Source of the DNA: Alphaproteobacteria bacterium
Lineage (GTDB): Bacteria; Pseudomonadota; Alphaproteobacteria; Rhizobiales; Devosiaceae
DNA: 64,000 bases
NCBI GenBank assembly: GCA_018828145.1
Contig: JAHJWO010000013.1
Location: forward strand, 1-64,000
Direction: 5' to 3'
Shown: one piece after another, positions 1 through 64,000 of the stretch
Layout: each line of letters opens with the position of its first letter
Position numbering within the stretch: position 1 is the stretch's first letter
The notes under the pieces: generated by a model
Seen by the model: the letters and a program-made list of their open reading frames with translations, nothing else
What the model was told of the DNA's origin: nothing
Databases searched by the model: none
Position numbers and translations under genes: made by a program

Positions 1-363
1 CCAAAACACGAAAGGAAAAACCCGCCCCTTGACCGCCCCCGCGTCGCGGGAAACTATCGTCCAACCGGGTCAGTTCTCAATGACAATCCCGGGTCAAATC
101 CTGGCGACAATCAACAGCCTACGGGGTTCCGGACAAGGCAATCTGCATCCATGTCGCAGCGCGCAGTCCAATACAGGCGGCGGAAATTGTCTTGGGCGAA
201 ACCCTCGCAAGGCAGGGCCCTGTGAGCAAGTTGAGGGCACTGGTCTGGAAGCTGGCTGAGGACTACACGCCCGTTAGCATTCGCCTGTTCATTCCCTGAC
301 AGGCCGCATGCGGTTCCAGTGGTAGCCTTGATTGTGACGTCCGCTGCTAAGCCTGTCCGCTGC
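1..363. other. No gene recognised at left edge
   Basis: Only short, overlapping open frames occur here, none with a recognisable domain or a good ribosome binding site. It is probably intergenic or decayed DNA inside the putative island. I see no repeat, RNA gene or clear promoter in it. Confidence 0.4.
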
Positions 364-1002
364 TCATTGCCAATTGTCGACCAATTCCTGCATCGTCTCC
401 AATACCGCATCTTGGCTATAGGGTTTGGCGACGAACAGAGCACCCGGAGGAAGCGCATGCACGTCCACGTCAAGGCGACCGGATGTGACCATGATCTGCA
501 CGAGCGGCCATCGATCATGGACGATCGCCGCCAGCTCAAGTCCATCCATGCCGAGGCCCATGTTGATATCCGTGAACATCATTCCGATGGCGCTATGGCC
601 GGTCAACATGGCCAGTGCCTCAGCGGCGTTGCTAGCTTCCAAAACCTCGAATCCCTCCTCTGCCAGAGAGCCACTCATGCCCATTCGCACCAGGGCGTTG
701 TCTTCAACTATGAGCACGACGACAGCTGGAACGTCACAGAGATCGCCCCAGTCCGGGTCCCAAAGAGTGCGGTCGCCGCTCACAACCAACCGCGTGCGGT
801 ACCGGTCCGCCATGGCGATGCCGGCAACCATGGCAAGATGGACAGGAAGACAGGACTGCAGATCGCGGATGTCGCTGCGATTGTTGAGATGGCGCCGGAT
901 TGGTCCTCTTACGTCACCCCGAGTGGAACCGTTCAGGGTCTTGAAGAGATGAAGCGTTACGGAGACGTCGGACGATACCGTCATGTAGCGGAATGACTTC
1001 AT
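364..1002 (-). CDS. Response regulator with C-terminal receiver domain
   Basis: The protein has 212 residues. Residues about 94-212 form a CheY-like receiver domain: acidic pair E100/D101, phospho-acceptor D145 in a MMFTDINM strand, T173/S174 after the fourth strand, and K193 in the AKPY motif. There is no output domain after it, so it probably acts by protein contact, like the single-domain regulators common in Rhizobiales. The ATG at 1002 has a strong AAGGAG site about 7 bases upstream, so the roughly 90-residue N-terminal part seems to be translated. I recognise nothing in that part, which is arginine-rich and unlike a receiver domain. No partner kinase is nearby. The receiver assignment is firm; the role is unknown. 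Confidence 0.8.
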   Translation of the reverse strand: MKSFRYMTVSSDVSVTLHLFKTLNGSTRGDVRGPIRRHLNNRSDIRDLQSCLPVHLAMVAGIAMADRYRTRLVVSGDRTLWDPDWGDLCDVPAVVVLIVEDNALVRMGMSGSLAEEGFEVLEASNAAEALAMLTGHSAIGMMFTDINMGLGMDGLELAAIVHDRWPLVQIMVTSGRLDVDVHALPPGALFVAKPYSQDAVLETMQELVDNWQ

Positions 1003-1042
1003 GCCACCGCTCCTTTATGTCGCCAGGCGACAGGCACCGGCG

Positions 1043-1306
1043 TCAGGCTGTAACCCGCCGAGGCTCGTTTACGTTCCACAGTCGGCAGGGGCGCCAGGGA
1101 ACTGTGATGCCCTTACGCGGTACGACTGGTCGACGATCCATTGGCGGAGGAAAGTCATCGGGTGGCGGCGTGACGTCCGGATCCCGCGGTTCGGGATAGT
1201 TCGGTTCGAACGGACCAGGCTCTTCTTCAGGCAAGGAATCTGGATTGCCATCCGGCAACCTGTTCGGGTCTGCATCTCGGTCAGGATCGATGGGGGGAAA
1301 TGCCAT
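1043..1306 (-). CDS. Small proline/aspartate-rich hypothetical protein
   Basis: The frame encodes 87 residues. The first 60 or so are dominated by Pro, Asp and Glu in repeating PDP/PPP-like patterns, which implies a disordered acidic protein. A GGAG site lies 8 bases before the ATG. The C-terminal 20 residues change character and are basic. No family assigned. Low-complexity composition in a GC-rich genome can also arise by chance, so the gene call is moderate. Confidence 0.5.
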   Translation of the reverse strand: MAFPPIDPDRDADPNRLPDGNPDSLPEEEPGPFEPNYPEPRDPDVTPPPDDFPPPMDRRPVVPRKGITVPWRPCRLWNVNEPRRVTA

Positions 1307-1332
1307 TGTGGATCTCCATGCTGCTGACTGCG

Positions 1333-1575
1333 CTATGTGGACCTATCGGGTGCAGTGTGCCCTCCGTCCGCCGAATTTCCTCGAGCCGGTCTGGGTTGCG
1401 AGTTGCGAAGCAGATGGTCTGCTTGGCGTTCACGCAGGCAACGTTCGAGAGAAATGAACCAAAACTCCTGTTCTCGGCCCCATGGCCGCCCGGCCTGCTC
1501 CCAGAGAAAGTAAGCGGTTTCCCTGACGTGGCGGTCAAATTCCCGGTCGATGAACGGTTCGTGTGCCTCTTCCAT
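1333..1575 (-). CDS. DUF2934 domain protein
   Basis: This 80-residue protein carries the DUF2934 signature: an ETAYFLWEQAGRPWG stretch followed by a conserved aromatic helix (EFWFISLERCL). The function of the family is unknown; such genes are frequent in Rhizobiales. The start chosen is the ATG with GGAGG 5 bases upstream; a GTG two codons earlier is less well placed. A second DUF2934 gene is at 42536. The tail after residue 60 is polar and unconserved. Confidence 0.8.
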   Translation of the reverse strand: MEEAHEPFIDREFDRHVRETAYFLWEQAGRPWGREQEFWFISLERCLRERQADHLLRNSQPRPARGNSADGGHTAPDRST

Positions 1576-1626
1576 TCTCACCTCCCGTACGGGATGCTCC
1601 GCCCCTGCTCGAGACGGAGCTGCTTG

Positions 1627-1962
1627 TCACATGGCGCTGGCGGTAAACCTGCCCTCGTCGCAGAGCTCAACTGTCAACTTGTTAAGATCGATCTTAGTAC
1701 CATCCTCAAGCCAGCCTTCGAGAGAGGCCGTGTCCGTTGTCGAAGCGGCATCTGTCTTGGTGGTATCAGGGGTGACTGTTGTGGAGCTGGCTGTCGTGGC
1801 GGTCGTCTTGCGCAGCTCGTCGCATTTGGCTTGAACCTCTGCAACCTGATCTGTTGGGACAGCCTTGCCGCCGATCATGTGCTCTTCCTGCGCGAGGGAA
1901 ATGCCGGGGAATGCCACCGCGGAAACAATCGCAGCGACCGACAGAAGTGATCTGACATTCAT
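1627..1962 (-). CDS. Small secreted hypothetical protein
   Basis: The 111-residue protein begins with a clear Sec signal peptide (MNVRSLLSVAAIVSAVAF, cleavage probably after SLAQ near residue 25). A polar mature part follows with a Thr/Ser/Asp/Ala-rich linker (about 53-79) and a short C-terminal segment containing two cysteines in total (CDEL and CDEG), which could form a disulfide in the periplasm. AAGGAG lies 8 bases before the ATG. No domain recognised. Its neighbours are small accessory genes. Confidence 0.7.
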   Translation of the reverse strand: MNVRSLLSVAAIVSAVAFPGISLAQEEHMIGGKAVPTDQVAEVQAKCDELRKTTATTASSTTVTPDTTKTDAASTTDTASLEGWLEDGTKIDLNKLTVELCDEGRFTASAM

Positions 1963-2034
1963 TGCATATCTCCTTTGATGACCCCTTTGGCGTGGGGCAA
2001 CATCGTTAACGTCCGTTCCGCACGCGAGTTGCCC

Positions 2035-2139
2035 CTAACCGATAATGTGATCAAAAAGGAACCACGTGGTCCGCCCGTTATCTGTCCCTACGGTTTCACC
2101 ATCATTGCGAACTGGTCGCGGCCAACCAGCCTTCGCCAT
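2035..2139 (-). CDS. Possible 34-residue ORF
   Basis: A short frame starts at an ATG with AAGG about 9 bases upstream and encodes a small polar peptide beginning MAKAGWPRPVR. It lies in an otherwise unexplained stretch and is read in the same direction as its neighbours. There is no domain evidence, so this is only a candidate. Confidence 0.2.
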   Translation of the reverse strand: MAKAGWPRPVRNDGETVGTDNGRTTWFLFDHIIG

Positions 2140-2270
2140 TTTCGTTGACCTTTTTTGCGTCCGCTCACTCCAATATTTCGTCCAGAACCGGACTGGCTGC
2201 ACTCCACCCCATTGCAGCCGAAAAGTTGCGTTAAGCAACTTCCGCAGCTCAATGCTGACTGGAGAGCGAG

Positions 2271-2570
2271 CTAGAGGACGACGGTGTAGGCCAGTGAAAA
2301 CACGGCAATTAGCGCGATGGCCCATACTGCAAAGTCGATAAGGCGTTCCCATTCGCGCCTTTGGTTCAAGTTGACGATTGAAGGGTAATTTTCATGTTCC
2401 GACGGCCGAGTGACCGCCGTATCAGCTTGCTTCTTCCACTTCAGGTTCTTCGGGTCACCAAGCGCATGGTCGACGCGAAACCGCTGTGGAGGATCACCCC
2501 ATTTCAGGCGCCTGAACGCAAAGAGGTTTGACCCTTGGCGCTGTGCCTCGATCTTGGGTTGCCTGTTCAT
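2271..2570 (-). CDS. Hypothetical protein with C-terminal membrane helix
   Basis: The frame encodes 99 residues: a polar, basic N-terminal 70 residues and one hydrophobic helix at about 78-98 (WAIALIAVFSLAYTVVL) running to the very end. This suggests a tail-anchored or single-pass inner membrane protein. The ribosome binding site is weak. No family recognised. Confidence 0.4.
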   Translation of the reverse strand: MNRQPKIEAQRQGSNLFAFRRLKWGDPPQRFRVDHALGDPKNLKWKKQADTAVTRPSEHENYPSIVNLNQRREWERLIDFAVWAIALIAVFSLAYTVVL

Positions 2571-2644
2571 GAGAAAACACTGCCCGGAGAGGGCAGCATC
2601 GTCCAGAGCACCGAGGCTCCATCCTTAATCAGACACCAACGCGT

Positions 2645-3115
2645 TTAGTTGTTTGCCTTAGATGGAGATCTCTTCTTCCTCGCTGGCACGACCGGTTTGA
2701 CCGAGGCCTTACGGCCCAGTCCGTTGGACTTTGCCAGTGCAGATCGTGTTGCGGCATAGTCTGGTGCGACCATCGGGTAATCCTTCGGCAGGCCCCATTT
2801 GGCGCGGTATTGATCAGGCGTCATGCCGAGGCCAGCGAGATGCCGCTTCATTGATTTGAACTTCTTTCCGTCATCCAGGCAGATGATGAAATCCGGCGTG
2901 ACCGACTTTTTGATCGGCACCGCAGGCTTTAGTTCTTCAGTCTGCGGCTCGGCGGAGGCCGACGAGAGTGAACGCATTGCGCTGTGGGTGCTTGCGATCA
3001 GCGCTGGCAGGTCTGTTGGAGAAACCGCATTATTCGATACATAGGCAGAGACGATTTCGGCAACCTGCTCCATGCGGATAGCATCGGTCATGCTGCGTTC
3101 AGTAATGTCATTCAT
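2645..3115 (-). CDS. Ros/MucR-family transcriptional regulator, incomplete zinc site
   Basis: From the ATG at 3115 the protein has 156 residues. The C-terminal half has the Ros/MucR pattern: SVTPDFIICLDDGKKFKSMK, then MTPDQYRAKWGLP and DYPMVAPDYAATRSALAK. Family members regulate exopolysaccharide, motility and virulence genes by binding AT-rich DNA. By position the zinc ligands are C79, D82, H92 and residue 97. Here residue 97 is Gly instead of His, so the classical zinc site looks incomplete, as in some rhizobial MucR paralogs that fold without zinc. The N-terminal half is variable. A TTG at 3136 is an alternative start. In this island it may be an accessory MucR paralog and not the chromosomal master copy. 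Confidence 0.85.
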   Translation of the reverse strand: MNDITERSMTDAIRMEQVAEIVSAYVSNNAVSPTDLPALIASTHSAMRSLSSASAEPQTEELKPAVPIKKSVTPDFIICLDDGKKFKSMKRHLAGLGMTPDQYRAKWGLPKDYPMVAPDYAATRSALAKSNGLGRKASVKPVVPARKKRSPSKANN

Positions 3116-3204
3116 TGACGGGGCTTTCTCTCGCAAAACCTGGAAACTCTGCCCAGCATGGGGTGGTTGGTCTACTGCCTAGGCTGCTTCAGGTTCTTCA
3201 TTGG

Positions 3205-3411
3205 CTAAGAGACCATTAGCACATCAGGAGAAACGTCCAGCGCCTTTGCGAGTTTCTCCACGACATCCAAGCTCACGTTGCGCTGACCGTTTTCGACCTC
3301 GCTGAGGTAGGCGCGTTTCACCCCAGCCTCAAAGGCCAGTTGCTCTTGCGTCCAGCCTTTGTCTTTGCGGGCCTGGCGCACATTTTGGCCAAACGTCTCG
3401 ATCAATGTCAT
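3205..3411 (-). CDS. XRE-family HTH regulator
   Basis: This is a 68-residue single-domain Cro/CI-type protein: five-helix HTH with GWTQEQLAFEAGVKRAYLSE as helices 2-3 and the following E-x-G-x-R-x-V turn. Such proteins bind short palindromes as dimers. Two matching TGTCC-N8-GGACA-type sites lie in the divergent promoter region at 3445-3512, so self-regulation is likely. There is no toxin-like partner next to it. The family call is firm; the target is inferred from the operators. Confidence 0.85.
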   Translation of the reverse strand: MTLIETFGQNVRQARKDKGWTQEQLAFEAGVKRAYLSEVENGQRNVSLDVVEKLAKALDVSPDVLMVS

Positions 3412-3444
3412 GTCCGCAAACTCTGTTGCGGTCGGCTGCTTCTC

Positions 3445-3462
3445 TATCCCCTATAGGGGACA
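3445..3462. promoter_or_regulatory. Putative XRE operator 1
   Basis: TATCC-N8-GGACA, one mismatch from the fully symmetric form found 50 bases downstream. It contains the perfect palindrome CCCCTATAGGGG. It lies between the XRE gene and the divergent small secreted gene. Confidence 0.5.
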
Positions 3463-3494
3463 ATCCGGTTTACACCTGTGCCATCTGACACTAT

Positions 3495-3512
3495 TGTCCC
3501 TGATAGTGGACA
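3495..3512. promoter_or_regulatory. Putative XRE operator 2
   Basis: Perfectly symmetric TGTCC-N8-GGACA. A second, overlapping inverted repeat CACTAT-N8-ATAGTG runs 3489-3508. It sits about 20 bases before the start of the gene at 3531, a position suited to repression. Confidence 0.5.
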
Positions 3513-3530
3513 TTTGATGGTGAGGCGCAC

Positions 3531-3782
3531 ATGCGAGGCTTGGTGTTGGCGGCGATTTTGGTTGTAACGATTGGTGGGGTTGGCGTTGCTGCTGACCAAG
3601 CAGCGCCTGTGATAATGGACCATTCAGGTCCGACCCAAGCCAGCGTGATCAATCCCTATGAGCTGCTTGACCTGACACCCGAGCAGCTAGCCGAACGCTT
3701 CCCCAATTTGCCGGCGGCAGAACTCGACAAGCTGGTGTTCAAGATAGCCGACATCAACTCCATGCGCACGCTGCCGCGCTGA
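3531..3782 (+). CDS. Small secreted hypothetical protein
   Basis: The 83-residue protein has an N-terminal hydrophobic signal (MRGLVLAAILVVTIGGVGVA, cleavage near residue 21). The mature part of about 60 residues is predicted helical: LLDLTPEQLAERFPNLPAAELDKLV resembles short repeat-forming helices. It is divergent from the XRE gene and just downstream of operator 2, so it is probably its target. Function unknown. Confidence 0.65.
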   Translation: MRGLVLAAILVVTIGGVGVAADQAAPVIMDHSGPTQASVINPYELLDLTPEQLAERFPNLPAAELDKLVFKIADINSMRTLPR

Positions 3783-3942
3783 CCCCATAGCAGGCGAACA
3801 GATCCCTCTGCACGCTTGCTGACTTGCCCTGTTGGTTCGACGCCTGTCCAGCCAGCAGGGTATTGTTGGTTTAATAGCACGCAACTAGCACGTAAGAATT
3901 GTGGTGCTGATATATATGACTAAAATAGCGGTTTGCTCCGCA

Positions 3943-3986
3943 TCATAATCCGTGTGTCCCCAGTTCAAATCTGGGCTTCGCTACCA
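3943..3986 (+). other. 3' half of a tRNA (CAT anticodon): likely island attachment site
   Basis: The sequence fits canonical tRNA geometry from position 33 to the end. It has U33, anticodon CAT (3944-3946), AA, 3' anticodon stem TCCGT, five-base variable loop, T-arm CCCAG-TTCAAAT-CTGGG, 7-base acceptor strand CTTCGCT, A73 and CCA. The 5' half is absent. The bases before 3943 do not pair with the anticodon stem, and no AGCGAAG-like acceptor strand is found at the right distance. This is what remains distal to an element inserted at a tRNA-Met-like gene: the intact tRNA would lie to the left, outside this window. The break inside the anticodon loop is typical of tyrosine-recombinase crossovers. 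Confidence 0.7.
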
Positions 3987-3991
3987 TTTCA

Positions 3992-4018
3992 AACCCCCGG
4001 GAAACCGGGGGTTTTTTG
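3992..4018 (+). terminator. Rho-independent terminator
   Basis: Perfect 9-bp stem AACCCCCGG / CCGGGGGTT closed by a GAAA tetraloop and followed by a T-run. It starts six bases after the tRNA CCA end, so it was probably the original terminator of the tRNA gene. Confidence 0.85.
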
Positions 4019-4166
4019 TTTTCTGGCCCTGTACGATGGGATGCGACGCGGCGGCTGCGCGGGGTGCCTTTGCCTGTTGCGGCGGGAGACTATCGGGGAG
4101 ACACTGCCAAGTTGGGGCACCAGACGGCGGCGACGCGCCGGCGGAGTTCATTCCGGGGAGCAGTGC

Positions 4167-5363
4167 ATGGCCGATGGGAATGGCGGTTTCGTCCTCACGC
4201 TCAATGGCGGTTCGTCGAGCCTGAAGTTCGCGTTCTATGCGGCCGGACAGGCGGCGCCGGACATGCGCGGGCAGTTTGACCGGCTGGGCCGCGCCGGTAC
4301 CACATTCCGGGTGCGGCGGGCGGATGCGCGGCAGGAGGAATTGCCGGTCGAGGCCAAGGATCATGCCGGCGCGCTCGCCTATCTGTTCGACTGGCTCGAC
4401 ACGACGATGGCGCAAGCCAAGCTCGTCGCAATTGGCCATCGCATCGTCCATGGCGGGCCGCGATACCGCAGCCATAGTGTGGTGGATGATGCGCTGGTCG
4501 AGGAACTTGGGCGCATCGTGGACTATGCACCCGAACACCTGCCGGCCGAGATCGCGATGCTGGAATTCTGTCGCGAGCGGCATCCGGGCGTGCTCCAGCT
4601 CGCCTGCTTCGACACTGCGTTTCATCGGGACATGCCGACCGTTGCGCGGCTGTTGCCGCTGCCGCGGCGCTTTGCCGGGGTGGAGCGCTATGGCTTTCAC
4701 GGCCTCTCCTACAGTTTCCTGTTGCAGGAACTGGAACGCTCATACGGCCAGGACGCGGCCCGGGGGCGGCTGATCCTGGCCCATCTGGGCAATGGGGCCA
4801 GCCTGGCGGCGGTGCATGGGGGGCGCAGCGTCGATACCTCCATGTCGTTCACGCCGGCCGCGGGCATTCCGATGGGGACGCGGACCGGCGATATCGATCC
4901 TGGCCTGGTTCGCTACCTGGCCAAGACCGAGGGGATGGATGCGGAGGCATTCGACCGCATGGTCAACCATGAGTCGGGCCTGCTCGGGGTTTCCGGGACA
5001 AGCTCGGATCTGCGCGAGTTGCTGGCTGCGAAGGGGAGCGATCATCGTGCGGCCGAGGCGGTCGACCTGTTCTGCTATCGCGTCAGGCAGGCGATAGGCG
5101 GGTTTGCGGCGGTGCTGGGCGGGGTCGACCGGCTCGTCTTCACCGGCGGGATCGGGGAAAATGCGCCGGTGATCCGCGAACGGGTCTGCGCCGGGCTGGA
5201 ATTTCTCGGAATTGCGCTCGATCAAGGTTTCAACGCGCAAGGCCGTGCAATCATCTCCACGCCTTCCAGCGCGGTGCCTGTCCATGTGATGGCAACGGAC
5301 GAGGAGGCGATCATCGCCGAAGCCGTCACTGCCCATCTGCAGCAGGAGAACCTTGCGTCATGA
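4167..5363 (+). CDS. ackA: Acetate kinase
   Basis: The 398-residue protein converts acetyl phosphate and ADP to acetate and ATP in the cytoplasm. Visible family signatures are the N-terminal phosphate loop [21 protein letters not shown], the catalytic region [46 protein letters not shown] and the C-terminal [10 protein letters not shown]. The start chosen is the ATG with GGGGAG 6 bases upstream; longer versions of the frame would run back through the tRNA fragment and terminator. It overlaps the phosphoketolase gene by 4 bases, so acetyl phosphate made by that enzyme is presumably its substrate. No phosphotransacetylase gene is nearby. Confidence 0.95.
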
Positions 5364-7717
5364 CGCCCCTCAATCCCGAGCTTCTGAGCAGGATCGACGC
5401 CTATTGGCGCGCCGCCAACTACCTGTCCGTCGGGCAGATTTACCTGCGGGACAATCCACTGCTGCGCGAGAAACTGACGCTGGCGCATGTCAAGCCGCGA
5501 CTGCTCGGGCACTGGGGCACGACGCCCGGGCTCAATTTCATCTATGTGCATCTCAATCGCATCATCCGGGAGCTGGATCTCAATTCGATCTATGTCACCG
5601 GACCGGGGCATGGCGGCCCGGGCCTGGTGGCCAATACCTATCTCGAGGGCACCTACAGCGAATTCTACCCCGAAGTCAGTCAAGACCTGGCGGGCCTCAA
5701 GCGGCTGTTCACCCAGTTCTCCTGGCCGGGCGGCATACCCAGCCATGTGGCTGCCGAAGTTCCCGGTTCGATCAACGAGGGGGGCGAGCTGGGCTATTGC
5801 CTGATGCATGCCTATGGAGCCGCGTTCGATAATCCGGACCTGGTGGTCGCCTGCGTGGTGGGTGACGGCGAGGCCGAGACGGGGGCGCTGGCGACGAGCT
5901 GGCACTCCAACAAGTTCCTCAACCCGGCGCGCGACGGCGCGGTGCTGCCGATCCTGCATCTCAACGGCTACAAGATTGCCAGCCCGACCATCCTGTCGCG
6001 GATCAGCCATGAGGAAATCGAGGCGCTGTTTCGTGGCTATGGCTATGCGCCCCATTTCGTCGAGGGCAGCGACCCCGAGGAGATGCACCAGAAGATGGCG
6101 GCGACGCTCGATGTCGTCATGGCCGATATTCGGGCGATCCAGGCGGAGGCGCGCGCCAATGGCTTTTCCCGCCGGCCGGCCTGGCCGATGATCGTGCTCC
6201 GCTCGCCCAAGGGCTGGACGGGGCCCGCCGAGGTGGATGGCAAACCGACCGAGGGGTCCTGGCGGTCACACCAAGTGCCCCTGGCCAAGCTTGCCGAGGA
6301 TCCGAGCCATCTTGGGGTGCTCGAAACCTGGCTGCGCAGCTACCGGCCGCAGGAGCTGTTCGACGAGGGCGGCCGGCTCGTCGCCGAACTTGCCGACCTG
6401 CCGCCGCGCGGAACGCGCCGCATGGGCGCCAACCCGCATGCCAATGGAGGCCTGCTGCTCGAGGACCTGAAGCTGCCGGACTTTCGAGACTATGCCGTTG
6501 ACGTGCCGGCACCGGGGGCGGTGGTGGCCGAGGCAACGCGCCATGCCGGGCAATTCCTGCGCGATGTCCTGCGGCTCAATGACGATGCGCAGAATTTCCG
6601 CGTCTTCGGACCGGACGAAACCGAGTCAAACCGGCTGGGTGCGGTGTTCGAGGCCACCGATCGCGTGTTCACGGGGGAACTGATCGCCAGCGACAGCCAG
6701 ATATCGCCCAATGGACGGGTCATGGAGGTGCTGAGCGAGCATCTCTGCCAGGGCTGGCTCGAGGGCTACCTGCTGACCGGCCGGCACGGGTTTTTCTCGT
6801 GCTACGAGGCCTTTATCCACATCGTGGATTCCATGTTCAACCAGCATGCCAAGTGGCTCAACGTCTCGCGCGAGATACCCTGGCGCAAGCCGATCGCCTC
6901 GCTCACCTACCTGCTGACCTCCCATGTCTGGCGGCAGGACCACAATGGCTTCAGCCATCAGGATCCCGGCTTCATCGATCACGTGATGAACAAGAAGGCG
7001 GATATCGTCCGGGTCTATCTGCCGCCGGACGCCAACACCCTGCTTTCGGTGGTCGATCATTGCCTGCGCAGCCGCGACTACATCAATGTGATCGTGGCGG
7101 GCAAGCAGCCGGCGCCGCAATGGCTGGATCGCGACGCGGCGGTGCAGCACTGCACGGACGGTGTCGGGGTGTGGGACTGGGCCTCGACCTGCGGCGAGGC
7201 GGAGCCGGATGCCGTGATCGCCGCGGCCGGCGATGTGCCCACGATGGAAGCGCTGGCAGCGACCATGCTGCTGCGGGAGCATTTTCCCGAGCTGAAGCTG
7301 CGCTTCGTCAACGTGGTCGACCTCATGACCCTGCAGGCGCCCAGCCAGCACCCGCATGGCATTGACGATGCGTCGTTCGACGCCATGTTTTCCAAGGCGG
7401 CGCCGGTGGTCTTTGCCTATCACGGTTATCCGGCGCTGATTCACCGGCTGACCTATCGGCGCACCAACCACCAGAACTTCCATGTGCATGGCTTCCAGGA
7501 AGAGGGGACCACCACGACGCCCTTCGACATGGCTGTGCTGAACCAGATCGACCGCTTTCACCTGGCGCGGGCGGTGGTCGACCGCGTGCCGGGGCTCGCG
7601 GCCCGGCGGGCAGAATTCTCGGCCTGGGTCGAGGCGAAGCTGGCGGCGCATAACAGCTACATTCGCGAAAATGGCGAGGACATGCCGGAGATCCGCGGCT
7701 GGGCGTGGCGGTCGTAG
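5360..7717 (+). CDS. xfp: Xylulose-5-phosphate/fructose-6-phosphate phosphoketolase
   Basis: The 785-residue TPP enzyme splits xylulose 5-phosphate (or fructose 6-phosphate) with phosphate into acetyl phosphate plus glyceraldehyde 3-phosphate (or erythrose 4-phosphate). Family features: [17 protein letters not shown] near residue 80, the TPP motif [19 protein letters not shown] near 170, and conserved C-terminal blocks ([38 protein letters not shown]). Length is normal. Its ATG overlaps the ackA stop, giving translational coupling and a two-step route from pentose phosphate to acetate plus ATP. It ends 3 bases from the convergent gene. Confidence 0.95.
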
Positions 7718-7720
7718 GGT

Positions 7721-8431
7721 CTAGCGACCCCCGCGGGCGCGCCAGTCGGCAAAGGCCAGGGCGTGCTCTTCCTTGGTGCCGGGATAGAGGCCGATGATCG
7801 GCACGCCGGCCTTGACCTGCTCGACCACGAAATCCTCATAGACCGTCATTTCGACGGCCTCGTCGGCGACCTCGGCTGCGATATGCTGGGGAATGACGAT
7901 GACGCAGTCGGCGTCGCCGACGATGATGTCCCCGGGAAAGACCGCGACATCACCGCAGGCCACGGGAATGTTGAGATCGAGCGCCTCATGCAGGGTGAGA
8001 TTGGTGGGGCTCGAGGGGCGGTTGTGGTAGGCGGGGATATCGAGATCGCCAATTGTCGACGCGTCGCGGAAGCCGCCATCGGTAACCACGCCGGCGACGC
8101 CACGCACCATCAGGCGGGTGACCAGGATATCGCCGGCGGAAGCGGCGCGCGGGTCCTTGCGGCTATCCATGACCAGCACATGGCCAGTGGGGCAGGTCTC
8201 GACGGCCACGCGCTGCGGATGCGCCGGATTGCGGAATTCGGACAGCTGATTGCGGTCCTCGCGCGCCGGGATATAGCGCAGGGTGAAGGCCGGGCCGACC
8301 ATGTTGCGCGCCTTCGGCCTGATCGGGCGAACATCCTGGATGACCTGGTTGCGCAGGCCGCGCTTGAACAAGGCCGTCGCCAGGGTGGCGACCGAGACCT
8401 GCATCAGCTTCTGGCGGGTGGTTTCGTCCAC
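7721..8431 (-). CDS. RraA-family protein (aldolase/decarboxylase-like)
   Basis: From a GTG with AAGGAG 6 bases upstream the protein has 236 residues. It has the RraA/HMG-aldolase fold signature GVAGVVTDGGFRDAS (conserved R-D pair for substrate and metal) and the later PGDIIVGDADCVIVIP strand. The family includes RNase E regulator RraA, 4-hydroxy-4-methyl-2-oxoglutarate aldolases and oxaloacetate decarboxylases; members are often found in sugar-acid operons. It is last in the operon with the DapA-family and IlvD-family genes, so a lyase or decarboxylase step on a keto acid is more plausible than RNase regulation. The exact reaction cannot be read from sequence. Confidence 0.8.
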   Translation of the reverse strand: MDETTRQKLMQVSVATLATALFKRGLRNQVIQDVRPIRPKARNMVGPAFTLRYIPAREDRNQLSEFRNPAHPQRVAVETCPTGHVLVMDSRKDPRAASAGDILVTRLMVRGVAGVVTDGGFRDASTIGDLDIPAYHNRPSSPTNLTLHEALDLNIPVACGDVAVFPGDIIVGDADCVIVIPQHIAAEVADEAVEMTVYEDFVVEQVKAGVPIIGLYPGTKEEHALAFADWRARGGR

Positions 8432-8450
8432 GGCGGTCTCCTTGTGCGCC

Positions 8451-9350
8451 TCAGGTGAGGGCGTTGTCGGCGATGAAGGCGTCGAGCTTGGCCTGTTGTG
8501 GGGTGGTGAGCGGCCAGGCGGAGGGTGGCCGCGTGGGGCCACAATCGCGGCCCAGGGCCAGCAGGGCGGCCTTGACGCCGGTCACGTTGGTGCCGTTCAT
8601 TTCCTCGGCCCGGATGTCCTCGAAGGCCTTCATGCCGGCGATCAGCCGATTGGCACCGGCATAGTCGCCGGCTTCGAGGGCGGCATGGATCGCCACCGAG
8701 CGCTCCGGCCAGACATTGATCAGGCCGGAGGTGAAACCGCGGGCGCCCACAGCGTAGAAGCTCGGCGCCCAGATTTCGGCGAGGCCGCCGACCCAGACAA
8801 TGGAGGGGTCGCAGGCGGCCTTGGCCTCGGCCAGTTTCATCGGATTGGGCGTGGCCCATTTGACGCCCTTGACGCCGGGCACGGCGCAGAGGTCGGCAAT
8901 GGCGCGGGTGCCGATAGTGTCGTTGCGCAGATAGATCATCATCGGCAGGCCGCCCGAGGCATCGGCCACGGCTTGGAGATAGGCGACGATGCCGCGCGGG
9001 GAGACGAAGGGATCGGGTGGCTGGTGCACCATAAGGGCGGTGGCACCGGCCCTGGCCGAATCCCGCGCCAGCTGGCAGGCGTCGCGAATGCCTCGACCGA
9101 CGCCCGCCAGGACCGGGGCGCGACCGGCCACGAGCTCCACGACGGCGCGGACCATGGTGCAGGCTTCCTCGGTGGTCAGGGCGTAGAACTCGCCGGTATT
9201 GCCGTTGACGACCGGCATGTGGAGGCCGGCGGCGAGGGCGCGGTCGAGGATCGGGGCGAGGCGCGCCGGGGCGACGTCGCCATCTCCGTCATAGGGAGTC
9301 ACCAGGATTCCGGAGATGCCGGTCAGCGCCTGGTCCAGCGTTTGCGTCAT
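8451..9350 (-). CDS. DapA-family keto-sugar-acid dehydratase/aldolase
   Basis: The 299-residue TIM-barrel belongs to the class I N-acetylneuraminate lyase/DHDPS superfamily. The carboxylate loop is GNTGE (50-54), the proton-relay tyrosine is Y140 in MMIYLRND, and the Schiff-base lysine is K164 in GVKGVKWAT. It lies 10 bases after the IlvD-type dehydratase gene. In such operons this family usually handles the 2-keto-3-deoxy acid formed by the dehydratase, either dehydrating it toward alpha-ketoglutarate semialdehyde or cleaving it. The choice between L-2-keto-3-deoxyarabonate dehydratase, a 5-keto-4-deoxyglucarate-type enzyme and an aldolase is open. True DapA (lysine synthesis) is unlikely in this context. 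Confidence 0.85.
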   Translation of the reverse strand: MTQTLDQALTGISGILVTPYDGDGDVAPARLAPILDRALAAGLHMPVVNGNTGEFYALTTEEACTMVRAVVELVAGRAPVLAGVGRGIRDACQLARDSARAGATALMVHQPPDPFVSPRGIVAYLQAVADASGGLPMMIYLRNDTIGTRAIADLCAVPGVKGVKWATPNPMKLAEAKAACDPSIVWVGGLAEIWAPSFYAVGARGFTSGLINVWPERSVAIHAALEAGDYAGANRLIAGMKAFEDIRAEEMNGTNVTGVKAALLALGRDCGPTRPPSAWPLTTPQQAKLDAFIADNALT

Positions 9351-9360
9351 GGATATCGCC

Positions 9361-11103
<1,743 letters not shown>

Positions 11104-11128
11104 GGAGCGCCTCGGGTTGGTGAAGCTA

Positions 11129-11142
11129 TGTATGCGCTAACA
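11129..11142. promoter_or_regulatory. Putative LacI/GntR-type operator
   Basis: TGTATGCGCTAACA, two mismatches from the symmetric TGTTAGCGCTAACA typical of LacI/GntR-like repressors. It lies 25 bases upstream of the dehydratase start and between it and the divergent LacI gene. Confidence 0.45.
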
Positions 11143-11268
11143 TTTGGGCCTGTCAACGCGGGCACGCAGTTCTTGCTGCGGTAAAGTACAAGCCTTGTTG
11201 ACGAAGCGGCGGCGGCCAGCGAAGGATGCTGGATACGCATTCATGGACACCTGGAGTTTGATAGAGGC

Positions 11269-12306
11269 ATGAAGAGCCGCGCCAGAAAGCCGGGGGACGG
11301 TCGCCGTATCTCGGGCGGCAATGTCACCATGGCCGATATCGGTCGCCTGGCCGGGGTGTCGCAGGTGACGGTGTCGCGGGCGCTGTCGGCTCCGGCCAAG
11401 GTTTCGCCGGAGACACTCGAACGCATTCGGGACGCGATCAGGGTGACCGGGTTTGTGCCCAATGCGGTGGCCGGGGCGCTGGCATCGAACAAGAGCCGGC
11501 TGATCTCGGCCCTGGTCCCCTCGGTCACCAACATTGTCTATGCCAGCATGCTGCATGCCTTCTCCAACATCATGCTGGGGCATGGCTATCAGCTGATGCT
11601 CTCCGAAACCGGCTTCGACCCGGAGCGGGAGGAGGCGGCTATCAGTGCGCATCTGTCGAGGCGTCCTGACGCCCTGTTGCTCACCGGGATCCATCACAGC
11701 GCGGGTGCGCGGCGCATGCTGCTGGCAGCAGGGATTCCCGTGGTGGAGGTCTGGGACATAACCGAGACACCCATCGACTGCTGCGTCGGCTTCTCGCATG
11801 GCGCAGCAGGCGTGGCGGCAGCCGAGTTCGCGCATGCCGCCGGCTATCGGCAAGCCGTGACCGTGACGGCGGGTGACGAACGAGCGATCCGCCGGCGCAA
11901 TGCCTTTGTCGAGCGCTTCCGCCAGCTCAGCGGCGGTGACGTCATGGGGGTCGACTTTGACAGTACGGCTACGCTGGGGGCAGGGCGCCAGGCACTGGTC
12001 GACCTGCTGGACCGAGGCATGCCGCGGGGCTGCCTCGTCTTCTGCAGCTCCGACCAGTTTGCCCAGGGCGTGCTGGTCGAGGCGCGCGCAAGGGGTCTCT
12101 CGGTGCCCGGCGACCTGGCGGTGATCGGGTTCGGTGACCAGGAGTTTGCCGCCCATCTCGATCCGGCATTGACCAGCATCCGGGTGGATCGCGACGTGCT
12201 GGGGCGCGTCGCGGCCAATGCATTGCTGGCCCGGTTCGAACGCCGAGCCGATGTCGAAGCGGTGCATGATGTGGGCTTCGAGATCATCCGGCGCGCCTCG
12301 GCCTGA
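11269..12306 (+). CDS. LacI-family regulator of the sugar-acid operon
   Basis: The 345-residue protein has an N-terminal LacI HTH preceded by a basic tail (TMADIGRLAGVSQVTVSRAL at about 17-36, hinge helix PNAVAGALASNKS). A periplasmic-binding-protein-like effector domain follows, resembling GntR/IdnR repressors (ISALVPSVTNIVYASMLHAF). It is divergent from the IlvD-type operon, and the palindrome between them is the expected binding site. The effector is probably a sugar acid or its keto-deoxy product; this is inferred from context. Confidence 0.88.
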   Translation: MKSRARKPGDGRRISGGNVTMADIGRLAGVSQVTVSRALSAPAKVSPETLERIRDAIRVTGFVPNAVAGALASNKSRLISALVPSVTNIVYASMLHAFSNIMLGHGYQLMLSETGFDPEREEAAISAHLSRRPDALLLTGIHHSAGARRMLLAAGIPVVEVWDITETPIDCCVGFSHGAAGVAAAEFAHAAGYRQAVTVTAGDERAIRRRNAFVERFRQLSGGDVMGVDFDSTATLGAGRQALVDLLDRGMPRGCLVFCSSDQFAQGVLVEARARGLSVPGDLAVIGFGDQEFAAHLDPALTSIRVDRDVLGRVAANALLARFERRADVEAVHDVGFEIIRRASA

Positions 12307-12355
12307 ACTTGTGGCGGCATTGTTGCCGCCTCCGGCCGCGGTATTGACGTCGAAT

Positions 12356-12392
12356 GAGAAAAGGTTTTACCTGATTGAGAAAACCTTTTCTC
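12356..12392. promoter_or_regulatory. Tandem LacI operators before second LacI gene
   Basis: Two sites 21 bases apart: GAGAAAAGGTTTTACC (12356-12371) and the perfect palindrome GAGAAAACCTTTTCTC (12377-12392). Together they also form a 13-bp inverted repeat (GAGAAAAGGTTTT / AAAACCTTTTCTC). The second ends 11 bases before the GTG of the LacI gene, which points to autoregulation of the LacI-GH127 pair. Confidence 0.65.
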
Positions 12393-12403
12393 TTGGATGA
12401 GTA

Positions 12404-13417
12404 GTGACCGTTCTCAACCCCAGCCGGATCCGCATCTACGACGTGGCGACGGCCGCGGGCGTCAGCATTGCGACGGCGTCCAAGGCGCTGAACGATACGG
12501 GGCGCATGACGGGAGAGACCCGCGAACGCGTCAAGCGCGTGGCTGCGGAAATGGGCTTCCGACCCAATGCCATGGCGCGGGCGCTGCTCAGCCAGCGCAG
12601 CTTCACCGTGGGCCTTTTGACCAACGATACCTATGGCCGCTTTACGCTGCCATTGATGGCGGGAGTGTCCGAGGCGCTGGTCGACCAGGGCGTGTCGGTT
12701 TTCCTTTGCACCGTCGAGGACGATCCGGCGCTGGCCAAGGTGCATGTCGATGCCATGCTCGACAAGCAGGTGGATGGTATCATTGCCTCGGGCAAGCGAA
12801 TTGACGGACGGCTGCCGGTCGATCTGTCCAACCTGCCGATCCCGGTGGTCTATGCCTTCAGCAGCGGGCCTGACGATGCGGTGACGCTGGTTTCGGACGA
12901 TGCGCAGGGCTCGCGGGAGGCGGTGCGCTGGCTGGTCGGGCTGGGGCGTCGCCGGGTGGCGCATGTCACGGGCCCCGAGAGCTTCGCCTCGGTACGCGAG
13001 CGCGCCGAGGCCTATCGCGCGGTCGTGGGCGGCGACGGAGAGGTGCTGTACGGCGACTGGTCGGAGGCCTGGGGTCGCGAAGCGGTCGACAGGCTATGGA
13101 GCGGTCCGGGCGCGGTGTCCGATGCGGTGTTCTGCGGCAATGACCAGATCGCCCGCGGGGTGGTCGATGCCCTGCGCGAGCGCGGCCTGCGCGTGCCCGA
13201 CGATGTCTCGGTGGTCGGTTTCGACAATTGGGAAATCGTCGCCGCGGCCACGCGTCCACCGCTCACCACGGTGGACATGAATCTCAAACAACTGGGCCGG
13301 GAGGCCGGTCGTCTCATCCTGGCGCTGGCGGGTGGACAGATCGTTGAGCCCGGAATCCGCAAGCTGCCCTGCCAGCTGGTGGTGCGACAATCCTGTGGGG
13401 GCATTGCTCCCCGATAA
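12404..13417 (+). CDS. LacI-family regulator of the GH127 gene
   Basis: The 337-residue protein starts at GTG. HTH IYDVATAAGVSIATASKALN at about 11-30, hinge FRPNAMARALLSQRS, then a two-lobe effector domain ending with the conserved DDVSVVGFDNWEIVAAATRPPLTTV. It lies directly upstream of the GH127 gene on the same strand and downstream of two GAGAAAA-type operators, so it likely controls both. The probable inducer is arabinose or an arabino-oligosaccharide (inference). Confidence 0.88.
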   Translation: MTVLNPSRIRIYDVATAAGVSIATASKALNDTGRMTGETRERVKRVAAEMGFRPNAMARALLSQRSFTVGLLTNDTYGRFTLPLMAGVSEALVDQGVSVFLCTVEDDPALAKVHVDAMLDKQVDGIIASGKRIDGRLPVDLSNLPIPVVYAFSSGPDDAVTLVSDDAQGSREAVRWLVGLGRRRVAHVTGPESFASVRERAEAYRAVVGGDGEVLYGDWSEAWGREAVDRLWSGPGAVSDAVFCGNDQIARGVVDALRERGLRVPDDVSVVGFDNWEIVAAATRPPLTTVDMNLKQLGREAGRLILALAGGQIVEPGIRKLPCQLVVRQSCGGIAPR

Positions 13418-13500
13418 TGCAGCCGGGCCGATGGAGGATCGGCCCGCGATTGCGACGCTATGCCTTGGCCGATGCGGCCTTTCAACCTGGGACCAATCCA

Positions 13501-15423
13501 ATGGCGACTCTGCAAAACCGTCAATTCCGTCCGCTGCCTGTGCCGTCCGTCACCATTGGTGGCTATTGGGGCGCGTGGCAGGACGCCGTGTGCGACCATA
13601 CGGCGGCGGCGCTGCTCGACCGTTGTGTCGAGGCGCGCATGCTCGAACAGATCAATCCGGACGTGCCCAGCCCGGGCATCGTGATCCCCATCATCCACTG
13701 GCTGGGTACGCCGCAGATGTTCTGGGACAGCGACATCGGCAAGTCGATCGAGACCATAGCCTATTCGCTCTACCGCAAGCCCAATCCGGCGCTCGAGGCG
13801 CGGGCCGACGCGATCATCGACATGTATGAGAAGCTGCAGGACCCCGATGGCTATCTCAGCTCCTTCTTCCAGCGCATCAAGCCGGAATGGAAGTGGACCA
13901 ATCTGCGCGATTTCCATGAGCTCTATTGCGCCGGCCACATGATGGAAGGCGCGGTGGCCTATTACCAGGCGACCGGCAAGCGCAAATTCCTCGATGTCAT
14001 GTGCCGCATGGCGGACTATCTGGTGAAGCGGTTCGGGCGTGGCCCGGGCCAGGTGCGAGGCTATTGCGGGCATGAAGAGGTGGAACTGGCGCTGGTCAAG
14101 CTGGCCCGGGTGACGGGAAGGCAGGACTATCTGGACCTGGCCAAGTTCTTTGTCGACGAGCGGGGCCAGGAGCCGAATTTCTTCATCGAGGAAGCGATCG
14201 CGCAGGGGCGTGACCCCAAGGGCGTGCAGAAGAAAACACTTGAATACAACCAGTCGCACCTGCCGGTGCGCGAGCAGACCAAGGTGGTCGGCCATGCGGT
14301 GCGGGCCATGTATCTCTATTCCGCCATGGCCGATGTCGCGACTGAATATCACGACGACAGCCTGACCCAGGCGCTCGAGACGCTGTGGGCGGACCTGACG
14401 CAGAAGCAGATGTATATTACCGGCGGCATCGGCCCGGCGGAATCCAACGAGGGCTTCACCGACTATTACGATCTGCCCAATGAAACGGCCTATGCCGAAA
14501 CCTGCGCTTCGGTGGGCCTGGTCTTCTGGGCATCGCGCATGCTGGGGCGCGGGCCGAACCGGCGCTATGCCGACACGATGGAACAGGCGCTCTACAACGG
14601 CGCCATTACCGGGCTGTCGACCGACGGCAAGACCTTTTTCTACGACAACCCGCTCGAAAGCACCGGCAACCACCACCGCTGGACCTGGCATGCCTGTCCG
14701 TGCTGCCCGCCCAATATTGCGCGGCTGGTGACGTCGCTGGGGTCCTATGCCTATGCGGTGGCCGATGATGAAATCGCCGTGCACCTCTATTGCGCGAGCG
14801 AGGCGCGGGTGGAGCTGGCGAATGGGGCCAAGTTCACCCTGACCCAGGACACGGACTATCCGTGGTCAGGTGATATCAAGGTGACGGTCAATCCCGACGT
14901 TCCGGCGCGCTTTGCGGTGTCGCTGCGCATTCCGGGCTGGGCGCGGGGCGCGACGTTGGCCGTCAACGGCCAGCCCGTCGCGCTGGAAGACCTGACGAAG
15001 GATGGCTATGCCCGGATCGAGCGGGAGTGGCATGCTGGCGACATGCTGGCGCTGACCCTGCCGCTGGAGCCGCGGGCGCTGCGCGCCCATCCATCGGTGC
15101 GGCAGGATGCAGGGCGCGTCGCCGTCATGCGCGGGCCGCTAGTCTATTGCCTCGAGGGCGTCGACAATGGCGGGGCGCTGAACTCGATCCTGCTCAGCAA
15201 TGGCCTCGGCAAGGCGCAGACCGCGGTCATTGCCGACCTGCGTGGCGCCATCGCGATCGACGTGCCGGTCTTGCGCGAGCGGGCGGAAAGCTGGGGCGAC
15301 GCGCTCTATGCCGAAAAAGCGCCCGACACCGCCCCGGACACGGCGCGCCTCGTGCCCTATCACCTGTGGGACAACCGGGAGCCGGGCGAGATGCTGGTCT
15401 GGCTCCGCCAGCGCGGGGAATAG
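13501..15423 (+). CDS. GH127 beta-L-arabinofuranosidase
   Basis: The 640-residue protein belongs to glycoside hydrolase family 127. The catalytic and zinc residues of the Bifidobacterium HypBA1 enzyme are matched in order: E317 (PAESNEGFT), E333 and C335 (AETCAS), and C401-C402 (PCCPPNIAR). The family removes beta-L-arabinofuranose from hydroxyproline-linked arabinans and related glycans of plant cell walls. No signal peptide is visible, so it acts on imported oligosaccharides in the cytoplasm. An ATG at 13417 would add 28 arginine-rich residues; I prefer the ATG at 13501 because the family N-terminus begins there. Its ribosome binding site is weak. Confidence 0.9.
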   Translation: MATLQNRQFRPLPVPSVTIGGYWGAWQDAVCDHTAAALLDRCVEARMLEQINPDVPSPGIVIPIIHWLGTPQMFWDSDIGKSIETIAYSLYRKPNPALEARADAIIDMYEKLQDPDGYLSSFFQRIKPEWKWTNLRDFHELYCAGHMMEGAVAYYQATGKRKFLDVMCRMADYLVKRFGRGPGQVRGYCGHEEVELALVKLARVTGRQDYLDLAKFFVDERGQEPNFFIEEAIAQGRDPKGVQKKTLEYNQSHLPVREQTKVVGHAVRAMYLYSAMADVATEYHDDSLTQALETLWADLTQKQMYITGGIGPAESNEGFTDYYDLPNETAYAETCASVGLVFWASRMLGRGPNRRYADTMEQALYNGAITGLSTDGKTFFYDNPLESTGNHHRWTWHACPCCPPNIARLVTSLGSYAYAVADDEIAVHLYCASEARVELANGAKFTLTQDTDYPWSGDIKVTVNPDVPARFAVSLRIPGWARGATLAVNGQPVALEDLTKDGYARIEREWHAGDMLALTLPLEPRALRAHPSVRQDAGRVAVMRGPLVYCLEGVDNGGALNSILLSNGLGKAQTAVIADLRGAIAIDVPVLRERAESWGDALYAEKAPDTAPDTARLVPYHLWDNREPGEMLVWLRQRGE

Positions 15424-15437
15424 GCCGCCCATATGCG

Positions 15438-15466
15438 GGCCCTCGCCTGACTGTCAGGCGAGGGCC
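15438..15466. terminator. Strong hairpin between convergent genes
   Basis: Perfect 13-bp stem GGCCCTCGCCTGA / TCAGGCGAGGGCC with a 3-base loop, between the GH127 stop and the convergent transporter ATPase stop. There is no T-run on either side, but its place suits bidirectional termination. Confidence 0.6.
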
Positions 15467-15479
15467 GCCGTGCCTTCGA

Positions 15480-16541
15480 TCAGAGCCGCAGGCCAGTCTC
15501 GGGGTCGAAGACGTGGACATGGATTTCGGGGATGGCGAGCGAGACGCGGTCGCCCGCGGCGATGGATGTCCGGTCGGCCTGGACCAGGGTGATGAGATCA
15601 TCGGCCGATGAAATGAAGGTCGTGGACCCGGTCGACTCGATGGCGCCGACGGTGATCTGGAACGTGCCCTGGTGCTCGACGACGCGTAGATGCTCGGGCC
15701 GCAGGCCGACCACGATGGACCGACCCGGTTCAAGGGGAGAGGGCAGAGGCACCGTGCCGCCATCGGTGTTTTGAAGCACGGCCGTGCGCCCATCCTCGGC
15801 GACCACGGCATCGATGAAATTCATTGCCGGCGAGCCGATGAAGCCGGCCACGAAACGGCTCACCGGGCGGTCGTAGAGTTCGAGTGGCGCACCCTGCTGC
15901 TCGATGCAGCCATCCCGCATCACCACGACATGGTCGGCCATGGTCATGGCCTCGACCTGGTCATGCGTCACATAGACCGAGGTGGCACCCAGCCGATCGT
16001 GCAGGGCGCGGATCTCCTTGCGCATATGCACGCGCAGCGCAGCGTCGAGATTGGACAGCGGCTCATCGAAGAGGAAGGCCTTGGGATTGCGGATAATGGC
16101 GCGGCCCATGGCGACGCGCTGGCGTTGCCCGCCCGACAGTTCGCGCGGGTAGCGGTGCAGCAGCGCCGAGAGGCCGGTGGTCGCTGCCACCTCCGCCGCC
16201 CGGGCCTTGGCCTCGGGCTTGTGGACGCCGTGCAGGCGCAAGGAATAGGTGAGGTTCTCTTCCACCGTCATATGCGGATAGAGCGCGTAGCTCTGGAACA
16301 CCATGGCGACGTCGCGCTTGCGCGGCGGCACGCCGGTCATCGTTTCGCCGGCGATCCTGAGCGAGCCCGAGGTTATGCTTTCGAGCCCGGCAATGGAGCG
16401 CAGCAGTGTCGATTTCCCGCAGCCCGAGGGGCCGACCAGCGCCACGAAGCTGCCCTTCTCGATGGCGAGGCTGACGCCCTTGAGGGCGTGGAATGTGCCA
16501 TAGTGCTTGTCGATATTGTTCAGTTCGATCTGGACAGTCAC
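15480..16541 (-). CDS. Sugar ABC transporter ATPase (UgpC/MalK type)
   Basis: The 353-residue ATPase has Walker A GPSGCGKST, signature LSGGQRQRVAMGRA, Walker B AFLFDEPLSNLD, a switch histidine in YVTHDQVEAM, and a C-terminal TOBE/regulatory domain typical of MalK/UgpC (LRPEHLRVVEHQG). It energises the importer formed with the two permeases and binding protein encoded upstream. Its start overlaps the permease stop by 4 bases. Confidence 0.93.
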   Translation of the reverse strand: MTVQIELNNIDKHYGTFHALKGVSLAIEKGSFVALVGPSGCGKSTLLRSIAGLESITSGSLRIAGETMTGVPPRKRDVAMVFQSYALYPHMTVEENLTYSLRLHGVHKPEAKARAAEVAATTGLSALLHRYPRELSGGQRQRVAMGRAIIRNPKAFLFDEPLSNLDAALRVHMRKEIRALHDRLGATSVYVTHDQVEAMTMADHVVVMRDGCIEQQGAPLELYDRPVSRFVAGFIGSPAMNFIDAVVAEDGRTAVLQNTDGGTVPLPSPLEPGRSIVVGLRPEHLRVVEHQGTFQITVGAIESTGSTTFISSADDLITLVQADRTSIAAGDRVSLAIPEIHVHVFDPETGLRL

Positions 16542-17365
16542 TTGAGGGCTCCCGAGGTGAGGCCGGAGACGATACGGCGCTGCAGAAGGACGAAGACGGC
16601 CAGGATCGGCGTCACATAGATCGCCGAATAGGCCATGATGGCGTTCCAGTCGGACGAGTTGGGTCCAAGGAAGCCCGAAAGCCCGACGCTGGCCGGCTGC
16701 AGGTTCTTTTCCTGGATGATCGACTTGGAATAGATGAATTCGCCGAACGCACTCATGAAGGTGAGGATGGCACAGACCAGGATGCCGTTGCGCGCCAGCG
16801 GCAGCACGATCGAGAAGAACGCACCCACGCGCGAATTACCGTCGACCAGCGCGGCCTCTTCCAGCTCGCGCGGCACGCTCATGAATGTTGCCCGCACCAG
16901 CACCACGAAGAACGGCATCGCCTTGGCCGCTGCCGCCAGCACCACCGCCGTGCGCGGATAGTTCAGCAACCCGACCTGGTTGAAGCCGACAAAGAGCGGC
17001 GTGATCATCACCGACGCCGGCAGCACCTGCAGCATCAGGATCAGGAACAGTCCGACATCGACCCAGACGCTGCGATAGCGTGCCAGCACATAGGCGCAGC
17101 CGGTGCCAAGGATCACCGTGATGGCGGTGACTCCGGAGGCGATGACCACCGAGTTCCACAGGAAGGTCGACATGGTCCGCCCGAACCAAACCTGAGGATA
17201 GATGCTGGTATCGGGCGCGAGGGGCCAGAAGGTCGGCGGATTGAAGTAGATTTCCGAGGCCGACTTGAGGCTCGTGACATACATCCAGTAGAGCGGAAAC
17301 AGGTAGAGTGCCGCCAGGGTCAGCGCCAGCGCCAGCAGCAGCCATGGAGTATAGGGCCGGGTCAT
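16538..17365 (-). CDS. Sugar ABC transporter permease (MalG type)
   Basis: The 275-residue inner-membrane protein has six hydrophobic segments and the EAA loop near residues 170-185 (ELEEAALVDGNSRVGAFF), which contacts the ATPase. It pairs with the MalF-type permease, whose gene it overlaps by 4 bases. Confidence 0.92.
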   Translation of the reverse strand: MTRPYTPWLLLALALTLAALYLFPLYWMYVTSLKSASEIYFNPPTFWPLAPDTSIYPQVWFGRTMSTFLWNSVVIASGVTAITVILGTGCAYVLARYRSVWVDVGLFLILMLQVLPASVMITPLFVGFNQVGLLNYPRTAVVLAAAAKAMPFFVVLVRATFMSVPRELEEAALVDGNSRVGAFFSIVLPLARNGILVCAILTFMSAFGEFIYSKSIIQEKNLQPASVGLSGFLGPNSSDWNAIMAYSAIYVTPILAVFVLLQRRIVSGLTSGALK

Positions 17366-18267
17366 CCGCGCACCTCATGACGCGTCGAACGGACGTAGAT
17401 CACCGAGGCGAACAGCACGAGCAGGAACATCATCACCGAAATCGTTGCGCCCTTGGCAAAGTCGTAAAGCTGGAAACTCATCTGCCACGACCAGTAGCCC
17501 GCCACGCTGGATGTATTGGCCGGGCCGCCCTCGGTAATGGCTGGAAAGAGGTCGAACTGCTGCAGCGTGCCGATCAGCCCCAGCGACAGCACGGCGCCAA
17601 TCGTGGACCGCATCATCGGCAGCGTGATCGTCCAGAAGCGCTGGAAGGCGTTGGCGCCATCGAGTTCTGCCGCCTCGTAGAGGTCGCGCGGAATGGCGGC
17701 CAGGCCCACGGCCAGCAGCAGCATGTTGAACGCCGTGCCCAGCCAGATATTGGCGATCACGACCGCCCAGATGGAGTAGTTCGGGTCCGATTTCCAGAAC
17801 ACTGTTTCCTGGATAATCCCGAGCGACTTGAGGATGGTATTGAGCACGCCGAAATCGCCCGCCAGGATCCAGCTCCAGATCGCGCCCACCACCAGGCCCG
17901 GCATGACCCACGACACCAGGAACAGCCCGCGAATGGTCGCGGCGCCTGGAAATTTCTGCGCGAAGAACAGGGCCAGGCTGAAGCCGATCACGAACTGCCC
18001 GGCCATTGAGGCAAACACGAAGATCAGCGTATTCCTGGCCACCAGCCAGAATTCGGGCTGCCGCACCACGTCGACGTAATTGGTGAAGCCCGCCCATGGC
18101 CGGATCAGCGTGCCCAGGGTGAACATGTCCACCTGCTGGAAGCTCATCAGCACGTTATAGAGCAGCGGCAGACCTGCCAGCGCCAGCAGGAACAGCAGGG
18201 CCGCACCCACCAGGACCAGGTCGAACCCGACGCCATCGCGCAGGCTGTTGAAAAACCGGGACATCAC
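17362..18267 (-). CDS. Sugar ABC transporter permease (MalF type)
   Basis: The 301-residue permease begins with a cytosolic stretch and a first membrane helix (LVLVGAALLFLLALAGLPLL). It contains the EAA motif DLYEAAELDGANAFQRFW near residue 205. It forms the heterodimeric channel with the next gene product. It is separated from the binding-protein gene by a short gap containing a hairpin. Confidence 0.92.
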   Translation of the reverse strand: MMSRFFNSLRDGVGFDLVLVGAALLFLLALAGLPLLYNVLMSFQQVDMFTLGTLIRPWAGFTNYVDVVRQPEFWLVARNTLIFVFASMAGQFVIGFSLALFFAQKFPGAATIRGLFLVSWVMPGLVVGAIWSWILAGDFGVLNTILKSLGIIQETVFWKSDPNYSIWAVVIANIWLGTAFNMLLLAVGLAAIPRDLYEAAELDGANAFQRFWTITLPMMRSTIGAVLSLGLIGTLQQFDLFPAITEGGPANTSSVAGYWSWQMSFQLYDFAKGATISVMMFLLVLFASVIYVRSTRHEVRG

Positions 18268-18293
18268 CCCTCCGCAGAAAAGTCGATATGACC

Positions 18294-18315
18294 GGCCGGA
18301 TTGCTCCGACCGGCC
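18294..18315 (-). terminator. Hairpin after binding-protein gene
   Basis: GGCCGG / CCGGCC stem with a 10-base loop between the substrate-binding-protein and permease genes. Such intercistronic hairpins commonly protect the binding-protein message and thin out downstream transcription. Confidence 0.4.
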
Positions 18316-18332
18316 CAGTCAGGGAGGAAGTG

Positions 18333-19556
18333 TCAGCCCACAATGCCCGAGATAGTGGCCTGCGCCTGGTCGAGCGCGTCCTTGGCCGACATCTGGCCGG
18401 TCATTGCCGCCTGGAAGGCATCGTAGATCGCCTTGGAGATCTTCTGCCATTCCGGGTGCGGACCGCGCGGCTGGGCGTATTGCAGCTGCTCCTGGAACAC
18501 CTTGAGCGCCGCGTCGGTGCGGGCATCCCCGGTAGCCGGCAGCGGAACGTCGCTGCGCGGCGGAATGTTGGAGAATTCGGGGAAGAGGCGATCGCTCTGC
18601 GAAGCGAAGTACTCGATGACTTTGAATGCTTCGTCCGGGTGCTGCGAGTTGGCGAAGATACCCAGGTTGAAGTCGCCCATGGCCGATGAGCGCGGACCGC
18701 CTTCGGTTTCGGTGGGCAGCAGGGCAACGCCCCAGTCGAACTTGGCATCGGCAGCCATGCGGCCCAGCTCCCACGGACCGGAAATGGCCATGGCAGCGTT
18801 GCCGGCATTGAAGGTACCGGTGGAATCCCACTGGCCCTGGCTCAACACGTCCTGCGAGGCGAGCTTCTCGTCGATCAGGGTCTTCCAGATCTCGAGCGCC
18901 TTGACCGCACCGGGCGTATTCACTTCCTTGAACGACCCGCCGCCCATCTGCACCCATGGCAGGAACTGGAACGTGCCTTCTTCGCCGGCGCGTGCCGAGA
19001 AGGTGATGCCGTAGACGTTGTTGGCCGGGTCGTTGAGCTTGCGCGCGTCTTCAAGCAGTTCGTCCCAGGTCTGGGGTGGCTCGGTGATGCCGGCCTTGGC
19101 GAACAGGTCCTTGTTGTAGAACAGCGCGATGGTGTTGGTCGCCTTGGGCAGGCCATACAGCTTGCCGTCCCACATCGCCGAAGCCAGCGGGCCTTCGTAG
19201 TAGACGCTGGTGTCGATCACGTCGGAGTTCGCGACGCGCTCGGTGATGTCGAGCATCGCCCCGCGTGACGAGAACAGCGCAAAATCCGGGTTGTCGAGCG
19301 AGATGATGTCAGGCGCCTGGCCGGTGGCGAAGGCCTTGAGGGCCTCGTTCACCAGATCGTCGAATGCCAACAGCCGGCTCTCGATGACGACCTCACTCTG
19401 GGAGGCGTTGAAGTCCTCCGCGAGCTTTGTGTAGAGCCCGTTATCGCCGTCGATCGACCACATCTTGACTGTGACCTGGGCAGCGGCGGGAAGTGTGAAC
19501 ATCGAAACGCTGGACAGTGCCAGCGTCGCGAGGAAGGCAAGTCTGGATAGGCTCAT
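18333..19556 (-). CDS. Sugar ABC transporter substrate-binding protein
   Basis: The 407-residue protein has a signal peptide ([20 protein letters not shown], cleavage after LPAAA near residue 26) and the extracellular solute-binding protein family 1 fold ([14 protein letters not shown] start; [13 protein letters not shown] and [20 protein letters not shown] blocks). It delivers a sugar or oligosaccharide to the MalFG-type permeases. The preceding Gfo/Idh and isomerase genes suggest an uncommon sugar or polyol and not maltose. Confidence 0.92.
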
Positions 19557-19670
19557 TTTGGTTTCCTCCCAACAGTGCGGACGATCCGCAAAACCATCGG
19601 CCTGCCCTCCCGGCGGGCCGTGGAATTCAGCTTAGTTCACGCCGCGGGCGTGACTGCTCGCGGCGCCTGG

Positions 19671-20609
19671 TCAGTTGCGCGGCAGCGACGGGTCGCCGCC
19701 CGCGTAGAGTGAGTTGTGATCGACATAGTCGCCGCCCCGGCAGGTCTTGAGATAGTCGAGCGCGCGGACCTGGCCGGTCATTTCGAGATCGCCGCGATAG
19801 ACCGGGTCGTGCCAGCCTTCGATGTCGATGGAGCCGCTGTAGCCGGCCAGCCGGAGCTCGGAAATCACATCGGTCCAGTTGCTGTCGCCGAAGCCGGGCG
19901 TGCGCATCCAGACGAAGGGCTCGCGGCCGAAAATGCCGTGTTCCTTGATGACTTCCCAGCGGATGGTCGCGTCCTTGCCATGCACGTGGAAGAATTTGTG
20001 CGCCCATTTGCGGATCTGCGGCAGCGGATCAATCAGGTAGACGAGCTGGTGGCAGGGTTCCCATTCAAGGCCAATATTGTCCTGCGGCGTCTCGTTGAAC
20101 ATCAGCTCCCAGGCGTCGGGATTGTGGGCGATGTTCCAGTCGCCGGTCTGCCAGTTGCCATCCATGGCGCAGTTTTCAAAGGCGATGCGGACGCCCTTGT
20201 CGGCAGCGCGCTTGGCGAGGTCAGTCCAGACCTGCTTGTAGCGGGGCAGGCTGTCGGTCAGCGGCTTGTTGCGGACACGGCCGGTAAAGCCCGCGACGCA
20301 GGTCGCGCCGAAATGGTGCGCATTGTCGATGCAGTCCTTCCAGCCCTGCAGGGTCTGGCGGTCCATCTCCTGGTCTTCCAGCGGATTGCCGAACATGCCG
20401 ATGGTCGAGATGGTGATGTCGCGATCGCCGATAGCGTCGAGGCTGCGCTTGCCCAGTTCGGCCAGATCCTGCCCGTTGGTGGTCTGCCAGAAGAAGGGCT
20501 CGAAACTCTCGAAGCCCAGATCGGCGATGGCGGCGATATTCTCGGCGGCCTGGCCGGCGGTGGCCTGGATCATGGTGCCGATACGGATGGATTTGGCGGG
20601 GTTGCTCAC
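19671..20609 (-). CDS. Sugar phosphate isomerase/epimerase (TIM barrel)
   Basis: From a GTG at 20609 with AGGA upstream the protein has 312 residues of the AP-endonuclease-2/xylose-isomerase-like fold. Metal-ligand style residues occur at strand ends: GVRIAFENCAMDGNW (E), NIGLEWEPCHQ (E/H), KFFHVHGKDATI (H, H) and GSIDIEGWHDP (E). Such enzymes isomerise or epimerise free or oxidised sugars. It lies 10 bases after the Gfo/Idh gene, so the two probably act in sequence on an imported sugar. Substrate unknown. Confidence 0.85.
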   Translation of the reverse strand: MSNPAKSIRIGTMIQATAGQAAENIAAIADLGFESFEPFFWQTTNGQDLAELGKRSLDAIGDRDITISTIGMFGNPLEDQEMDRQTLQGWKDCIDNAHHFGATCVAGFTGRVRNKPLTDSLPRYKQVWTDLAKRAADKGVRIAFENCAMDGNWQTGDWNIAHNPDAWELMFNETPQDNIGLEWEPCHQLVYLIDPLPQIRKWAHKFFHVHGKDATIRWEVIKEHGIFGREPFVWMRTPGFGDSNWTDVISELRLAGYSGSIDIEGWHDPVYRGDLEMTGQVRALDYLKTCRGGDYVDHNSLYAGGDPSLPRN

Positions 20610-20619
20610 GGGCAAATTC

Positions 20620-21654
20620 CTAGACTGCAATGAGGACGCGCTGGCGGGTCCGGGCGCTTTCGATCGCCGCGAACACCATGGCAAGGCTCTTGATATTGTC
20701 GTTGCTGGCCGTCTCGGGCGAACGGCCCTCCTCGATGGCGTCGAGGAATTCGGCGATGACGCTGGCATGACCATGGGTCTGGTCGATATCGGCAGGGGCC
20801 GGGACCTCGATGGCCTGCAGGTCCCGGAAGAAGCCCGTATCGCCGACCACAGTGCGGGCCTCGAAAGCGTCTTCGCCATCCCAGGTCAGCGTGCCTTTGG
20901 TGCCGATGATGCGCCAGGCGCTTTCCCAGCTGGTATTGGCGCCTTCGGCACACCAGGAGCCGCGATAGTTGAAGACGATACCGTCGTCGAACTCGAAGAT
21001 GGCATTGGCGGCGGCGCCATGCGCGTACCATGAGCCGCGCGGATTGGTTTCGAGGCAATAGACTGCCCGGGGCGCCACACCGGCCATGAAGCGCGCCGCG
21101 TCGAGCGTATGGATGGCCATATCAAGCAGCAGCACGTGTTCCATCTCATCGCGGAAGCCGCCGAAATGGGCGCCGATGAAGAAGTCGCAATGCAGGGCCG
21201 TGATCTCGCCCAGCGCGCCGCTCTCGATCAGCCGACGGATGCGGCGAATTCCGGAAATGAAGCGCCGATTCTGCACCACGGCATGGACGCGTCCGGCGGC
21301 CTTGGCCTGGGCGATCAGGGCCTGCCCGGCCGCAAGGGTGGCGGCCATCGGCTTTTCGCTCAGCACATGGCAACCGTGCCGCAAGCCGGTCGTGACCACG
21401 TCCTCGCGGGCTGACGGAACGACAACGTCAAACAGCAAGTCGGGCCTGGTGGTGGCCAGCACAGCATCGAGGTCCGTACCGATAGCGATCTCGCTTAGCC
21501 CGAATTCGGCGGCGCGCGCCTGGGCTGTCGGCAGGTGGAGATCCACCAGCCCGACAATGTCGATGCGGCCCTTGAGCAATGGATGTTCGGCAATCGCCGA
21601 CAACCAGCCCTTGGACATGCTTCCGCAACCCGCGAGTACGGCCCTGAATGGCAA
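20620..21654 (-). CDS. Gfo/Idh/MocA-family oxidoreductase
   Basis: The 344-residue NAD(P)-dependent sugar or polyol dehydrogenase has an N-terminal Rossmann fold (RAVLAGCGSMSKGWL), the EKP motif in VLSEKPMAATL, and the catalytic helix LLLDMAIHTLDAARFM with its histidine. It is first in an operon with the isomerase and importer genes. Two LacI operators precede it, so induction by the imported sugar is expected. Confidence 0.9.
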   Translation of the reverse strand: MPFRAVLAGCGSMSKGWLSAIAEHPLLKGRIDIVGLVDLHLPTAQARAAEFGLSEIAIGTDLDAVLATTRPDLLFDVVVPSAREDVVTTGLRHGCHVLSEKPMAATLAAGQALIAQAKAAGRVHAVVQNRRFISGIRRIRRLIESGALGEITALHCDFFIGAHFGGFRDEMEHVLLLDMAIHTLDAARFMAGVAPRAVYCLETNPRGSWYAHGAAANAIFEFDDGIVFNYRGSWCAEGANTSWESAWRIIGTKGTLTWDGEDAFEARTVVGDTGFFRDLQAIEVPAPADIDQTHGHASVIAEFLDAIEEGRSPETASNDNIKSLAMVFAAIESARTRQRVLIAV

Positions 21655-21719
21655 AACGAATACCTCCCTGAGCAGGGCGCGGCGGCTTCATCTTTCGTGA
21701 GACCTGTCTGCGCTTGCTC

Positions 21720-21733
21720 CGTAAACGTTTACG
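21720..21733. promoter_or_regulatory. LacI operator, perfect palindrome
   Basis: CGTAAACGTTTACG, a classical LacI/CcpA-like symmetric site, between the Gfo/Idh operon and the divergent LacI gene. A second site follows 51 bases later. Confidence 0.7.
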
Positions 21734-21770
21734 AAATTAGGTGCGGAAACGGGGTGGAGTCAATAGTCTC

Positions 21771-21784
21771 CGTAAACGTTTCTG
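21771..21784. promoter_or_regulatory. LacI operator, second copy
   Basis: CGTAAACGTTTCTG. The first 11 bases repeat the upstream palindrome. The 51-base spacing (about five helical turns) would place both sites on the same DNA face, allowing loop formation. Confidence 0.6.
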
Positions 21785-21899
21785 GAAGCGGCTATTGCTT
21801 GTGGACAAGTCCGCTTGCAATGGCGGCGATCGGAGTCCATTGAATGAGCAAGAACTGGCCCCAAGGGGGTGTCGCGAAGGGTGGCGGAATGTCGGTATC

Positions 21900-22937
21900 A
21901 TGAAGGGCATTCGGCGCCTTGCCCAAGAGCTCGAGATCTCGATCGGCACCGTGTCCCGCGCGCTTAACGGCAAGCCCGACGTCAACGAGCAGACCCGCCA
22001 GCGGGTGCTGGAAGCGGCCGCGGCGATGGGCTATGTGCCCAACCAGGCTGGCCGCGCCCTGCGCAAGGGATCGACCGGCGTCGTCGGCTTCATGATGCAG
22101 TCGGGCTCGCAGATCACCGGGCAGGGCGACGTGTTCTTCATGAGCGTGTTCGATGGCGTGCAGATGGTGTGCGCCCGCCATCAGCTCGATCTGGTGGTGC
22201 TGCTCTGCTCGTCAGAGGAAGATCCGGACGCCTATCTGCAGCGTGTCGTGGCGCGCGGCTTTGCCGATGCGCTGATCATTTCGGCCACCAAGCGGCATGA
22301 TCACCGCATCGAGTTTCTCGCCAGGCGGAAAATCCCTTTCATCGCGCTGGGGCGGAGCCTGACCGATGTCGGCCATCCCTGGCTGGACCTCGATTTCGAG
22401 GGCATGGCGCAAACGGGTGTCGATCGGCTGGTGGCGCGGGGGCATAGCCGAATCGGGGTATTCGCGCCGAACGACGACACCAATCTTGGCTATGTCTTCA
22501 TCGACAGCTATCGCGATGCTCTGCACCGGCATGGCATCGCCTTCGACCCGGACCTGATCTTCCGCACCTATCCCAATGATCGCGGTGGGCACGAAATGGG
22601 CGAACGGATCGCTGCCATGCCTGCGGGGCGCCGGCCAACCGGCTTTATCCTGACCAATGAAATGCTGACCGTGGGGCTCTATCGCGGGCTCCACGATTGC
22701 GGCATCCGGCCGGGCGCCGATTTTGCAGTGATCGGCCGGCACAGCACCCATGCACAGTATCTCAACCCCAAGCTGACCTGTTTTTACCTGTCGCTACGCG
22801 ACCTTGGCATTCAGCTGGCGGAATCCCTGCTGGCCACCATGCCCGCCTATGCGGAGCAGTATCCGCTGGGCGTGGTGCGCAAGGTACTGCCGCTCGAGCT
22901 GATCGAGGGCGACAGCGACGGGCCAGCGCCACGCTAG
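21900..22937 (+). CDS. LacI-family regulator of the Gfo/Idh-transporter operon
   Basis: The 345-residue repressor has HTH GIRRLAQELEISIGTVSRAL at about 3-22, hinge YVPNQAGRALRKGS, and an effector domain (VVGFMMQSGSQITGQGDVFF). It is divergent from the operon at 21654, with two CGTAAACG-type operators in between. The frame is open upstream of the chosen ATG, but the HTH begins immediately after it. The effector is unknown. Confidence 0.88.
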   Translation: MKGIRRLAQELEISIGTVSRALNGKPDVNEQTRQRVLEAAAAMGYVPNQAGRALRKGSTGVVGFMMQSGSQITGQGDVFFMSVFDGVQMVCARHQLDLVVLLCSSEEDPDAYLQRVVARGFADALIISATKRHDHRIEFLARRKIPFIALGRSLTDVGHPWLDLDFEGMAQTGVDRLVARGHSRIGVFAPNDDTNLGYVFIDSYRDALHRHGIAFDPDLIFRTYPNDRGGHEMGERIAAMPAGRRPTGFILTNEMLTVGLYRGLHDCGIRPGADFAVIGRHSTHAQYLNPKLTCFYLSLRDLGIQLAESLLATMPAYAEQYPLGVVRKVLPLELIEGDSDGPAPR

Positions 22938-23134
22938 CGCCGTTGCGGGCAGGGACGTCCCGCGGTGTCCCGGCAATTCAATTCAACTGCAAGAGATAAT
23001 GTTGTCAGTGACAGCATGACCCGACAGCGATGGTGATCGTGGCAAGAATCCGTGGATAAACCGGCTGTTAAGGTAAACTGACCGATAATGCCCACCTGGA
23101 AACGGTGTCGTCCCCAAGGTGAGTTTCAGGTCTA

Positions 23135-23998
23135 ATGCGTCTTATTATCGGCATCGTTCTGGTCTTTCTCAGCGTCTTCGGCGGTTATGCGGCGATGGGG
23201 GGGCATCTCGAGGTGCTGTGGCAGCCCTTCGAGTTCGTCATCATTCTGGGCGCTGCCATCGGCGCCTATGTCATCGCCAATTCGGGCGCGGTGCTGAAGC
23301 AGACGATTGCCATGTTCGGCACGCTGTTCAAGGGATCGCGCTACAACAAGGCCGCCTATGTCGAGCTGCTGGGCATGCAGTTCAGCCTCTACAAGCTGGT
23401 GCAGTCCAAGGGCATCCTGGCGCTGGAGCAGCATATCGAAAACCCCAGCGAATCGACGCTGTTCGCGCGGTTCCCGACCTTTGCCAACAACCACCACGCG
23501 GTCGAATTCGTCTGCGACTACCTGCGCATGGTGACGCTGGGTTCCAACAACGTCCATGAAATGGAAGCGTTGATGGATGAGGAGCTGGAAACCCACCACC
23601 AGGAAAACGAACGCATTGTCAGCGCCATGCAGGCGCTGGCCGACGGCACGCCCGCGCTGGGCATCGTGGCCGCCGTGCTGGGCGTGATCAAGACCATGGG
23701 CGCGATCAGCGAGCCGCCCGAAGTGCTCGGCCACCTGATCGGTGGCGCATTGGTGGGTACGTTCTTCGGCGTGTTCGTGGCCTATGGCTTTTTCGGCCCC
23801 TTTGCGCAGTCGCTGCGCAGTACCTATGAGGCCGAGGCGAAGTATTTCCTGTCGCTCAAGGTGGGCCTGCTGGCCCATATTTCCGGCCAGGTGCCGGTGA
23901 TGGCGATCGAATTTGCCCGCAAGGCGCTGTTGTCGGAGGACCGCCCCAGCTTTGCCGAGATCGACGAGGCCACGGCAAACTTGCCGGCCGCGACGTAG
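23135..23998 (+). CDS. motA: Flagellar motor stator protein MotA
   Basis: The 287-residue protein has four membrane segments, a cytoplasmic loop with charged residues for rotor contact (MEALMDEELETHHQENERI near residues 142-160), and the conserved proline regions DGTPALGIVAAVLGVIKTMG and GVFVAYGFFGPFA. With MotB it forms the proton channel that drives the flagellum. motB follows 33 bases later. No other flagellar gene is in the window. Confidence 0.94.
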   Translation: MRLIIGIVLVFLSVFGGYAAMGGHLEVLWQPFEFVIILGAAIGAYVIANSGAVLKQTIAMFGTLFKGSRYNKAAYVELLGMQFSLYKLVQSKGILALEQHIENPSESTLFARFPTFANNHHAVEFVCDYLRMVTLGSNNVHEMEALMDEELETHHQENERIVSAMQALADGTPALGIVAAVLGVIKTMGAISEPPEVLGHLIGGALVGTFFGVFVAYGFFGPFAQSLRSTYEAEAKYFLSLKVGLLAHISGQVPVMAIEFARKALLSEDRPSFAEIDEATANLPAAT

Positions 23999-24031
23999 TT
24001 CGAGCCCGCTCTTAAGACCCAGGAAGCCAGA

Positions 24032-24955
24032 ATGGCGAACTACGACCAGCCGATCATCATCAAGAAGGTCAAGAAGAACAAGCATGCCCACCATGGTGGC
24101 GCCTGGAAGATCGCCTATGCCGACTTCGTGACCGCCATGATGGCCTTCTTCCTGCTGCTCTGGCTGATCAGCATGACGACGCCCGAGCAGAAGGAAGGCC
24201 TGGCCTCCTATTTCGCGCCGCCCAATATCGCGCCGACCACCAGTGGTTCGGGCGGGCTGATGGGAGGCACGGCGCTCGACAATTCGACCGACGCACTGAT
24301 GGCGGGCTCGTCGCCTGACGTGACGGTGGATGCCTCGGTGACGCCCAAGGGCAAGGAATTCGGCACCGTGGAGGGCGCGCTCAGCGGCCGGGACGAGAAG
24401 TCGGGCAGCGAGTTCGATGCCGCCAAGGCCTCGCAATATGACCTCAAGGCCACCGACGACCAGGGTTTCCACAGCGCCGCGGCCAGCATCCGCCAGGCAT
24501 GGCAGGCCATGCCGGACATCACCGAGATCGCCGATAACCTCTTGGTCGAGGAGACCAGCGAGGGCCTCAATATCCGTATCATCGACCAGGAAGGCCGGCC
24601 GATGTTCCCCGAGGGGTCCAAATACCCCAATGAGGTGACGCGGCAGGCCATCGCGGCGATCGCGCCCATCCTGCAGCGGCTGTCGAGCCCGGTGCGCATT
24701 GCCGGCCACACGGCGGCAGGCGGCGTTTATGCCAATCCGCGGTATGGCTCGTGGGAGCTGTCGGCTGACCGCGCCAATACGGTCCGGCAGATCCTGGGCG
24801 AGTTCGGCCTCAGTGATGACCGGGTCGACTCCGTGGTGGGGCGCTCGACCGTCCAGCCCTTCTTCCCCAACGACCCCTATATGGCTGCCAATGAGCGGAT
24901 CGAGATCACGCTGCTCTATGAGACCCCCCCGGTTCCGGCGGATCTCAAGCCCTAG
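24032..24955 (+). CDS. motB: Flagellar motor stator protein MotB
   Basis: The 307-residue protein has a basic cytoplasmic tail (IIIKKVKKNKHAHHGGAWK) and a single membrane helix with the proton-carrying D31 (AYADFVTAMMAFFLLLWLIS). A low-complexity linker (about 60-130) precedes a C-terminal OmpA-like peptidoglycan-binding domain (VRIAGHTAA, WELSADRANTVRQIL). The linker and plug region are typical of alphaproteobacterial MotB. An AGGA site precedes the ATG. Confidence 0.94.
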   Translation: MANYDQPIIIKKVKKNKHAHHGGAWKIAYADFVTAMMAFFLLLWLISMTTPEQKEGLASYFAPPNIAPTTSGSGGLMGGTALDNSTDALMAGSSPDVTVDASVTPKGKEFGTVEGALSGRDEKSGSEFDAAKASQYDLKATDDQGFHSAAASIRQAWQAMPDITEIADNLLVEETSEGLNIRIIDQEGRPMFPEGSKYPNEVTRQAIAAIAPILQRLSSPVRIAGHTAAGGVYANPRYGSWELSADRANTVRQILGEFGLSDDRVDSVVGRSTVQPFFPNDPYMAANERIEITLLYETPPVPADLKP

Positions 24956-24972
24956 CCAGGGCCTCGCGTCTC

Positions 24973-24995
24973 ACCTCTCCCGGCGCGGGAGAGGT
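24973..24995 (+). terminator. Hairpin after motB
   Basis: Perfect 9-bp stem ACCTCTCCC / GGGAGAGGT with a 5-base loop followed by two T. It probably ends the motAB transcript. The stem resembles the arms of the palindromic repeats found elsewhere in the window, so it may be a remnant of one. Confidence 0.5.
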
Positions 24996-25084
24996 TTGCT
25001 GTGGCCAAGCTGCTCGATGCATCTGGTATGGCAGGCGATGGCGGTGCATGGTCGGCAGCGAAAAATGCTGTCCGGAGTGTTGCC

Positions 25085-26053
25085 GTGCCCTTTCCCGATC
25101 TCATCCAGCCCGAACTCGGTGCCTATCAAAGCGCGGTAAAGACGCCCGAGGATTTCGCGGCGTTCTGGGAGGCGAGCCTTGCCGAGGCGAGATCGGTGGG
25201 CGGGGCCGTCAGCATCGTGCCGGCCGAGACGACGCTGCGGGCCGTCGAGGCCTTCGACGTGACATTTCCCGGCTTTGGCGGGCATCCGATCAAGGGCTGG
25301 TTGGTCCTGCCGGTACATCGGAGCGGGCGGCTGCCGCTGGTGGTGCAGTATCTCGGCTATGGCGGGGGGCGCGGGTTCCCGCATGAGCAGCTGCACTGGG
25401 CGGCCTCGGGCTATGCCTATTTTCGCATGGATACGCGCGGGCAGGGCAGCGGCTGGGCCATGGGCGCGACAGCAGACCCGGTGGGGACGACGCCGTCCAT
25501 ACCCGGCGTGATGACCAAGGGCGTGCTGGACAAGAATGACTACTACTACCGGCGGCTGTTCATCGATGCGGTGCGGGCCGTGGATATGCTGGTGGCGCAG
25601 GATTTCGTGGATGCGGAGAGGATCGCGGTCTGCGGCGGCAGCCAGGGCGGCGGCATTGCGCTGGCGGTGGCGGGCATCGACCCGCGCATCAAGGCAGTGA
25701 TGACCGACGTGCCCTTTCTCTGCGACTATCCGCGTGCCGTGCAGAAGGCCAGCCGCGACCCCTATCTCGAGATCGTGCGCTTCCTGGCGCAGCACCGGGA
25801 CAAGAAGGCCATGGTCTTCGATACGCTGAACTATTTCGACGGCGTCAATTTCGCGCGGCAGGCGCGGGCATCGGCCCTGTTCTCGGTCGCGGTGATGGAC
25901 GAGACCTGCCCGCCATCCACCGTCTATGGCGCGTTCAACGCCTATGCGGGCGGCGACAAGACCATGGTTGAATACGAGTTCAACAACCACGAGGGCGGCG
26001 GGGCCTTCCAGGACCGCGCGCAGATGCAATGGCTGGCCGAACGCTTCTGGTAA
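25085..26053 (+). CDS. CE7 acetyl xylan esterase / cephalosporin-C deacetylase family
   Basis: From a GTG with GGAG 9 bases upstream the enzyme has 322 residues, the usual CE7 length. Alpha/beta-hydrolase features: nucleophile serine in AVCGGSQGGGIAL, catalytic Asp in SVAVMDETCPPST, and His in NNHEGGG. It lacks a signal peptide and would remove acetyl groups from imported oligosaccharides in the cytoplasm. It precedes the LacI gene and glycan locus that follow, so it is probably part of that system. Confidence 0.88.
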   Translation: MPFPDLIQPELGAYQSAVKTPEDFAAFWEASLAEARSVGGAVSIVPAETTLRAVEAFDVTFPGFGGHPIKGWLVLPVHRSGRLPLVVQYLGYGGGRGFPHEQLHWAASGYAYFRMDTRGQGSGWAMGATADPVGTTPSIPGVMTKGVLDKNDYYYRRLFIDAVRAVDMLVAQDFVDAERIAVCGGSQGGGIALAVAGIDPRIKAVMTDVPFLCDYPRAVQKASRDPYLEIVRFLAQHRDKKAMVFDTLNYFDGVNFARQARASALFSVAVMDETCPPSTVYGAFNAYAGGDKTMVEYEFNNHEGGGAFQDRAQMQWLAERFW

Positions 26054-26090
26054 GGGGATAAGGCGCCTGACCCCTTGCTTTGCTCAAAAA

Positions 26091-26105
26091 ACGCAAATAT
26101 TGCGT
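26091..26105. promoter_or_regulatory. Putative LacI operator before regulator gene
   Basis: Inverted repeat ACGCAA-ATA-TTGCGT, 21 bases before the GTG of the LacI gene. Its half-site TTGCG recurs in the cluster at 27204-27265. Confidence 0.55.
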
Positions 26106-26126
26106 AGATAGCAAAGCGAGGATTTC

Positions 26127-27146
26127 GTGGCCATCCAGAGACGTGCAAACCAGTCCGACATTGCGGAGCGCCTCGGCGTTTCCGTGAGTACGGTGTCGCG
26201 CGCGCTGGCCAATGAAATCGGTATCAGCGATGCGGTGCGGCGCGATGTGCAACGCATGGCACGAACGCTGGGCTATAAATCCAAGCATAACACCGCAGCG
26301 GTGAGTGGGGATAAAAGGGCGGTGGCGCTGGTGCCGCTGGGGAGCGCCACGAGCGGGTTGTCGGGCTTCTATTTCGGTATTCTCGAGGGCATCAAGGCGC
26401 AGGCGGCCGAGGCGGGGATGGTGCTCGATGTGCGCCTCGTCAACGAGGCCGTGGTGACGCTGGACATGATCCGCAAGCAGATCGCCCAGGCCGATGCCGG
26501 CGGGGTGCTGCTGGCGGGAATCGATGCCTGGGACGAGCTGGCGCAGTGGTGTGCGGCAGAGGAAATCCCGGCCGTGCTGGTCAATGGCAGCGACCCCAGG
26601 ATGCGGATCAGCTCGGTATCGCCGGCCAATTTCTATGGCGCCTACCAGGCGACGCAGCGGCTGCTGGATGCCGGGCATCGCCGTATCCTGCACTATACGC
26701 ACCGCTACCGGCCGACAATTTTGCAACGGCAGCGGGGGTTTGAGGCGGCCATTGCCGCGACACCCGGCGCGACGGGCGTCATCGTCAACACGGCGGAGCG
26801 GGCGACCGGGGAATTGCTGGCCGACCTGCTGGCCGGCAAGCATGACGTGACGGCCATGTTCAGCTGGAACGACATTGCGGCGGTGGAGATGCTGGAAGGG
26901 CTCTATGGCCCGGAAAGCCCGCTGCCGCCTAGCTTTTCGATGATCGGCTTTGACGATCTGCCGATCGCCGGCATGGCGACGCCGCGGCTCAGCACAATCC
27001 GGGTGGATCGCGAGGCGATCGGGCGCGGGGCGGTGCGGCTGCTGGCCCAGCACATGGATGGCGAGATGGCGGTGCAGCAGCTGGAAATCGGCGTGGCCAT
27101 GGTCGAGGGCGAGACCATATTTGCCGCGAAATCGTCACAAGCCTGA
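26127..27146 (+). CDS. LacI-family regulator of the glycan-use locus
   Basis: The 339-residue protein starts at GTG. HTH NQSDIAERLGVSVSTVSRAL at about 8-27, then an effector domain (VALVPLGSATSGLSGFYFGI; SMIGFDDLPIAGMATPRLST at the end). TTGCG-based palindromes occur both before this gene and before the lyase gene at 27349. It is therefore the likely local repressor for the importer and hydrolase genes. The effector is inferred to be an unsaturated or uronate-containing oligosaccharide. Confidence 0.88.
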   Translation: MAIQRRANQSDIAERLGVSVSTVSRALANEIGISDAVRRDVQRMARTLGYKSKHNTAAVSGDKRAVALVPLGSATSGLSGFYFGILEGIKAQAAEAGMVLDVRLVNEAVVTLDMIRKQIAQADAGGVLLAGIDAWDELAQWCAAEEIPAVLVNGSDPRMRISSVSPANFYGAYQATQRLLDAGHRRILHYTHRYRPTILQRQRGFEAAIAATPGATGVIVNTAERATGELLADLLAGKHDVTAMFSWNDIAAVEMLEGLYGPESPLPPSFSMIGFDDLPIAGMATPRLSTIRVDREAIGRGAVRLLAQHMDGEMAVQQLEIGVAMVEGETIFAAKSSQA

Positions 27147-27203
27147 ACGGTCAATGAACGGGGCCTGCCGCCTGTTTCCCCGGCCTAGTTCATTGTTCTC
27201 ACG

Positions 27204-27265
27204 ACGCAATATGAACAAATTTGCGTAATTTGCGTAACTTGCGCAAAATACTTGCGATTGCGCAA
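27204..27265. promoter_or_regulatory. Operator cluster upstream of lyase operon
   Basis: Two TTGCGCAA palindromes (27239-27246 and 27258-27265, 19 bases apart), plus an ACGCAAT / ATTTGCGT inverted pair at 27204-27226. The region is AT-rich compared with its surroundings and should contain the promoter of the following operon. Confidence 0.55.
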
Positions 27266-27348
27266 AATGTGAACTAGCTTTCCTTCCACTGGCGAAGATC
27301 AAGAGACTGTCCCTGAGACAGCATGATCGACTGGCCCGGGAGGAACAT

Positions 27349-29172
27349 TTGGAACTGCGGCGGTGGAATGTCCGGCATGTGCGCCAGGTGCTCGAAACAG
27401 CACCGCACTTCGTGCCCTTCGCCCGCGGCGGGGATACCGGCCTTGAGGCCATTCGCGCGCAGATCGGACCCGCCAGCATTGCGGACCTGCTGGATCAGGC
27501 CCGCGCCGATGCCCTGGCGCCGATCCCGGCGCTGCCGGCCAGCCTCTATCTCGAATTTGCCCGGACCGGACGGCGCGAAGGCTATGAAGATGCCCAGCGC
27601 GCGCGCCGCAACATGCTGTACCGGCTGACGCTGGCGGAGTGGCTCGAAGGGCAGGGCACTTTTGTCGATGCCATCGAGAACCTGGCCTTTGCCCGACTTG
27701 AGGAGACCAACTGGGCCTGGCCCGCCCATGCCCGCATGCTCGACATGCCCGATCACCCGACGGTCGACCTGGCCGCGGCAATGACGGCGCTCGACCTGGC
27801 CGAGATGGATTATCTGATCGGCGACGCACTTTCACCCTCGCTGCGGGCACGGCTGCGCAGCGAGATCGACCGGCGGACCGTGGCGCCGTTCCTCGAGCGC
27901 AACGACCATTGGTGGCTGCATTCGACGCCGGACCGGCAGGTCAACAACTGGACGGCGGTCTGCGTTGCCGGGGTGGTGGGCGCGGCCTGCTATCTCGAAA
28001 CCGATCGTGACCGGCTGGCCAATATCATCACGCGCGGGCTGCACAGCCTGGCCGACTATCTCGAAACCTTCGACAGCCAGGGCGGCTCGTCGGAAGGGCC
28101 GGACTACTGGTCCTATGGCTTTGGCAACTATGTCGTGCTGGCGCAGCTGCTGCATGCCCGGACCGGCGGGCAGGTCGACCTGCTGGACGATCCGCAGATC
28201 CGCGAAATCGCGCAGTTTCCGGTGCGGACCGTACTGACGCAGGGACTGTGGGCAAGCTTTTCGGATTCCGACAGCAACCCCACCTTCCATCCGGGCCTGC
28301 TGACCCATCTGGCCGAGCGGCTGGAGCTGCCGGCGCTGACCGAGCTGGGCATGCAGAACGACTTCCGCGTCGAGGTCTTCAACCAGTTTGCCTGGCCGCT
28401 GCGCCAGTTCGCCTGGCCGCTTCCGGAGCGCAATGTCGCCTTTGGCGGCGCGCCGCACGACTGGTTTGCCGACATGGCCTGGATGATCAGCCGGCTCGAT
28501 CCGGGTGATCCCAATTCGCTGCGGCTCGCCATCAAGGGCGGGCACAATGACGAGATGCACAACCAGAATGACGTCGGTTCGCTGATCGTGGTCAGCAAGG
28601 GCAGGGTCGTGCTGACCGATCCCGGGCGCGGGCGCTATTCCAAGGCCTATTTCGGACCCGAGCGCTACAGCAACATCATGGCCTCTTCGCGCGGGCATTC
28701 CGTGCCGGTGGTCAATGGCCAGGAGCAGGCCGAGGGCCGGCAGCATGCGGCAGCCGTGCTGGGCCACAGCCATGGCGAAGGCGCAGACCGGCTGACACTG
28801 GAAATGGCGGCGGCCTATCCCGCGGCGGCAGGCATCGCGGCGCTGGAGCGCGATGTGGTGTTCGACCGCAGCGTGCCGGGCGGGCGGGTGACGCTTAGCG
28901 ACAGCTTCAGCTTCACGGACAGGGAGGGCGCGTTCCAGTCCGTGCTGGTGACGCCGCTGGCGGTCGAGGCCGGGCCGGAAACGGTGCGCATCGGCGACGC
29001 CGCAGGCGGGGTGTCGGTGCGGTTCGATCCGCGCGCGGTATCGGTCAGCACCGAGCGCCATGACGGCGTCGAGAAGCAATATGCCCCATCGGTGGACCTG
29101 ACCCGCGTGCTGTTCACGGCACTGCCGCGGGCGGCCAGAGGGCAGGTGAATTTGGAAATCTCGCCGCTCTGA
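27349..29172 (+). CDS. Heparinase II/III-family polysaccharide lyase
   Basis: The 607-residue protein starts at TTG with GGGAGG upstream. It has an N-terminal alpha/alpha toroid (NNWTAVCVAGVVGAACYL near 203-220; SEGPDYWSYGFGNY) and a C-terminal beta-sandwich beginning at the metal/catalytic block GGHNDEMHNQNDVGSLIV near residue 400. These features fit the heparinase II/III superfamily (lyase families PL12, 15, 17, 21), which split uronate-containing glycans by beta-elimination. There is no signal peptide, so it probably acts as an exo- or oligo-lyase in the cytoplasm. True heparin is not implied; alginate-, pectin- or ulvan-type oligosaccharides are possible. Confidence 0.82.
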   Translation: MELRRWNVRHVRQVLETAPHFVPFARGGDTGLEAIRAQIGPASIADLLDQARADALAPIPALPASLYLEFARTGRREGYEDAQRARRNMLYRLTLAEWLEGQGTFVDAIENLAFARLEETNWAWPAHARMLDMPDHPTVDLAAAMTALDLAEMDYLIGDALSPSLRARLRSEIDRRTVAPFLERNDHWWLHSTPDRQVNNWTAVCVAGVVGAACYLETDRDRLANIITRGLHSLADYLETFDSQGGSSEGPDYWSYGFGNYVVLAQLLHARTGGQVDLLDDPQIREIAQFPVRTVLTQGLWASFSDSDSNPTFHPGLLTHLAERLELPALTELGMQNDFRVEVFNQFAWPLRQFAWPLPERNVAFGGAPHDWFADMAWMISRLDPGDPNSLRLAIKGGHNDEMHNQNDVGSLIVVSKGRVVLTDPGRGRYSKAYFGPERYSNIMASSRGHSVPVVNGQEQAEGRQHAAAVLGHSHGEGADRLTLEMAAAYPAAAGIAALERDVVFDRSVPGGRVTLSDSFSFTDREGAFQSVLVTPLAVEAGPETVRIGDAAGGVSVRFDPRAVSVSTERHDGVEKQYAPSVDLTRVLFTALPRAARGQVNLEISPL

Positions 29173-29184
29173 ACGAGCGGGAGC

Positions 29185-29203
29185 GCCGGCCGCAATGGCC
29201 GGC
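29185..29203 (+). terminator. Intercistronic hairpin
   Basis: Perfect 7-bp stem GCCGGCC / GGCCGGC with a GCAAT loop, between the lyase gene and the binding-protein gene. There is no T-run, so partial termination or message processing is more likely than a full stop. Confidence 0.4.
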
Positions 29204-29284
29204 ACAGTGAGGGGCGCGGCGCCAGATCGGCATCGGCCAGAAATCAACCCCGGGCAGGGAGCGCCCGGAAAAGGGAGGACGACA

Positions 29285-31213
29285 ATGAAGCATTCAAGTT
29301 TCGGTCTGAGCAGGGGCCAGGGTGGCCTCAGGCTCGCCGGCGCCGTGGCAGTGGCTGCCCTGATGGCAGCCGGGCAGGCGCTGGCAGCGGGCCAGGCGCC
29401 CATGCTCGACGCCTTGGTGGAAAGTGGCGAACTGCCGCCGCTGGAAGAGCGCCTGCCGGTCAATCCGATGGTGGTGGAAGCCGATGCCATCGGCACCTAT
29501 GGCGGCACCTGGCGCATGGGCATGAATGGCGGCGGCGACAACGGGCTGATCGTCAAGACGGTCGCCTATGACAGCCTGGTTCGCTACGACCACGAATGGA
29601 AATCGGTGGTGCCGAACCTGGCCGAAAGCTGGGAGGCCAGCGAAGACGCCACGGAATATACCTTCAAGCTGCGCGAAGGCGTGAAGTGGAGCGACGGCAC
29701 GCCGTTCACCACGGCTGATATCGCGTTCGCCGTCGAAATGTACCAGGACCCCGACTACGCGGCCGGCAGCTGGATCGACAACAAGAACAACCCGGTGACG
29801 CTCGAGGTCATCGACGACTACAATTTCAAGTTCATCTTCGGCACGCCCAACGGCATGTTCATGGAGACGCTGGCCGGCGTTGACGGCATCCACATCACCT
29901 CGCTGCAAAAGCAGTATTGCAGCCAGTTCCACCCCACCTATAACGAAAATGCCGCTGCTGAAGCGGAGGCCGCGGGCTTCTCCAGCTGGGCGCTCTACCT
30001 GCAGGATCGTTGCGCCTGGGGCTGGGAAACCATCCGCTTTGCCAATCCGGACCTGCCGTCCATCTATGCCTGGGTGATCGAAACGCCGCTGACGGCCAAT
30101 GCCCAGCGCGTTACCTGGAAGCGCAATCCCTATTACTGGAAGACCGACGCCGAGGGGAACCAGCTGCCCTATATCGACGCCCTGGACATGCGCGTGAGCC
30201 AGGGCGGCGTCGAGGAACTGACGCTTGCCGCGCTCAATGGCGAGATCGACTTCCAGGAACGCCACATCGCCACGACCACCAACAAGCCGCTGTTCTTCGA
30301 CGGGCAGGAAGCTAGCGGCTATCACCTGGGTGAAGTGATCCCGTCGGCATCCAACACCCTGGTGCTGCAGCTCAACCTCAACCACCTCGATCCGGTCAAG
30401 CGCGAGCTCTACCAGAACAAGGACTTCCGCATCGGCATTTCCCACGCCATCGACCGGCAGGAAATCATCGACGTGGTGTTTACCGGCCAGGGCGAACCCT
30501 TCCAGGTCGCGCCGCGCCCCGAGTCCAACTTCTATGACGAGGAACTGGCCAAGCAATATACCGAGTTCGACCCCGACCTTGCCGCCGAGCACTTTGCGGC
30601 CGCGGGCCTGACCGAGAAGAATGGCGACGGCATCTACCTCGCCAGCGACGGCAACCCGGTCAAGATTACCGTCGACGTGATTTCGGCGCTGCGCCCCGAG
30701 TGGATCGACATGCTCGAAATCATGCAGCTGCAGCTGGGCGCTGCCGGTGTCGAGATCGAGCTCAACAATATCGACCGCACGCTGTTCTACGAAAAGCGTC
30801 CGGCCGGTGAGTTCGACGCCCAGGTCTGGGCCGGCGACGGTGGCATCGAGGCCCTGCAGGAGCCCCGCTACTACTTCCCGTTCAGCGATGAATCGGTCTG
30901 GGCCTACCGCTGGGCACAGTGGTTCAACGGCACCCGTCCGGAAATCGCCGAAGAGCCGGCCGACTGGGCCAAGAAGCAGATGGACCTCTACAACCAGGTG
31001 CGTGCCGCTGGCAGCCCGGAAGCGCGTGCCGACCTGTTCAACCAGGTGCTCGCCATCACCAAGGAAGAGTTCCCGGTGATCGGGGTGAGCCTGATGCCGA
31101 ATTCCTATTCGATCATCCGGGACAACCTCAAGAACGCTCCGGCGACCATGTTCAACGCCTGGCTCTTCCCGACGCCGGCCTCCATGGATCCGACGGTCTG
31201 GTACTTCGAATAA
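29285..31213 (+). CDS. ABC transporter substrate-binding protein (family 5, Dpp/Opp type)
   Basis: The 642-residue lipid-free periplasmic protein has a signal peptide ending near LAAGQALAA (residue 35) and SBP family 5 signatures (YDSLVRYDHEWKSVVPNLAESW; YTFKLREGVKWSDGTPFTTADI). The ATG has AGGGAGGA upstream. Although this family is named for peptides, members in glycan loci bind oligosaccharides. Location between a lyase and a DUF2264 gene suggests the same here. It is longer than typical DppA. Confidence 0.9.
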   Translation: MKHSSFGLSRGQGGLRLAGAVAVAALMAAGQALAAGQAPMLDALVESGELPPLEERLPVNPMVVEADAIGTYGGTWRMGMNGGGDNGLIVKTVAYDSLVRYDHEWKSVVPNLAESWEASEDATEYTFKLREGVKWSDGTPFTTADIAFAVEMYQDPDYAAGSWIDNKNNPVTLEVIDDYNFKFIFGTPNGMFMETLAGVDGIHITSLQKQYCSQFHPTYNENAAAEAEAAGFSSWALYLQDRCAWGWETIRFANPDLPSIYAWVIETPLTANAQRVTWKRNPYYWKTDAEGNQLPYIDALDMRVSQGGVEELTLAALNGEIDFQERHIATTTNKPLFFDGQEASGYHLGEVIPSASNTLVLQLNLNHLDPVKRELYQNKDFRIGISHAIDRQEIIDVVFTGQGEPFQVAPRPESNFYDEELAKQYTEFDPDLAAEHFAAAGLTEKNGDGIYLASDGNPVKITVDVISALRPEWIDMLEIMQLQLGAAGVEIELNNIDRTLFYEKRPAGEFDAQVWAGDGGIEALQEPRYYFPFSDESVWAYRWAQWFNGTRPEIAEEPADWAKKQMDLYNQVRAAGSPEARADLFNQVLAITKEEFPVIGVSLMPNSYSIIRDNLKNAPATMFNAWLFPTPASMDPTVWYFE

Positions 31214-31223
31214 GCGGGAACCC

Positions 31224-31268
31224 TCCCCCCGCTTCGTCCCTCCGCGGCGCTTCAGCGCTGCGGGGGGA
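31224..31268 (+). terminator. GC-rich hairpin after binding-protein gene
   Basis: Outer stem TCCCCCCGC / GCGGGGGGA around a smaller inner stem-loop. Placed between the binding-protein and permease genes, it likely protects the upstream message and lowers permease expression. Confidence 0.5.
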
Positions 31269-31294
31269 ACCTAACCTCCACGGGAACAGGCACC

Positions 31295-32284
31295 ATGGTC
31301 GGCTATATCATCCAACGCTTCATCGCCATGCTCCTGACGCTGGTGGCCGTCTCGGTCGTGGCCTTCGCCATCATCCAGTTGCCGCCGGGCGATTACCTGA
31401 CGAGCTATATCGCGGCGCTGTCCTCCACCGGGGACCAGGTCGACCCGCGCGTCATCGAGAACCTTCGCATCCAGTATGGCCTGGGCGAGCCCTTCTATGT
31501 GCAATACTGGAAGTGGATCACCGGGATCCTGCAGGGCAATTTCGGGCACAGCTTCGAGTGGAAGCGGCCCGTGTCCGAGCTGATCTGGGGCAGGCTGGGC
31601 AATTCGGTCATGCTCGAGGGCCTTGCCGTGATCGTCATGTGGCTGATCGCGGTGCCGATCGGCATCTATGCGGCCGTGCGCAAATATTCGCTGGGCGACT
31701 ATCTCGCCACCGTGGTTGGTTTCATCGGCCTTGCCGTCCCGAATTTCTTCTTCGCGCTCATCGTCATGTACCTGGCCTTCATCTGGTTCGGCACGACGCT
31801 GGGCGGGCTGTTTTCACCCGAGTTCGAGAATGCGCGCTGGAGCCTGGCGCGGATCTGGGACTTCCTGACCCATGCCTGGATCCCGGTCCTGGTGCTGGCC
31901 ACGGCCGGCACGGCCGAGCTGATCCGCATCCTGCGCGCCAACCTGCTCGACGAGCTCAAGAAGCCCTATGTGACCACGGCGCGGGCCAAGGGCCTCACCG
32001 AGTTCCGTACCATCATGAAGTACCCCGTACGGCTGGCGCTCAACCCGCTGATTTCGACCATCGGCTGGCTGCTGCCGGCGCTGGTTTCAGGCTCGGTCAT
32101 CGTCTCGGTGGTGATGAACCTGCCGACGGCCGGGCCGATGCTGCTGCGCTCGCTGACCACCCAGGACATGTATCTGGCGGGCGCAATCATCCTGCTGCTC
32201 AGCGTGCTGACCGTGGTGGGAACACTGATTTCGGACATCCTGCTTGCCTGGATCGATCCGCGCATTCGCTACGGGGGCAAGTAA
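31295..32284 (+). CDS. ABC transporter permease (DppB/OppB type)
   Basis: The 329-residue inner-membrane permease has an N-terminal helix (MVGYIIQRFIAMLLTLVAVS), a large periplasmic loop and the EAA region LLDELKKPYVTTARAKGLTE. It works with the DppC-type protein whose ATG overlaps its stop. Confidence 0.92.
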   Translation: MVGYIIQRFIAMLLTLVAVSVVAFAIIQLPPGDYLTSYIAALSSTGDQVDPRVIENLRIQYGLGEPFYVQYWKWITGILQGNFGHSFEWKRPVSELIWGRLGNSVMLEGLAVIVMWLIAVPIGIYAAVRKYSLGDYLATVVGFIGLAVPNFFFALIVMYLAFIWFGTTLGGLFSPEFENARWSLARIWDFLTHAWIPVLVLATAGTAELIRILRANLLDELKKPYVTTARAKGLTEFRTIMKYPVRLALNPLISTIGWLLPALVSGSVIVSVVMNLPTAGPMLLRSLTTQDMYLAGAIILLLSVLTVVGTLISDILLAWIDPRIRYGGK

Positions 32285-33426
32285 TGGCCGTGGATACGAT
32301 GACACCCATTGGAGCAACGGCCGGTGCCATTGTGCCGGCGAAGCGCGAGAGCCAGTTCGGGCTGATGTGGCGCCGGTTCCGGCGGCACCGGCTGGCCTTG
32401 GTGAGCCTGTGGATCGTAGCTGCCTTCTACCTGGTGGCGATCCTGGCCGAGTTCCTGGCGCCCACCGATCCGTCGGCCTATAGCGCGCGCTATACCTATG
32501 CGCCGCCGCAGGGCATCCAGCTGATCGCCACCGAGCCGGACGGGTCGTGGTCGTTCCAGCTGCATGTGAATGGCTACAAGACCGAGATCGACCCGGTGGC
32601 GCTGCGCCGCACCTTCGTGATCGACCCCGAGGAGCGCATTCCCGTGCAGTTCTTCGTACCGAGCGAGCCGTACCTGCTGGCCGGGTTCATTCCCATGTCG
32701 GTCAAGTTCATGGGCGTGGCCGAGCCGCGGGCGCCATTCTATGTGCTGGGGGCCGACCGGCTGGGGCGCGACCTGCTGAGCCGGCTGATCCATGGCACAC
32801 GGATTTCGCTCTCCATTGGCCTTGCGGGCGTGACGCTCAGCCTGTTCTTCGGCATCATCATTGGCGGCTTTGCCGGCTATTATGGCGGCACGTTCGACTC
32901 TGCGGTGATGCGGGTGGTGGAATTCATCCGCTCCATGCCGACCATCCCCCTCTGGCTGGGGCTGGCGGCAGCCATGCCCAAGGACTGGACGGCGCTGCAG
33001 ACCTATTTCGCCATCACCGTCATCCTCAGCCTCATCGGCTGGACCGAGCTGGCGCGCGTGGTGCGGGGACGGTTCCTCTCGCTGCGGACCGAGGATTTCG
33101 TGACGGCCGCGCAGCTCGATGGTGCCAGCGACTGGCGCATCATCACGCGGCACATGGTGCCCAGCTTCATGAGCCACATCATCGCCGCGGCGACGCTGGC
33201 CATTCCCGGCATGATCCTCGCCGAAACCGCTCTGTCCTTCCTCGGGCTTGGCCTGCAGGCGCCGATCGTCAGCTGGGGCACGCTGCTGCAGGACGCGCAG
33301 AATATCCGGACCCTGGCCACGGCGCCCTGGCTGCTGACGCCGGGCATCTGCGTGGTGATCATCATTCTTGCCATGAACTTTTTTGGCGACGGGCTGCGCG
33401 ATGCGGCTGATCCCCATGGGCGGTGA
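32284..33426 (+). CDS. ABC transporter permease (DppC/OppC type)
   Basis: The 380-residue permease has a long N-terminal cytosolic tail, a first helix (LVSLWIVAAFYLVAILAEFL), an enlarged periplasmic segment (about 65-150), and the EAA loop DFVTAAQLDGASDWRIITRH. The ATG overlaps the last base of the DppB-type stop. The periplasmic insertion makes it longer than most peptide permeases (about 300 residues), as seen in oligosaccharide-type members. Confidence 0.92.
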   Translation: MAVDTMTPIGATAGAIVPAKRESQFGLMWRRFRRHRLALVSLWIVAAFYLVAILAEFLAPTDPSAYSARYTYAPPQGIQLIATEPDGSWSFQLHVNGYKTEIDPVALRRTFVIDPEERIPVQFFVPSEPYLLAGFIPMSVKFMGVAEPRAPFYVLGADRLGRDLLSRLIHGTRISLSIGLAGVTLSLFFGIIIGGFAGYYGGTFDSAVMRVVEFIRSMPTIPLWLGLAAAMPKDWTALQTYFAITVILSLIGWTELARVVRGRFLSLRTEDFVTAAQLDGASDWRIITRHMVPSFMSHIIAAATLAIPGMILAETALSFLGLGLQAPIVSWGTLLQDAQNIRTLATAPWLLTPGICVVIIILAMNFFGDGLRDAADPHGR

Positions 33427-33465
33427 GATGATGGTGTACACAGCAATTTCAGCGAGTGCCGACTT

Positions 33466-33590
33466 CACCTCTCCCTCTGGGGGAGAGGTCGCGCGTAGCG
33501 CGGGTGAGGGGGCCTTCCTCCTCACTGTTCCCAGGACAGGCCCCCTCACCCGACCGAAGACGGTCGACCTCTCCCCCCAGGGAGAGGTGG
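33466..33590. repeat. GC-rich palindromic intergenic repeat (family A, mosaic)
   Basis: The element starts CACCTCTCCCTCTGGGGGAG and ends with an inverted counterpart CCCCCCAGGGAGAGGTGG. An inner pair GGGGGCC / GGCCCCC lies about 25 bases apart. It resembles the mosaic palindromes (RIME-like) common in Rhizobiales. It interrupts an operon, between the permease and ATPase genes. Confidence 0.6.
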
Positions 33591-33615
33591 CGCTGTCGCG
33601 CCCGGAGTATCGAGC

Positions 33616-34635
33616 ATGACCCAACCCATCCTTACCATTTCCGACATGTCCATCGTGTTCTCGTCGCCCGACGAGGCCGATATCGAGGCGGTGCGGCAGG
33701 TCGATCTCACCATGACGCCCGGCAAGACGCTGGCGCTGGTGGGCGAGAGCGGCTGTGGCAAGTCGGTGACCGCGCGCGCCATCCTGCGGCTGCTGGACCG
33801 CAATGCCAAGATTCCGAGGGGCCGCATCCTGTTCGAGGCGCCGGGGGAGGCGCCGACCGATATCGCACAGCTCAAGCATGACAGCCTGGCGCTGCGGAAG
33901 ATTCGCGGCAACCAGATCGCGATGATCTTCCAGGAGCCGATGAGCTCGCTGTCGCCCGTGCATACGATCGGCGACCAGATCGACGAGATGATGACCACCC
34001 ATGAGGGGCTGAGCCCCAAGGCTGCGCGCGAGCGCACCGTGGCCCTGCTCGACCAGGTGGGCATTCCCGGCGCGCGGGAGCGGGCGGATGCCTATCCGTT
34101 CCAGCTGTCCGGCGGGCTGCGGCAGCGCGCGATGATCGCCATGGCGCTGGCCTGCACGCCGCAATTGCTGATTGCCGACGAGCCGACCACGGCGCTGGAT
34201 GTGACGACGCAGGCGCAGATCCTCGACCTCTTGCGGCAGCTGCAGGCCGATTTCGGCATGGCCATGCTGTTCATCACCCATGACCTGGGTGTGGTGGCCG
34301 AAATCGCCGACGAGGTGGCGGTGATGTATCTGGGCGATGTGGTGGAGCAGGGCAGCGTCTATGACGTGTTCCGGGCGCCCAAGCATCCCTATACGCAGGC
34401 GCTGATGAGCTCCATTCCCAAGATGGCGCGCAAGGCGGACCGGGTGCGGCTGTCGCCGATCAAGGGCACGGTGCCGGCGCCCAAGGACCGGCCGGTCGGC
34501 TGTGCCTTTACCAGCCGTTGCCCCCATGCCTTCGAGCCCTGCGCGACCGTGCGGCCGGAGCGGACCGATGTCGGCAATGGGCACCATGCGCGATGTCACC
34601 TGCTGACGCGCGTGGCCGTGGGAGAGCTGGCATGA
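33616..34635 (+). CDS. ABC transporter ATPase (DppD/OppD type)
   Basis: The 339-residue ATPase has Walker [10 protein letters not shown], signature [16 protein letters not shown], Walker [14 protein letters not shown], and the C-terminal oligopeptide-type tail with [17 protein letters not shown] (cysteines that bind an iron-sulfur cluster in some family members). It partners with the next ATPase, whose gene it overlaps by 4 bases. Confidence 0.93.
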
Positions 34636-35666
34636 GCACGCTGCTGACGGTCAAAAACCTCTCCAAGCACTATTCGCTGAGCGGCGGCTGGTTCGGGCCG
34701 GAGCGACGGCTCGATGCGCTGACCGACATAAACCTGAGCGTGGAAGCAGGCGAGACGCTGGCCATCGTGGGCGAGAGCGGCTGCGGCAAGACCACGCTGG
34801 GGCGCTGCATCATCCAGGCGCAGCCGGTGAGCGAGGGGACGGTGACCTACCATCCCAAGTCGGGTGGAGAGGTGGAGCTGACCTCGCTCAACAAGCGGCA
34901 GATCAAGCCATGGCGGCAGGATATCCGCATGATCTTCCAGGATCCGATGAGTTCGCTGAACCCCAATATGCGGGTGTTCGACATTGTCGCCGAGCCGCTG
35001 CGCATCCACAAGATCTGCAAGGGCAAGGCACTGGAAGAGCGGGTCATCTCGACGCTGGAAAAGGTCGGCATTCCGGCCGAGGCCGTGGGGCGCTATCCGC
35101 ATGCCTTTTCGGGCGGTCAGCGCCAGCGCATCGGCATTGCCCGGGCCCTGGTGCTCGACCCCAAGCTGGTGATTGCCGACGAGGCGGTCTCGGCGCTGGA
35201 CGTGTCGATCCAGGCGCAGGTGCTCAACCTGCTCGAGGATCTCAAGGCCGAGTTCGGACTGACCTATATCTTCATCAGCCACGATCTGGGCGTGGTGAAC
35301 TACATCGCTGCCCGGGTGGTGGTGATGTATCTCGGGCATGTGGTGGAGAATGCGCCCACCGAGATGCTGTTTGAGCGCCCGCGTCATCCCTATACCGAGC
35401 TGCTGCTGGAAGCGCTGCCGATCGCCGATCCGCTGCGGCGCAAGGGGCGCAAGACGGAAGTGCGGGGGGAAATCCCCTATCTGGGCAATCGCCCGGTGGG
35501 CTGCCCATTCCACACCCGCTGCAAATATGCCGAGGACCGCTGCCGGACCGACCGGCCCGAACTGCGACCGATCAACGGAACGGCGCAGCAGGCGGCGTGC
35601 CACTTTGCCGAAAAACTCGATTTGAAGGGCGCCTATGAAGATGCGCCTGCGAAGGAATTTGCCTAG
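34632..35666 (+). CDS. ABC transporter ATPase (DppF/OppF type)
   Basis: The 344-residue ATPase has Walker A GESGCGKTT, Q-loop IFQDPMSSLNP, signature FSGGQRQRIGIARAL, Walker B LVIADEAVSALDV, and the C-terminal PVGCPFHTRCKYAEDRC motif. Walker B ends in Glu-Ala instead of the usual Glu-Pro, a minor variation in this subfamily. It is followed immediately by the DUF2264 gene, its stop abutting that start. Confidence 0.93.
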   Translation: MSTLLTVKNLSKHYSLSGGWFGPERRLDALTDINLSVEAGETLAIVGESGCGKTTLGRCIIQAQPVSEGTVTYHPKSGGEVELTSLNKRQIKPWRQDIRMIFQDPMSSLNPNMRVFDIVAEPLRIHKICKGKALEERVISTLEKVGIPAEAVGRYPHAFSGGQRQRIGIARALVLDPKLVIADEAVSALDVSIQAQVLNLLEDLKAEFGLTYIFISHDLGVVNYIAARVVVMYLGHVVENAPTEMLFERPRHPYTELLLEALPIADPLRRKGRKTEVRGEIPYLGNRPVGCPFHTRCKYAEDRCRTDRPELRPINGTAQQAACHFAEKLDLKGAYEDAPAKEFA

Positions 35667-37520
35667 ATGACCTATGATCCGGTGAGCGCCAATCCCCTGT
35701 CGGGCAATCCGCTGAAGACCCGCGCCGATGTGGAAAAGGCGCTGCATGACCTGTTCAACCCACTGCTGCCCTTCTTCTCGGAAGGCGGGGCACGGGTGCG
35801 GCTCGACGCGGCGGCGGCACATTTCGACCGGGCAGCGGCCGACCTCGAAGGCTTTGCGCGACCCCTCTGGGGGCTGACGCCACTGGCCGCGGGCGGCGGG
35901 ACATTCGACCACTGGGCGCTCTACCGGCAGGGCCTCGCCAACGGGACCGACCCCGCGCATCCGGAATATTGGGGACAGGTGAACTCAACCGACCAGCGCA
36001 TGGTCGAGCTGGCGGCAATCGGCTTCACCATGCGGATGGTGCCGCAGCTGGTCTGGGAGCCACTGTCGCAGCAAGCCAAGAGCAACCTGGCAGCATATCT
36101 CAAGCATGCTCGCAGCTTCGACTATGCCGACAATAACTGGAAGTTCTTCCGCATCCTGGTCGATCTGGGGCTGGAGGAATGCGGGGTCGAATTCGACCGC
36201 TCGCTCACCGAGAGGTATCTCGAGGAACTGGACGGCTTCTATCTGGGCGATGGCTGGTATCGCGACGGCAATATCCGGCGGATCGACCACTACATCCCCT
36301 TCGCCATGCACTTCTATGGCCTGATCTACGCCAAGCTGGCGCGGGGCGACGAGAAAAGGGTCGCAGCCTACAAGGAGCGGGCGAGGCTGTTCGCCAAGGA
36401 TATTCGCCACTGGTTCGACGAGGACGGCGGCACGCTGGCCTTCGGGCGAAGCCTCACCTATCGTTTTGCCTGCGGCGGCTTCTGGGGCGCGTTGGCCTTT
36501 GCCGATGTCGAAGCGCTGCCTTGGGGCGAGATCAAGGGACAGTTCATTCGCCACCTGCGCTGGTGGGCGGACAAGCCGATGGCCAATCGCGACGGCATTC
36601 TCAGCATTGGCTACGGCTATCCGAACCTGTTCATGAGCGAGAGCTACAACTCGGCCGGATCACCCTATTGGGCGCTCAAGGCCTTCCTGCCGCTGGCGCT
36701 GCCGGACGACCATCCATTCTGGACGGCGGAGGAAACGCCGGCCGTAACCAGCAAGAAGCCGATACCCCTCAAGCATCCGGGCATGGTGATGATGCACACG
36801 CCAGGCAATGTGGTGGCGCTGTCGAGCGGCCAGCAGAACTGGCAGATGCGCCATGGCGCCGAGAAATACGCCAAGTTTGCCTATGCCAGCCGCTATGGCT
36901 TTTCGGTCGAGGTGGACGAGCGGGCCTACACGATGGGCGCCTTCGACGGGGCGCTGGCCTTTTCCGATGACGGGCGGCACTACCGGGTGCGCGAGACCAA
37001 CGAGGTCGCGCAGATCGCGGAGAACACGCTGTTCGCCCGCTGGAAGCCCTGGAGCGACGTGACGGTGGAGACATGGCTGATCCCGGCCAATCTCTGGCAT
37101 ATCCGTGTCCACCGGATCACCACGCCGCGGGCACTGCATGCGACCGAGGGCGGGTTTGCGATCGGTCGCGCCGACCTCAATGCCGACACCTATATCGACG
37201 AGGCGGGCCGGGCCGTGGCCAAGAGCCGGACGGATGTGAGCGCCATTGTCGACCTTGCCGGCAAGCGCGAGGGGCGGGCGCACCGTGCCTATCCCAATAC
37301 TAACCTCATCGTCGCCAAGACCATCGTGCCGCAATTGCGCGGCGAGATTCCGGTTGGGACGACGCTGCTGGTGACGGCCGCGATGGCGCTGCCGGCGGGA
37401 GCAGAGGCCGAGGCGGCACTGGGACAGGTGCCCCATGCTCCCGACATGGCGGCGCTCGAGGCCCTGTTTGCCCGCGAGGGCGTTGATGTCAGCGCCATTC
37501 TGGTGCCGGAGCGGTTCTGA
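35667..37520 (+). CDS. DUF2264 protein, probable glycoside hydrolase
   Basis: The 617-residue protein matches DUF2264 (PF10022), a family I associate with glycoside hydrolase family GH154, for which beta-glucuronidase activity has been reported. The N-terminal half is an alpha/alpha barrel (GLTPLAAGGGTFDHWALYRQ; NNWKFFRILVDLGLEECGVEF; DGWYRDGNIRRIDHYIPFAM). The second half is beta-rich. There is no signal peptide. It is the last typical sugar-hydrolysing enzyme of the operon, suited to removing uronic acid from imported oligosaccharides. The start directly follows the ATPase stop. The family is sure; substrate is inferred. Confidence 0.8.
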   Translation: MTYDPVSANPLSGNPLKTRADVEKALHDLFNPLLPFFSEGGARVRLDAAAAHFDRAAADLEGFARPLWGLTPLAAGGGTFDHWALYRQGLANGTDPAHPEYWGQVNSTDQRMVELAAIGFTMRMVPQLVWEPLSQQAKSNLAAYLKHARSFDYADNNWKFFRILVDLGLEECGVEFDRSLTERYLEELDGFYLGDGWYRDGNIRRIDHYIPFAMHFYGLIYAKLARGDEKRVAAYKERARLFAKDIRHWFDEDGGTLAFGRSLTYRFACGGFWGALAFADVEALPWGEIKGQFIRHLRWWADKPMANRDGILSIGYGYPNLFMSESYNSAGSPYWALKAFLPLALPDDHPFWTAEETPAVTSKKPIPLKHPGMVMMHTPGNVVALSSGQQNWQMRHGAEKYAKFAYASRYGFSVEVDERAYTMGAFDGALAFSDDGRHYRVRETNEVAQIAENTLFARWKPWSDVTVETWLIPANLWHIRVHRITTPRALHATEGGFAIGRADLNADTYIDEAGRAVAKSRTDVSAIVDLAGKREGRAHRAYPNTNLIVAKTIVPQLRGEIPVGTTLLVTAAMALPAGAEAEAALGQVPHAPDMAALEALFAREGVDVSAILVPERF

Positions 37521-38527
37521 TGCGACCCAAACTCGCCTTCGCCATGGCCGCAGACAAGACCAGGCACGTGTTCGACGCCGAGGCGCTGGCACGGCTGGCG
37601 CGCGGTTGCGATATCGTTCGCGCCGAGCCACTGGAAGAACTTTCCAGCCCCGAGGCCCGGGCGATACTGGGGCAGATCGACATTCTCGTCACCGGCTGGG
37701 GCTGCCCGATGGTGAGCGAGGAGGTGATCCGCTCGGCGCCGAACCTCAAGCTTATCGCCCATGCGGCCGGGACGGTGAAGTTCACCGTGGCGCCGGCGGT
37801 CTATGAGGCCGGCGTGCGCGTGACCCATGCGGCCGATGCCAATGCGGTGCCGGTGGCCGAGTTCACGCTGGCCTCGATCATCTTTGCCAACAAGCGCGTG
37901 TTCGAGCTGCGCGACCGCTATCGCGCCGACCCGGCGCGGCGCTCAAGCTACGCCTTGATGGATGAGCCGATCGGCAATTATCATCGGACCATCGGCCTGG
38001 TCGGAGCCTCGCGCATTGGCCGCAAGGTGGCGCGGATGCTGGAGGGCTTCGACTTCACCGTGCTGGTCAGCGACCCCTTCGTGCAGAAGGGCGATCCGAT
38101 CACCGCCAATGCCGAACTGGTCGATCTTGACAGCCTGATGGCGCGCTCGGACGTGGTGTCGATCCATGCACCATCGCTACCGTCGACGCGCGGGATGATC
38201 GGGGCAAGGCAATTGCGGCTGATGAAGGATGGTGCGGCCCTGATCAACACGGCGCGCGGCGCGCTGGTCGACGAGGCGGCCCTGATCGCAGAGCTGATGA
38301 CGGGCCGCATCCACGCGGTGATCGACGTGACCGATCCCGAAATTCCCGCCAGCGGTTCGCCGCTCTATAGTCTGCCCAATGTGTTCCTGACGCCCCATGT
38401 CGCCGGGGCCGTGGGGGCGGAGCGGCTCAGGCTGGGGCAGATGGCGATCGAAGAAATCGAGCGGTTTGTCGCCGGGGAGAAGCTGGAATTCGAGATCGAG
38501 CCGGCATTGCTGGAGCGGTTGGCGTGA
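37520..38527 (+). CDS. D-isomer-specific 2-hydroxyacid dehydrogenase
   Basis: The 335-residue NAD(P)-dependent enzyme has the nucleotide site [18 protein letters not shown] with Asp at the end of the second strand (VLVSDPF). The catalytic triad is Arg in [14 protein letters not shown], Glu in [15 protein letters not shown] and His in [12 protein letters not shown]. Its ATG overlaps the DUF2264 stop. It probably reduces or oxidises a keto/hydroxy acid produced from the degraded glycan. Confidence 0.9.
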
Positions 38528-38547
38528 TGAAAGGACATTCGCCTAAC

Positions 38548-38696
38548 CTCCCTTCTCCCCTTGAGGGAGAAGGTGCCCGAAGGGCGGATGAGGGGTCTGT
38601 TCCCCAAATGCTGAAGCATGGGACGGCGCAGCACCCCTCACCCGGTTTTCCGCTGGACGCGGAAAACCACCCTCTCCCTCGAGGGGCGAGGGTGGG
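38548..38696. repeat. Palindromic intergenic repeat (family A)
   Basis: Starts CTCCCTTCTCCCCTTGAGGG and continues with AAGGTGCCCGAAGGGCGGATGAGGGG; its far end is CCCTCTCCCTCGAGGGGCGAGGG. The first half recurs inverted at 53041-53092. The end of the element supplies the likely ribosome binding site and GTG start of the next gene. Confidence 0.7.
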
Positions 38697-40326
38697 CACC
38701 GAGAGCGTTGCCGCTACAGACGCCGACCACGAAGCGCGACTGCAGTTCCTCACGTGGGACCGTACGCAGGCAGATATCGATGCGCCCGAACATCGGGCGC
38801 GGCAGGCGCATTGGGCGCGCGTGTCCGGAGCGAGTTTTCACCCCACCGCCTATGTGGCGGCGGAGGCGGCGATTTTCACCAGCCACCTGGTGCTGGGCGA
38901 AGCGAGCTGGATTGCCGGGCATGCGCTGGTTCGCGGCGACGTGGAGTTCGGCGCCCATACCACGGTCAATCCCTATGCGATGATTTCGGGCAAGGTGCGC
39001 TGCGGCGACGGGGTGCGGATTGCCAGCCATGTATCGATCGTGGGGTTCAACCACGGCTTCGACGACCCCAGTGTCCCGATCCACCAGCAAAAGCATGAGA
39101 GCCTGGGCATCACCATCGCGGACGATGTGTGGATCGGGGCCAATGCGGTGGTGCTGGACGGGGTCACGGTGGGCAAGGGCGCAGTGATCGCGGCTGGGGC
39201 GGTGGTCAGCAAGGATGTGTCGCCGCTGGCCATTGTCGGCGGTGTTCCCGCCAAGGTGGTTCGCTATCGTGGGCAATCAGCGACGCGGGACGCGGCAGCG
39301 GTGCTGGGTCGGCTGGGCGGCGCGGCGCAGGCGCAATTGCCGGAGGTGCTGGCGGCCTATCGCGACGGCGCGGACTATGTGTCGCGCGAGGCTGATGGCC
39401 AGGTGCGGCGCAGTGCGCGGCATCGCAATGATGCCATCGAGCTGGCGGCGGGCTTCGATACTTTACCGGAGGGGCTGGACGCGGCGGAAACGCTCAGGCA
39501 GCTCCGAGACCTGCAGGATCCGGAGACGGGATTGTTTCCCGATCCGTACCGGCCCCCGGCGCCGGGCCGGGCCATGCGGGATGACGGGTTGGCGCTCTAT
39601 AATGTGCTGTCGGTTGGCTATGCCATCGAGGTGCTGGGCGGCCAGCCGAAATATCCCGTTGCGGCCGTGGAGCTGGGGGCGGGGGCGCTGTGCGACTGGC
39701 TGGAAAGCCTCACATGGCGGGAGCGGGCCTGGGGCGCGGGCGCGGCTGTCGACAGCATCGGCACGGCGCTCTACTTCAATGCGCGCTATTTTGCGACGGG
39801 GCGGACGCGGGAGACGCTGTTCGGCTGGCTGGCGATGAAGCAGGACCGGGCGAGCGGACTATGGGGTTCGACCACGGCGGATGAGGGTTTGCTGCAACCG
39901 GTCAACGGGTTCTATCGGCTGACGCGCGGAACCTATGCCCAGTTTGGCCTGCCCGTGCCCAATGCGGAGCGAGCGATCGACTCGGCGCTGCTCAACTATC
40001 GCAATTATGGCGGGTTCTCGGGCCCCACCTATACGGCGTGCAACCTGCTCGACACGATCCACCCGCTCATGCTGTGCCTGCGGCAGACCGACTATCGGCG
40101 TCCTGAGGCCGAGGCCATCGGCCGAGCGGTGATCGCGCGGGCGGGGGAGCGCTGGGTGGACGGCAAGGGGTTTGCCTTTGCCGATGGCCAGGCGCCGAGT
40201 CTGCAGGGTACCGAGATGTGGCTTTCGGTGGTGCATCTGGCAGCGGAGCTGCTGGGGATTGCCGGGGCGTTTGCGTTCGTGCCCAAGGGCGTGCATCGGA
40301 CACGGGCAGTGGGACTGGGGTTGTGA
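38692..40326 (+). CDS. Hexapeptide acyltransferase fused to alpha/alpha-toroid domain
   Basis: Two parts are visible. Residues about 52-195 form a left-handed beta-helix acetyltransferase of the maltose/galactoside/WbbJ type: hexapeptide rungs, catalytic-type H121 in [30 protein letters not shown] and the terminal [11 protein letters not shown]. Residues about 225-530 are helical repeats resembling an alpha/alpha-toroid ([57 protein letters not shown]). I chose the GTG at 38692 (544 residues). A longer frame from 38524 would translate the repeat. The fusion implies acetylation of a sugar recognised by the toroid domain; this is inference. Confidence 0.75.
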
Positions 40327-40328
40327 GC

Positions 40329-40976
40329 ATGACCGGCAAGAAGGCCCTGGTCGTCTGGGGCGGGATGGAACTGCATACGCCCGAGCGGGGCGCGCATTTG
40401 GTGCGCGAGATGCTGGAGGCGGAGGGCTTCGCCGTCACCGTCACACCGGATTATGACGCGCTGGGCGCCGAGGATGTGGGCAGCAATGACCTGGTCGTGC
40501 CGGTGATCACCGACGGCACGCTCGCCCCCGAGAAGATGGCGAACCTGATTGCGGCGATCCGCGCCGGTACGGGGCTCGCAGGGTATCACATGGGACTGGC
40601 GACCAGCTTTCGCAGCTCGGTGCCGTTCCGCTATGCGGCGAGCTGCTACTGGGTGCAGCATCCGGGCAATATCATTACCTACAAGGTGGATGTGACGCGC
40701 AGCGACCACCCGATCATGGCAGGGATCGAGAGATTCGAGCACACCTCCGAGCAATACTACCTCAACTACGATCCCGCCGTTGAGGTGCTGGCGACCACCG
40801 TGTTTTCAGGGGAATTCCACCCCTGGCGCAAGGATGTGGTGATGCCGGTGGTGTTCACCACGATGCATGACCAGGGGCGGGTGTTCTATTCGTCGCTGGG
40901 GCATACCGCCGATGAACTGGCTGGGGGGCCGGTGCGGGAAATCCTGCGGCGCGGCCTGGTCTGGGCCGCGCGGTAA
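40329..40976 (+). CDS. ThuA-like glutamine-amidotransferase-fold protein
   Basis: The 215-residue protein has the ThuA (trehalose utilisation) domain: ALVVWGGMELHTPERGAHLV at the start, GLAGYHMGLATSFRSS near residue 84, DHPIMAGIERFEHTSEQYYL, PVVFTTMHDQGRVFYSSLGH. The family is linked to 3-keto-sugar and disaccharide metabolism, but its reaction is poorly defined. It is last in the glycan locus, directly after the acyltransferase fusion. A GTG at 40323 overlapping the previous stop is an alternative start. Confidence 0.85.
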   Translation: MTGKKALVVWGGMELHTPERGAHLVREMLEAEGFAVTVTPDYDALGAEDVGSNDLVVPVITDGTLAPEKMANLIAAIRAGTGLAGYHMGLATSFRSSVPFRYAASCYWVQHPGNIITYKVDVTRSDHPIMAGIERFEHTSEQYYLNYDPAVEVLATTVFSGEFHPWRKDVVMPVVFTTMHDQGRVFYSSLGHTADELAGGPVREILRRGLVWAAR

Positions 40977-41001
40977 ATCTGGCGGTTGGCGCGTGTTGTG
41001 C

Positions 41002-41129
41002 CACCCCCTCCTACCTCCCCCATCGAGGGGGAGGTTTCTCTCCACTCATGGGGCACGATCCGGTCTCACCCACCGGACAGCAGCTCCCCCTTGATGGGGG
41101 CGGTGGAAGGGGTGTGGGGAGCCGCGATG
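41002..41129. repeat. Palindromic intergenic repeat (family B), copy 1
   Basis: Long imperfect inverted repeat: CACCCCCTCCTACCTCCCCC at one end and the matching GGGGGCGGTGGAAGGGGTGTG at the other, ending GCCGCGATG. A second copy is at 63844-63970. It separates the ThuA gene from the convergent methyltransferase. Confidence 0.7.
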
Positions 41130-41136
41130 CCAGCGC

Positions 41137-41859
41137 CTATTGTTGCTGCGCGGCTTCGGCCTGCCGTCGCAGGACTTCCGATTCCGGCAGGGCGTTGGCG
41201 TATCTGAGTTCGCGGTTGGCGCGATCCCAGAAGGCGGGGTGGACACGGTCCAGCAGAGCCCGGTCGGTGGCGGCGAGTCCAAGGCGGGCGGCGGTTTGCG
41301 CGTCGAGATAGAGCACGACATTCTGCCGATACCAGGCGGGGATGGCCTCGTCGGTCCAGATTTGCGGGCGGATGACATCATGGACGCCATAGCCGTGCGC
41401 AGCAAAGCGGGCGGCCCACCAGCTCTGCCATTGTTCGTTCAGATGCCCGACGCCGCCCTGGCCGGGAATAGCGGCGCTGAACAGGACGGCGGGCGCCAAG
41501 GCGACGAGGTCGGCGACGAAGCTGTCGGCGCGGTCGGGAGAGAGGTGTTCGGCCACCTCGAGCGACACGGCGAGATCGACGCGGGGGCCGGCGAAGCGCT
41601 GTTCGAGGTCCTGCGGAGAAAAAGTGATCGCCTTGTGGTCGAGCATGGCGGGGGTGACCCAATCACCCTCGACGCCGAAAGCGGTGTCCGCGCCGGCCTC
41701 GAGCGCGGCGGCGAGCCAGGTACCGGTGCCGCAGCCGATATCGGCGACGGCGCGGCGGGAGAGGCCCGAGGGCAGGGCGCCAAGGATGCGCCGCGCCGCA
41801 TGGGCGGTGTGGGCGCGGCGGTTTTCATAGAAGCCGGCGGGGTAGAGCGGGGCGGTCAT
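41137..41859 (-). CDS. Class I SAM-dependent methyltransferase
   Basis: The 240-residue protein has motif I AVADIGCGTGTWLAAALEAG near residue 39, an acidic motif II (AFGVEGDW) and the motif IV-like VDLAVSLEVAEHL, as in small-molecule and glycan methyltransferases of the type found in polysaccharide clusters. The C-terminal Gln-rich tail is unconserved. Substrate unknown. Confidence 0.8.
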   Translation of the reverse strand: MTAPLYPAGFYENRRAHTAHAARRILGALPSGLSRRAVADIGCGTGTWLAAALEAGADTAFGVEGDWVTPAMLDHKAITFSPQDLEQRFAGPRVDLAVSLEVAEHLSPDRADSFVADLVALAPAVLFSAAIPGQGGVGHLNEQWQSWWAARFAAHGYGVHDVIRPQIWTDEAIPAWYRQNVVLYLDAQTAARLGLAATDRALLDRVHPAFWDRANRELRYANALPESEVLRRQAEAAQQQ

Positions 41860-41995
41860 GACGGGGCCGATCGGTGGATTCGCTTGGAGCCTATGCTGGC
41901 TACGCAGCGGTGGCCATATGGATCATTCGGCACGGAACCATGCGAGAGTGGAGCCGTTCTTCGGACAGCGTCACCAAACACCCGGAGACAAAATC

Positions 41996-42487
41996 ATGGC
42001 TAGCGAAAAGACCCTCGACGACCTGTTCCTCGATACCCTCAAGGACATCTACTATGCTGAACGCCAGATCCTGAAGGCCCTGCCCAAGATGGCCAAGGCC
42101 GCGACTTCGGCAGAGCTGAAGGCTGGTTTCGAGCAGCACCTTGCCGAGACCGAAGTTCAGGTCGAACGTCTCGAGCAGATCTTCGAACTGCTGGGCAAGG
42201 CGGCCCGCGGTAAGACCTGCGACGCGATCCTCGGCATTCTCGAGGAAGGCAAGTCGATCATTGAAGACTACAAGGACACCGTGGCGCTGGATGCCGGCCT
42301 CGTGGCCGCAGCCCAGGCGGTGGAACACTACGAGATCGCCCGTTATGGCACCCTGAAGACCTGGGCCGCCCAGCTCGGCATGAAGGACGCCGTGGCGTTG
42401 CTCGATGCGACGCTGCAGGAAGAAATGGCGACCGACAAGAAGCTCAGCCAGGTTGCCACCGCCAATGTGAACAAGAAGGCGGCCTGA
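41996..42487 (+). CDS. Ferritin-like DUF892 (YciE/YciF) protein
   Basis: The 163-residue four-helix protein begins TLDDLFLDTLKDIYYAERQI, the DUF892 signature. Glu/His residues suited to a di-iron site occur in KAGFEQHLAETE and AVEHYEIARYGTL. The family is induced by osmotic and other stress; function unclear. GGAG lies before the ATG. A DUF2934 gene follows, a pairing often linked to general stress regulons. Confidence 0.9.
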   Translation: MASEKTLDDLFLDTLKDIYYAERQILKALPKMAKAATSAELKAGFEQHLAETEVQVERLEQIFELLGKAARGKTCDAILGILEEGKSIIEDYKDTVALDAGLVAAAQAVEHYEIARYGTLKTWAAQLGMKDAVALLDATLQEEMATDKKLSQVATANVNKKAA

Positions 42488-42535
42488 TCCGGTCGGCGCG
42501 GGCCTAGCCCCGCGCCATTTCCCACGGTAACGGCA

Positions 42536-42757
42536 ATGCGGAAGAATTCTGAACTGGCCGAGCGCATTCGGCAGACGGCCTATTTCCTCTGGGATCAGGA
42601 CGGGCGGCCAGATGGTCGTTCATTCGATTACTGGCTCAGGGCCAAGGATATGCACCTGCGCGAGCTGGCCTATGACAAATGGCTGGCCGAGGGAGCGCCG
42701 ATGGGCCGTGCTGAACTGCACTGGCGCGACGCTGCCGGTGAAATCGAGGGAAAATGA
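42536..42757 (+). CDS. DUF2934 domain protein
   Basis: This 73-residue protein has the DUF2934 pattern RIRQTAYFLWDQDGRPDGRS followed by a conserved DYWLRAKDMH helix. Function unknown. It lies 48 bases after the DUF892 gene and ends right at a strong terminator. It is the second DUF2934 gene of the window (other at 1333). Confidence 0.85.
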   Translation: MRKNSELAERIRQTAYFLWDQDGRPDGRSFDYWLRAKDMHLRELAYDKWLAEGAPMGRAELHWRDAAGEIEGK

Positions 42758-42758
42758 G

Positions 42759-42786
42759 AACGGGCCCGAAAGGGCCCGTTTTTTTT
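42759..42786. terminator. Rho-independent terminator
   Basis: Perfect 9-bp stem AACGGGCCC / GGGCCCGTT with a GAAA tetraloop and a T-run on the plus side. The symmetric A/T flanks let it also serve the convergent efp gene. Confidence 0.9.
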
Positions 42787-42806
42787 GTGCTGTCGGCGGC
42801 CGACGA

Positions 42807-43376
42807 TCAGTCCTTGGCGCGTTCGACGTAGGAGTTGTCGTCGGTCAGGATGACGATGCGGGTGCCGGCGCCGATATGGGGCGGCACCATGACGCGCAGG
42901 CCATTGGTCAGCAGAGCGGGCTTGTAGGAGGAGGAGGCCGTCTGGCCCTTGACCACCGGCTCGGTCTCGACGATTTCGACGGTGACGCGCTGCGGCAGTT
43001 CCATGGAGAGCGCCGTGCCCTCGAAGGTCTTGAGATGCACCTTCATGCCGTCGGTGAGGTAGGCCTTCTGCTCGCCGATCACGTCATCGGCCACGGTGAT
43101 CTGCTCGTAGCTGACCGGCTCCATGAAGTGGTGACCTTCGCCATCGGAATAGAGGTAGTCATATTCGCGATCATCGACGTCGGCCTTTTCGACCATCTCG
43201 ACAGTGCGCCAGCGGCCGACGACCTTCACGCCGTCGGAAATGCGGCGCATGTTGACGTTGGTGATGGAATTGCCCTTGCCGGGATGGACGTTTTCCGCCG
43301 TCAGGACGACATGCAGATTGCCGTCCTGTTCGACGACGTTGCCCTTGCGCAGCGAAGAGGCGATGACCTTGACCAT
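42807..43376 (-). CDS. efp: Elongation factor P
   Basis: The 189-residue, three-domain factor helps ribosomes through polyproline stretches. The KOW-like N-domain carries K34 in the loop VHPGKGNS, the residue that EpmA and EpmB modify with beta-lysine. The C-terminal part has the conserved PLP-independent [19 protein letters not shown] and [13 protein letters not shown] segments. The start is the ATG with AAGGAAG 5 bases upstream. It is divergent from epmA, so substrate and modifying enzymes share one locus. Confidence 0.96.
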
Positions 43377-43514
43377 TATTCTTCCTTGTTCAATCAGAAG
43401 GCGCGTCGTAGAGGCAGACCTTATGGATACCGCTTCCGGGCGCCGGAATAGACTTTCGTGCGCCAACTACCCTATCTCGGCGAAAATCGCCAGCCCGGCC
43501 GTTGTAAAGGTCAC

Positions 43515-44567
43515 ATGAGCCAGCTTTCCCAACCATCGCCGTGGTGGTCGCCGTCGGTGCATGCGGACCGGCGGCCGATCCTTTTGGCGCGCGGCCGGAT
43601 CGAGGCACGGGTGCGGGGATATCTGGCGGATAACGGCTTCCTGATGGTCGACCCGCCGGGGCTGCAGCGCTCGCCGGGCAATGAGACGCATCTGCATGCC
43701 TTCGGCACCACGATGATCGGCAATGACGGGGAAGGACAGCAGATGTACCTGCATACCTCCCCGGAATTCAGCATGAAAAAGCTGCTGGCGGCGGGGGAGC
43801 GGCGGATTGCGAGCCTGGGCCATGTGTGGCGCAACCGCGAGCGCAGCGCGCTGCATCACCCCGAATTCACCATGCTGGAATGGTATCGGGCGGGTGAACC
43901 ATATGATGCGGTGATCGGGGACTGCGTGGCCATGCTGCGGCTCGCCGCGCAGGCGACGGGGGTGGACAAGCTGGTGTTTCGCGACCGCAGCTGCGACCCG
44001 TTTGCGGCGCCGGAAAGGGTCAGCGTCGTGCAAGCATTCTTGCAGCATGCTGGCATTAATCTGCTGGATTGCATGGACTTTGCCGGCGTTCCGGACGGCG
44101 AAGCGCTGGCCGCGCAGATGATTGCGGTGGGCCTCGATGTGCCGGAGGATCGCAGCTGGAGTTATCTGTTCAGCCGTGTGCTGGTGGAGAAGGTTGAGCC
44201 GCAGCTTGGCAGGGGGCGGATCACGATTCTCGACCGCTACCCGGCGGCCGAGGCTGCGCTGGCGCGGCGGGCCGAGGATGACCGGCGCGTGGCCGAGCGG
44301 TTCGAGCTCTATGCCTGCGGGGTGGAACTGGCCAATGGCTTTGGCGAATTGACCGATGCCGACGAGCAGCGCCGCAGGTTCGCCGCCGAGATGAACGAAA
44401 AACAACGGCTCTATGGCGAGCGCTATCCGCTGGATGAGGATTTCCTCGCTGCGCTCAGGCTGATGCCGGAGGCGAGCGGGGTGGCGCTGGGATTCGACCG
44501 GCTGGTGATGCTGGCAACGGCAGCGCCCCGGATCGAGGCGGTGCTGTGGGCGCCGGTGGCGGAATGA
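43515..44567 (+). CDS. epmA: EF-P (R)-beta-lysine ligase EpmA (GenX/PoxA)
   Basis: The 350-residue protein is a class II lysyl-tRNA-synthetase-like catalytic core without the N-terminal anticodon-binding domain, the hallmark of EpmA. Class II motif 2 reads HVWRNRERSALHHPEFTMLEW; motif 3 is ASGVALGFDRLVML. Substrate-pocket blocks YLHTSPEFSMKKLLAAG and VELANGFGELTDADEQ are present. It activates beta-lysine and attaches it to K34 of EF-P. The ATG follows AAGG; the gene overlaps epmB by 4 bases. Confidence 0.95.
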   Translation: MSQLSQPSPWWSPSVHADRRPILLARGRIEARVRGYLADNGFLMVDPPGLQRSPGNETHLHAFGTTMIGNDGEGQQMYLHTSPEFSMKKLLAAGERRIASLGHVWRNRERSALHHPEFTMLEWYRAGEPYDAVIGDCVAMLRLAAQATGVDKLVFRDRSCDPFAAPERVSVVQAFLQHAGINLLDCMDFAGVPDGEALAAQMIAVGLDVPEDRSWSYLFSRVLVEKVEPQLGRGRITILDRYPAAEAALARRAEDDRRVAERFELYACGVELANGFGELTDADEQRRRFAAEMNEKQRLYGERYPLDEDFLAALRLMPEASGVALGFDRLVMLATAAPRIEAVLWAPVAE

Positions 44568-45616
44568 CCCAGCATCGGCCAATCAAGACTGTGGGCGAGC
44601 TGGTCGAGGCAGGGCTGGTGGCGGACGTTGCCGGGCTTGAGGCCGTTGCCGCGAAATACGCCATCGGGATCACCCCGGCCGTGGCCGAGCTGATCGATCG
44701 CAATGATCCCAATGATCCCATTGCGCGGCAGTTCGTGCCGCGGGTGGATGAGCTGGTGACGACGCCGGAGGAGCGGGCAGACCCGATAGGGGACCTGGCG
44801 CATTCGCCGGTGACGGGCATCGTGCATCGCTATCCCGACCGGGTGCTGCTCAAGGCGGTGCATGTCTGCCCGGTCTATTGCCGGTTCTGCTTCCGGCGGG
44901 AAATGGTGGGTCCGGCCGGGCTGGGGACGCTGACCGGGCCGGAACTGGATGCGGCCATCGGCTATATCGCGGACCACCACGACATCTGGGAAGTGATCCT
45001 GACCGGGGGTGATCCGCTGGTGCTGTCGCCCCGGCGGCTGCGCGAGATCATGGCGCGGCTGGCGGGGATCGATCACGTCAAGATCGTGCGCTTTCACACG
45101 CGGGTGCCGGTGGTGGAGCCGGAGCGGGTGGACGAGGAGATGGTCGCGGCGCTCAAGGCCAGCGGCAAGACGACCTATCTGGCGGTGCATGCCAACCATC
45201 CCCGCGAGTTCACCGGCGCGGCGCGCGCGGCGCTGGCGCGGCTGGCCGATGGGGGCATCGTGCTGATCAGCCAGTCGGTGCTGCTCAAGGGCGTCAATGA
45301 CGATGTCGAGACGCTGGCGAGCCTGATGAGGACTTTCGTCGAGAACCGCGTCAAACCCTATTACCTGCACCACCCCGACCTCGCGCCGGGGACTGGCCAT
45401 TTCCGGGTGAGCATCGACGAGGGGCAAAGGCTGGTGACGGCCCTGCGGGGACGGATATCCGGGCTGGCGCAGCCGACCTATGTGCTGGATATCCCGGGTG
45501 GCCATGGCAAGGCCGATATCGGCACCGCGTCCATTGCCGGTGGCGACGGGTGCTTTACCGTGCGGGACTGGCAAGGTGGCGAGCATCACTATCCGCCACA
45601 TGGTGGAGGCGACTGA
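44564..45616 (+). CDS. epmB: EF-P (R)-beta-lysine-forming aminomutase EpmB
   Basis: The 350-residue radical SAM enzyme is related to lysine 2,3-aminomutase. The cluster motif is CPVYCRFCFR, followed by the glycine-rich EVILTGGDPLVLS. The PLP-binding lysine lies in DIPGGHGKADIG, equivalent to the PGGGGK motif of KamA. It converts (S)-alpha-lysine to (R)-beta-lysine for EpmA. Its ATG overlaps the epmA stop. Confidence 0.94.
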   Translation: MTQHRPIKTVGELVEAGLVADVAGLEAVAAKYAIGITPAVAELIDRNDPNDPIARQFVPRVDELVTTPEERADPIGDLAHSPVTGIVHRYPDRVLLKAVHVCPVYCRFCFRREMVGPAGLGTLTGPELDAAIGYIADHHDIWEVILTGGDPLVLSPRRLREIMARLAGIDHVKIVRFHTRVPVVEPERVDEEMVAALKASGKTTYLAVHANHPREFTGAARAALARLADGGIVLISQSVLLKGVNDDVETLASLMRTFVENRVKPYYLHHPDLAPGTGHFRVSIDEGQRLVTALRGRISGLAQPTYVLDIPGGHGKADIGTASIAGGDGCFTVRDWQGGEHHYPPHGGGD

Positions 45617-45617
45617 G

Positions 45618-46358
45618 GTGAAGCTGGGGCAGCGGCTGGGCGCCGGACTGGTGGCGGAGGTGTTCGAATGGGGCGCCGACGTCATCAAGCTCTATCAGCC
45701 GGGCCAGGGGAAAGAGCAGGTGTTTCGGGAGGCAGCGACGCTGGCCATGCTCGAGCAGGGCCCGCTGCCCGTGCCCAGGGTGCGTGGCGTGCTGGAGACC
45801 GACGGCCGCTGGGGCGTGGTGATGAGCCGTGCGCCGGGCCGGCCGATCGCCGCGGAGATGCTGGAGCATCCCGGCCAAGCGCCGACCATGCTCGATGATG
45901 TGGTTCGATTGCAGCTGCGCATGCATGCCGAGCCCGGCCAATTCCTGCCTCGGTTGCGGGATCGCCTGCGCGGCGCGATCGCCCGGGCGGGGCAATTGTC
46001 AGCTGACGAAATCAGCGCCACGTTGCAGCGTCTGGCAGGTCTGCCGGATGGCGACCGGCTCTGCCATGGCGACTTCCACCCCTTCAATGTGATGGGGACG
46101 GCGGAGGCGCCGATCATCATCGACTGGCTGGATGCGACGCAAGGCGCGCCGGAGGCGGATGGCTGCCGGAGCTACCTGCTGTTGCTACACACCGTGCCGG
46201 ATGTCGCCGCGACCTATCTGGATGCCTATGTGCGGCTCAGCGGGCGGCCGCGCGAGGCGATACTGGCCTGGCTGCCGGTACTGGCGGCGGCGCGGCTGGT
46301 GGAGCAGGTGCCGAGCGAACACGAAAGGCTGGCCGCCCTGGTTCGCTCGGCTCTCTGA
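45618..46358 (+). CDS. Aminoglycoside-phosphotransferase-fold kinase
   Basis: From a GTG with GGAGG 9 bases upstream, 2 bases after the epmB stop, the protein has 246 residues. It has the N-lobe lysine (WGADVIKLYQ), catalytic loop DRLCHGDFHPFNVMG and metal site IIIDWLDATQG of the APH/choline-kinase superfamily. Substrate is unknown. The tight placement after epmB could be incidental. An antibiotic-resistance role is not supported by the context. Confidence 0.8.
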   Translation: MKLGQRLGAGLVAEVFEWGADVIKLYQPGQGKEQVFREAATLAMLEQGPLPVPRVRGVLETDGRWGVVMSRAPGRPIAAEMLEHPGQAPTMLDDVVRLQLRMHAEPGQFLPRLRDRLRGAIARAGQLSADEISATLQRLAGLPDGDRLCHGDFHPFNVMGTAEAPIIIDWLDATQGAPEADGCRSYLLLLHTVPDVAATYLDAYVRLSGRPREAILAWLPVLAAARLVEQVPSEHERLAALVRSAL

Positions 46359-46365
46359 GCAGAGA

Positions 46366-47532
46366 TCAGTTCACGACGCGCGGATCGACGTCCTGGCTGT
46401 AGTCGACGCCGCCCACCGCGAAGCCGAAGAGCTTGAGAAATTCCTCGCGATATTTGGGCAGGTCGGCAAGGGCCGGCAGGGTTTCGGTCGTGAGGGCGGC
46501 CCAGCGCTTCTTGAGTTCGGCCTGCATCGCTTCGGACAGTTCCCAATCGTCGACGCGGATGCGCTTTTCATCGTCGAGCTTGAGGTTGGTCAGCTTCTCG
46601 CGGAACAGGCGATCGATCTGCTGGATCGGGCCTTCGCCCAGGCCCAGCTCGTCCTCGACCTTGATCAGCAGCGTGCCATAGAGGGGCACGACGGGAATGG
46701 CCGAACTGGCCTGCGTGACCACCGCCTTGAGGGCCACGACATGGGCGGCCTCGGCGCCATGGGCAGCGCGGATGGCGGCAGCGGCGCGATCGAGATCGGC
46801 CTTGGCCTTGCCCAGGGTGCCCTTGTGGTAGATCGGCCAGGTCAGCTCACTGCCCAGATAGGTGTAGTTGAGGGTGGTGAAGCCATCGGCGAGCACGCCG
46901 GCCTCTGCCAGTGCCGCGATCCAGAGTTCCCAATCCTCGCCGCCCATCACCTTGACGGTGGCCGCGGCTTCTTCCTCGGTCGCCGGTTCGACGGAAATCT
47001 CGGAGACCTCGCCGGTGGCGGTATTGAGGGTCTTGGATGTGACCGGAGCGCCATAGGGCTTGATCACGGACCGATAGGTGACGCCGTCCTTGGGATCGGT
47101 GCGGACCGGAGAGGCGAGGGAATAGACGATGAGATCGACCTGGCCCAGATTGGCCTTGATGGCCTCGATGGTCTCGGCCTTGACCGCATCGGAGAAAGCG
47201 TCGCCCTCGATGGTCACGGCCTTGGCGCCGGCCGCGCGGGCGCGGTTTTCGAAGGCGCGGTTATTGTACCAGCCAGCCGAGGCCGGCTTGGCCTCGCCCG
47301 GCTCGCGCTCGAAAGACACGCCCACGGTGTCGGCGCCGCTGCCAAAGGTGGTCACGATGCGCGAGGCAAGGCCATAGCCCGTGGAACAGCCGAGGACCAG
47401 GACGCGCTTGCGATCGGACGGGATGGGTCCCTTGATCACCACATGATCGACCTGCCGCTGCACATTGGTGGCACAGCCAGTGGGATGGGCGGTGGTGCAG
47501 ATGAAGCCGCGAATCTTGGGTTCGATGATCAT
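46366..47532 (-). CDS. fabV: Enoyl-ACP/trans-2-enoyl-CoA reductase FabV
   Basis: The 388-residue NADH-dependent enoyl reductase of the large FabV class catalyses the last step of fatty acid elongation. Features: extended Rossmann motif LVLGCSTGYGLASRI, LIVYSLASPVRTDP, and the catalytic pair in YTYLGSELTWPIYHKGTLGKAK (Tyr-x8-Lys spacing). FabV enzymes resist triclosan. It converges on the kinase gene with a 7-base gap. Confidence 0.95.
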   Translation of the reverse strand: MIIEPKIRGFICTTAHPTGCATNVQRQVDHVVIKGPIPSDRKRVLVLGCSTGYGLASRIVTTFGSGADTVGVSFEREPGEAKPASAGWYNNRAFENRARAAGAKAVTIEGDAFSDAVKAETIEAIKANLGQVDLIVYSLASPVRTDPKDGVTYRSVIKPYGAPVTSKTLNTATGEVSEISVEPATEEEAAATVKVMGGEDWELWIAALAEAGVLADGFTTLNYTYLGSELTWPIYHKGTLGKAKADLDRAAAAIRAAHGAEAAHVVALKAVVTQASSAIPVVPLYGTLLIKVEDELGLGEGPIQQIDRLFREKLTNLKLDDEKRIRVDDWELSEAMQAELKKRWAALTTETLPALADLPKYREEFLKLFGFAVGGVDYSQDVDPRVVN

Positions 47533-47592
47533 GGGCGAAAGACTCCTCGATTTTGGTCAAGGCAATAGCGGGATTGTGGGCGGAGGGCTAGG

Positions 47593-47612
47593 GGTTGGCA
47601 GGATTGCCAACC
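47593..47612. other. Perfect 8-bp hairpin upstream of fabV
   Basis: GGTTGGCA-GGAT-TGCCAACC lies about 60 bases before the fabV start. It could be a regulator site or an RNA hairpin in the leader. Nothing else is recognised in the roughly 250-base gap except the hsp20 terminator hairpin. Confidence 0.35.
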
Positions 47613-47742
47613 GCGAACTGTCGTGAGGGGGAGGTTCGTCCGGTCGTGCCGGGGCCCCGGGTCGGGCCCGGGGCAGGTTCTCTGATTGAGGGGAAAGCGG
47701 GGGCGGGGTCTGCCCATGCCGGCCCATGTCGGGCAGGCGAGT

Positions 47743-47764
47743 GGCCGGGGCGACAGCCCCGGCC
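47743..47764 (-). terminator. Hairpin after hsp20
   Basis: Perfect 9-bp stem GGCCGGGGC / GCCCCGGCC with a 4-base loop, 15 bases beyond the hsp20 stop. No T-run. Confidence 0.5.
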
Positions 47765-47779
47765 GGGACGCCAGTGCAC

Positions 47780-48295
47780 TCAGTGCATCGGGCTCTGGCC
47801 GTTGATTGGAATGCGCTTGAGCCGGGTCTCGGCTTCAGCGCTCCGCGGCAAGGTCACCGTGAGCAGGCCGTTCTTGAACTGGGCGTTGATCTTGTTCTGA
47901 TCGACATCATAGCCCAGGGGAATGCGGCGCTCGAAACGGCCATAGTAGCGCTCGGAGAAGCGACGGTCCTTATCCTCGGTTTCGGAGCGCTTTTCGCCCC
48001 GCAGAACGAGGACGCCATCGTCGAACATCACCTCGACATCCTTCTCATCGAGGCCCGACATTTCCGCGGTTACCCGCATCTCGTTGCCCGTCTCGGTGAT
48101 CTCGACGCTCGGCCAGCTGGTCATGGAAGACTGGCCAAGGCCCAGGGGCTGCCGGCCAAAATCGCGGAACACGTCGTCGAACAGCCGGTTCATCTCCCGG
48201 TGCAGCGACATGAAGGGGCTGTCGTCGCCACGGCCATAGGTCGCCGGGACATCGCCAGTGCTGCGACCACGAGGGATCAGATCACGAATACTCAT
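47780..48295 (-). CDS. Small heat shock protein (Hsp20/alpha-crystallin)
   Basis: The 171-residue chaperone has an N-terminal variable arm, an alpha-crystallin domain at about 60-155 (VEITETGNEMRVTAEMSGLDEKDVEV; FERRIPLGYDVDQNKINAQFKNGLLTV) and a C-terminal tail with the IPI anchor (KRIPING). It holds unfolding proteins as an ATP-independent oligomer. AGAGGAG precedes the start. The 5' leader shows no clear ROSE thermometer or heat-shock sigma site that I can recognise. Confidence 0.92.
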   Translation of the reverse strand: MSIRDLIPRGRSTGDVPATYGRGDDSPFMSLHREMNRLFDDVFRDFGRQPLGLGQSSMTSWPSVEITETGNEMRVTAEMSGLDEKDVEVMFDDGVLVLRGEKRSETEDKDRRFSERYYGRFERRIPLGYDVDQNKINAQFKNGLLTVTLPRSAEAETRLKRIPINGQSPMH

Positions 48296-48512
48296 TCATA
48301 CGTCTCCTCTCATGCACTCGACCGGGCCGGTACAGAATTCCGGCGCGGCCGATGGTTTGATCCTGGCTCTCCAGGCTCGCGGCGAGGAAAACCAGTCCGA
48401 TGCCGGACGGCAGGCGCATGGTTGAAAGGAGCCGAAGCGATGACGTCCGACGCCATTGATCTTGGTCTGCAATCGGGGCGCTTCAAGGGCCGCTGGAGGG
48501 TTTTTTCGTCTG

Positions 48513-49157
48513 CTACTCCGCCGCCCGACCTGCGGGGAAAATTCCCGACATGACCACGAAGCCGGGAATGCGGCGGACGCGGTCGGTCCAGCGGCGAAGG
48601 GCCGGATAATCCTGGCGGGAGATGCCGCCTTCCTCGCTCAGCATGACATAGGGGAAGCAGGCAATATCGGCCGTGGTCGGGTGGGCGGGTGAGCAGAGCC
48701 AGTCGCGGCCTTCGCGCTCGCCGAACCAGAGGTGTTCGTCCATGAGGCGGAAAATGCGGTGGGCGCCCTGCTGGGCCCTGGCGATGTCGAAATCGTAGAA
48801 GAAGCCGAGGGCGAGACGGGCGGCGGAACTGGTGGCGGTGATGTCATCGGCCACGGCATGCCAGCGGAGCACTTCGGCGGTGATGGCCGGATCGTCGGGG
48901 AACCAGAGGCCGGTCGCGTCGTACTTTTTCGCCAGGTAGGCGAGGATGGCGCCGGAATCGGAGAGGACGAGGTCATCGTCCTTGAGGACGGGGAGCTGGC
49001 CGAAAGGATTGAGGCGCAGAAACCAGTCCGCCTTGTGCTGGCGGCCGGGATAGAAATCGACCGGGATGATGTCATAGCGGAGCTTGAGGATGCTCATCAG
49101 CAGGCGGAGCTTGTAGCAGTTCCCGGAGAGCTCGAAGTCGTAGAGGGTGATGGCCAT
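48513..49157 (-). CDS. Glutathione S-transferase-like protein (NdmE-like partner)
   Basis: The 214-residue protein has an N-terminal thioredoxin-like domain (MAITLYDFELSGNCYKLRLLM; LNPFGQLPVLKDDDLVLSDS, with the cis-Pro and SDS glutathione-binding turn) and an all-helical C-terminal domain (TTADIACFPYV with the capping motif). It is 3 bases downstream of the Rieske-reductase gene and last in a three-gene operon. In Pseudomonas putida CBB5 the GST-like NdmE is a structural partner of NdmC and NdmD; the same arrangement here suggests such a role and not detoxification. Catalytic GST activity cannot be excluded. Confidence 0.85.
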   Translation of the reverse strand: MAITLYDFELSGNCYKLRLLMSILKLRYDIIPVDFYPGRQHKADWFLRLNPFGQLPVLKDDDLVLSDSGAILAYLAKKYDATGLWFPDDPAITAEVLRWHAVADDITATSSAARLALGFFYDFDIARAQQGAHRIFRLMDEHLWFGEREGRDWLCSPAHPTTADIACFPYVMLSEEGGISRQDYPALRRWTDRVRRIPGFVVMSGIFPAGRAAE

Positions 49158-49160
49158 GGG

Positions 49161-50861
49161 TCAGATATCCAGCACGAGGCGTGGGGACTTGGCGCGGGAG
49201 ACACAGGTCATCATGCAGGTGTTGGAACGCTTTTCGCTGTCGTTGAGATAGACGTCCTGGTGATCGACCTCGCCTTCCATCACGGTGGTGAGGCAGGTGC
49301 CGCAGGCGCCCTGTTCGCAGGAGCTGGGGACGGTGAGGCCGGCCTCGCGCATCACCTCCATAATGGTCTTGCCCGAGGGGATGTGGAGCGTCATGGCGGA
49401 GCGGGCGAGTTCGACGTCGAAGGCCGAGCTGTCGTCGATGACCTTGTCGTTCTTGAAATATTCGAAGTGGATGGCTTCGTCGGGCCAGCCCTGGGCGGCG
49501 GCGGTGGCGCGGACGGTTTCGAGCATGGCGCCGGGGCCGCAGACATAGACGTGCTGGGCGCGGGACCACTGGCCGAGGGCGGTGGCTATTGTCGTGCCGA
49601 TTTCGGCGCGGGGCAGGCCGGTGTGGAGCATCACCTTGCCGTGGAGCGCTTCGAGATCGCCGCGGAAGGCGACCTGTTCGCCGGCGCGGGTGAAGTAATG
49701 CAGTTCATAGGGCAGGCTCGACTTGTCGAGGAAGCGGGCCATGGAGAGCAGTGGCGTGATGCCGATGCCACCGGCGATGAGCACGGTGCGAGTGGCGTCG
49801 CGGCGCAGCGGGAAGTTGTTGCGCGGCTCGGAAATGGCGAGGACGTCGCCCTCGCGCACCGTTTCGACCAGGACCTTGCTGCCGCCCTTGGAGGCGCTCT
49901 CCTGCTTGACGCCGATGATGTAGCTCATCAGCTCGCCGGGGCCATTGGTGATGGAATATTGGCGGATCAGGCCATTGGGCAGGTGCACATCGATATGGGC
50001 GCCGGGCTGGAAGGTGGGCAGATGCCCCTCGCGTGCGGCCAGCTCGAAGCCGATGACGCCATCGGCGCTGGTCCATTTGCGCCTGACCACGACAGGCAGG
50101 GTATTGCCGCGCGGAATGGGAATATCCGGCATGGTGGCGAGATCGGCCGAGACCTTGTCGAAGGCGGGCTGGAGCGGCTCGGGCGCCGGCTTGCGGGCGG
50201 CGGCGCGCTCGAGGCGGTCGCGGAGCTTGGTGAGGGTCTCGTTGTATTGGCGGAGGGTGGTGGTGTCGGGTTGGGCGGGCAGGAGGCCGCGGATCACGGC
50301 GCGGCCGGCATCGACGGGCTGGACGAAGTAGATGGTGCTGCCGGCGCGGATGGCGAGGCCGGGCAGCAGATCGGCGGGCTGGTCATCGGGCGCGAGGCCG
50401 GCAAGGGCAGCGCGCACGTCTTCCGGCGCGGCATTGACCGGCATGGGGCGGAGCGGAAACCAGTCACCGGCCTCGGCGCCGGGGAAGGGCGCGAAGGCGA
50501 TGTCGTCATTGGCGGCGGACCAGACGAGGCCAAAGGCCTCCTGCACCGGATAGGTCCGGTTCTCGATGCGGCGGGCGGGCGCGTCGGCCGGGTGGGCCGG
50601 GATATAGGTGCAGCCGGCAGAGCGATTGGCATAGCGCCAGCCGTGATACTGGCACTTGAGCTCGCCGCCTTCATTGACGCCGATGGAGAGGCGCACGCCG
50701 CGATGGAGGCACCGGTTTTCCCAGACGTTGACATTGCCATCATCGGCGCGCCAGACGGCCAGTTCGCGGCCGAGCAGCTGGCCCTGATAGACGTGGCGGA
50801 AGGGGAGGTCTTCCGAGCTGGCGATGGGGTACCAGGTGGGGTCGGAAAGGGAGAGGGTCAT
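49161..50861 (-). CDS. Rieske domain fused to FMN/plant-ferredoxin reductase (NdmD-like)
   Basis: The 566-residue electron carrier has four modules. An N-terminal Rieske [2Fe-2S] domain has C51, H53, C70 and H73 (CLHRGVRLSIG...CQYHGW). A spacer of about 130 residues follows. The flavin reductase has RQYSITNGPGELMS, the NAD site IAGGIGITPLLSMAR and VYVCGPGAML. The C-terminal plant-type [2Fe-2S] domain has C515, C520, C523 and C553. Ordinary phthalate-type reductases lack the N-terminal Rieske. This fused plan is that of NdmD, which feeds N-demethylases. The upstream oxygenase lacks its own Rieske site, so this protein likely supplies it. Confidence 0.9.
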   Translation of the reverse strand: MTLSLSDPTWYPIASSEDLPFRHVYQGQLLGRELAVWRADDGNVNVWENRCLHRGVRLSIGVNEGGELKCQYHGWRYANRSAGCTYIPAHPADAPARRIENRTYPVQEAFGLVWSAANDDIAFAPFPGAEAGDWFPLRPMPVNAAPEDVRAALAGLAPDDQPADLLPGLAIRAGSTIYFVQPVDAGRAVIRGLLPAQPDTTTLRQYNETLTKLRDRLERAAARKPAPEPLQPAFDKVSADLATMPDIPIPRGNTLPVVVRRKWTSADGVIGFELAAREGHLPTFQPGAHIDVHLPNGLIRQYSITNGPGELMSYIIGVKQESASKGGSKVLVETVREGDVLAISEPRNNFPLRRDATRTVLIAGGIGITPLLSMARFLDKSSLPYELHYFTRAGEQVAFRGDLEALHGKVMLHTGLPRAEIGTTIATALGQWSRAQHVYVCGPGAMLETVRATAAAQGWPDEAIHFEYFKNDKVIDDSSAFDVELARSAMTLHIPSGKTIMEVMREAGLTVPSSCEQGACGTCLTTVMEGEVDHQDVYLNDSEKRSNTCMMTCVSRAKSPRLVLDI

Positions 50862-50950
50862 GCGGTCATCCGAGGAGATTGGGATCGCGCCACGATCGGA
50901 TGAGGTCGGAGTTGGCGAGCCTTGGCGTACGAGGCTCGCTCCATGTCGCG

Positions 50951-51844
50951 TCAGCTTGCCATCGGAATGGTGCCGTAGGTGATGCCCTTCTGGCTCAGCC
51001 AGCGGCGATAGGCGATGGCGGATTTGTCGGCGCGGATGGGCGTTTCGGCGCGCGGATCCAGCGGCAGCCGCTTGGGATACTGGTTCTCGAGGATGGGCTT
51101 GTCCTGGCCGAAAATGGTCTGCTGGAAGCGGCGCAGGTCGGTGATGGTGGAGGTGCTGTCGATCATCGATTGCAGCAGGTGGGCGCGGCAGCGTTCCTCG
51201 GTCATCGGCTGGAGGAAGATGGCGATGACGTCGCGGCGGTCGGGGGCCTCGGGGGAGGATTTGTAGAGCACCGAGCAGAAGGGATGGGGGACGCGATAGA
51301 CATATTCGACCTCCATGCCCTCGGTGGCCGAGAGGGCGGCGCGGGGCTGGAAGAAGCGGCAGCGGGTGGCGAGGACCTCGTCGCGCTCCTCGGAGACCTC
51401 GACGTCGTATTCCTTGACCTCGGTATGAGGCTCGGCGCCGAGAATGTCGGTGTGGACATAAGGGAAATGGCCCATGTCGAGGAAATTTTCGACGGCGCGG
51501 GGGGCCGAGACGTGGATGCCGATGGAGCCGCAGCTCATGTTGACGCGGTCGGGCTCGGCATATTCGGGGATGGGGAAGAGCTTTTTGGGCGGGGTGCCGA
51601 GGCTGGTCCAGATATAGCCGTAGCCGGTGATGGCGGGGAGGCGGTCGAGGATGGTTTCGGGGTCGATCTCGTCGCCCGGTTCCTCATTGGTGCGCAGCCA
51701 GACCACGGGATTGCCGGCGTCGTCGCGGGTGAGGGCGATGCGCCGGTCGAGCAGGATTGTGGTCTCGACCTGGCCGACGGGGATTTCGTCGGTGGCGGCG
51801 ATGACGTGCCAGAGGTCGCGCGTGACGGGATCGATGGAGGGCAT
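50951..51844 (-). CDS. Rieske-less non-heme iron oxygenase (NdmC-like)
   Basis: The 297-residue protein is a ring-hydroxylating/demethylating oxygenase alpha-type catalytic subunit. The iron site is present: bridging D123 and ligands H126 and H131 (ENFLDMGHFPYVH), with D248 (FGQDKPILENQ) as third ligand. The N-terminal part keeps the opening strands of a Rieske fold (LWHVIAATDEIPVGQ, RRIALTRDDAGNPVVWL), but both cluster-binding loops are gone; the first cysteine is C105. It must receive electrons from another Rieske centre, plausibly the fused reductase downstream. This matches NdmC of caffeine degraders. The real substrate (N-methyl purine or other) is unknown. The ATG at 51859 is an alternative start. 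Confidence 0.85.
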   Translation of the reverse strand: MPSIDPVTRDLWHVIAATDEIPVGQVETTILLDRRIALTRDDAGNPVVWLRTNEEPGDEIDPETILDRLPAITGYGYIWTSLGTPPKKLFPIPEYAEPDRVNMSCGSIGIHVSAPRAVENFLDMGHFPYVHTDILGAEPHTEVKEYDVEVSEERDEVLATRCRFFQPRAALSATEGMEVEYVYRVPHPFCSVLYKSSPEAPDRRDVIAIFLQPMTEERCRAHLLQSMIDSTSTITDLRRFQQTIFGQDKPILENQYPKRLPLDPRAETPIRADKSAIAYRRWLSQKGITYGTIPMAS

Positions 51845-52002
51845 GGGCGGTCTCAACATTTGGGGTGAGCATAATCCGGCGCCGCGCGAGTGCCAGTGGA
51901 AAGTTGGCGCGGGGGATATGTGCCGCAGGCATTGCTGGCGGAATCTGGTATGGAACGCGGTGATTGGCGCAGTTGACCTGCCGGCTCATGGAGGAATTTG
52001 AC

Positions 52003-53037
52003 GTGGAGAACATGGCTGAGCGGTTTGCGGCGGAGGTGCTGGAGGCAAAGGTGGCCGCGGCATTGCGCGAGGCGGGGGCGAGCGAGGCGTCGCTGCTGGC
52101 GGCGACGCGGGCCATGATGCATGCGTCGCTTCTGGGCGTCGACAGCCATGGCGTGCGGCTGACCGAGCACTATTGCACCATGCTGGCGGGCGGGCGGCTC
52201 AACAGGGATCCCCAGCTCAAGGTCGATATTCGCGCTGCGGGCAGCGCCATGGTGGATGGCGATGACGGGCTGGGGCACTACGCGGCCTACAAGGCGGTCG
52301 AGGTGGGGATCGAGCTGGCGCAGCAGGCGGGCGTTGGGGCGGTGGGGATTGCCCATTCGTCCCATCTGGGCGCGGCGGGGGCCTATGCACTGGCGGGTGC
52401 CGAGCAGGGCTTTGTCACCTTTGCCACGACCAATACCGATTCCATGGTGACGCTGTTCGACGGGGCGCAGCGGTTCCATGGCACCAATCCGCTGGCTTTC
52501 GCGGCGCCGGTGCCCGACAGCGAGCCGTGGCTGCTGGACATGGCGACGTCATCGATCCCGATGAACCGGGTGTTGCTGCATCGCTCGCTGGGCGTGGAGC
52601 TGCCCGAGGGCGTGGCGGCCGATGCGGATGGGCTGCCGGTCACCGACCCGGAGCAGGTGGACATGCTGCTGCCGCTGGGCGGGGCGCAGTATGGCTACAA
52701 GGGTGCGGGGCTGGCCGGGGTGGCGACGCTGTTCTCGGCGCTGCTGACCGGGACGACGCTCGATACCGATTTCATCCCGATGTATGGCGGCGACGACATC
52801 TCGACGCCGCGCAATATGGGGCATTTCGTGCTGGTCATCGACCCGGACAAGTTCATCGGGCGCGACCTGTTCGGGGCCATGATCACGCGCTATCTGGCAG
52901 GCCTGCGCAGCGCGCCCCTGCGGCCGGGCGCCGAGCGCGTGATGGCGCCGGGCGACCGGGAATGGACGGAGCGGGCACGACGGCAGGCCGAGGGCGTGCC
53001 GGTCGACCCCGATACGGTGCGGTTCCTGGGGCTCTAG
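52003..53037 (+). CDS. Malate/L-lactate dehydrogenase family (LDH2/MDH2) oxidoreductase
   Basis: From a GTG with GGAGG 8 bases upstream the enzyme has 344 residues. Family signatures: catalytic-type His in LGVDSHGVRLTEHY, IAHSSHLGAAGAYAL, and GYKGAGLAGVATLFSALLTG near the C-terminal third. It uses NAD(P) and reduces or oxidises 2-keto/2-hydroxy acids, ureidoglycolate or similar. It is divergent from the NdmC-like gene with 158 bases between, so shared control is possible. Ureidoglycolate dehydrogenase (purine breakdown) is one attractive but unproven option. Confidence 0.85.
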   Translation: MENMAERFAAEVLEAKVAAALREAGASEASLLAATRAMMHASLLGVDSHGVRLTEHYCTMLAGGRLNRDPQLKVDIRAAGSAMVDGDDGLGHYAAYKAVEVGIELAQQAGVGAVGIAHSSHLGAAGAYALAGAEQGFVTFATTNTDSMVTLFDGAQRFHGTNPLAFAAPVPDSEPWLLDMATSSIPMNRVLLHRSLGVELPEGVAADADGLPVTDPEQVDMLLPLGGAQYGYKGAGLAGVATLFSALLTGTTLDTDFIPMYGGDDISTPRNMGHFVLVIDPDKFIGRDLFGAMITRYLAGLRSAPLRPGAERVMAPGDREWTERARRQAEGVPVDPDTVRFLGL

Positions 53038-53040
53038 TGA

Positions 53041-53092
53041 AGGCCGCTCATCCGCCCTTCGGGCCCCTTCTCCCACGAGGGGAGAAGGGGAG
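53041..53092. repeat. Partial family A palindromic repeat, inverted
   Basis: The reverse complement matches the first half of the element at 38548, including the CCCGAAGGGCGGATGAG core. It lies between the convergent dehydrogenase and SDR genes and may act as a terminator hairpin (CCCCTTCTCCC / GGGAGAAGGGG). Confidence 0.7.
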
Positions 53093-53103
53093 CGGTGGCC
53101 GGA

Positions 53104-53880
53104 TCATTTCTCGCGATGGATGTCGAAGGGGCTGAAGGCCTGCGTGGTCGCCATCAGCTGCAGGCGGTTGACGTTGACATGGGCGGGCAGCGAGGTCGTC
53201 CAGAAGATGGACTCGGCGATATCGTCGGCATTCATTGCCTTGGTGCCCTCATAGGGCCTGGCGGCCTTGCCCTCGTCGCCCTTGAAGCGGACCAGCGAAA
53301 ATTCGGTCTCGGTGAGGCCCGGCTCGATATTGGTGACGCGCACATTCTTGCCCTGCACGTCGGAGCGCAGGTTGAGGGCGAACTGCTTCACGAAGGCCTT
53401 GGTGGCGCCATAGACCGAGCCGCCGGGATAGGGATAGTCGCCGGCGACCGAGCCCATGGTGACGACATGCCCGCCGCCGCGGGCGATGAGGCCGGGCAGC
53501 AAGGCGCGGACGGTATAGGCCAGGCCCGTGACATTGGTGGCGATCATCGTCTCCCAATCGGTAATGTCGGTTTCAGCAGCGGGCTGCAGGCCCAGCGCCA
53601 GGCCGGCATTGGCGAGGACGATGTTGATGGCGTTGAAGGGTGGCGGCAGGTCGGCGATGGCGGCATCGATGGCGGCGCGATCGCGGATGTCGAGCTCGAT
53701 GATGTGGCAGTTTTCGGCCCCCAGCTCGATCTGCAGGTCGATCAGGCGATCCTTGCGGCGGCCGGTGGCGATCACCTTGCCGCCCGCGCCCACATAGCGG
53801 CGCGCCGCGGCGGCGCCGAAGCCGGAGGTGGCGCCGGTGATGAAGACGACGAAGCGGCTGGGATCGAGCAGCTGATACAT
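53104..53880 (-). CDS. Short-chain dehydrogenase/reductase, YdfG-like
   Basis: The 258-residue classical SDR has the cofactor motif FITGATSGFGAAAARRY, an arginine pair for NADP after strand 2 (ATGRRKDR), LANAG, the catalytic Ser in MGSVAGDYPYPGG and Tyr-x3-Lys in VYGATKAF. The EPGLTETEFSLVRFKGD segment resembles YdfG, an NADP-dependent 3-hydroxy acid dehydrogenase. The substrate is unproven. Confidence 0.88.
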   Translation of the reverse strand: MYQLLDPSRFVVFITGATSGFGAAAARRYVGAGGKVIATGRRKDRLIDLQIELGAENCHIIELDIRDRAAIDAAIADLPPPFNAINIVLANAGLALGLQPAAETDITDWETMIATNVTGLAYTVRALLPGLIARGGGHVVTMGSVAGDYPYPGGSVYGATKAFVKQFALNLRSDVQGKNVRVTNIEPGLTETEFSLVRFKGDEGKAARPYEGTKAMNADDIAESIFWTTSLPAHVNVNRLQLMATTQAFSPFDIHREK

Positions 53881-54108
53881 GGAAGAAATCCTGGGGGTCT
53901 CGGGAGTGCGGCAGGGTGGACCGGGGGTGATGCGGCGTCAACCGGTCGATCGGCGGGGGATCTGTTCGTTCGGGCCAGCATGAGACAGCCATTTGCCCTG
54001 CGGGACGGCTCGAAGCTTTCCAAACTGTAACGTGATTACCAAGTCCTAACGTGAATGCGGTGACCCCGCGCCCTATGCTGGCGCGGATCAGAATCAGGAT
54101 GTTGTGGC

Positions 54109-55308
54109 TTGAAGAGCTTGGCGAAGTGGCTGGCTGTGTTGGTGGTGCTGGGGGGCGCAGGGGGCGCGGCCTGGTGGTATTTCCTCGCGGCCCCGGAGGC
54201 CGCGGCTGTGCCTACTACGGTGGCGGTGGGGCGCGGCGATATCGAGCTGACCGTGCTGGCGTCGGGTGTGCTGGAGGCCAATTCGCTGGTGAGCGTGGGG
54301 GCCGAGGTCAGCGGGCGGATCGAGGCCGTGCATGTGGCGCTGGGGCAGAATGTGCAGAAAGGCGACCTGATCGTCGAGATCGACAGCCTCGACCAGGAGA
54401 ATGCCGTCAAGACGGCGCAGGCCGTGCTGGCCGGCATAAGGGCGCAGAAGGCCAGCCAGGAGGCCGCGCTGGCGCAGGCCGAGGCGGCGCTGGCGCGCAA
54501 CCAGCAGCTGAGCGCCAATAGCCTGGTGTCGCAGACGGCGCTGGAAACGGCGCAATCGGCGGTGGATTCGGTGCGGGCGCAGATCGACCAGCTCGACGCG
54601 CAGATTGCGCAGGCGGAACTGAGCGTGGAATCGGCGGAACTGAACCTGGCGCGGACGCGGATCGTGGCGCCGAGCGATGGGACCATCGTGGCACTGCTGG
54701 TGGAGGCGGGCCAGACTGTCAATGCCAACCAGACCATTCCCACCATCGTCAAGATTGCGGACCTCGACACGATGGTGATCAAGGCCGAGATCTCGGAAGC
54801 CGACGTGGTGCGGGTGGCCGCCGGGCAGCGGGTCTATTTCACCATCCTGGGCGAGCCGGATGTGCAGATCGACGCGACGCTGCGCGAGGTCGAGCCGGCG
54901 CCGACCTCGATCAGCTCGGATGCGGAGGCTACCGATGCTGCGGTCTATTACAACGGGCTGTTCGACGTGCCCAATCCGGACCACAAGCTGCGCATCTCGA
55001 TGACGGCGCAGGTGACCATCGTGCTCGACGAGGTGGAAGATGCGCTGACGCTGCCCGCGGCGCTGGTGACGCGCAAGGACCCGCAGGGCAATGTGATGGT
55101 GCCCGTCTATGACCCGGCGAGCCAGCAGGTGCAGCCGCGCCGGATCGAAGTCGGGCTGAACAACAATATCGTGGCGGAAATCCGCAGCGGGCTCAGCGAA
55201 GGCGAGCAGGTGGTCAGCGGCGGCGCGACGCTGGCGCGGCCGGCCGGCCAGCAAGGCGGGCCACGCCTGAGCGGACCTGGCGGCGCCGGCATGCTGATCA
55301 GGCCGTAA
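54109..55308 (+). CDS. macA: MacA-type periplasmic adaptor (RND/MFP family)
   Basis: The 399-residue membrane-fusion protein starts at TTG with AGGA upstream. An N-terminal membrane anchor (WLAVLVVLGGAGGAAWWYFL) is followed by a lipoyl half-motif (VSVGAEVSGRIEAVHVALGQ), a long Ala/Gln-rich coiled-coil hairpin (about 100-180), then beta-barrel and membrane-proximal domains. It links the MacB-type transporter to an outer-membrane channel. It is 3 bases upstream of the macB-like gene. No TolC gene is nearby. Confidence 0.88.
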   Translation: MKSLAKWLAVLVVLGGAGGAAWWYFLAAPEAAAVPTTVAVGRGDIELTVLASGVLEANSLVSVGAEVSGRIEAVHVALGQNVQKGDLIVEIDSLDQENAVKTAQAVLAGIRAQKASQEAALAQAEAALARNQQLSANSLVSQTALETAQSAVDSVRAQIDQLDAQIAQAELSVESAELNLARTRIVAPSDGTIVALLVEAGQTVNANQTIPTIVKIADLDTMVIKAEISEADVVRVAAGQRVYFTILGEPDVQIDATLREVEPAPTSISSDAEATDAAVYYNGLFDVPNPDHKLRISMTAQVTIVLDEVEDALTLPAALVTRKDPQGNVMVPVYDPASQQVQPRRIEVGLNNNIVAEIRSGLSEGEQVVSGGATLARPAGQQGGPRLSGPGGAGMLIRP

Positions 55309-55311
55309 CCA

Positions 55312-57261
55312 ATGGCCGATCCGATCATTTCGCTGCGTGGGCTGACCCGGCAGTTCCAGACCGGCGCCGAGACGGTGACGGTGCTCAAGGATGTCGACCT
55401 CGATATTCACCAGGGCGAGCTGGTGGCGATCATGGGCCAGTCGGGGTCGGGCAAATCGACGCTGATGAACATTCTCGGCTGTCTCGACCGGGCGACATCA
55501 GGCACCTACCAGTTCGCGGGGCGCGAGGTGGGCAAGCTGGGGCCCGATGCGCTGGCGGAACTGCGGCGCGAGCATTTCGGCTTCATCTTCCAGCGCTATC
55601 AGCTGCTGCCCGATCTCGATGCGGTCGAGAATGTGGAAATTCCGGCGATCTATGCCGGGGTCGACGGGGCGGCGCGGCGGAAGCGGGCGATTGCGCTGCT
55701 GACCCGGCTGGGGCTGGGCGAGCGGCTGACGCACCGGCCCAATGCCCTCTCGGGCGGGCAGCAGCAACGCGTCAGCGTGGCGCGGGCGCTGATGAATGGC
55801 GGCGAGGTGATCCTGGCGGACGAGCCGACCGGGGCGCTGGATTCGCGCAGCGGCAAGGAGCTGATGGCGCTCCTGGCCGAGCTGCATCGCGACGGACACA
55901 CAATCATCATCGTGACGCATGACCCGCTGATTGCGGCGCAGACCGAGCGGGTGATCGAAATATCGGATGGTGTGATCATCGCCGACCGGCGGACGGGCGC
56001 CGATACAAGGGTCGACCGGATCAAGGAAACCATCCGCCGGGCTGCCCGCTGGCGCGAGGGGATCGACCGCAGTCTCGAGGCGCTGCGCATGGCGCTGCGG
56101 GCGATGATCGCGCACAAGCTGCGCACCTTCCTCACCATGCTAGGCATCATCATCGGCATCGCCTCGGTGGTCAGCGTAGTGGCGCTGGGGCAGGGCAGCC
56201 AGGAGACGGTGCTGGCCAATATCTCCTCGATCGGCACCAATACGATCAATGTCTATCCCGGGACGGGATTTGGCGACCGGCGCTCGCAGCGCATCGAGAC
56301 GCTGGTGCCATCCGATGCCGATGCGCTGGGGCAGCAGGCCTATGCCAACAGCGTCTCGCCACAGGTCTCGAGCAATGAGACGGTGCTGTTCCGTAATACC
56401 TCGTCCAATGCCACGGTGACGGGGGTTGGCGAGGGCTATTTCCAGGTCAATGGCCGCATATTCGATGCCGGCGTGGGCTTCAGCGAGACGAGTATCAGCC
56501 AGCGCACTCAGGAAGCGGTGATCGACGGCAATGCGCGCGATGCGTTCTTCGTCAATGGCGAGAACCCTATCGGGCAGGTGATCCTGCTCGACAAGGTGCC
56601 GGTGCGGGTGATCGGCGTGGTGGCCAATGTCACCGGTTTCGGCCCGGGCGGCAGTTCGGCCAATGTCTATGTGCCCTATACGACGGCGATGGACCGGATA
56701 CTGGGCCAGTCCCATCTCAGCTCCATCGCCGTGCGGGTGAGCGACGACTATGACATGGACCTGGCCGAGGCCGAGATCACCGAGCTGCTGACAAGGCTGC
56801 ATGGCGGGGAGGCCGACTTTTTCCTGCAGAATACGGCGACCATTCGCGACACGATCGAATCGACAGCGGCGACGCTGACGCTGCTGATTTCGACCATTGC
56901 GGTGATCTCGCTGGTGGTTGGCGGCATCGGGGTGATGAACATCATGCTGGTGAGCGTCTCCGAGCGGACCAAGGAAATCGGCATCCGCATGGCCGTGGGC
57001 GCACGGCGGGGGGATATCCTGCGGCAGTTCCTGATCGAGGCGGTGCTGGTGTGCTTTGTCGGCGGGGCGGCGGGCGTGGCGCTCAGCTTTGGCCTGGGGA
57101 GCCTGCTGACGGCCTTGGTGGCCGGGGCGAAGGTAAGCTACTCGCCGGAATCGATCGTGGTGGCGATTGCGTCGGCGAGCCTGATCGGTGTGGTGTTTGG
57201 CTTCATGCCGGCACGATCGGCGGCACGGCTCGACCCGGTGGAGGCCCTGGCGCGGGAGTAG
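55312..57261 (+). CDS. macB: MacB-type ABC exporter (ATPase fused to FtsX-like membrane domain)
   Basis: The 649-residue protein has an N-terminal ATPase (Walker A GQSGSGKST, Q-loop FQRYQLLPDLDAVENV, signature LSGGQQQRVSVARAL, Walker B VILADEPTGALD), a first helix near 270, a large periplasmic domain, and three C-terminal helices with the FtsX-type VSERTKEIGIRMAVGARRGDIL block. It is a mechanotransmission exporter for peptides, glycolipids or drugs. The substrate cannot be read from sequence. Confidence 0.92.
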   Translation: MADPIISLRGLTRQFQTGAETVTVLKDVDLDIHQGELVAIMGQSGSGKSTLMNILGCLDRATSGTYQFAGREVGKLGPDALAELRREHFGFIFQRYQLLPDLDAVENVEIPAIYAGVDGAARRKRAIALLTRLGLGERLTHRPNALSGGQQQRVSVARALMNGGEVILADEPTGALDSRSGKELMALLAELHRDGHTIIIVTHDPLIAAQTERVIEISDGVIIADRRTGADTRVDRIKETIRRAARWREGIDRSLEALRMALRAMIAHKLRTFLTMLGIIIGIASVVSVVALGQGSQETVLANISSIGTNTINVYPGTGFGDRRSQRIETLVPSDADALGQQAYANSVSPQVSSNETVLFRNTSSNATVTGVGEGYFQVNGRIFDAGVGFSETSISQRTQEAVIDGNARDAFFVNGENPIGQVILLDKVPVRVIGVVANVTGFGPGGSSANVYVPYTTAMDRILGQSHLSSIAVRVSDDYDMDLAEAEITELLTRLHGGEADFFLQNTATIRDTIESTAATLTLLISTIAVISLVVGGIGVMNIMLVSVSERTKEIGIRMAVGARRGDILRQFLIEAVLVCFVGGAAGVALSFGLGSLLTALVAGAKVSYSPESIVVAIASASLIGVVFGFMPARSAARLDPVEALARE

Positions 57262-57556
57262 GCATGCCCGATTTCGGGTTGGCGCCACGCCCCTGACGGG
57301 GCGGCTGCCGACTGCGACTTCAGGCCAAGAGACGTTGCCCATCGGCCACCATGGTCCCGACAATTCGCGGCAAATGTGCAGCAAAGGTTGTCCCTGCCCA
57401 GAGACGGCCCTAAACTGGCCACGAAATGGACGCCTGTTGGAAAACGCGCAGCGTCGGCGCGATGGGCCACAGGGTGCTTAACTGAATCTTGTTGCCCCGA
57501 GGGCAAACTGAGGCTTCTGCCTTCTGGTTGAAGCGTAACGGGCGGGAACTGGTCCA
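57262..57556. other. Intergenic region before tamA
   Basis: About 300 bases with no convincing gene. It contains a small perfect hairpin TTGCCC-CGA-GGGCAA (57492-57506) and should hold the tamA promoter, which I cannot pinpoint. No T-rich terminator for macB is visible. Confidence 0.4.
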
Positions 57557-57592
57557 CTGCATATCGCGCGTCTGGTAACGAGTTTTGGCGCC

Positions 57593-59467
57593 TTGTGTGT
57601 TGCCCTGGCCGGTTTCGGCATGACGGCGGCGCCTGTTGCTGCATTCGAAATCTTCGGCATGAAGTTCTTCGAGGATGAGAGCGACGCCGATGCGGTGATC
57701 GCCGATCCCCAGCCCTATACCGTTGTCATCACCGTCAATGCCACGGGGGGCGTCGAGAGCGCGGTGCGCAATGCTTCGGCGCTGGTGGCCGACCAGAACG
57801 AGCCGGCTTCGGGCGCTGCGGGCCTGCTGGCCAAGGCGCGGGGCGATTATCGGCGCATCGTCGCCGCACTCTACAACGAGGGCCATTACGGCGGCACGGT
57901 GAGCATTCGCGTGGGCGGGGCCGAGGCGGCCAACCTGGCGCCGGACGTCAACCTGCCCGATCCGGTGGATGTGGCCATTGTGGTCGATCCCGGTCCGCTG
58001 TTCCGGTTCAGCAGCGTCAACCTGGTCAATCAGGCCGCGCCGACCAATGACCCGTTCGACTATGTGGAGCCGCCGCTGAGCGTCGGCTTCGGCACGGGAG
58101 AAATCGCCAAGTCATCGGTGATCCTGCGCGCGGAGCAACTGGCGCTCGAGGCGTGGCGGCAGCAGGGGCATGCCAAGGCGGTGATCGTCAGCCGCGACGT
58201 GGTGGCCGACCATGCGACGCAACTGGTGGATGTGACCATCACGGTCAATCCCGGAGCCAAGGCCGCGTTCGGCGCGGTGACGGTGAGCGGGACGGAGCGG
58301 ATGGACCCCGAATTCGTGCGGCGGCAGACCGGGCTGACGGTGGGCGAAGAATATGACCCGGACGAGCTGGCACTGGCGCAGCGGCGGCTTGACCGGCTCG
58401 AAGTGTTCCGCGCGGCACGGCTGGAGGCGGCCGAGGCCATCGGGGCGGACGGATTGCTGCCCTATAACCTGATCGTGCAGGAATTGCCGGGCCGCCGGTT
58501 TGGCGTGGGCGCGACCTATTCGACGATAGACGGGCTGGGGCTCGAGGCATTCCACCTGTGGCGGAACCTGTTCGGGCAGGCCGAACGGCTGCGGCTCGAT
58601 GCGCGGGTGGCCAGCATTGCCTGGCCAATCGACACGGCGCAGTTCGACTATTTCTTCGGCGGCACCTTTACCAAGCCGGGCATGTTCACGCCCGATACCG
58701 ACCTTATCGCCGCCGTTTCGGCGGAGCGCACCATCTATCCGACCTATAGCGAGACCTCGGCGGGCGGCCGGGTGGGGCTGACGCATATGCTGTCGGACCA
58801 GATTACGCTCGAAGGCGGGACGCAGTTCGAGATCAACCGGTTCGACGACGTGTTCGGGACGCGCGATTTCAAGACGGTGGGGCTCTATGGCGGGGCCGTG
58901 CTGGATTTCCGCGATGACAGCGTGGACGCGACGAGCGGCTGGTATGGCGCGGTCAATGTCGAGCCATTCTATGAACTGAACTACGGCAATGCCGCGGCGC
59001 GGCTGACGGTCGAGGGGCGCACCTATTTCGGCTTTGGCGAGGATGATCCCTTCGTGCTGGCCGGGCGGCTGAAGGCCGGGGCGCTGGTGGGGCCGAGCCT
59101 GGCGGAAATCCCGCCGGACAAGCTGTTCTTTGCCGGTGGCGGCGGCTCGGTGCGCGGCTATGGGTTCAAATCGATCGGCGTCGACAATGGCGCAGGCGTG
59201 ATCACCGGCGGGCGCTACCTGCTGGAGGCCTCGATCGAGGCGCGGGCCAAGGTGACCGAGGATATCGGCGTCGTCGGCTTCGTCGATGGCGGCTATGTGG
59301 CGGCCGACGTGTTTCCCGCGCTGACCGACCTGCGGATCGGGGCGGGCGTGGGCGTGCGCTATTATACCGGGCTGGGGCCGCTGCGGCTGGACGTGGCCGT
59401 GCCGCTCAACAAGCGGGCGGGCGACCCCGACTATGCGCTTTATGTCGGCATCGGGCAGGCCTTCTGA
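57593..59467 (+). CDS. tamA: TamA: outer-membrane assembly module (Omp85 family)
   Basis: The protein has 624 residues from a TTG. There is a signal region (LAGFGMTAAPVAAFEIFG), POTRA-like domains (about 40-290: YRRIVAALYNEGHYGGTVSI; GAVTVSGTERMDPEFVRRQT) and a C-terminal Omp85 barrel (about 300-624), including GGGGSVRGYGFKSIG (the VRGY lid motif) and the final LYVGIGQAF. It sits in the outer membrane and works with TamB in moving proteins or lipids across the periplasm. The frame is open back to 57539. A CTG at 57557 would restore a fuller signal peptide (LHIARLVTSFGALCVALAGF). The start is therefore uncertain and non-ATG. Confidence 0.9.
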   Translation: MCVALAGFGMTAAPVAAFEIFGMKFFEDESDADAVIADPQPYTVVITVNATGGVESAVRNASALVADQNEPASGAAGLLAKARGDYRRIVAALYNEGHYGGTVSIRVGGAEAANLAPDVNLPDPVDVAIVVDPGPLFRFSSVNLVNQAAPTNDPFDYVEPPLSVGFGTGEIAKSSVILRAEQLALEAWRQQGHAKAVIVSRDVVADHATQLVDVTITVNPGAKAAFGAVTVSGTERMDPEFVRRQTGLTVGEEYDPDELALAQRRLDRLEVFRAARLEAAEAIGADGLLPYNLIVQELPGRRFGVGATYSTIDGLGLEAFHLWRNLFGQAERLRLDARVASIAWPIDTAQFDYFFGGTFTKPGMFTPDTDLIAAVSAERTIYPTYSETSAGGRVGLTHMLSDQITLEGGTQFEINRFDDVFGTRDFKTVGLYGGAVLDFRDDSVDATSGWYGAVNVEPFYELNYGNAAARLTVEGRTYFGFGEDDPFVLAGRLKAGALVGPSLAEIPPDKLFFAGGGGSVRGYGFKSIGVDNGAGVITGGRYLLEASIEARAKVTEDIGVVGFVDGGYVAADVFPALTDLRIGAGVGVRYYTGLGPLRLDVAVPLNKRAGDPDYALYVGIGQAF

Positions 59468-62400
59468 TGGCCCGGCTGCTGGCATGGCCGAAGCGGCTGA
59501 TCGTTCTCCTCCTGGTCCTCGTCGGGCTGGCCGTGCCTGCCGCCATCGTGGCGCAGGACGTGCTGACGATGAACAATGAAGAGCAGAAGGACTGGCTGAC
59601 CAGCTTCGTGCAGGACCGGCTGTCGACGCCGGAGCGGCAGATCAGGCTGTCCAATATCGACGGTGCACTGGGTTCGGACGTCTCGGTGCGCGAGATCACC
59701 ATTTCGGACACCGAGGGGGTCTGGCTGCGCGTCAACAATGCCACGCTCAACTGGAACCAGGCGGCGCTGCTCACAGGGCGGCTGGAAGTACGCTCGATCA
59801 GGGCCGATTCCATCGACTATATCCGCAATGCGGTGCCGGCCGAGGGGGCAGTGGACCTGCCGCCGCCGGAAGCGGGCGGGCTGGCGGTGCCGGAATTCCC
59901 GGTGGCGATCATCCTTGAAGAGCTGAGCGTGCCCTCGGTGACGTTCGGCGAGAATGTATTCGGGCTGGGCTCGGAGATTTCGCTGGCCGGGGCGCTGACG
60001 CTGGATGGCGGCAATCTCGATGCCAACCTGGACATCGTGCGGCTGGACGGGCCGGGCGGGACACTCGATCTCGATGTGGCCTATCAGCGGGCGGACAATG
60101 TCGTCGATGTCAGCCTGTCGCTGGTCGAGCCGGAAAACGGCGTCATCGCCAACCTGCTCAGCATCGAGAACCGGCCGGCGGTGACGCTGACGCTGGTGGG
60201 CAATGGGCCGGTGACCGAGTTGCGCGGCGAGCTGGTGCTGCAGGCCAATGGGCAGACGGCGCTGTCCGGGCTGGCAACGGTCAGCCAGCAGGCGGAGGGC
60301 ATTGCCATTGCCGCCGACCTGCGCGGGCCGCTGTCGACGCTGATCGCGGAGCCGTACCGGCCGTTCTTCGGCAGCGAGACGGCGTTGACGGCCAATGCGC
60401 TGGTGCGGACCGAAGGCGGAATTTCCGTCACCGGGCTGCGGCTGACGGGCGGGCAGCTGTCGCTCGAAGGCGCGGCGGAGACGACGCCGGACAATTTCCT
60501 GCGGTCACTGACGCTCGACGCCGTCGTGGCGGACGCGGCGGGTGGGCAGGTGATCCTGCCGGTGCCGGGCAGCGCGACGCGGCTGGGCTCGGCGCAGCTC
60601 AGCATCGATTATGGCGGGGATGCCGGCGACAGCGCGACCAACTGGTCGGCCAACCTGGCGGTCAAGGATTTCGAGCAGCCGGGCTTTGCCGCGGAAACCG
60701 TGGCGCTGACGGTGGGCGGGGTTTCATCGGCGCTGGACGATCCGGCGGCGCGAAGGCTGACCTTCAATGGCGATGGCGCGGTTTCGGGCATTGCGGGGTC
60801 CGACGAAGTGCGGGCGGCGCTGGGCGACAGCATTGGCATCGGCATTGCAGGACTGTGGAATGCCGGCGAGCCGGTGCAGCTGGCCGAATTCCGGGTGGCG
60901 GGCGCGGCCCTGACGGCGGCTCTGGCCGGACAGCTGGACGGGTTCGACTTCACCGGTGACATCAATCTCGAGACGTCGAGCATTGCGCCGTTCTCCGGGC
61001 TTGCGGAACGCGAGCTCGATGGCGCGCTGGCGCTGCGGGCCAGTGGCTCGATCATGCCGCTGAGCGGCGGGTTCGACCTGACGCTGGATGGTACGGGCAA
61101 CAATCTGGCGATCGATGACGAGATTGCCGACCGGCTCCTGGCCGGAACGGTGGCATTGAGCGGCCGGGTGGCGCGCACCGAGGCGGGGCTGACGGCGGAG
61201 AATTTCCGCATCGCCAACCAGCAGCTGCAAATCCTGGCGGATGGTACCTATGCCAGTGCGCTTGCCGATTTCACCTTCAACCTGGACCTGAGCGACCTGG
61301 CGCTGCTGTCGGACCAGGCGAGCGGCGCACTCGCCGTGGTGGGCACGGCCAAGGGCGCCGAGGGCGTGATCGACCTCAATCTCGACGCACGCGTTGCGAG
61401 CGGAGAGCTTGCCGGGCGGGCCCTGCGCGATGGCCAGGTCGGCTTTGTGGGGCGCTACAATGTCGACAGTCTCGATGGCGACATTACCGGCGCCGGGTCG
61501 CTGGATGGGTTCCGCACCACGCTGGCCGCCGGCGTCAGCCTGACGCCGAGCCAGCAGGCGCTGGAGGGCATAGACTTCCAGGCAGCAGGGACGCGCATTA
61601 CGGGCGATCTGACGCGGACCGTGCTGACGGGGCTGGTCAATGGCGGGCTGACCATGGTGTCGCCCGATGTGTCCGTGCCGGCGGCGCTGGCGCTGCTGGA
61701 TGCGGAAGGCGCGGTCAATGCCGAGGTGACGCTGGCGCCGGCTGGAGACAAACAGGGTGCAACGATCCGCGGCGATGTGCGTGGCCTCGTGGTCAATGAC
61801 ATCCGCGTCGGGGCAGCCGATATCAATGCGACGGTGGAGGATCTGTTTGGCGTGCCGGCGGTGGATGGCGCGGCCAATGCCAGCGACGTGTCGGCGGCGG
61901 GTGTCGATATCGAGAGGCTGACGGCACGGGCGACGCAGAGTGGCGCCACGACGGCATTCGACGCACAGGCGGCGCTGGCGACGGGCACCGATGTGGCCAT
62001 TGCCGGGTCGCTGACGCCAGTGGGTGACGGGTACAGTCTTGCGGTGGACCGGGCGGAGCTGCAGCAGGGCACGCTGTCGGCGCGGCTGGCACGACCGACC
62101 GTGCTGCAGGTGACCGGGTCCAGCGTGGCGCTGGATGCCGTCCGCTTCGATGTGGGCTCGGGCTCGATCACGGCGACCGGTTCGGCGGGCGAGACGCTGG
62201 GCATTGCGCTCGAGATCAATGCTCTGCCGCTGTCGATCGCCAATGCCGTGGTGCCTGACCTGCAACTGGCGGGCACGCTCAATGGCCGGGCCGATATATC
62301 GGGCACGGGCAGCGATCCGCAGGTGCGCTTCGAGGCGCGGGCCGAGGGCGTCAATGCGGCCGCGATCAGCGAATTCGGCATTGCGCCGCTGACGGCATCG

Positions 62401-63813
62401 GCCAATGGGACATTCCGCAACGGCACGGTGACACTGGCCGGGCTGAGCGCCAACGGTTCGGGCGGCCTGACGATCAGTGGCTCCGGCACGGTGCCGCTGG
62501 AGGGCAATGGGCTCAATCTGTCGCTGCAAGGCTCGGCGCCGCTGGCGCTGGGCAACCGCTTTGTTGCCGACCGCGGCGGGCAGCTGAGCGGCGTCCTGAC
62601 GCTGGATGCGCAGGTGACGGGGAGCCTTGCGAGCCCGCAATTTGGCGGGCGGGTATCGACCAGCGGCGCTGGATATGTCGATCCGGAACTCAACCTGCGG
62701 CTGCAGGGCGTGAGCGGCTCGGCGAGCCTCAATGGCGACAATCTGGTGATCGACAGCCTGGCAGGGAGCCTGGCAACGGGTGGCTCGGTGTCGGCCTCGG
62801 GGTCGATCGGTCTGTCGGCTGGCTTTCCGGCCAACCTGCGCGTGGCGCTCAACTCGGCGCGCTATGCGGATGGCAATCTCTTCGTCGCGACGGTTTCGGG
62901 CAGTCTCGCACTGACGGGCAACCTGACCGGCTCGCCTTTGCTGAGTGGCGATGTGTTCGTCGAGCAGGCCAATATCACCGTGCCGGAGAATTTCGGCGGC
63001 GGGGCACAATTGATCGATGTCGATCATGTGCGCACGCCGCCCGCGGTAGAGCAGACACTGGCGCGGGCGCGGATCGACGAGCGCAGCGGCGCGCCCATTC
63101 CGCAGTCCCGGCCGGCAGGCGTGGTGCTCGATATCAATCTCAGCGCGCCCAACCAGATCTTCATCCGCGGGCGCGGGCTGGATGCCGAAATGGGCGGCAC
63201 GGTGCGGCTGACGGGTCCGCTCAACGATATCCAGCCAGTGGGCGGCTTCTCGCTCAATCGCGGCCGGCTGTCGATCCTGGGACAGCGTGTGACGTTCGAA
63301 AGCGGCACGGTGACGCTGGTGGGCGATCTCGATCCATTCCTGAACCTTGTTGCGCGCACCGAAGGCGAGGGGATCACCGTCTTCGTCACCGTCTCGGGAC
63401 GCGCGTCGGACATCAATGTGACCTTCAGCTCGAGCCCCGCATTGCCGCAGGATGAAGTGTTGAGCCGGCTGATCTTCAACCGGTCGATGGGGGAGCTATC
63501 GCCCCTGCAACTGGCCCGGCTGGCCGGCGCTGCGGCGGAACTGGTGGGCGGCGGCGGCAATGGGCTGGTCGACAGCCTGCGCGGTGCGGCGGGACTGGCC
63601 GATCTCGACATCGTCACCGATGACAGCGGCAATGTGGCGGTGCAGGCGGGGACCTATATCCAGGACAATGTCTATCTGGGTGTGCAGGCGGGCGCCGGCG
63701 GCCAGAACAAGGTGACGATCAACCTCGACGTGACCGATGACCTCAAGGTGACGGGCGCGGCCGGGCAGGACGGAAATTCGAGCCTCGGCGTGTTTTATGA
63801 GCGGGACTATTAG
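59467..63813 (+). CDS. tamB: TamB: translocation and assembly module subunit
   Basis: The 1448-residue protein has an N-terminal inner-membrane anchor (RLIVLLLVLVGLAVPAAIVA), a very long periplasmic beta-taco built of repeating short strands rich in Gly/Leu/Asp, and the C-terminal DUF490 domain (GGTVRLTGPLNDIQPVGGFS; VTFSSSPALPQDEVLSRLIF; FYERDY terminus). It bridges inner and outer membranes with TamA and is thought to carry lipids or help insert outer-membrane proteins. Its ATG overlaps the tamA stop. Length is usual for alphaproteobacterial TamB. Confidence 0.95.
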   Translation: MARLLAWPKRLIVLLLVLVGLAVPAAIVAQDVLTMNNEEQKDWLTSFVQDRLSTPERQIRLSNIDGALGSDVSVREITISDTEGVWLRVNNATLNWNQAALLTGRLEVRSIRADSIDYIRNAVPAEGAVDLPPPEAGGLAVPEFPVAIILEELSVPSVTFGENVFGLGSEISLAGALTLDGGNLDANLDIVRLDGPGGTLDLDVAYQRADNVVDVSLSLVEPENGVIANLLSIENRPAVTLTLVGNGPVTELRGELVLQANGQTALSGLATVSQQAEGIAIAADLRGPLSTLIAEPYRPFFGSETALTANALVRTEGGISVTGLRLTGGQLSLEGAAETTPDNFLRSLTLDAVVADAAGGQVILPVPGSATRLGSAQLSIDYGGDAGDSATNWSANLAVKDFEQPGFAAETVALTVGGVSSALDDPAARRLTFNGDGAVSGIAGSDEVRAALGDSIGIGIAGLWNAGEPVQLAEFRVAGAALTAALAGQLDGFDFTGDINLETSSIAPFSGLAERELDGALALRASGSIMPLSGGFDLTLDGTGNNLAIDDEIADRLLAGTVALSGRVARTEAGLTAENFRIANQQLQILADGTYASALADFTFNLDLSDLALLSDQASGALAVVGTAKGAEGVIDLNLDARVASGELAGRALRDGQVGFVGRYNVDSLDGDITGAGSLDGFRTTLAAGVSLTPSQQALEGIDFQAAGTRITGDLTRTVLTGLVNGGLTMVSPDVSVPAALALLDAEGAVNAEVTLAPAGDKQGATIRGDVRGLVVNDIRVGAADINATVEDLFGVPAVDGAANASDVSAAGVDIERLTARATQSGATTAFDAQAALATGTDVAIAGSLTPVGDGYSLAVDRAELQQGTLSARLARPTVLQVTGSSVALDAVRFDVGSGSITATGSAGETLGIALEINALPLSIANAVVPDLQLAGTLNGRADISGTGSDPQVRFEARAEGVNAAAISEFGIAPLTASANGTFRNGTVTLAGLSANGSGGLTISGSGTVPLEGNGLNLSLQGSAPLALGNRFVADRGGQLSGVLTLDAQVTGSLASPQFGGRVSTSGAGYVDPELNLRLQGVSGSASLNGDNLVIDSLAGSLATGGSVSASGSIGLSAGFPANLRVALNSARYADGNLFVATVSGSLALTGNLTGSPLLSGDVFVEQANITVPENFGGGAQLIDVDHVRTPPAVEQTLARARIDERSGAPIPQSRPAGVVLDINLSAPNQIFIRGRGLDAEMGGTVRLTGPLNDIQPVGGFSLNRGRLSILGQRVTFESGTVTLVGDLDPFLNLVARTEGEGITVFVTVSGRASDINVTFSSSPALPQDEVLSRLIFNRSMGELSPLQLARLAGAAAELVGGGGNGLVDSLRGAAGLADLDIVTDDSGNVAVQAGTYIQDNVYLGVQAGAGGQNKVTINLDVTDDLKVTGAAGQDGNSSLGVFYERDY

Positions 63814-63843
63814 GGGCCGAACTACACGTTGCATGTGTGGCCC

Positions 63844-63970
63844 CACCCCCTCCTACCTCCCCCATCAAGGAGGCGGTTCTCTCCACTCGTGTGGCGCGAT
63901 CTAGTCCAATTCGCTGGGCAGCACCTCCCCCTTGATGGGGGAGGTTGGGAGGGGTGTGAGAGCCGCGATG
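63844..63970. repeat. Palindromic intergenic repeat (family B), copy 2
   Basis: Close relative of the element at 41002: same CACCCCCTCCTACCTCCCCC start, TTCTCTCCACTC centre and GATGGGGGAGG / GCCGCGATG end. It lies 30 bases after the tamB stop. Confidence 0.7.
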
Positions 63971-64000
63971 ACCGAGTGTCAGACTACCGGCTCGCCCCAC

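Follow-up and report, generated by a model that had tools for sequence, protein, structure and literature searches.

A Three-Gene Locus of Devosia Probably Encodes a Split Rieske Oxygenase of the NdmCDE Type

Three neighbouring minus-strand genes of Devosia, found in a 64,000-nucleotide stretch of DNA (hereafter the window), probably encode a single split Rieske oxygenase of the NdmCDE type, in which two complementary alpha-like chains are combined with a GST-fold protein and which is most likely an N-methylpurine demethylase. The gene set, the domain losses on both chains, their conservation, and the relatedness to NdmC are drawn from sequence and prediction. From these we infer an electron path, an assembly, and a role for the GST-fold protein and, with less certainty, a substrate.

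Results

The gene set

A first-pass annotation of this DNA had described three adjacent minus-strand genes, a GST-like gene 3 bases away from the reductase gene, a divergent malate/lactate-type dehydrogenase beside them, and no accompanying ndmA or ndmB; the open reading frames, Pfam matches, and coordinates bear out each of these points (Table 1). No ndmA- or ndmB-like gene scores above threshold between positions 40001 and 61000 of the window, and the same holds for the 17 remaining Devosia loci. The reductase gene, when compared with three Devosia relatives, takes most of its substitutions at the third codon positions of the minus-strand frame (e.g., 170 versus 60 and 50), which indicates that the minus strand is its coding strand.

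The Ldh_2-family dehydrogenase is present in 14 of the 18 Devosia loci, a recurrent neighbour whose membership in the enzyme is putative. AllD, ureidoglycolate dehydrogenase, was tried as a name for it and rejected, since its AllD-like scores fall below the cut-offs of two models (195.8 bits against 496.2 for TIGR03175; 207.2 bits against 356 for PRK15025). An Rfam scan of the window at gathering scores returned no matches, and among the context loci Rfam found the sRNA family ar14 only, in six loci, with no xanthine-sensing riboswitch there. On the strand opposite the reductase gene there is an open frame of 723 aa.

Table 1. Features of the Devosia trio and its divergent neighbour (window coordinates)
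Feature	Position	Strand	Length or evidence
GST-fold subunit, NdmE-type	48513..49157	-	214 aa
NdmD-type reductase: predicted Rieske-bearing pseudo-alpha part fused to a phthalate-dioxygenase-reductase type reductase	49161..50861	-	566 aa
Plant-type [2Fe-2S] ferredoxin domain	49188..49406	-	PF00111, 4.6e-14; 6icm_D (NdmD chain), E 1.6e-18
Flavin and NAD(P)H domains	49452..50099	-	PF00175; homology to 2pia
Predicted reduced catalytic domain of helix-grip fold, lacking iron ligands, roughly residues 126-228	50178..50486	-	Profiles, model
Rieske [2Fe-2S] domain, residues 9-122 (C51, H53, C70, H73)	50496..50837	-	PF00355, 9.9e-19; Pfam match residues 9-92
NdmC-type oxygenase subunit ("alpha-C"), Rieske-less	50951..51844	-	297 aa
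Oxygenase, alternative start 51859	50951..51859	-	302 aa
Iron ligand D248	51101..51103	-	161 of 162 rows, one gap
Iron site D123, H126, H131	51452..51478	-	162, 161, and 162 of 162 rows
Predicted degenerate Rieske domain of oxygenase, about residues 1-80, without cluster-binding lobe	51605..51844	-	Profile comparison, model
Ldh_2-family dehydrogenase, divergent	51964..53037	+	PF02615

Reciprocal losses in the two chains

The oxygenase matches VanA_C and, marginally, KshA_C in Pfam, and no Rieske domain. Its four iron ligands are invariant in an alignment of 20 relatives and nearly so in the larger set. The earlier statement that the iron site is intact and the Rieske ligands are lost holds; by analogy, D123 would be the bridging Asp. 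(Rows dropped were 7 of 125 Rieske and 4 of 166 oxygenase rows.) The N-terminus can still be matched to a Rieske profile (hhalign 98.7%, pairwise E 2e-16), and the AlphaFold model (pLDDT 89.6) has strands there at residues 13-17, 27-31, 34-40, 46-50, 71-74, and 77-80. The model aligns with residues 1..334 of SxtT over 287 residues (Z 29.2, rmsd 2.8), and in this prediction of the oxygenase by itself, which the first-pass annotation had proposed, the cluster-binding lobe is missing. A Rieske motif pattern occurs in 3 of 166 oxygenase rows, all three being intact oxygenases (L116, L169, and L170). A canonical alpha subunit carries a Rieske cluster and a mononuclear iron on one chain; as judged from its sequence, the Devosia oxygenase does not.

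In the reductase, the four Rieske ligands are invariant in 41 rows, and residues 262-566 match 2pia (E 5.8e-66). The extension after the Rieske domain matches no Pfam family at E 0.1. It matches the oxygenase catalytic profile (hhalign 89.3%) with an E-value of 2e-6, versus 0.37-0.92 in five column-shuffled controls, all of these hhalign E-values being single-pair and not database-wide. The intact-oxygenase profile is matched poorly (1.8%), and a 94% match to the reductase profile is set aside as evidence because the cut-outs overlap. The iron pattern D/E/N..H....H is found in 0 of 118 Rieske-chain rows. AlphaFold block means for residues 131-230 are 88-98, and the model of residues 1-228 aligns with residues 2-309 of dicamba monooxygenase over 218 residues (Z 18.6). 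The best Foldseek E-value in support of the reciprocal loss is 1.2e-12.

On the basis of profile comparison, two AlphaFold models, and structure alignment, the reductase N-terminus resembles a complete alpha subunit of a Rieske oxygenase whose catalytic domain has shrunk and carries no iron ligands. As modelled, then, the oxygenase and the reductase N-terminus are complementary pseudo-alpha subunits, each without the other's metal centre. The earlier proposal that the reductase had gained an N-terminal Rieske domain holds for the domain and its four ligands; "gained" fits less well, both because the N-terminus looks like an entire pseudo-alpha subunit and because the tree described below has separate Rieske genes outside the fused group as well as next to it. 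The literature that we searched, mostly outside subscription journals, yielded no description of a pseudo-catalytic domain in NdmD.

Relatives and trees

Relatives were compared in a non-random sample of loci: 79 come from the best 80 of at least 529 confirmed relatives, and the rest are 13 plasmid stretches, 37 further genome stretches, and the window. Locus counts leave out L001-L035 and L123-L153, which repeat places already covered or have short flanks, and L169-L171, which lack a split oxygenase, and architecture counts are those of a tblastn pass, open-frame passes missing genes hidden by antisense frames. On this footing, GST relatives are present in 92 of 97 loci. Within the genus, 59 of 75 genomes have the oxygenase, most of them as a single copy. 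The trio is strongly conserved, whereas the first-pass annotation had named poor conservation as a point that would count against it. Besides the Rieske-reductase fusion, relatives show separate genes, an oxygenase-reductase fusion (Variovorax), and a fully split form. Standalone Rieske genes of other lineages bear a comparable extension; one standalone version, accompanied by a GST, is of the Rhizobium leguminosarum type.

A catalytic-domain tree (150 rows, near-identical loci thinned by hand, and the intact oxygenases L138-L142 not included) places the split oxygenases in one group of 130 rows with SH-aLRT 96, beside the intact L116, L169, and L170. A Rieske-domain tree, built on only 109 columns, gathers 51 of 52 Rieske chains in one group (SH-aLRT 86), with L188 outside it; the nearest intact rows include the same three and seven others. 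Both trees were built by a quick method and contain many unresolved nodes and long branches; the first speaks for a common origin of the split oxygenases, the second for one of the Rieske chains. Three lineages with separate genes diverge outside the fused group, whose sister is a 24-row clade that also has separate genes. The Rieske chain therefore probably originated as an independent gene and was fused to the reductase afterwards, a sequence of events for which support is moderate. The "separate" reductase of L158 is doubtful, because that locus may be frame-damaged.

A separate Rieske ferredoxin, which the first-pass annotation had weighed against its own reading, is not found next to the trio. 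Of the five Rieske-domain stretches in the genome, all but the trio's own are on different contigs, so that none adjoins it; a separate electron donor may exist.

Discussion

NdmCDE of Pseudomonas putida CBB5, reportedly described as an N7-demethylase complex by Summers et al. in 2013, has the same three-gene set and domain order as the Devosia trio. The Devosia sequences comprise a Rieske-less iron oxygenase, a Rieske-flavin-ferredoxin reductase, an adjoining GST-like gene, and a place in one clade with NdmC; the oxygenase is 44.7% identical to NdmC from the caffeine cluster of P. putida MT178, so the NdmCDE-like architecture recognized at first sight is well founded. NdmC falls in a different subclade, yet within the same split-oxygenase group. 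Unlike the caffeine ndm cluster, in which ndmA and ndmB lie alongside, the Devosia locus has neither of these, nor a transporter or formaldehyde genes among the families scored. According to a 2015 review, the NdmCDE complex demethylates 7-methylxanthine and requires its GST-like protein, and ndmCDE homologues are listed in 18 further organisms, mainly Sinorhizobium and Mesorhizobium (PMC4408171). The proposal of a wider class of such oxygenases is borne out, and NdmCDE homologues outside the caffeine degraders had already been published. What goes beyond this is the reciprocal pseudo-alpha nature of the chains, as modelled, and the varied architectures of the relatives.

Enzymes of solved structure (SxtT/GxtA, dicamba monooxygenase, and NdmA/NdmB) share the predicted fold of both Devosia chains and, unlike the Devosia pair, carry both centres on one chain. 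A parallel in architecture only, by profiles and predicted structures, is the chlorophyllide a oxygenase of Micromonas, reportedly described as split by Kunugi et al. (2013). There, the cluster is retained on one of the two chains and the iron on its partner. Like the Devosia pair, it spreads a Rieske oxygenase over two alpha-derived chains with reciprocal loss of centres; unlike the trio, it is eukaryotic and acts on a chlorophyll substrate. We know of no fused reductase or GST partner for it.

In ordinary Rieske oxygenases, the Rieske centre of each subunit passes electrons across an interface to the iron of its neighbour, so a complementary pair can still work. The oxygenase chain would have retained its mononuclear iron site but not the Rieske cluster, and the N-terminal 230 residues of the reductase would have done the reverse. 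Electrons would pass from NADH to flavin, to the plant-type [2Fe-2S] cluster, and to the Rieske [2Fe-2S] cluster, all on one chain, and then across the interface via D123 to the oxygenase iron, where O2 would be activated. The GST-fold protein would most likely serve as a clamp that holds the structure together. As for the reaction, the enzyme most likely carries out the oxidative N-demethylation of an N-methylpurine, such as 7-methylxanthine or a similar base found in nature, with release of formaldehyde.

Purine-type neighbours are found in 53 of 97 loci, a raw count in which the scored families include BMP-type transporters, whose cargo may be other than purines. Because over half of the related loci adjoin purine-handling genes, N-demethylation of purine-like molecules is probable. 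Residues Q241 (124 of 162 rows) and F245 (154 of 162) are shared with NdmC and align with N282 and F286 of NdmA; Q at position 241 also occurs in 9 of 21 intact oxygenases and so is no hallmark of the split enzymes. Purine transporter, deaminase, and formaldehyde genes, among the families scored, are found in 0 of 18 Devosia loci, and for that reason the Devosia substrate is only deduced from relatives. A new substrate, as the first-pass annotation suggested, is conjectural: the relatives point to purines, and the Devosia neighbourhood is uninformative.

The lack of scored purine genes in those 18 loci, together with the Ldh_2 gene in 14 of them, would fit a Devosia trio whose substrate is an N- or O-methyl compound other than a purine, with a possible link to the dehydrogenase. 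We regard this as doubtful, since positions 241 and 245 carry the NdmC residues, the trio is kept without a detected Ldh_2 gene in four Devosia loci (L048, L049, L051, and L174), and the nearest tree groups include the purine-linked L088 and Granulosicoccaceae, though also L113 and L172, which have no such genes. A hydroxylase that acts on the purine ring without molybdenum, in place of a demethylase, is likewise unlikely. HpxDE xanthine hydroxylase resembles the trio in its Rieske type and purine context, a relation known only from the annotation of distant matches, one of them as the subunit HpxD; HpxO lies beside a P. putida plasmid trio, and only 16 of the 53 loci flanked by purine-type genes also contain formaldehyde genes. 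Against a hydroxylase stand the N7-demethylase NdmC as closest characterised relative, formaldehyde detoxification genes by 18 of 97 loci in several architectures, and a xanthine dehydrogenase, above its family cut-off, already encoded in the Devosia genome.

If the stretch after the Rieske domain were an unrelated linker and its alpha-like fold a modelling bias, the Rieske domain would merely have moved to the reductase, as the review words it (PMC4408171). The lack of a Pfam match and the modest profile score (89%) would fit; the distance between the profile match and its shuffled controls, the block pLDDT, the alignment to a whole alpha subunit, and the extension on standalone Rieske genes make this reading very improbable. 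That the trio is a decayed remnant, as domain losses in both chains might imply, is scarcely credible beside near-invariant metal ligands, dominant third-position substitutions, and an oxygenase so widely kept in the genus.

Taking these observations together, we tentatively suggest, as a possibility somewhat short of likely, that NdmCDE and its relatives form a bacterial family of complementary pseudo-alpha Rieske oxygenases that were split first and fused later and that originally recycled natural N-methylated purines. One ancestral oxygenase would have duplicated, each copy shedding the other's metal centre, and a GST-fold clamp would have been recruited; only later would the Rieske copy have fused to the reductase (ndmD) and, separately, the oxygenase copy in Variovorax. 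The original job would not have been caffeine but natural N-methylated purines, e.g., 7-methylguanine from RNA, and paralogous oxygenases of different specificity would share one electron-supply chain. Papers combining "Rieske," "7-methylguanine," and "demethylation" were not found in a search that covered few subscription journals. A May 2026 paper gives the structure of the NdmCDE complex as still unsolved (PMC13237722), and reading the NdmD N-terminus as a whole alpha-like subunit would supply an assembly model, an alpha-type interface of two chains with a GST clamp. The variants that occur in nature (split, fused, and oxygenase-fused) are ready constructs for testing how electrons cross a Rieske interface, and the gene neighbourhoods suggest that a widespread but little-studied route for methylated purines exists in soil and plant-associated bacteria.

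An aminotransferase beside the Sinorhizobium trio was considered as an established ureidoglycine enzyme and rejected, its best NCBIfam scores being far below cut-off. In addition to the xanthine dehydrogenase, the host genome encodes a guanine deaminase and a formaldehyde dehydrogenase. A second guanine deaminase shares 56% identity with the deaminase linked to the trio in Mesorhizobium; dependence of the Devosia trio on it was rejected, the oxygenase being present in 24 of 28 genomes with this deaminase and in 35 of 47 without it (hand tally).

Metal Centres of the Oxygenase and the Reductase

The three minus-strand genes lie where the first-pass annotation had placed them, and the metal ligands that it named, D123, H126, H131, and D248 of the oxygenase and C51, H53, C70, and H73 of the reductase, are present and nearly invariant among relatives. 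Its claim that the oxygenase has lost its cluster loops also stands: in profile comparison, residues 1–98 of the oxygenase family gave a match to the partner's Rieske profile (98.7%, pairwise E 2e-16) from which the cluster-binding lobe is absent. The reductase segment beyond its Rieske domain matches the oxygenase's catalytic part (89.3%, pairwise E 2e-6), as against E 0.37–0.92 for five column-shuffled profiles, 0.22 for the GST profile, and 0.16 for the Rieske profile; its match to an intact-oxygenase profile is poor (1.8%, E 0.027). The iron-binding pattern D/E/N..H....H occurs in 0 of 118 Rieske-chain extensions. AlphaFold models the oxygenase confidently (pLDDT 89.6) and reductase residues 1–255 at a pLDDT of 84.0, with block means of 88–98 for residues 131–230 and 62–75 in the cluster lobe; residues 140–222 are modelled as strand, helix, strands, and long helix, in the same order as in the catalytic domain. 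When structures were aligned, the oxygenase fell on SxtT residues 1 to 334 (Z 29.2, rmsd 2.8, 287 residues), and reductase residues 1–228 on dicamba monooxygenase residues 2–309 (Z 18.6, rmsd 3.4, 218 residues), SxtT (Z 18.0, 215 residues), and NdmA (Z 17.0, rmsd 4.2, 220 residues). By the profile matches, models, alignments, and absent iron pattern taken together, the oxygenase and the reductase N-terminus each look like a Rieske-oxygenase alpha subunit minus the other's metal centre. A whole pseudo-alpha subunit within the reductase, as modelled here, would be new as far as the literature we found shows. The Micromonas chlorophyllide a oxygenase is likewise a Rieske oxygenase on two chains.

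Among solved chains, the oxygenase matched only SxtT, SxtDIOX/GxtA, NdmA, and NdmB at E 0.1, and reductase residues 262–566 matched phthalate dioxygenase reductase. The proposed likeness to NdmC is borne out by 44.7% identity between the Devosia oxygenase and the NdmC of L154, a caffeine-type ndm cluster on a P. putida plasmid (NdmA piece 92% identical).

The host probably belongs to Devosia, the genus of its nearest named relatives. Compared with three Devosia relatives, the reductase strand has the third-position substitution excess typical of a coding frame. The long open frame opposite the reductase gene is ruled out as the coding strand, because the substitution pattern is that of the reductase.

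Features of the window and of one compared locus
Feature	Sequence	Positions	Strand
Elongation-factor-P-like gene adjoining presumed lysine-modifying enzyme genes (lysyl-tRNA-synthetase-like and lysine-aminomutase-like)	window	42807-45616	
GST-fold protein	window	48513-49157	minus
723-aa open frame	window	48732-50903	plus
Reductase	window	49161-50861	minus
Oxygenase	window	50951-51844	minus
Ldh_2 dehydrogenase	window	51964-53037	plus
Pair presumed to resemble outer-membrane assembly proteins TamA and TamB	window	57593-63813	
Second Rieske-oxygenase pair, Komagataeibacter plasmid	L156	24342-25693	minus

Distribution and Evolutionary History

The genome scan confirmed at least 529 relatives among at least 586 candidate stretches, and 79 loci were kept. 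Architectures were scored at the 97 of 127 counted loci with at least 4.5 kb on each side of the oxygenase. The survey that the first-pass annotation proposed found the trio conserved beyond the host, with a Rieske chain at 94/97 loci and a GST at 92/97. Three Acidimicrobiia loci (L092, L110, L117) hold a split oxygenase with no Rieske chain or GST detected within the stretch; the partner chain is missing or encoded elsewhere.

Gene architectures at 97 loci
Architecture	Loci	With GST
Rieske chain fused to reductase	67	66
Standalone Rieske gene, no reductase in stretch	21	20
Rieske and reductase as separate genes (L158 doubtful)	5	5
Oxygenase-reductase fusion beside standalone Rieske gene (Variovorax)	1	1
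Neither Rieske nor GST	3	

The split oxygenases fall into a single group of the catalytic-domain tree (130 rows, SH-aLRT 96). The intact rows closest to it are L116, L169, and L170, and transporter and guanine deaminase genes of the same sort surround the last two. Three loci with standalone Rieske genes, L041 (the Variovorax fusion), L160, and L191, branch outside a 126-row fork (SH-aLRT 90). Within that fork, a 24-row clade of separate-Rieske loci (SH-aLRT 97) stands against a weakly supported 102-row group (SH-aLRT 80) containing fused loci, NdmC, and Devosia. Exceptions within the latter are L113 and L078 (a Rieske gene, no reductase detected), the doubtful L158, and a long-branched second Komagataeibacter copy. 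Mapping four labels over 145 rows needed 6 changes. A separately built Rieske-domain tree puts 51 of 52 Rieske chains in one group (86), with L188 outside; near this group are L116, L169, and L170 along with seven other intact oxygenases. The tree likewise holds L041, L160, L191, and a separate-gene group (17 rows, 90), as well as a fused group that includes L113 (31 rows, 96). The branching of both trees fits, with moderate support, an order in which one oxygenase would have been duplicated, complementary losses followed, and fusion came afterwards. This range of natural architectures, with its inferred order, is new as far as the literature found shows.

On a Komagataeibacter plasmid from kombucha each part has a gene of its own, and the same stretch also carries NdmA-like and formaldehyde genes. 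The Rieske chain of its second pair may be cluster-dead, since glycine replaces the expected second cluster cysteine. L157, a conjugative plasmid of a Klebsiella pneumoniae isolate from urine, carries an NdmCDE-like trio together with genes for a nucleobase transporter and an NdmB-like protein. A small acylphosphatase gene lies near 14/27 separate-Rieske loci (L039, L040, L043, L161, L162, L168, L182, L185, L186, and L187 among them) versus 0/67 fused loci.

GST-Fold Protein

Position 68, which we take to be the serine that usually holds glutathione, is alanine in 69/118 rows and serine in 37/118, the Devosia protein included, while S11 (105/118), C14 (107/118), Y15 (110/118), and K16 (105/118) are kept. 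This pattern suits, and does not prove, a structural role such as that proposed for NdmE (PMC4408171, PMC13237722).

Substrate

Purine-type neighbours (a guanine or 8-oxoguanine deaminase-like gene, an NCS2 transporter, a BMP-type transporter and its ATPase, NdmA, or HpxO) occur at 53/97 loci and in 36/52 genus-level groups, and formaldehyde genes at 18/97 and in 12/52; these are raw counts over partly redundant groups, with thresholds that we set, and BMP-type transporters do not always carry purines. Five of ten neighbour proteins scanned passed their NCBIfam cut-off: guanine deaminase (L098), 8-oxoguanine deaminase (L180), adenine and cytosine deaminases (L060), and serine hydroxymethyltransferase (L086).

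At 26 of 30 multi-oxygenase loci (L111, L116, L160, and L192 not among the 26), position 241 is M in the upstream and Q in the downstream copy, with F at 245 in both. Position 241 aligns with N282 of NdmA, which the published QL mutant reportedly identifies as a specificity position; Q is also found there in 9/21 intact oxygenases. The M/Q difference makes it likely that the paralogs have different specificities and rely on a single shared Rieske-reductase and GST. In L072, L074, L084, and L086 there is a third paralog, with H and L at positions 241/245, some 5 kb upstream of the tandem pair.

Among the families scored, purine-type or formaldehyde neighbours occur at 0/18 Devosia loci, and Ldh_2 is the sole recurring neighbour gene (14/18). 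The host genome encodes xanthine dehydrogenase, guanine deaminase, and a BMP-type transporter together on one stretch, and also a formaldehyde dehydrogenase. We tentatively infer a purine substrate for the Devosia trio. The oxygenase is present in 59 of 75 Devosia genomes, a near-core status that the literature found had not described, and so wide a spread fits a general nutrient better than it fits caffeine. Within the genus, the oxygenase shows no clear tie to a second guanine deaminase: it is found in 24/28 genomes with that deaminase versus 35/47 without it.
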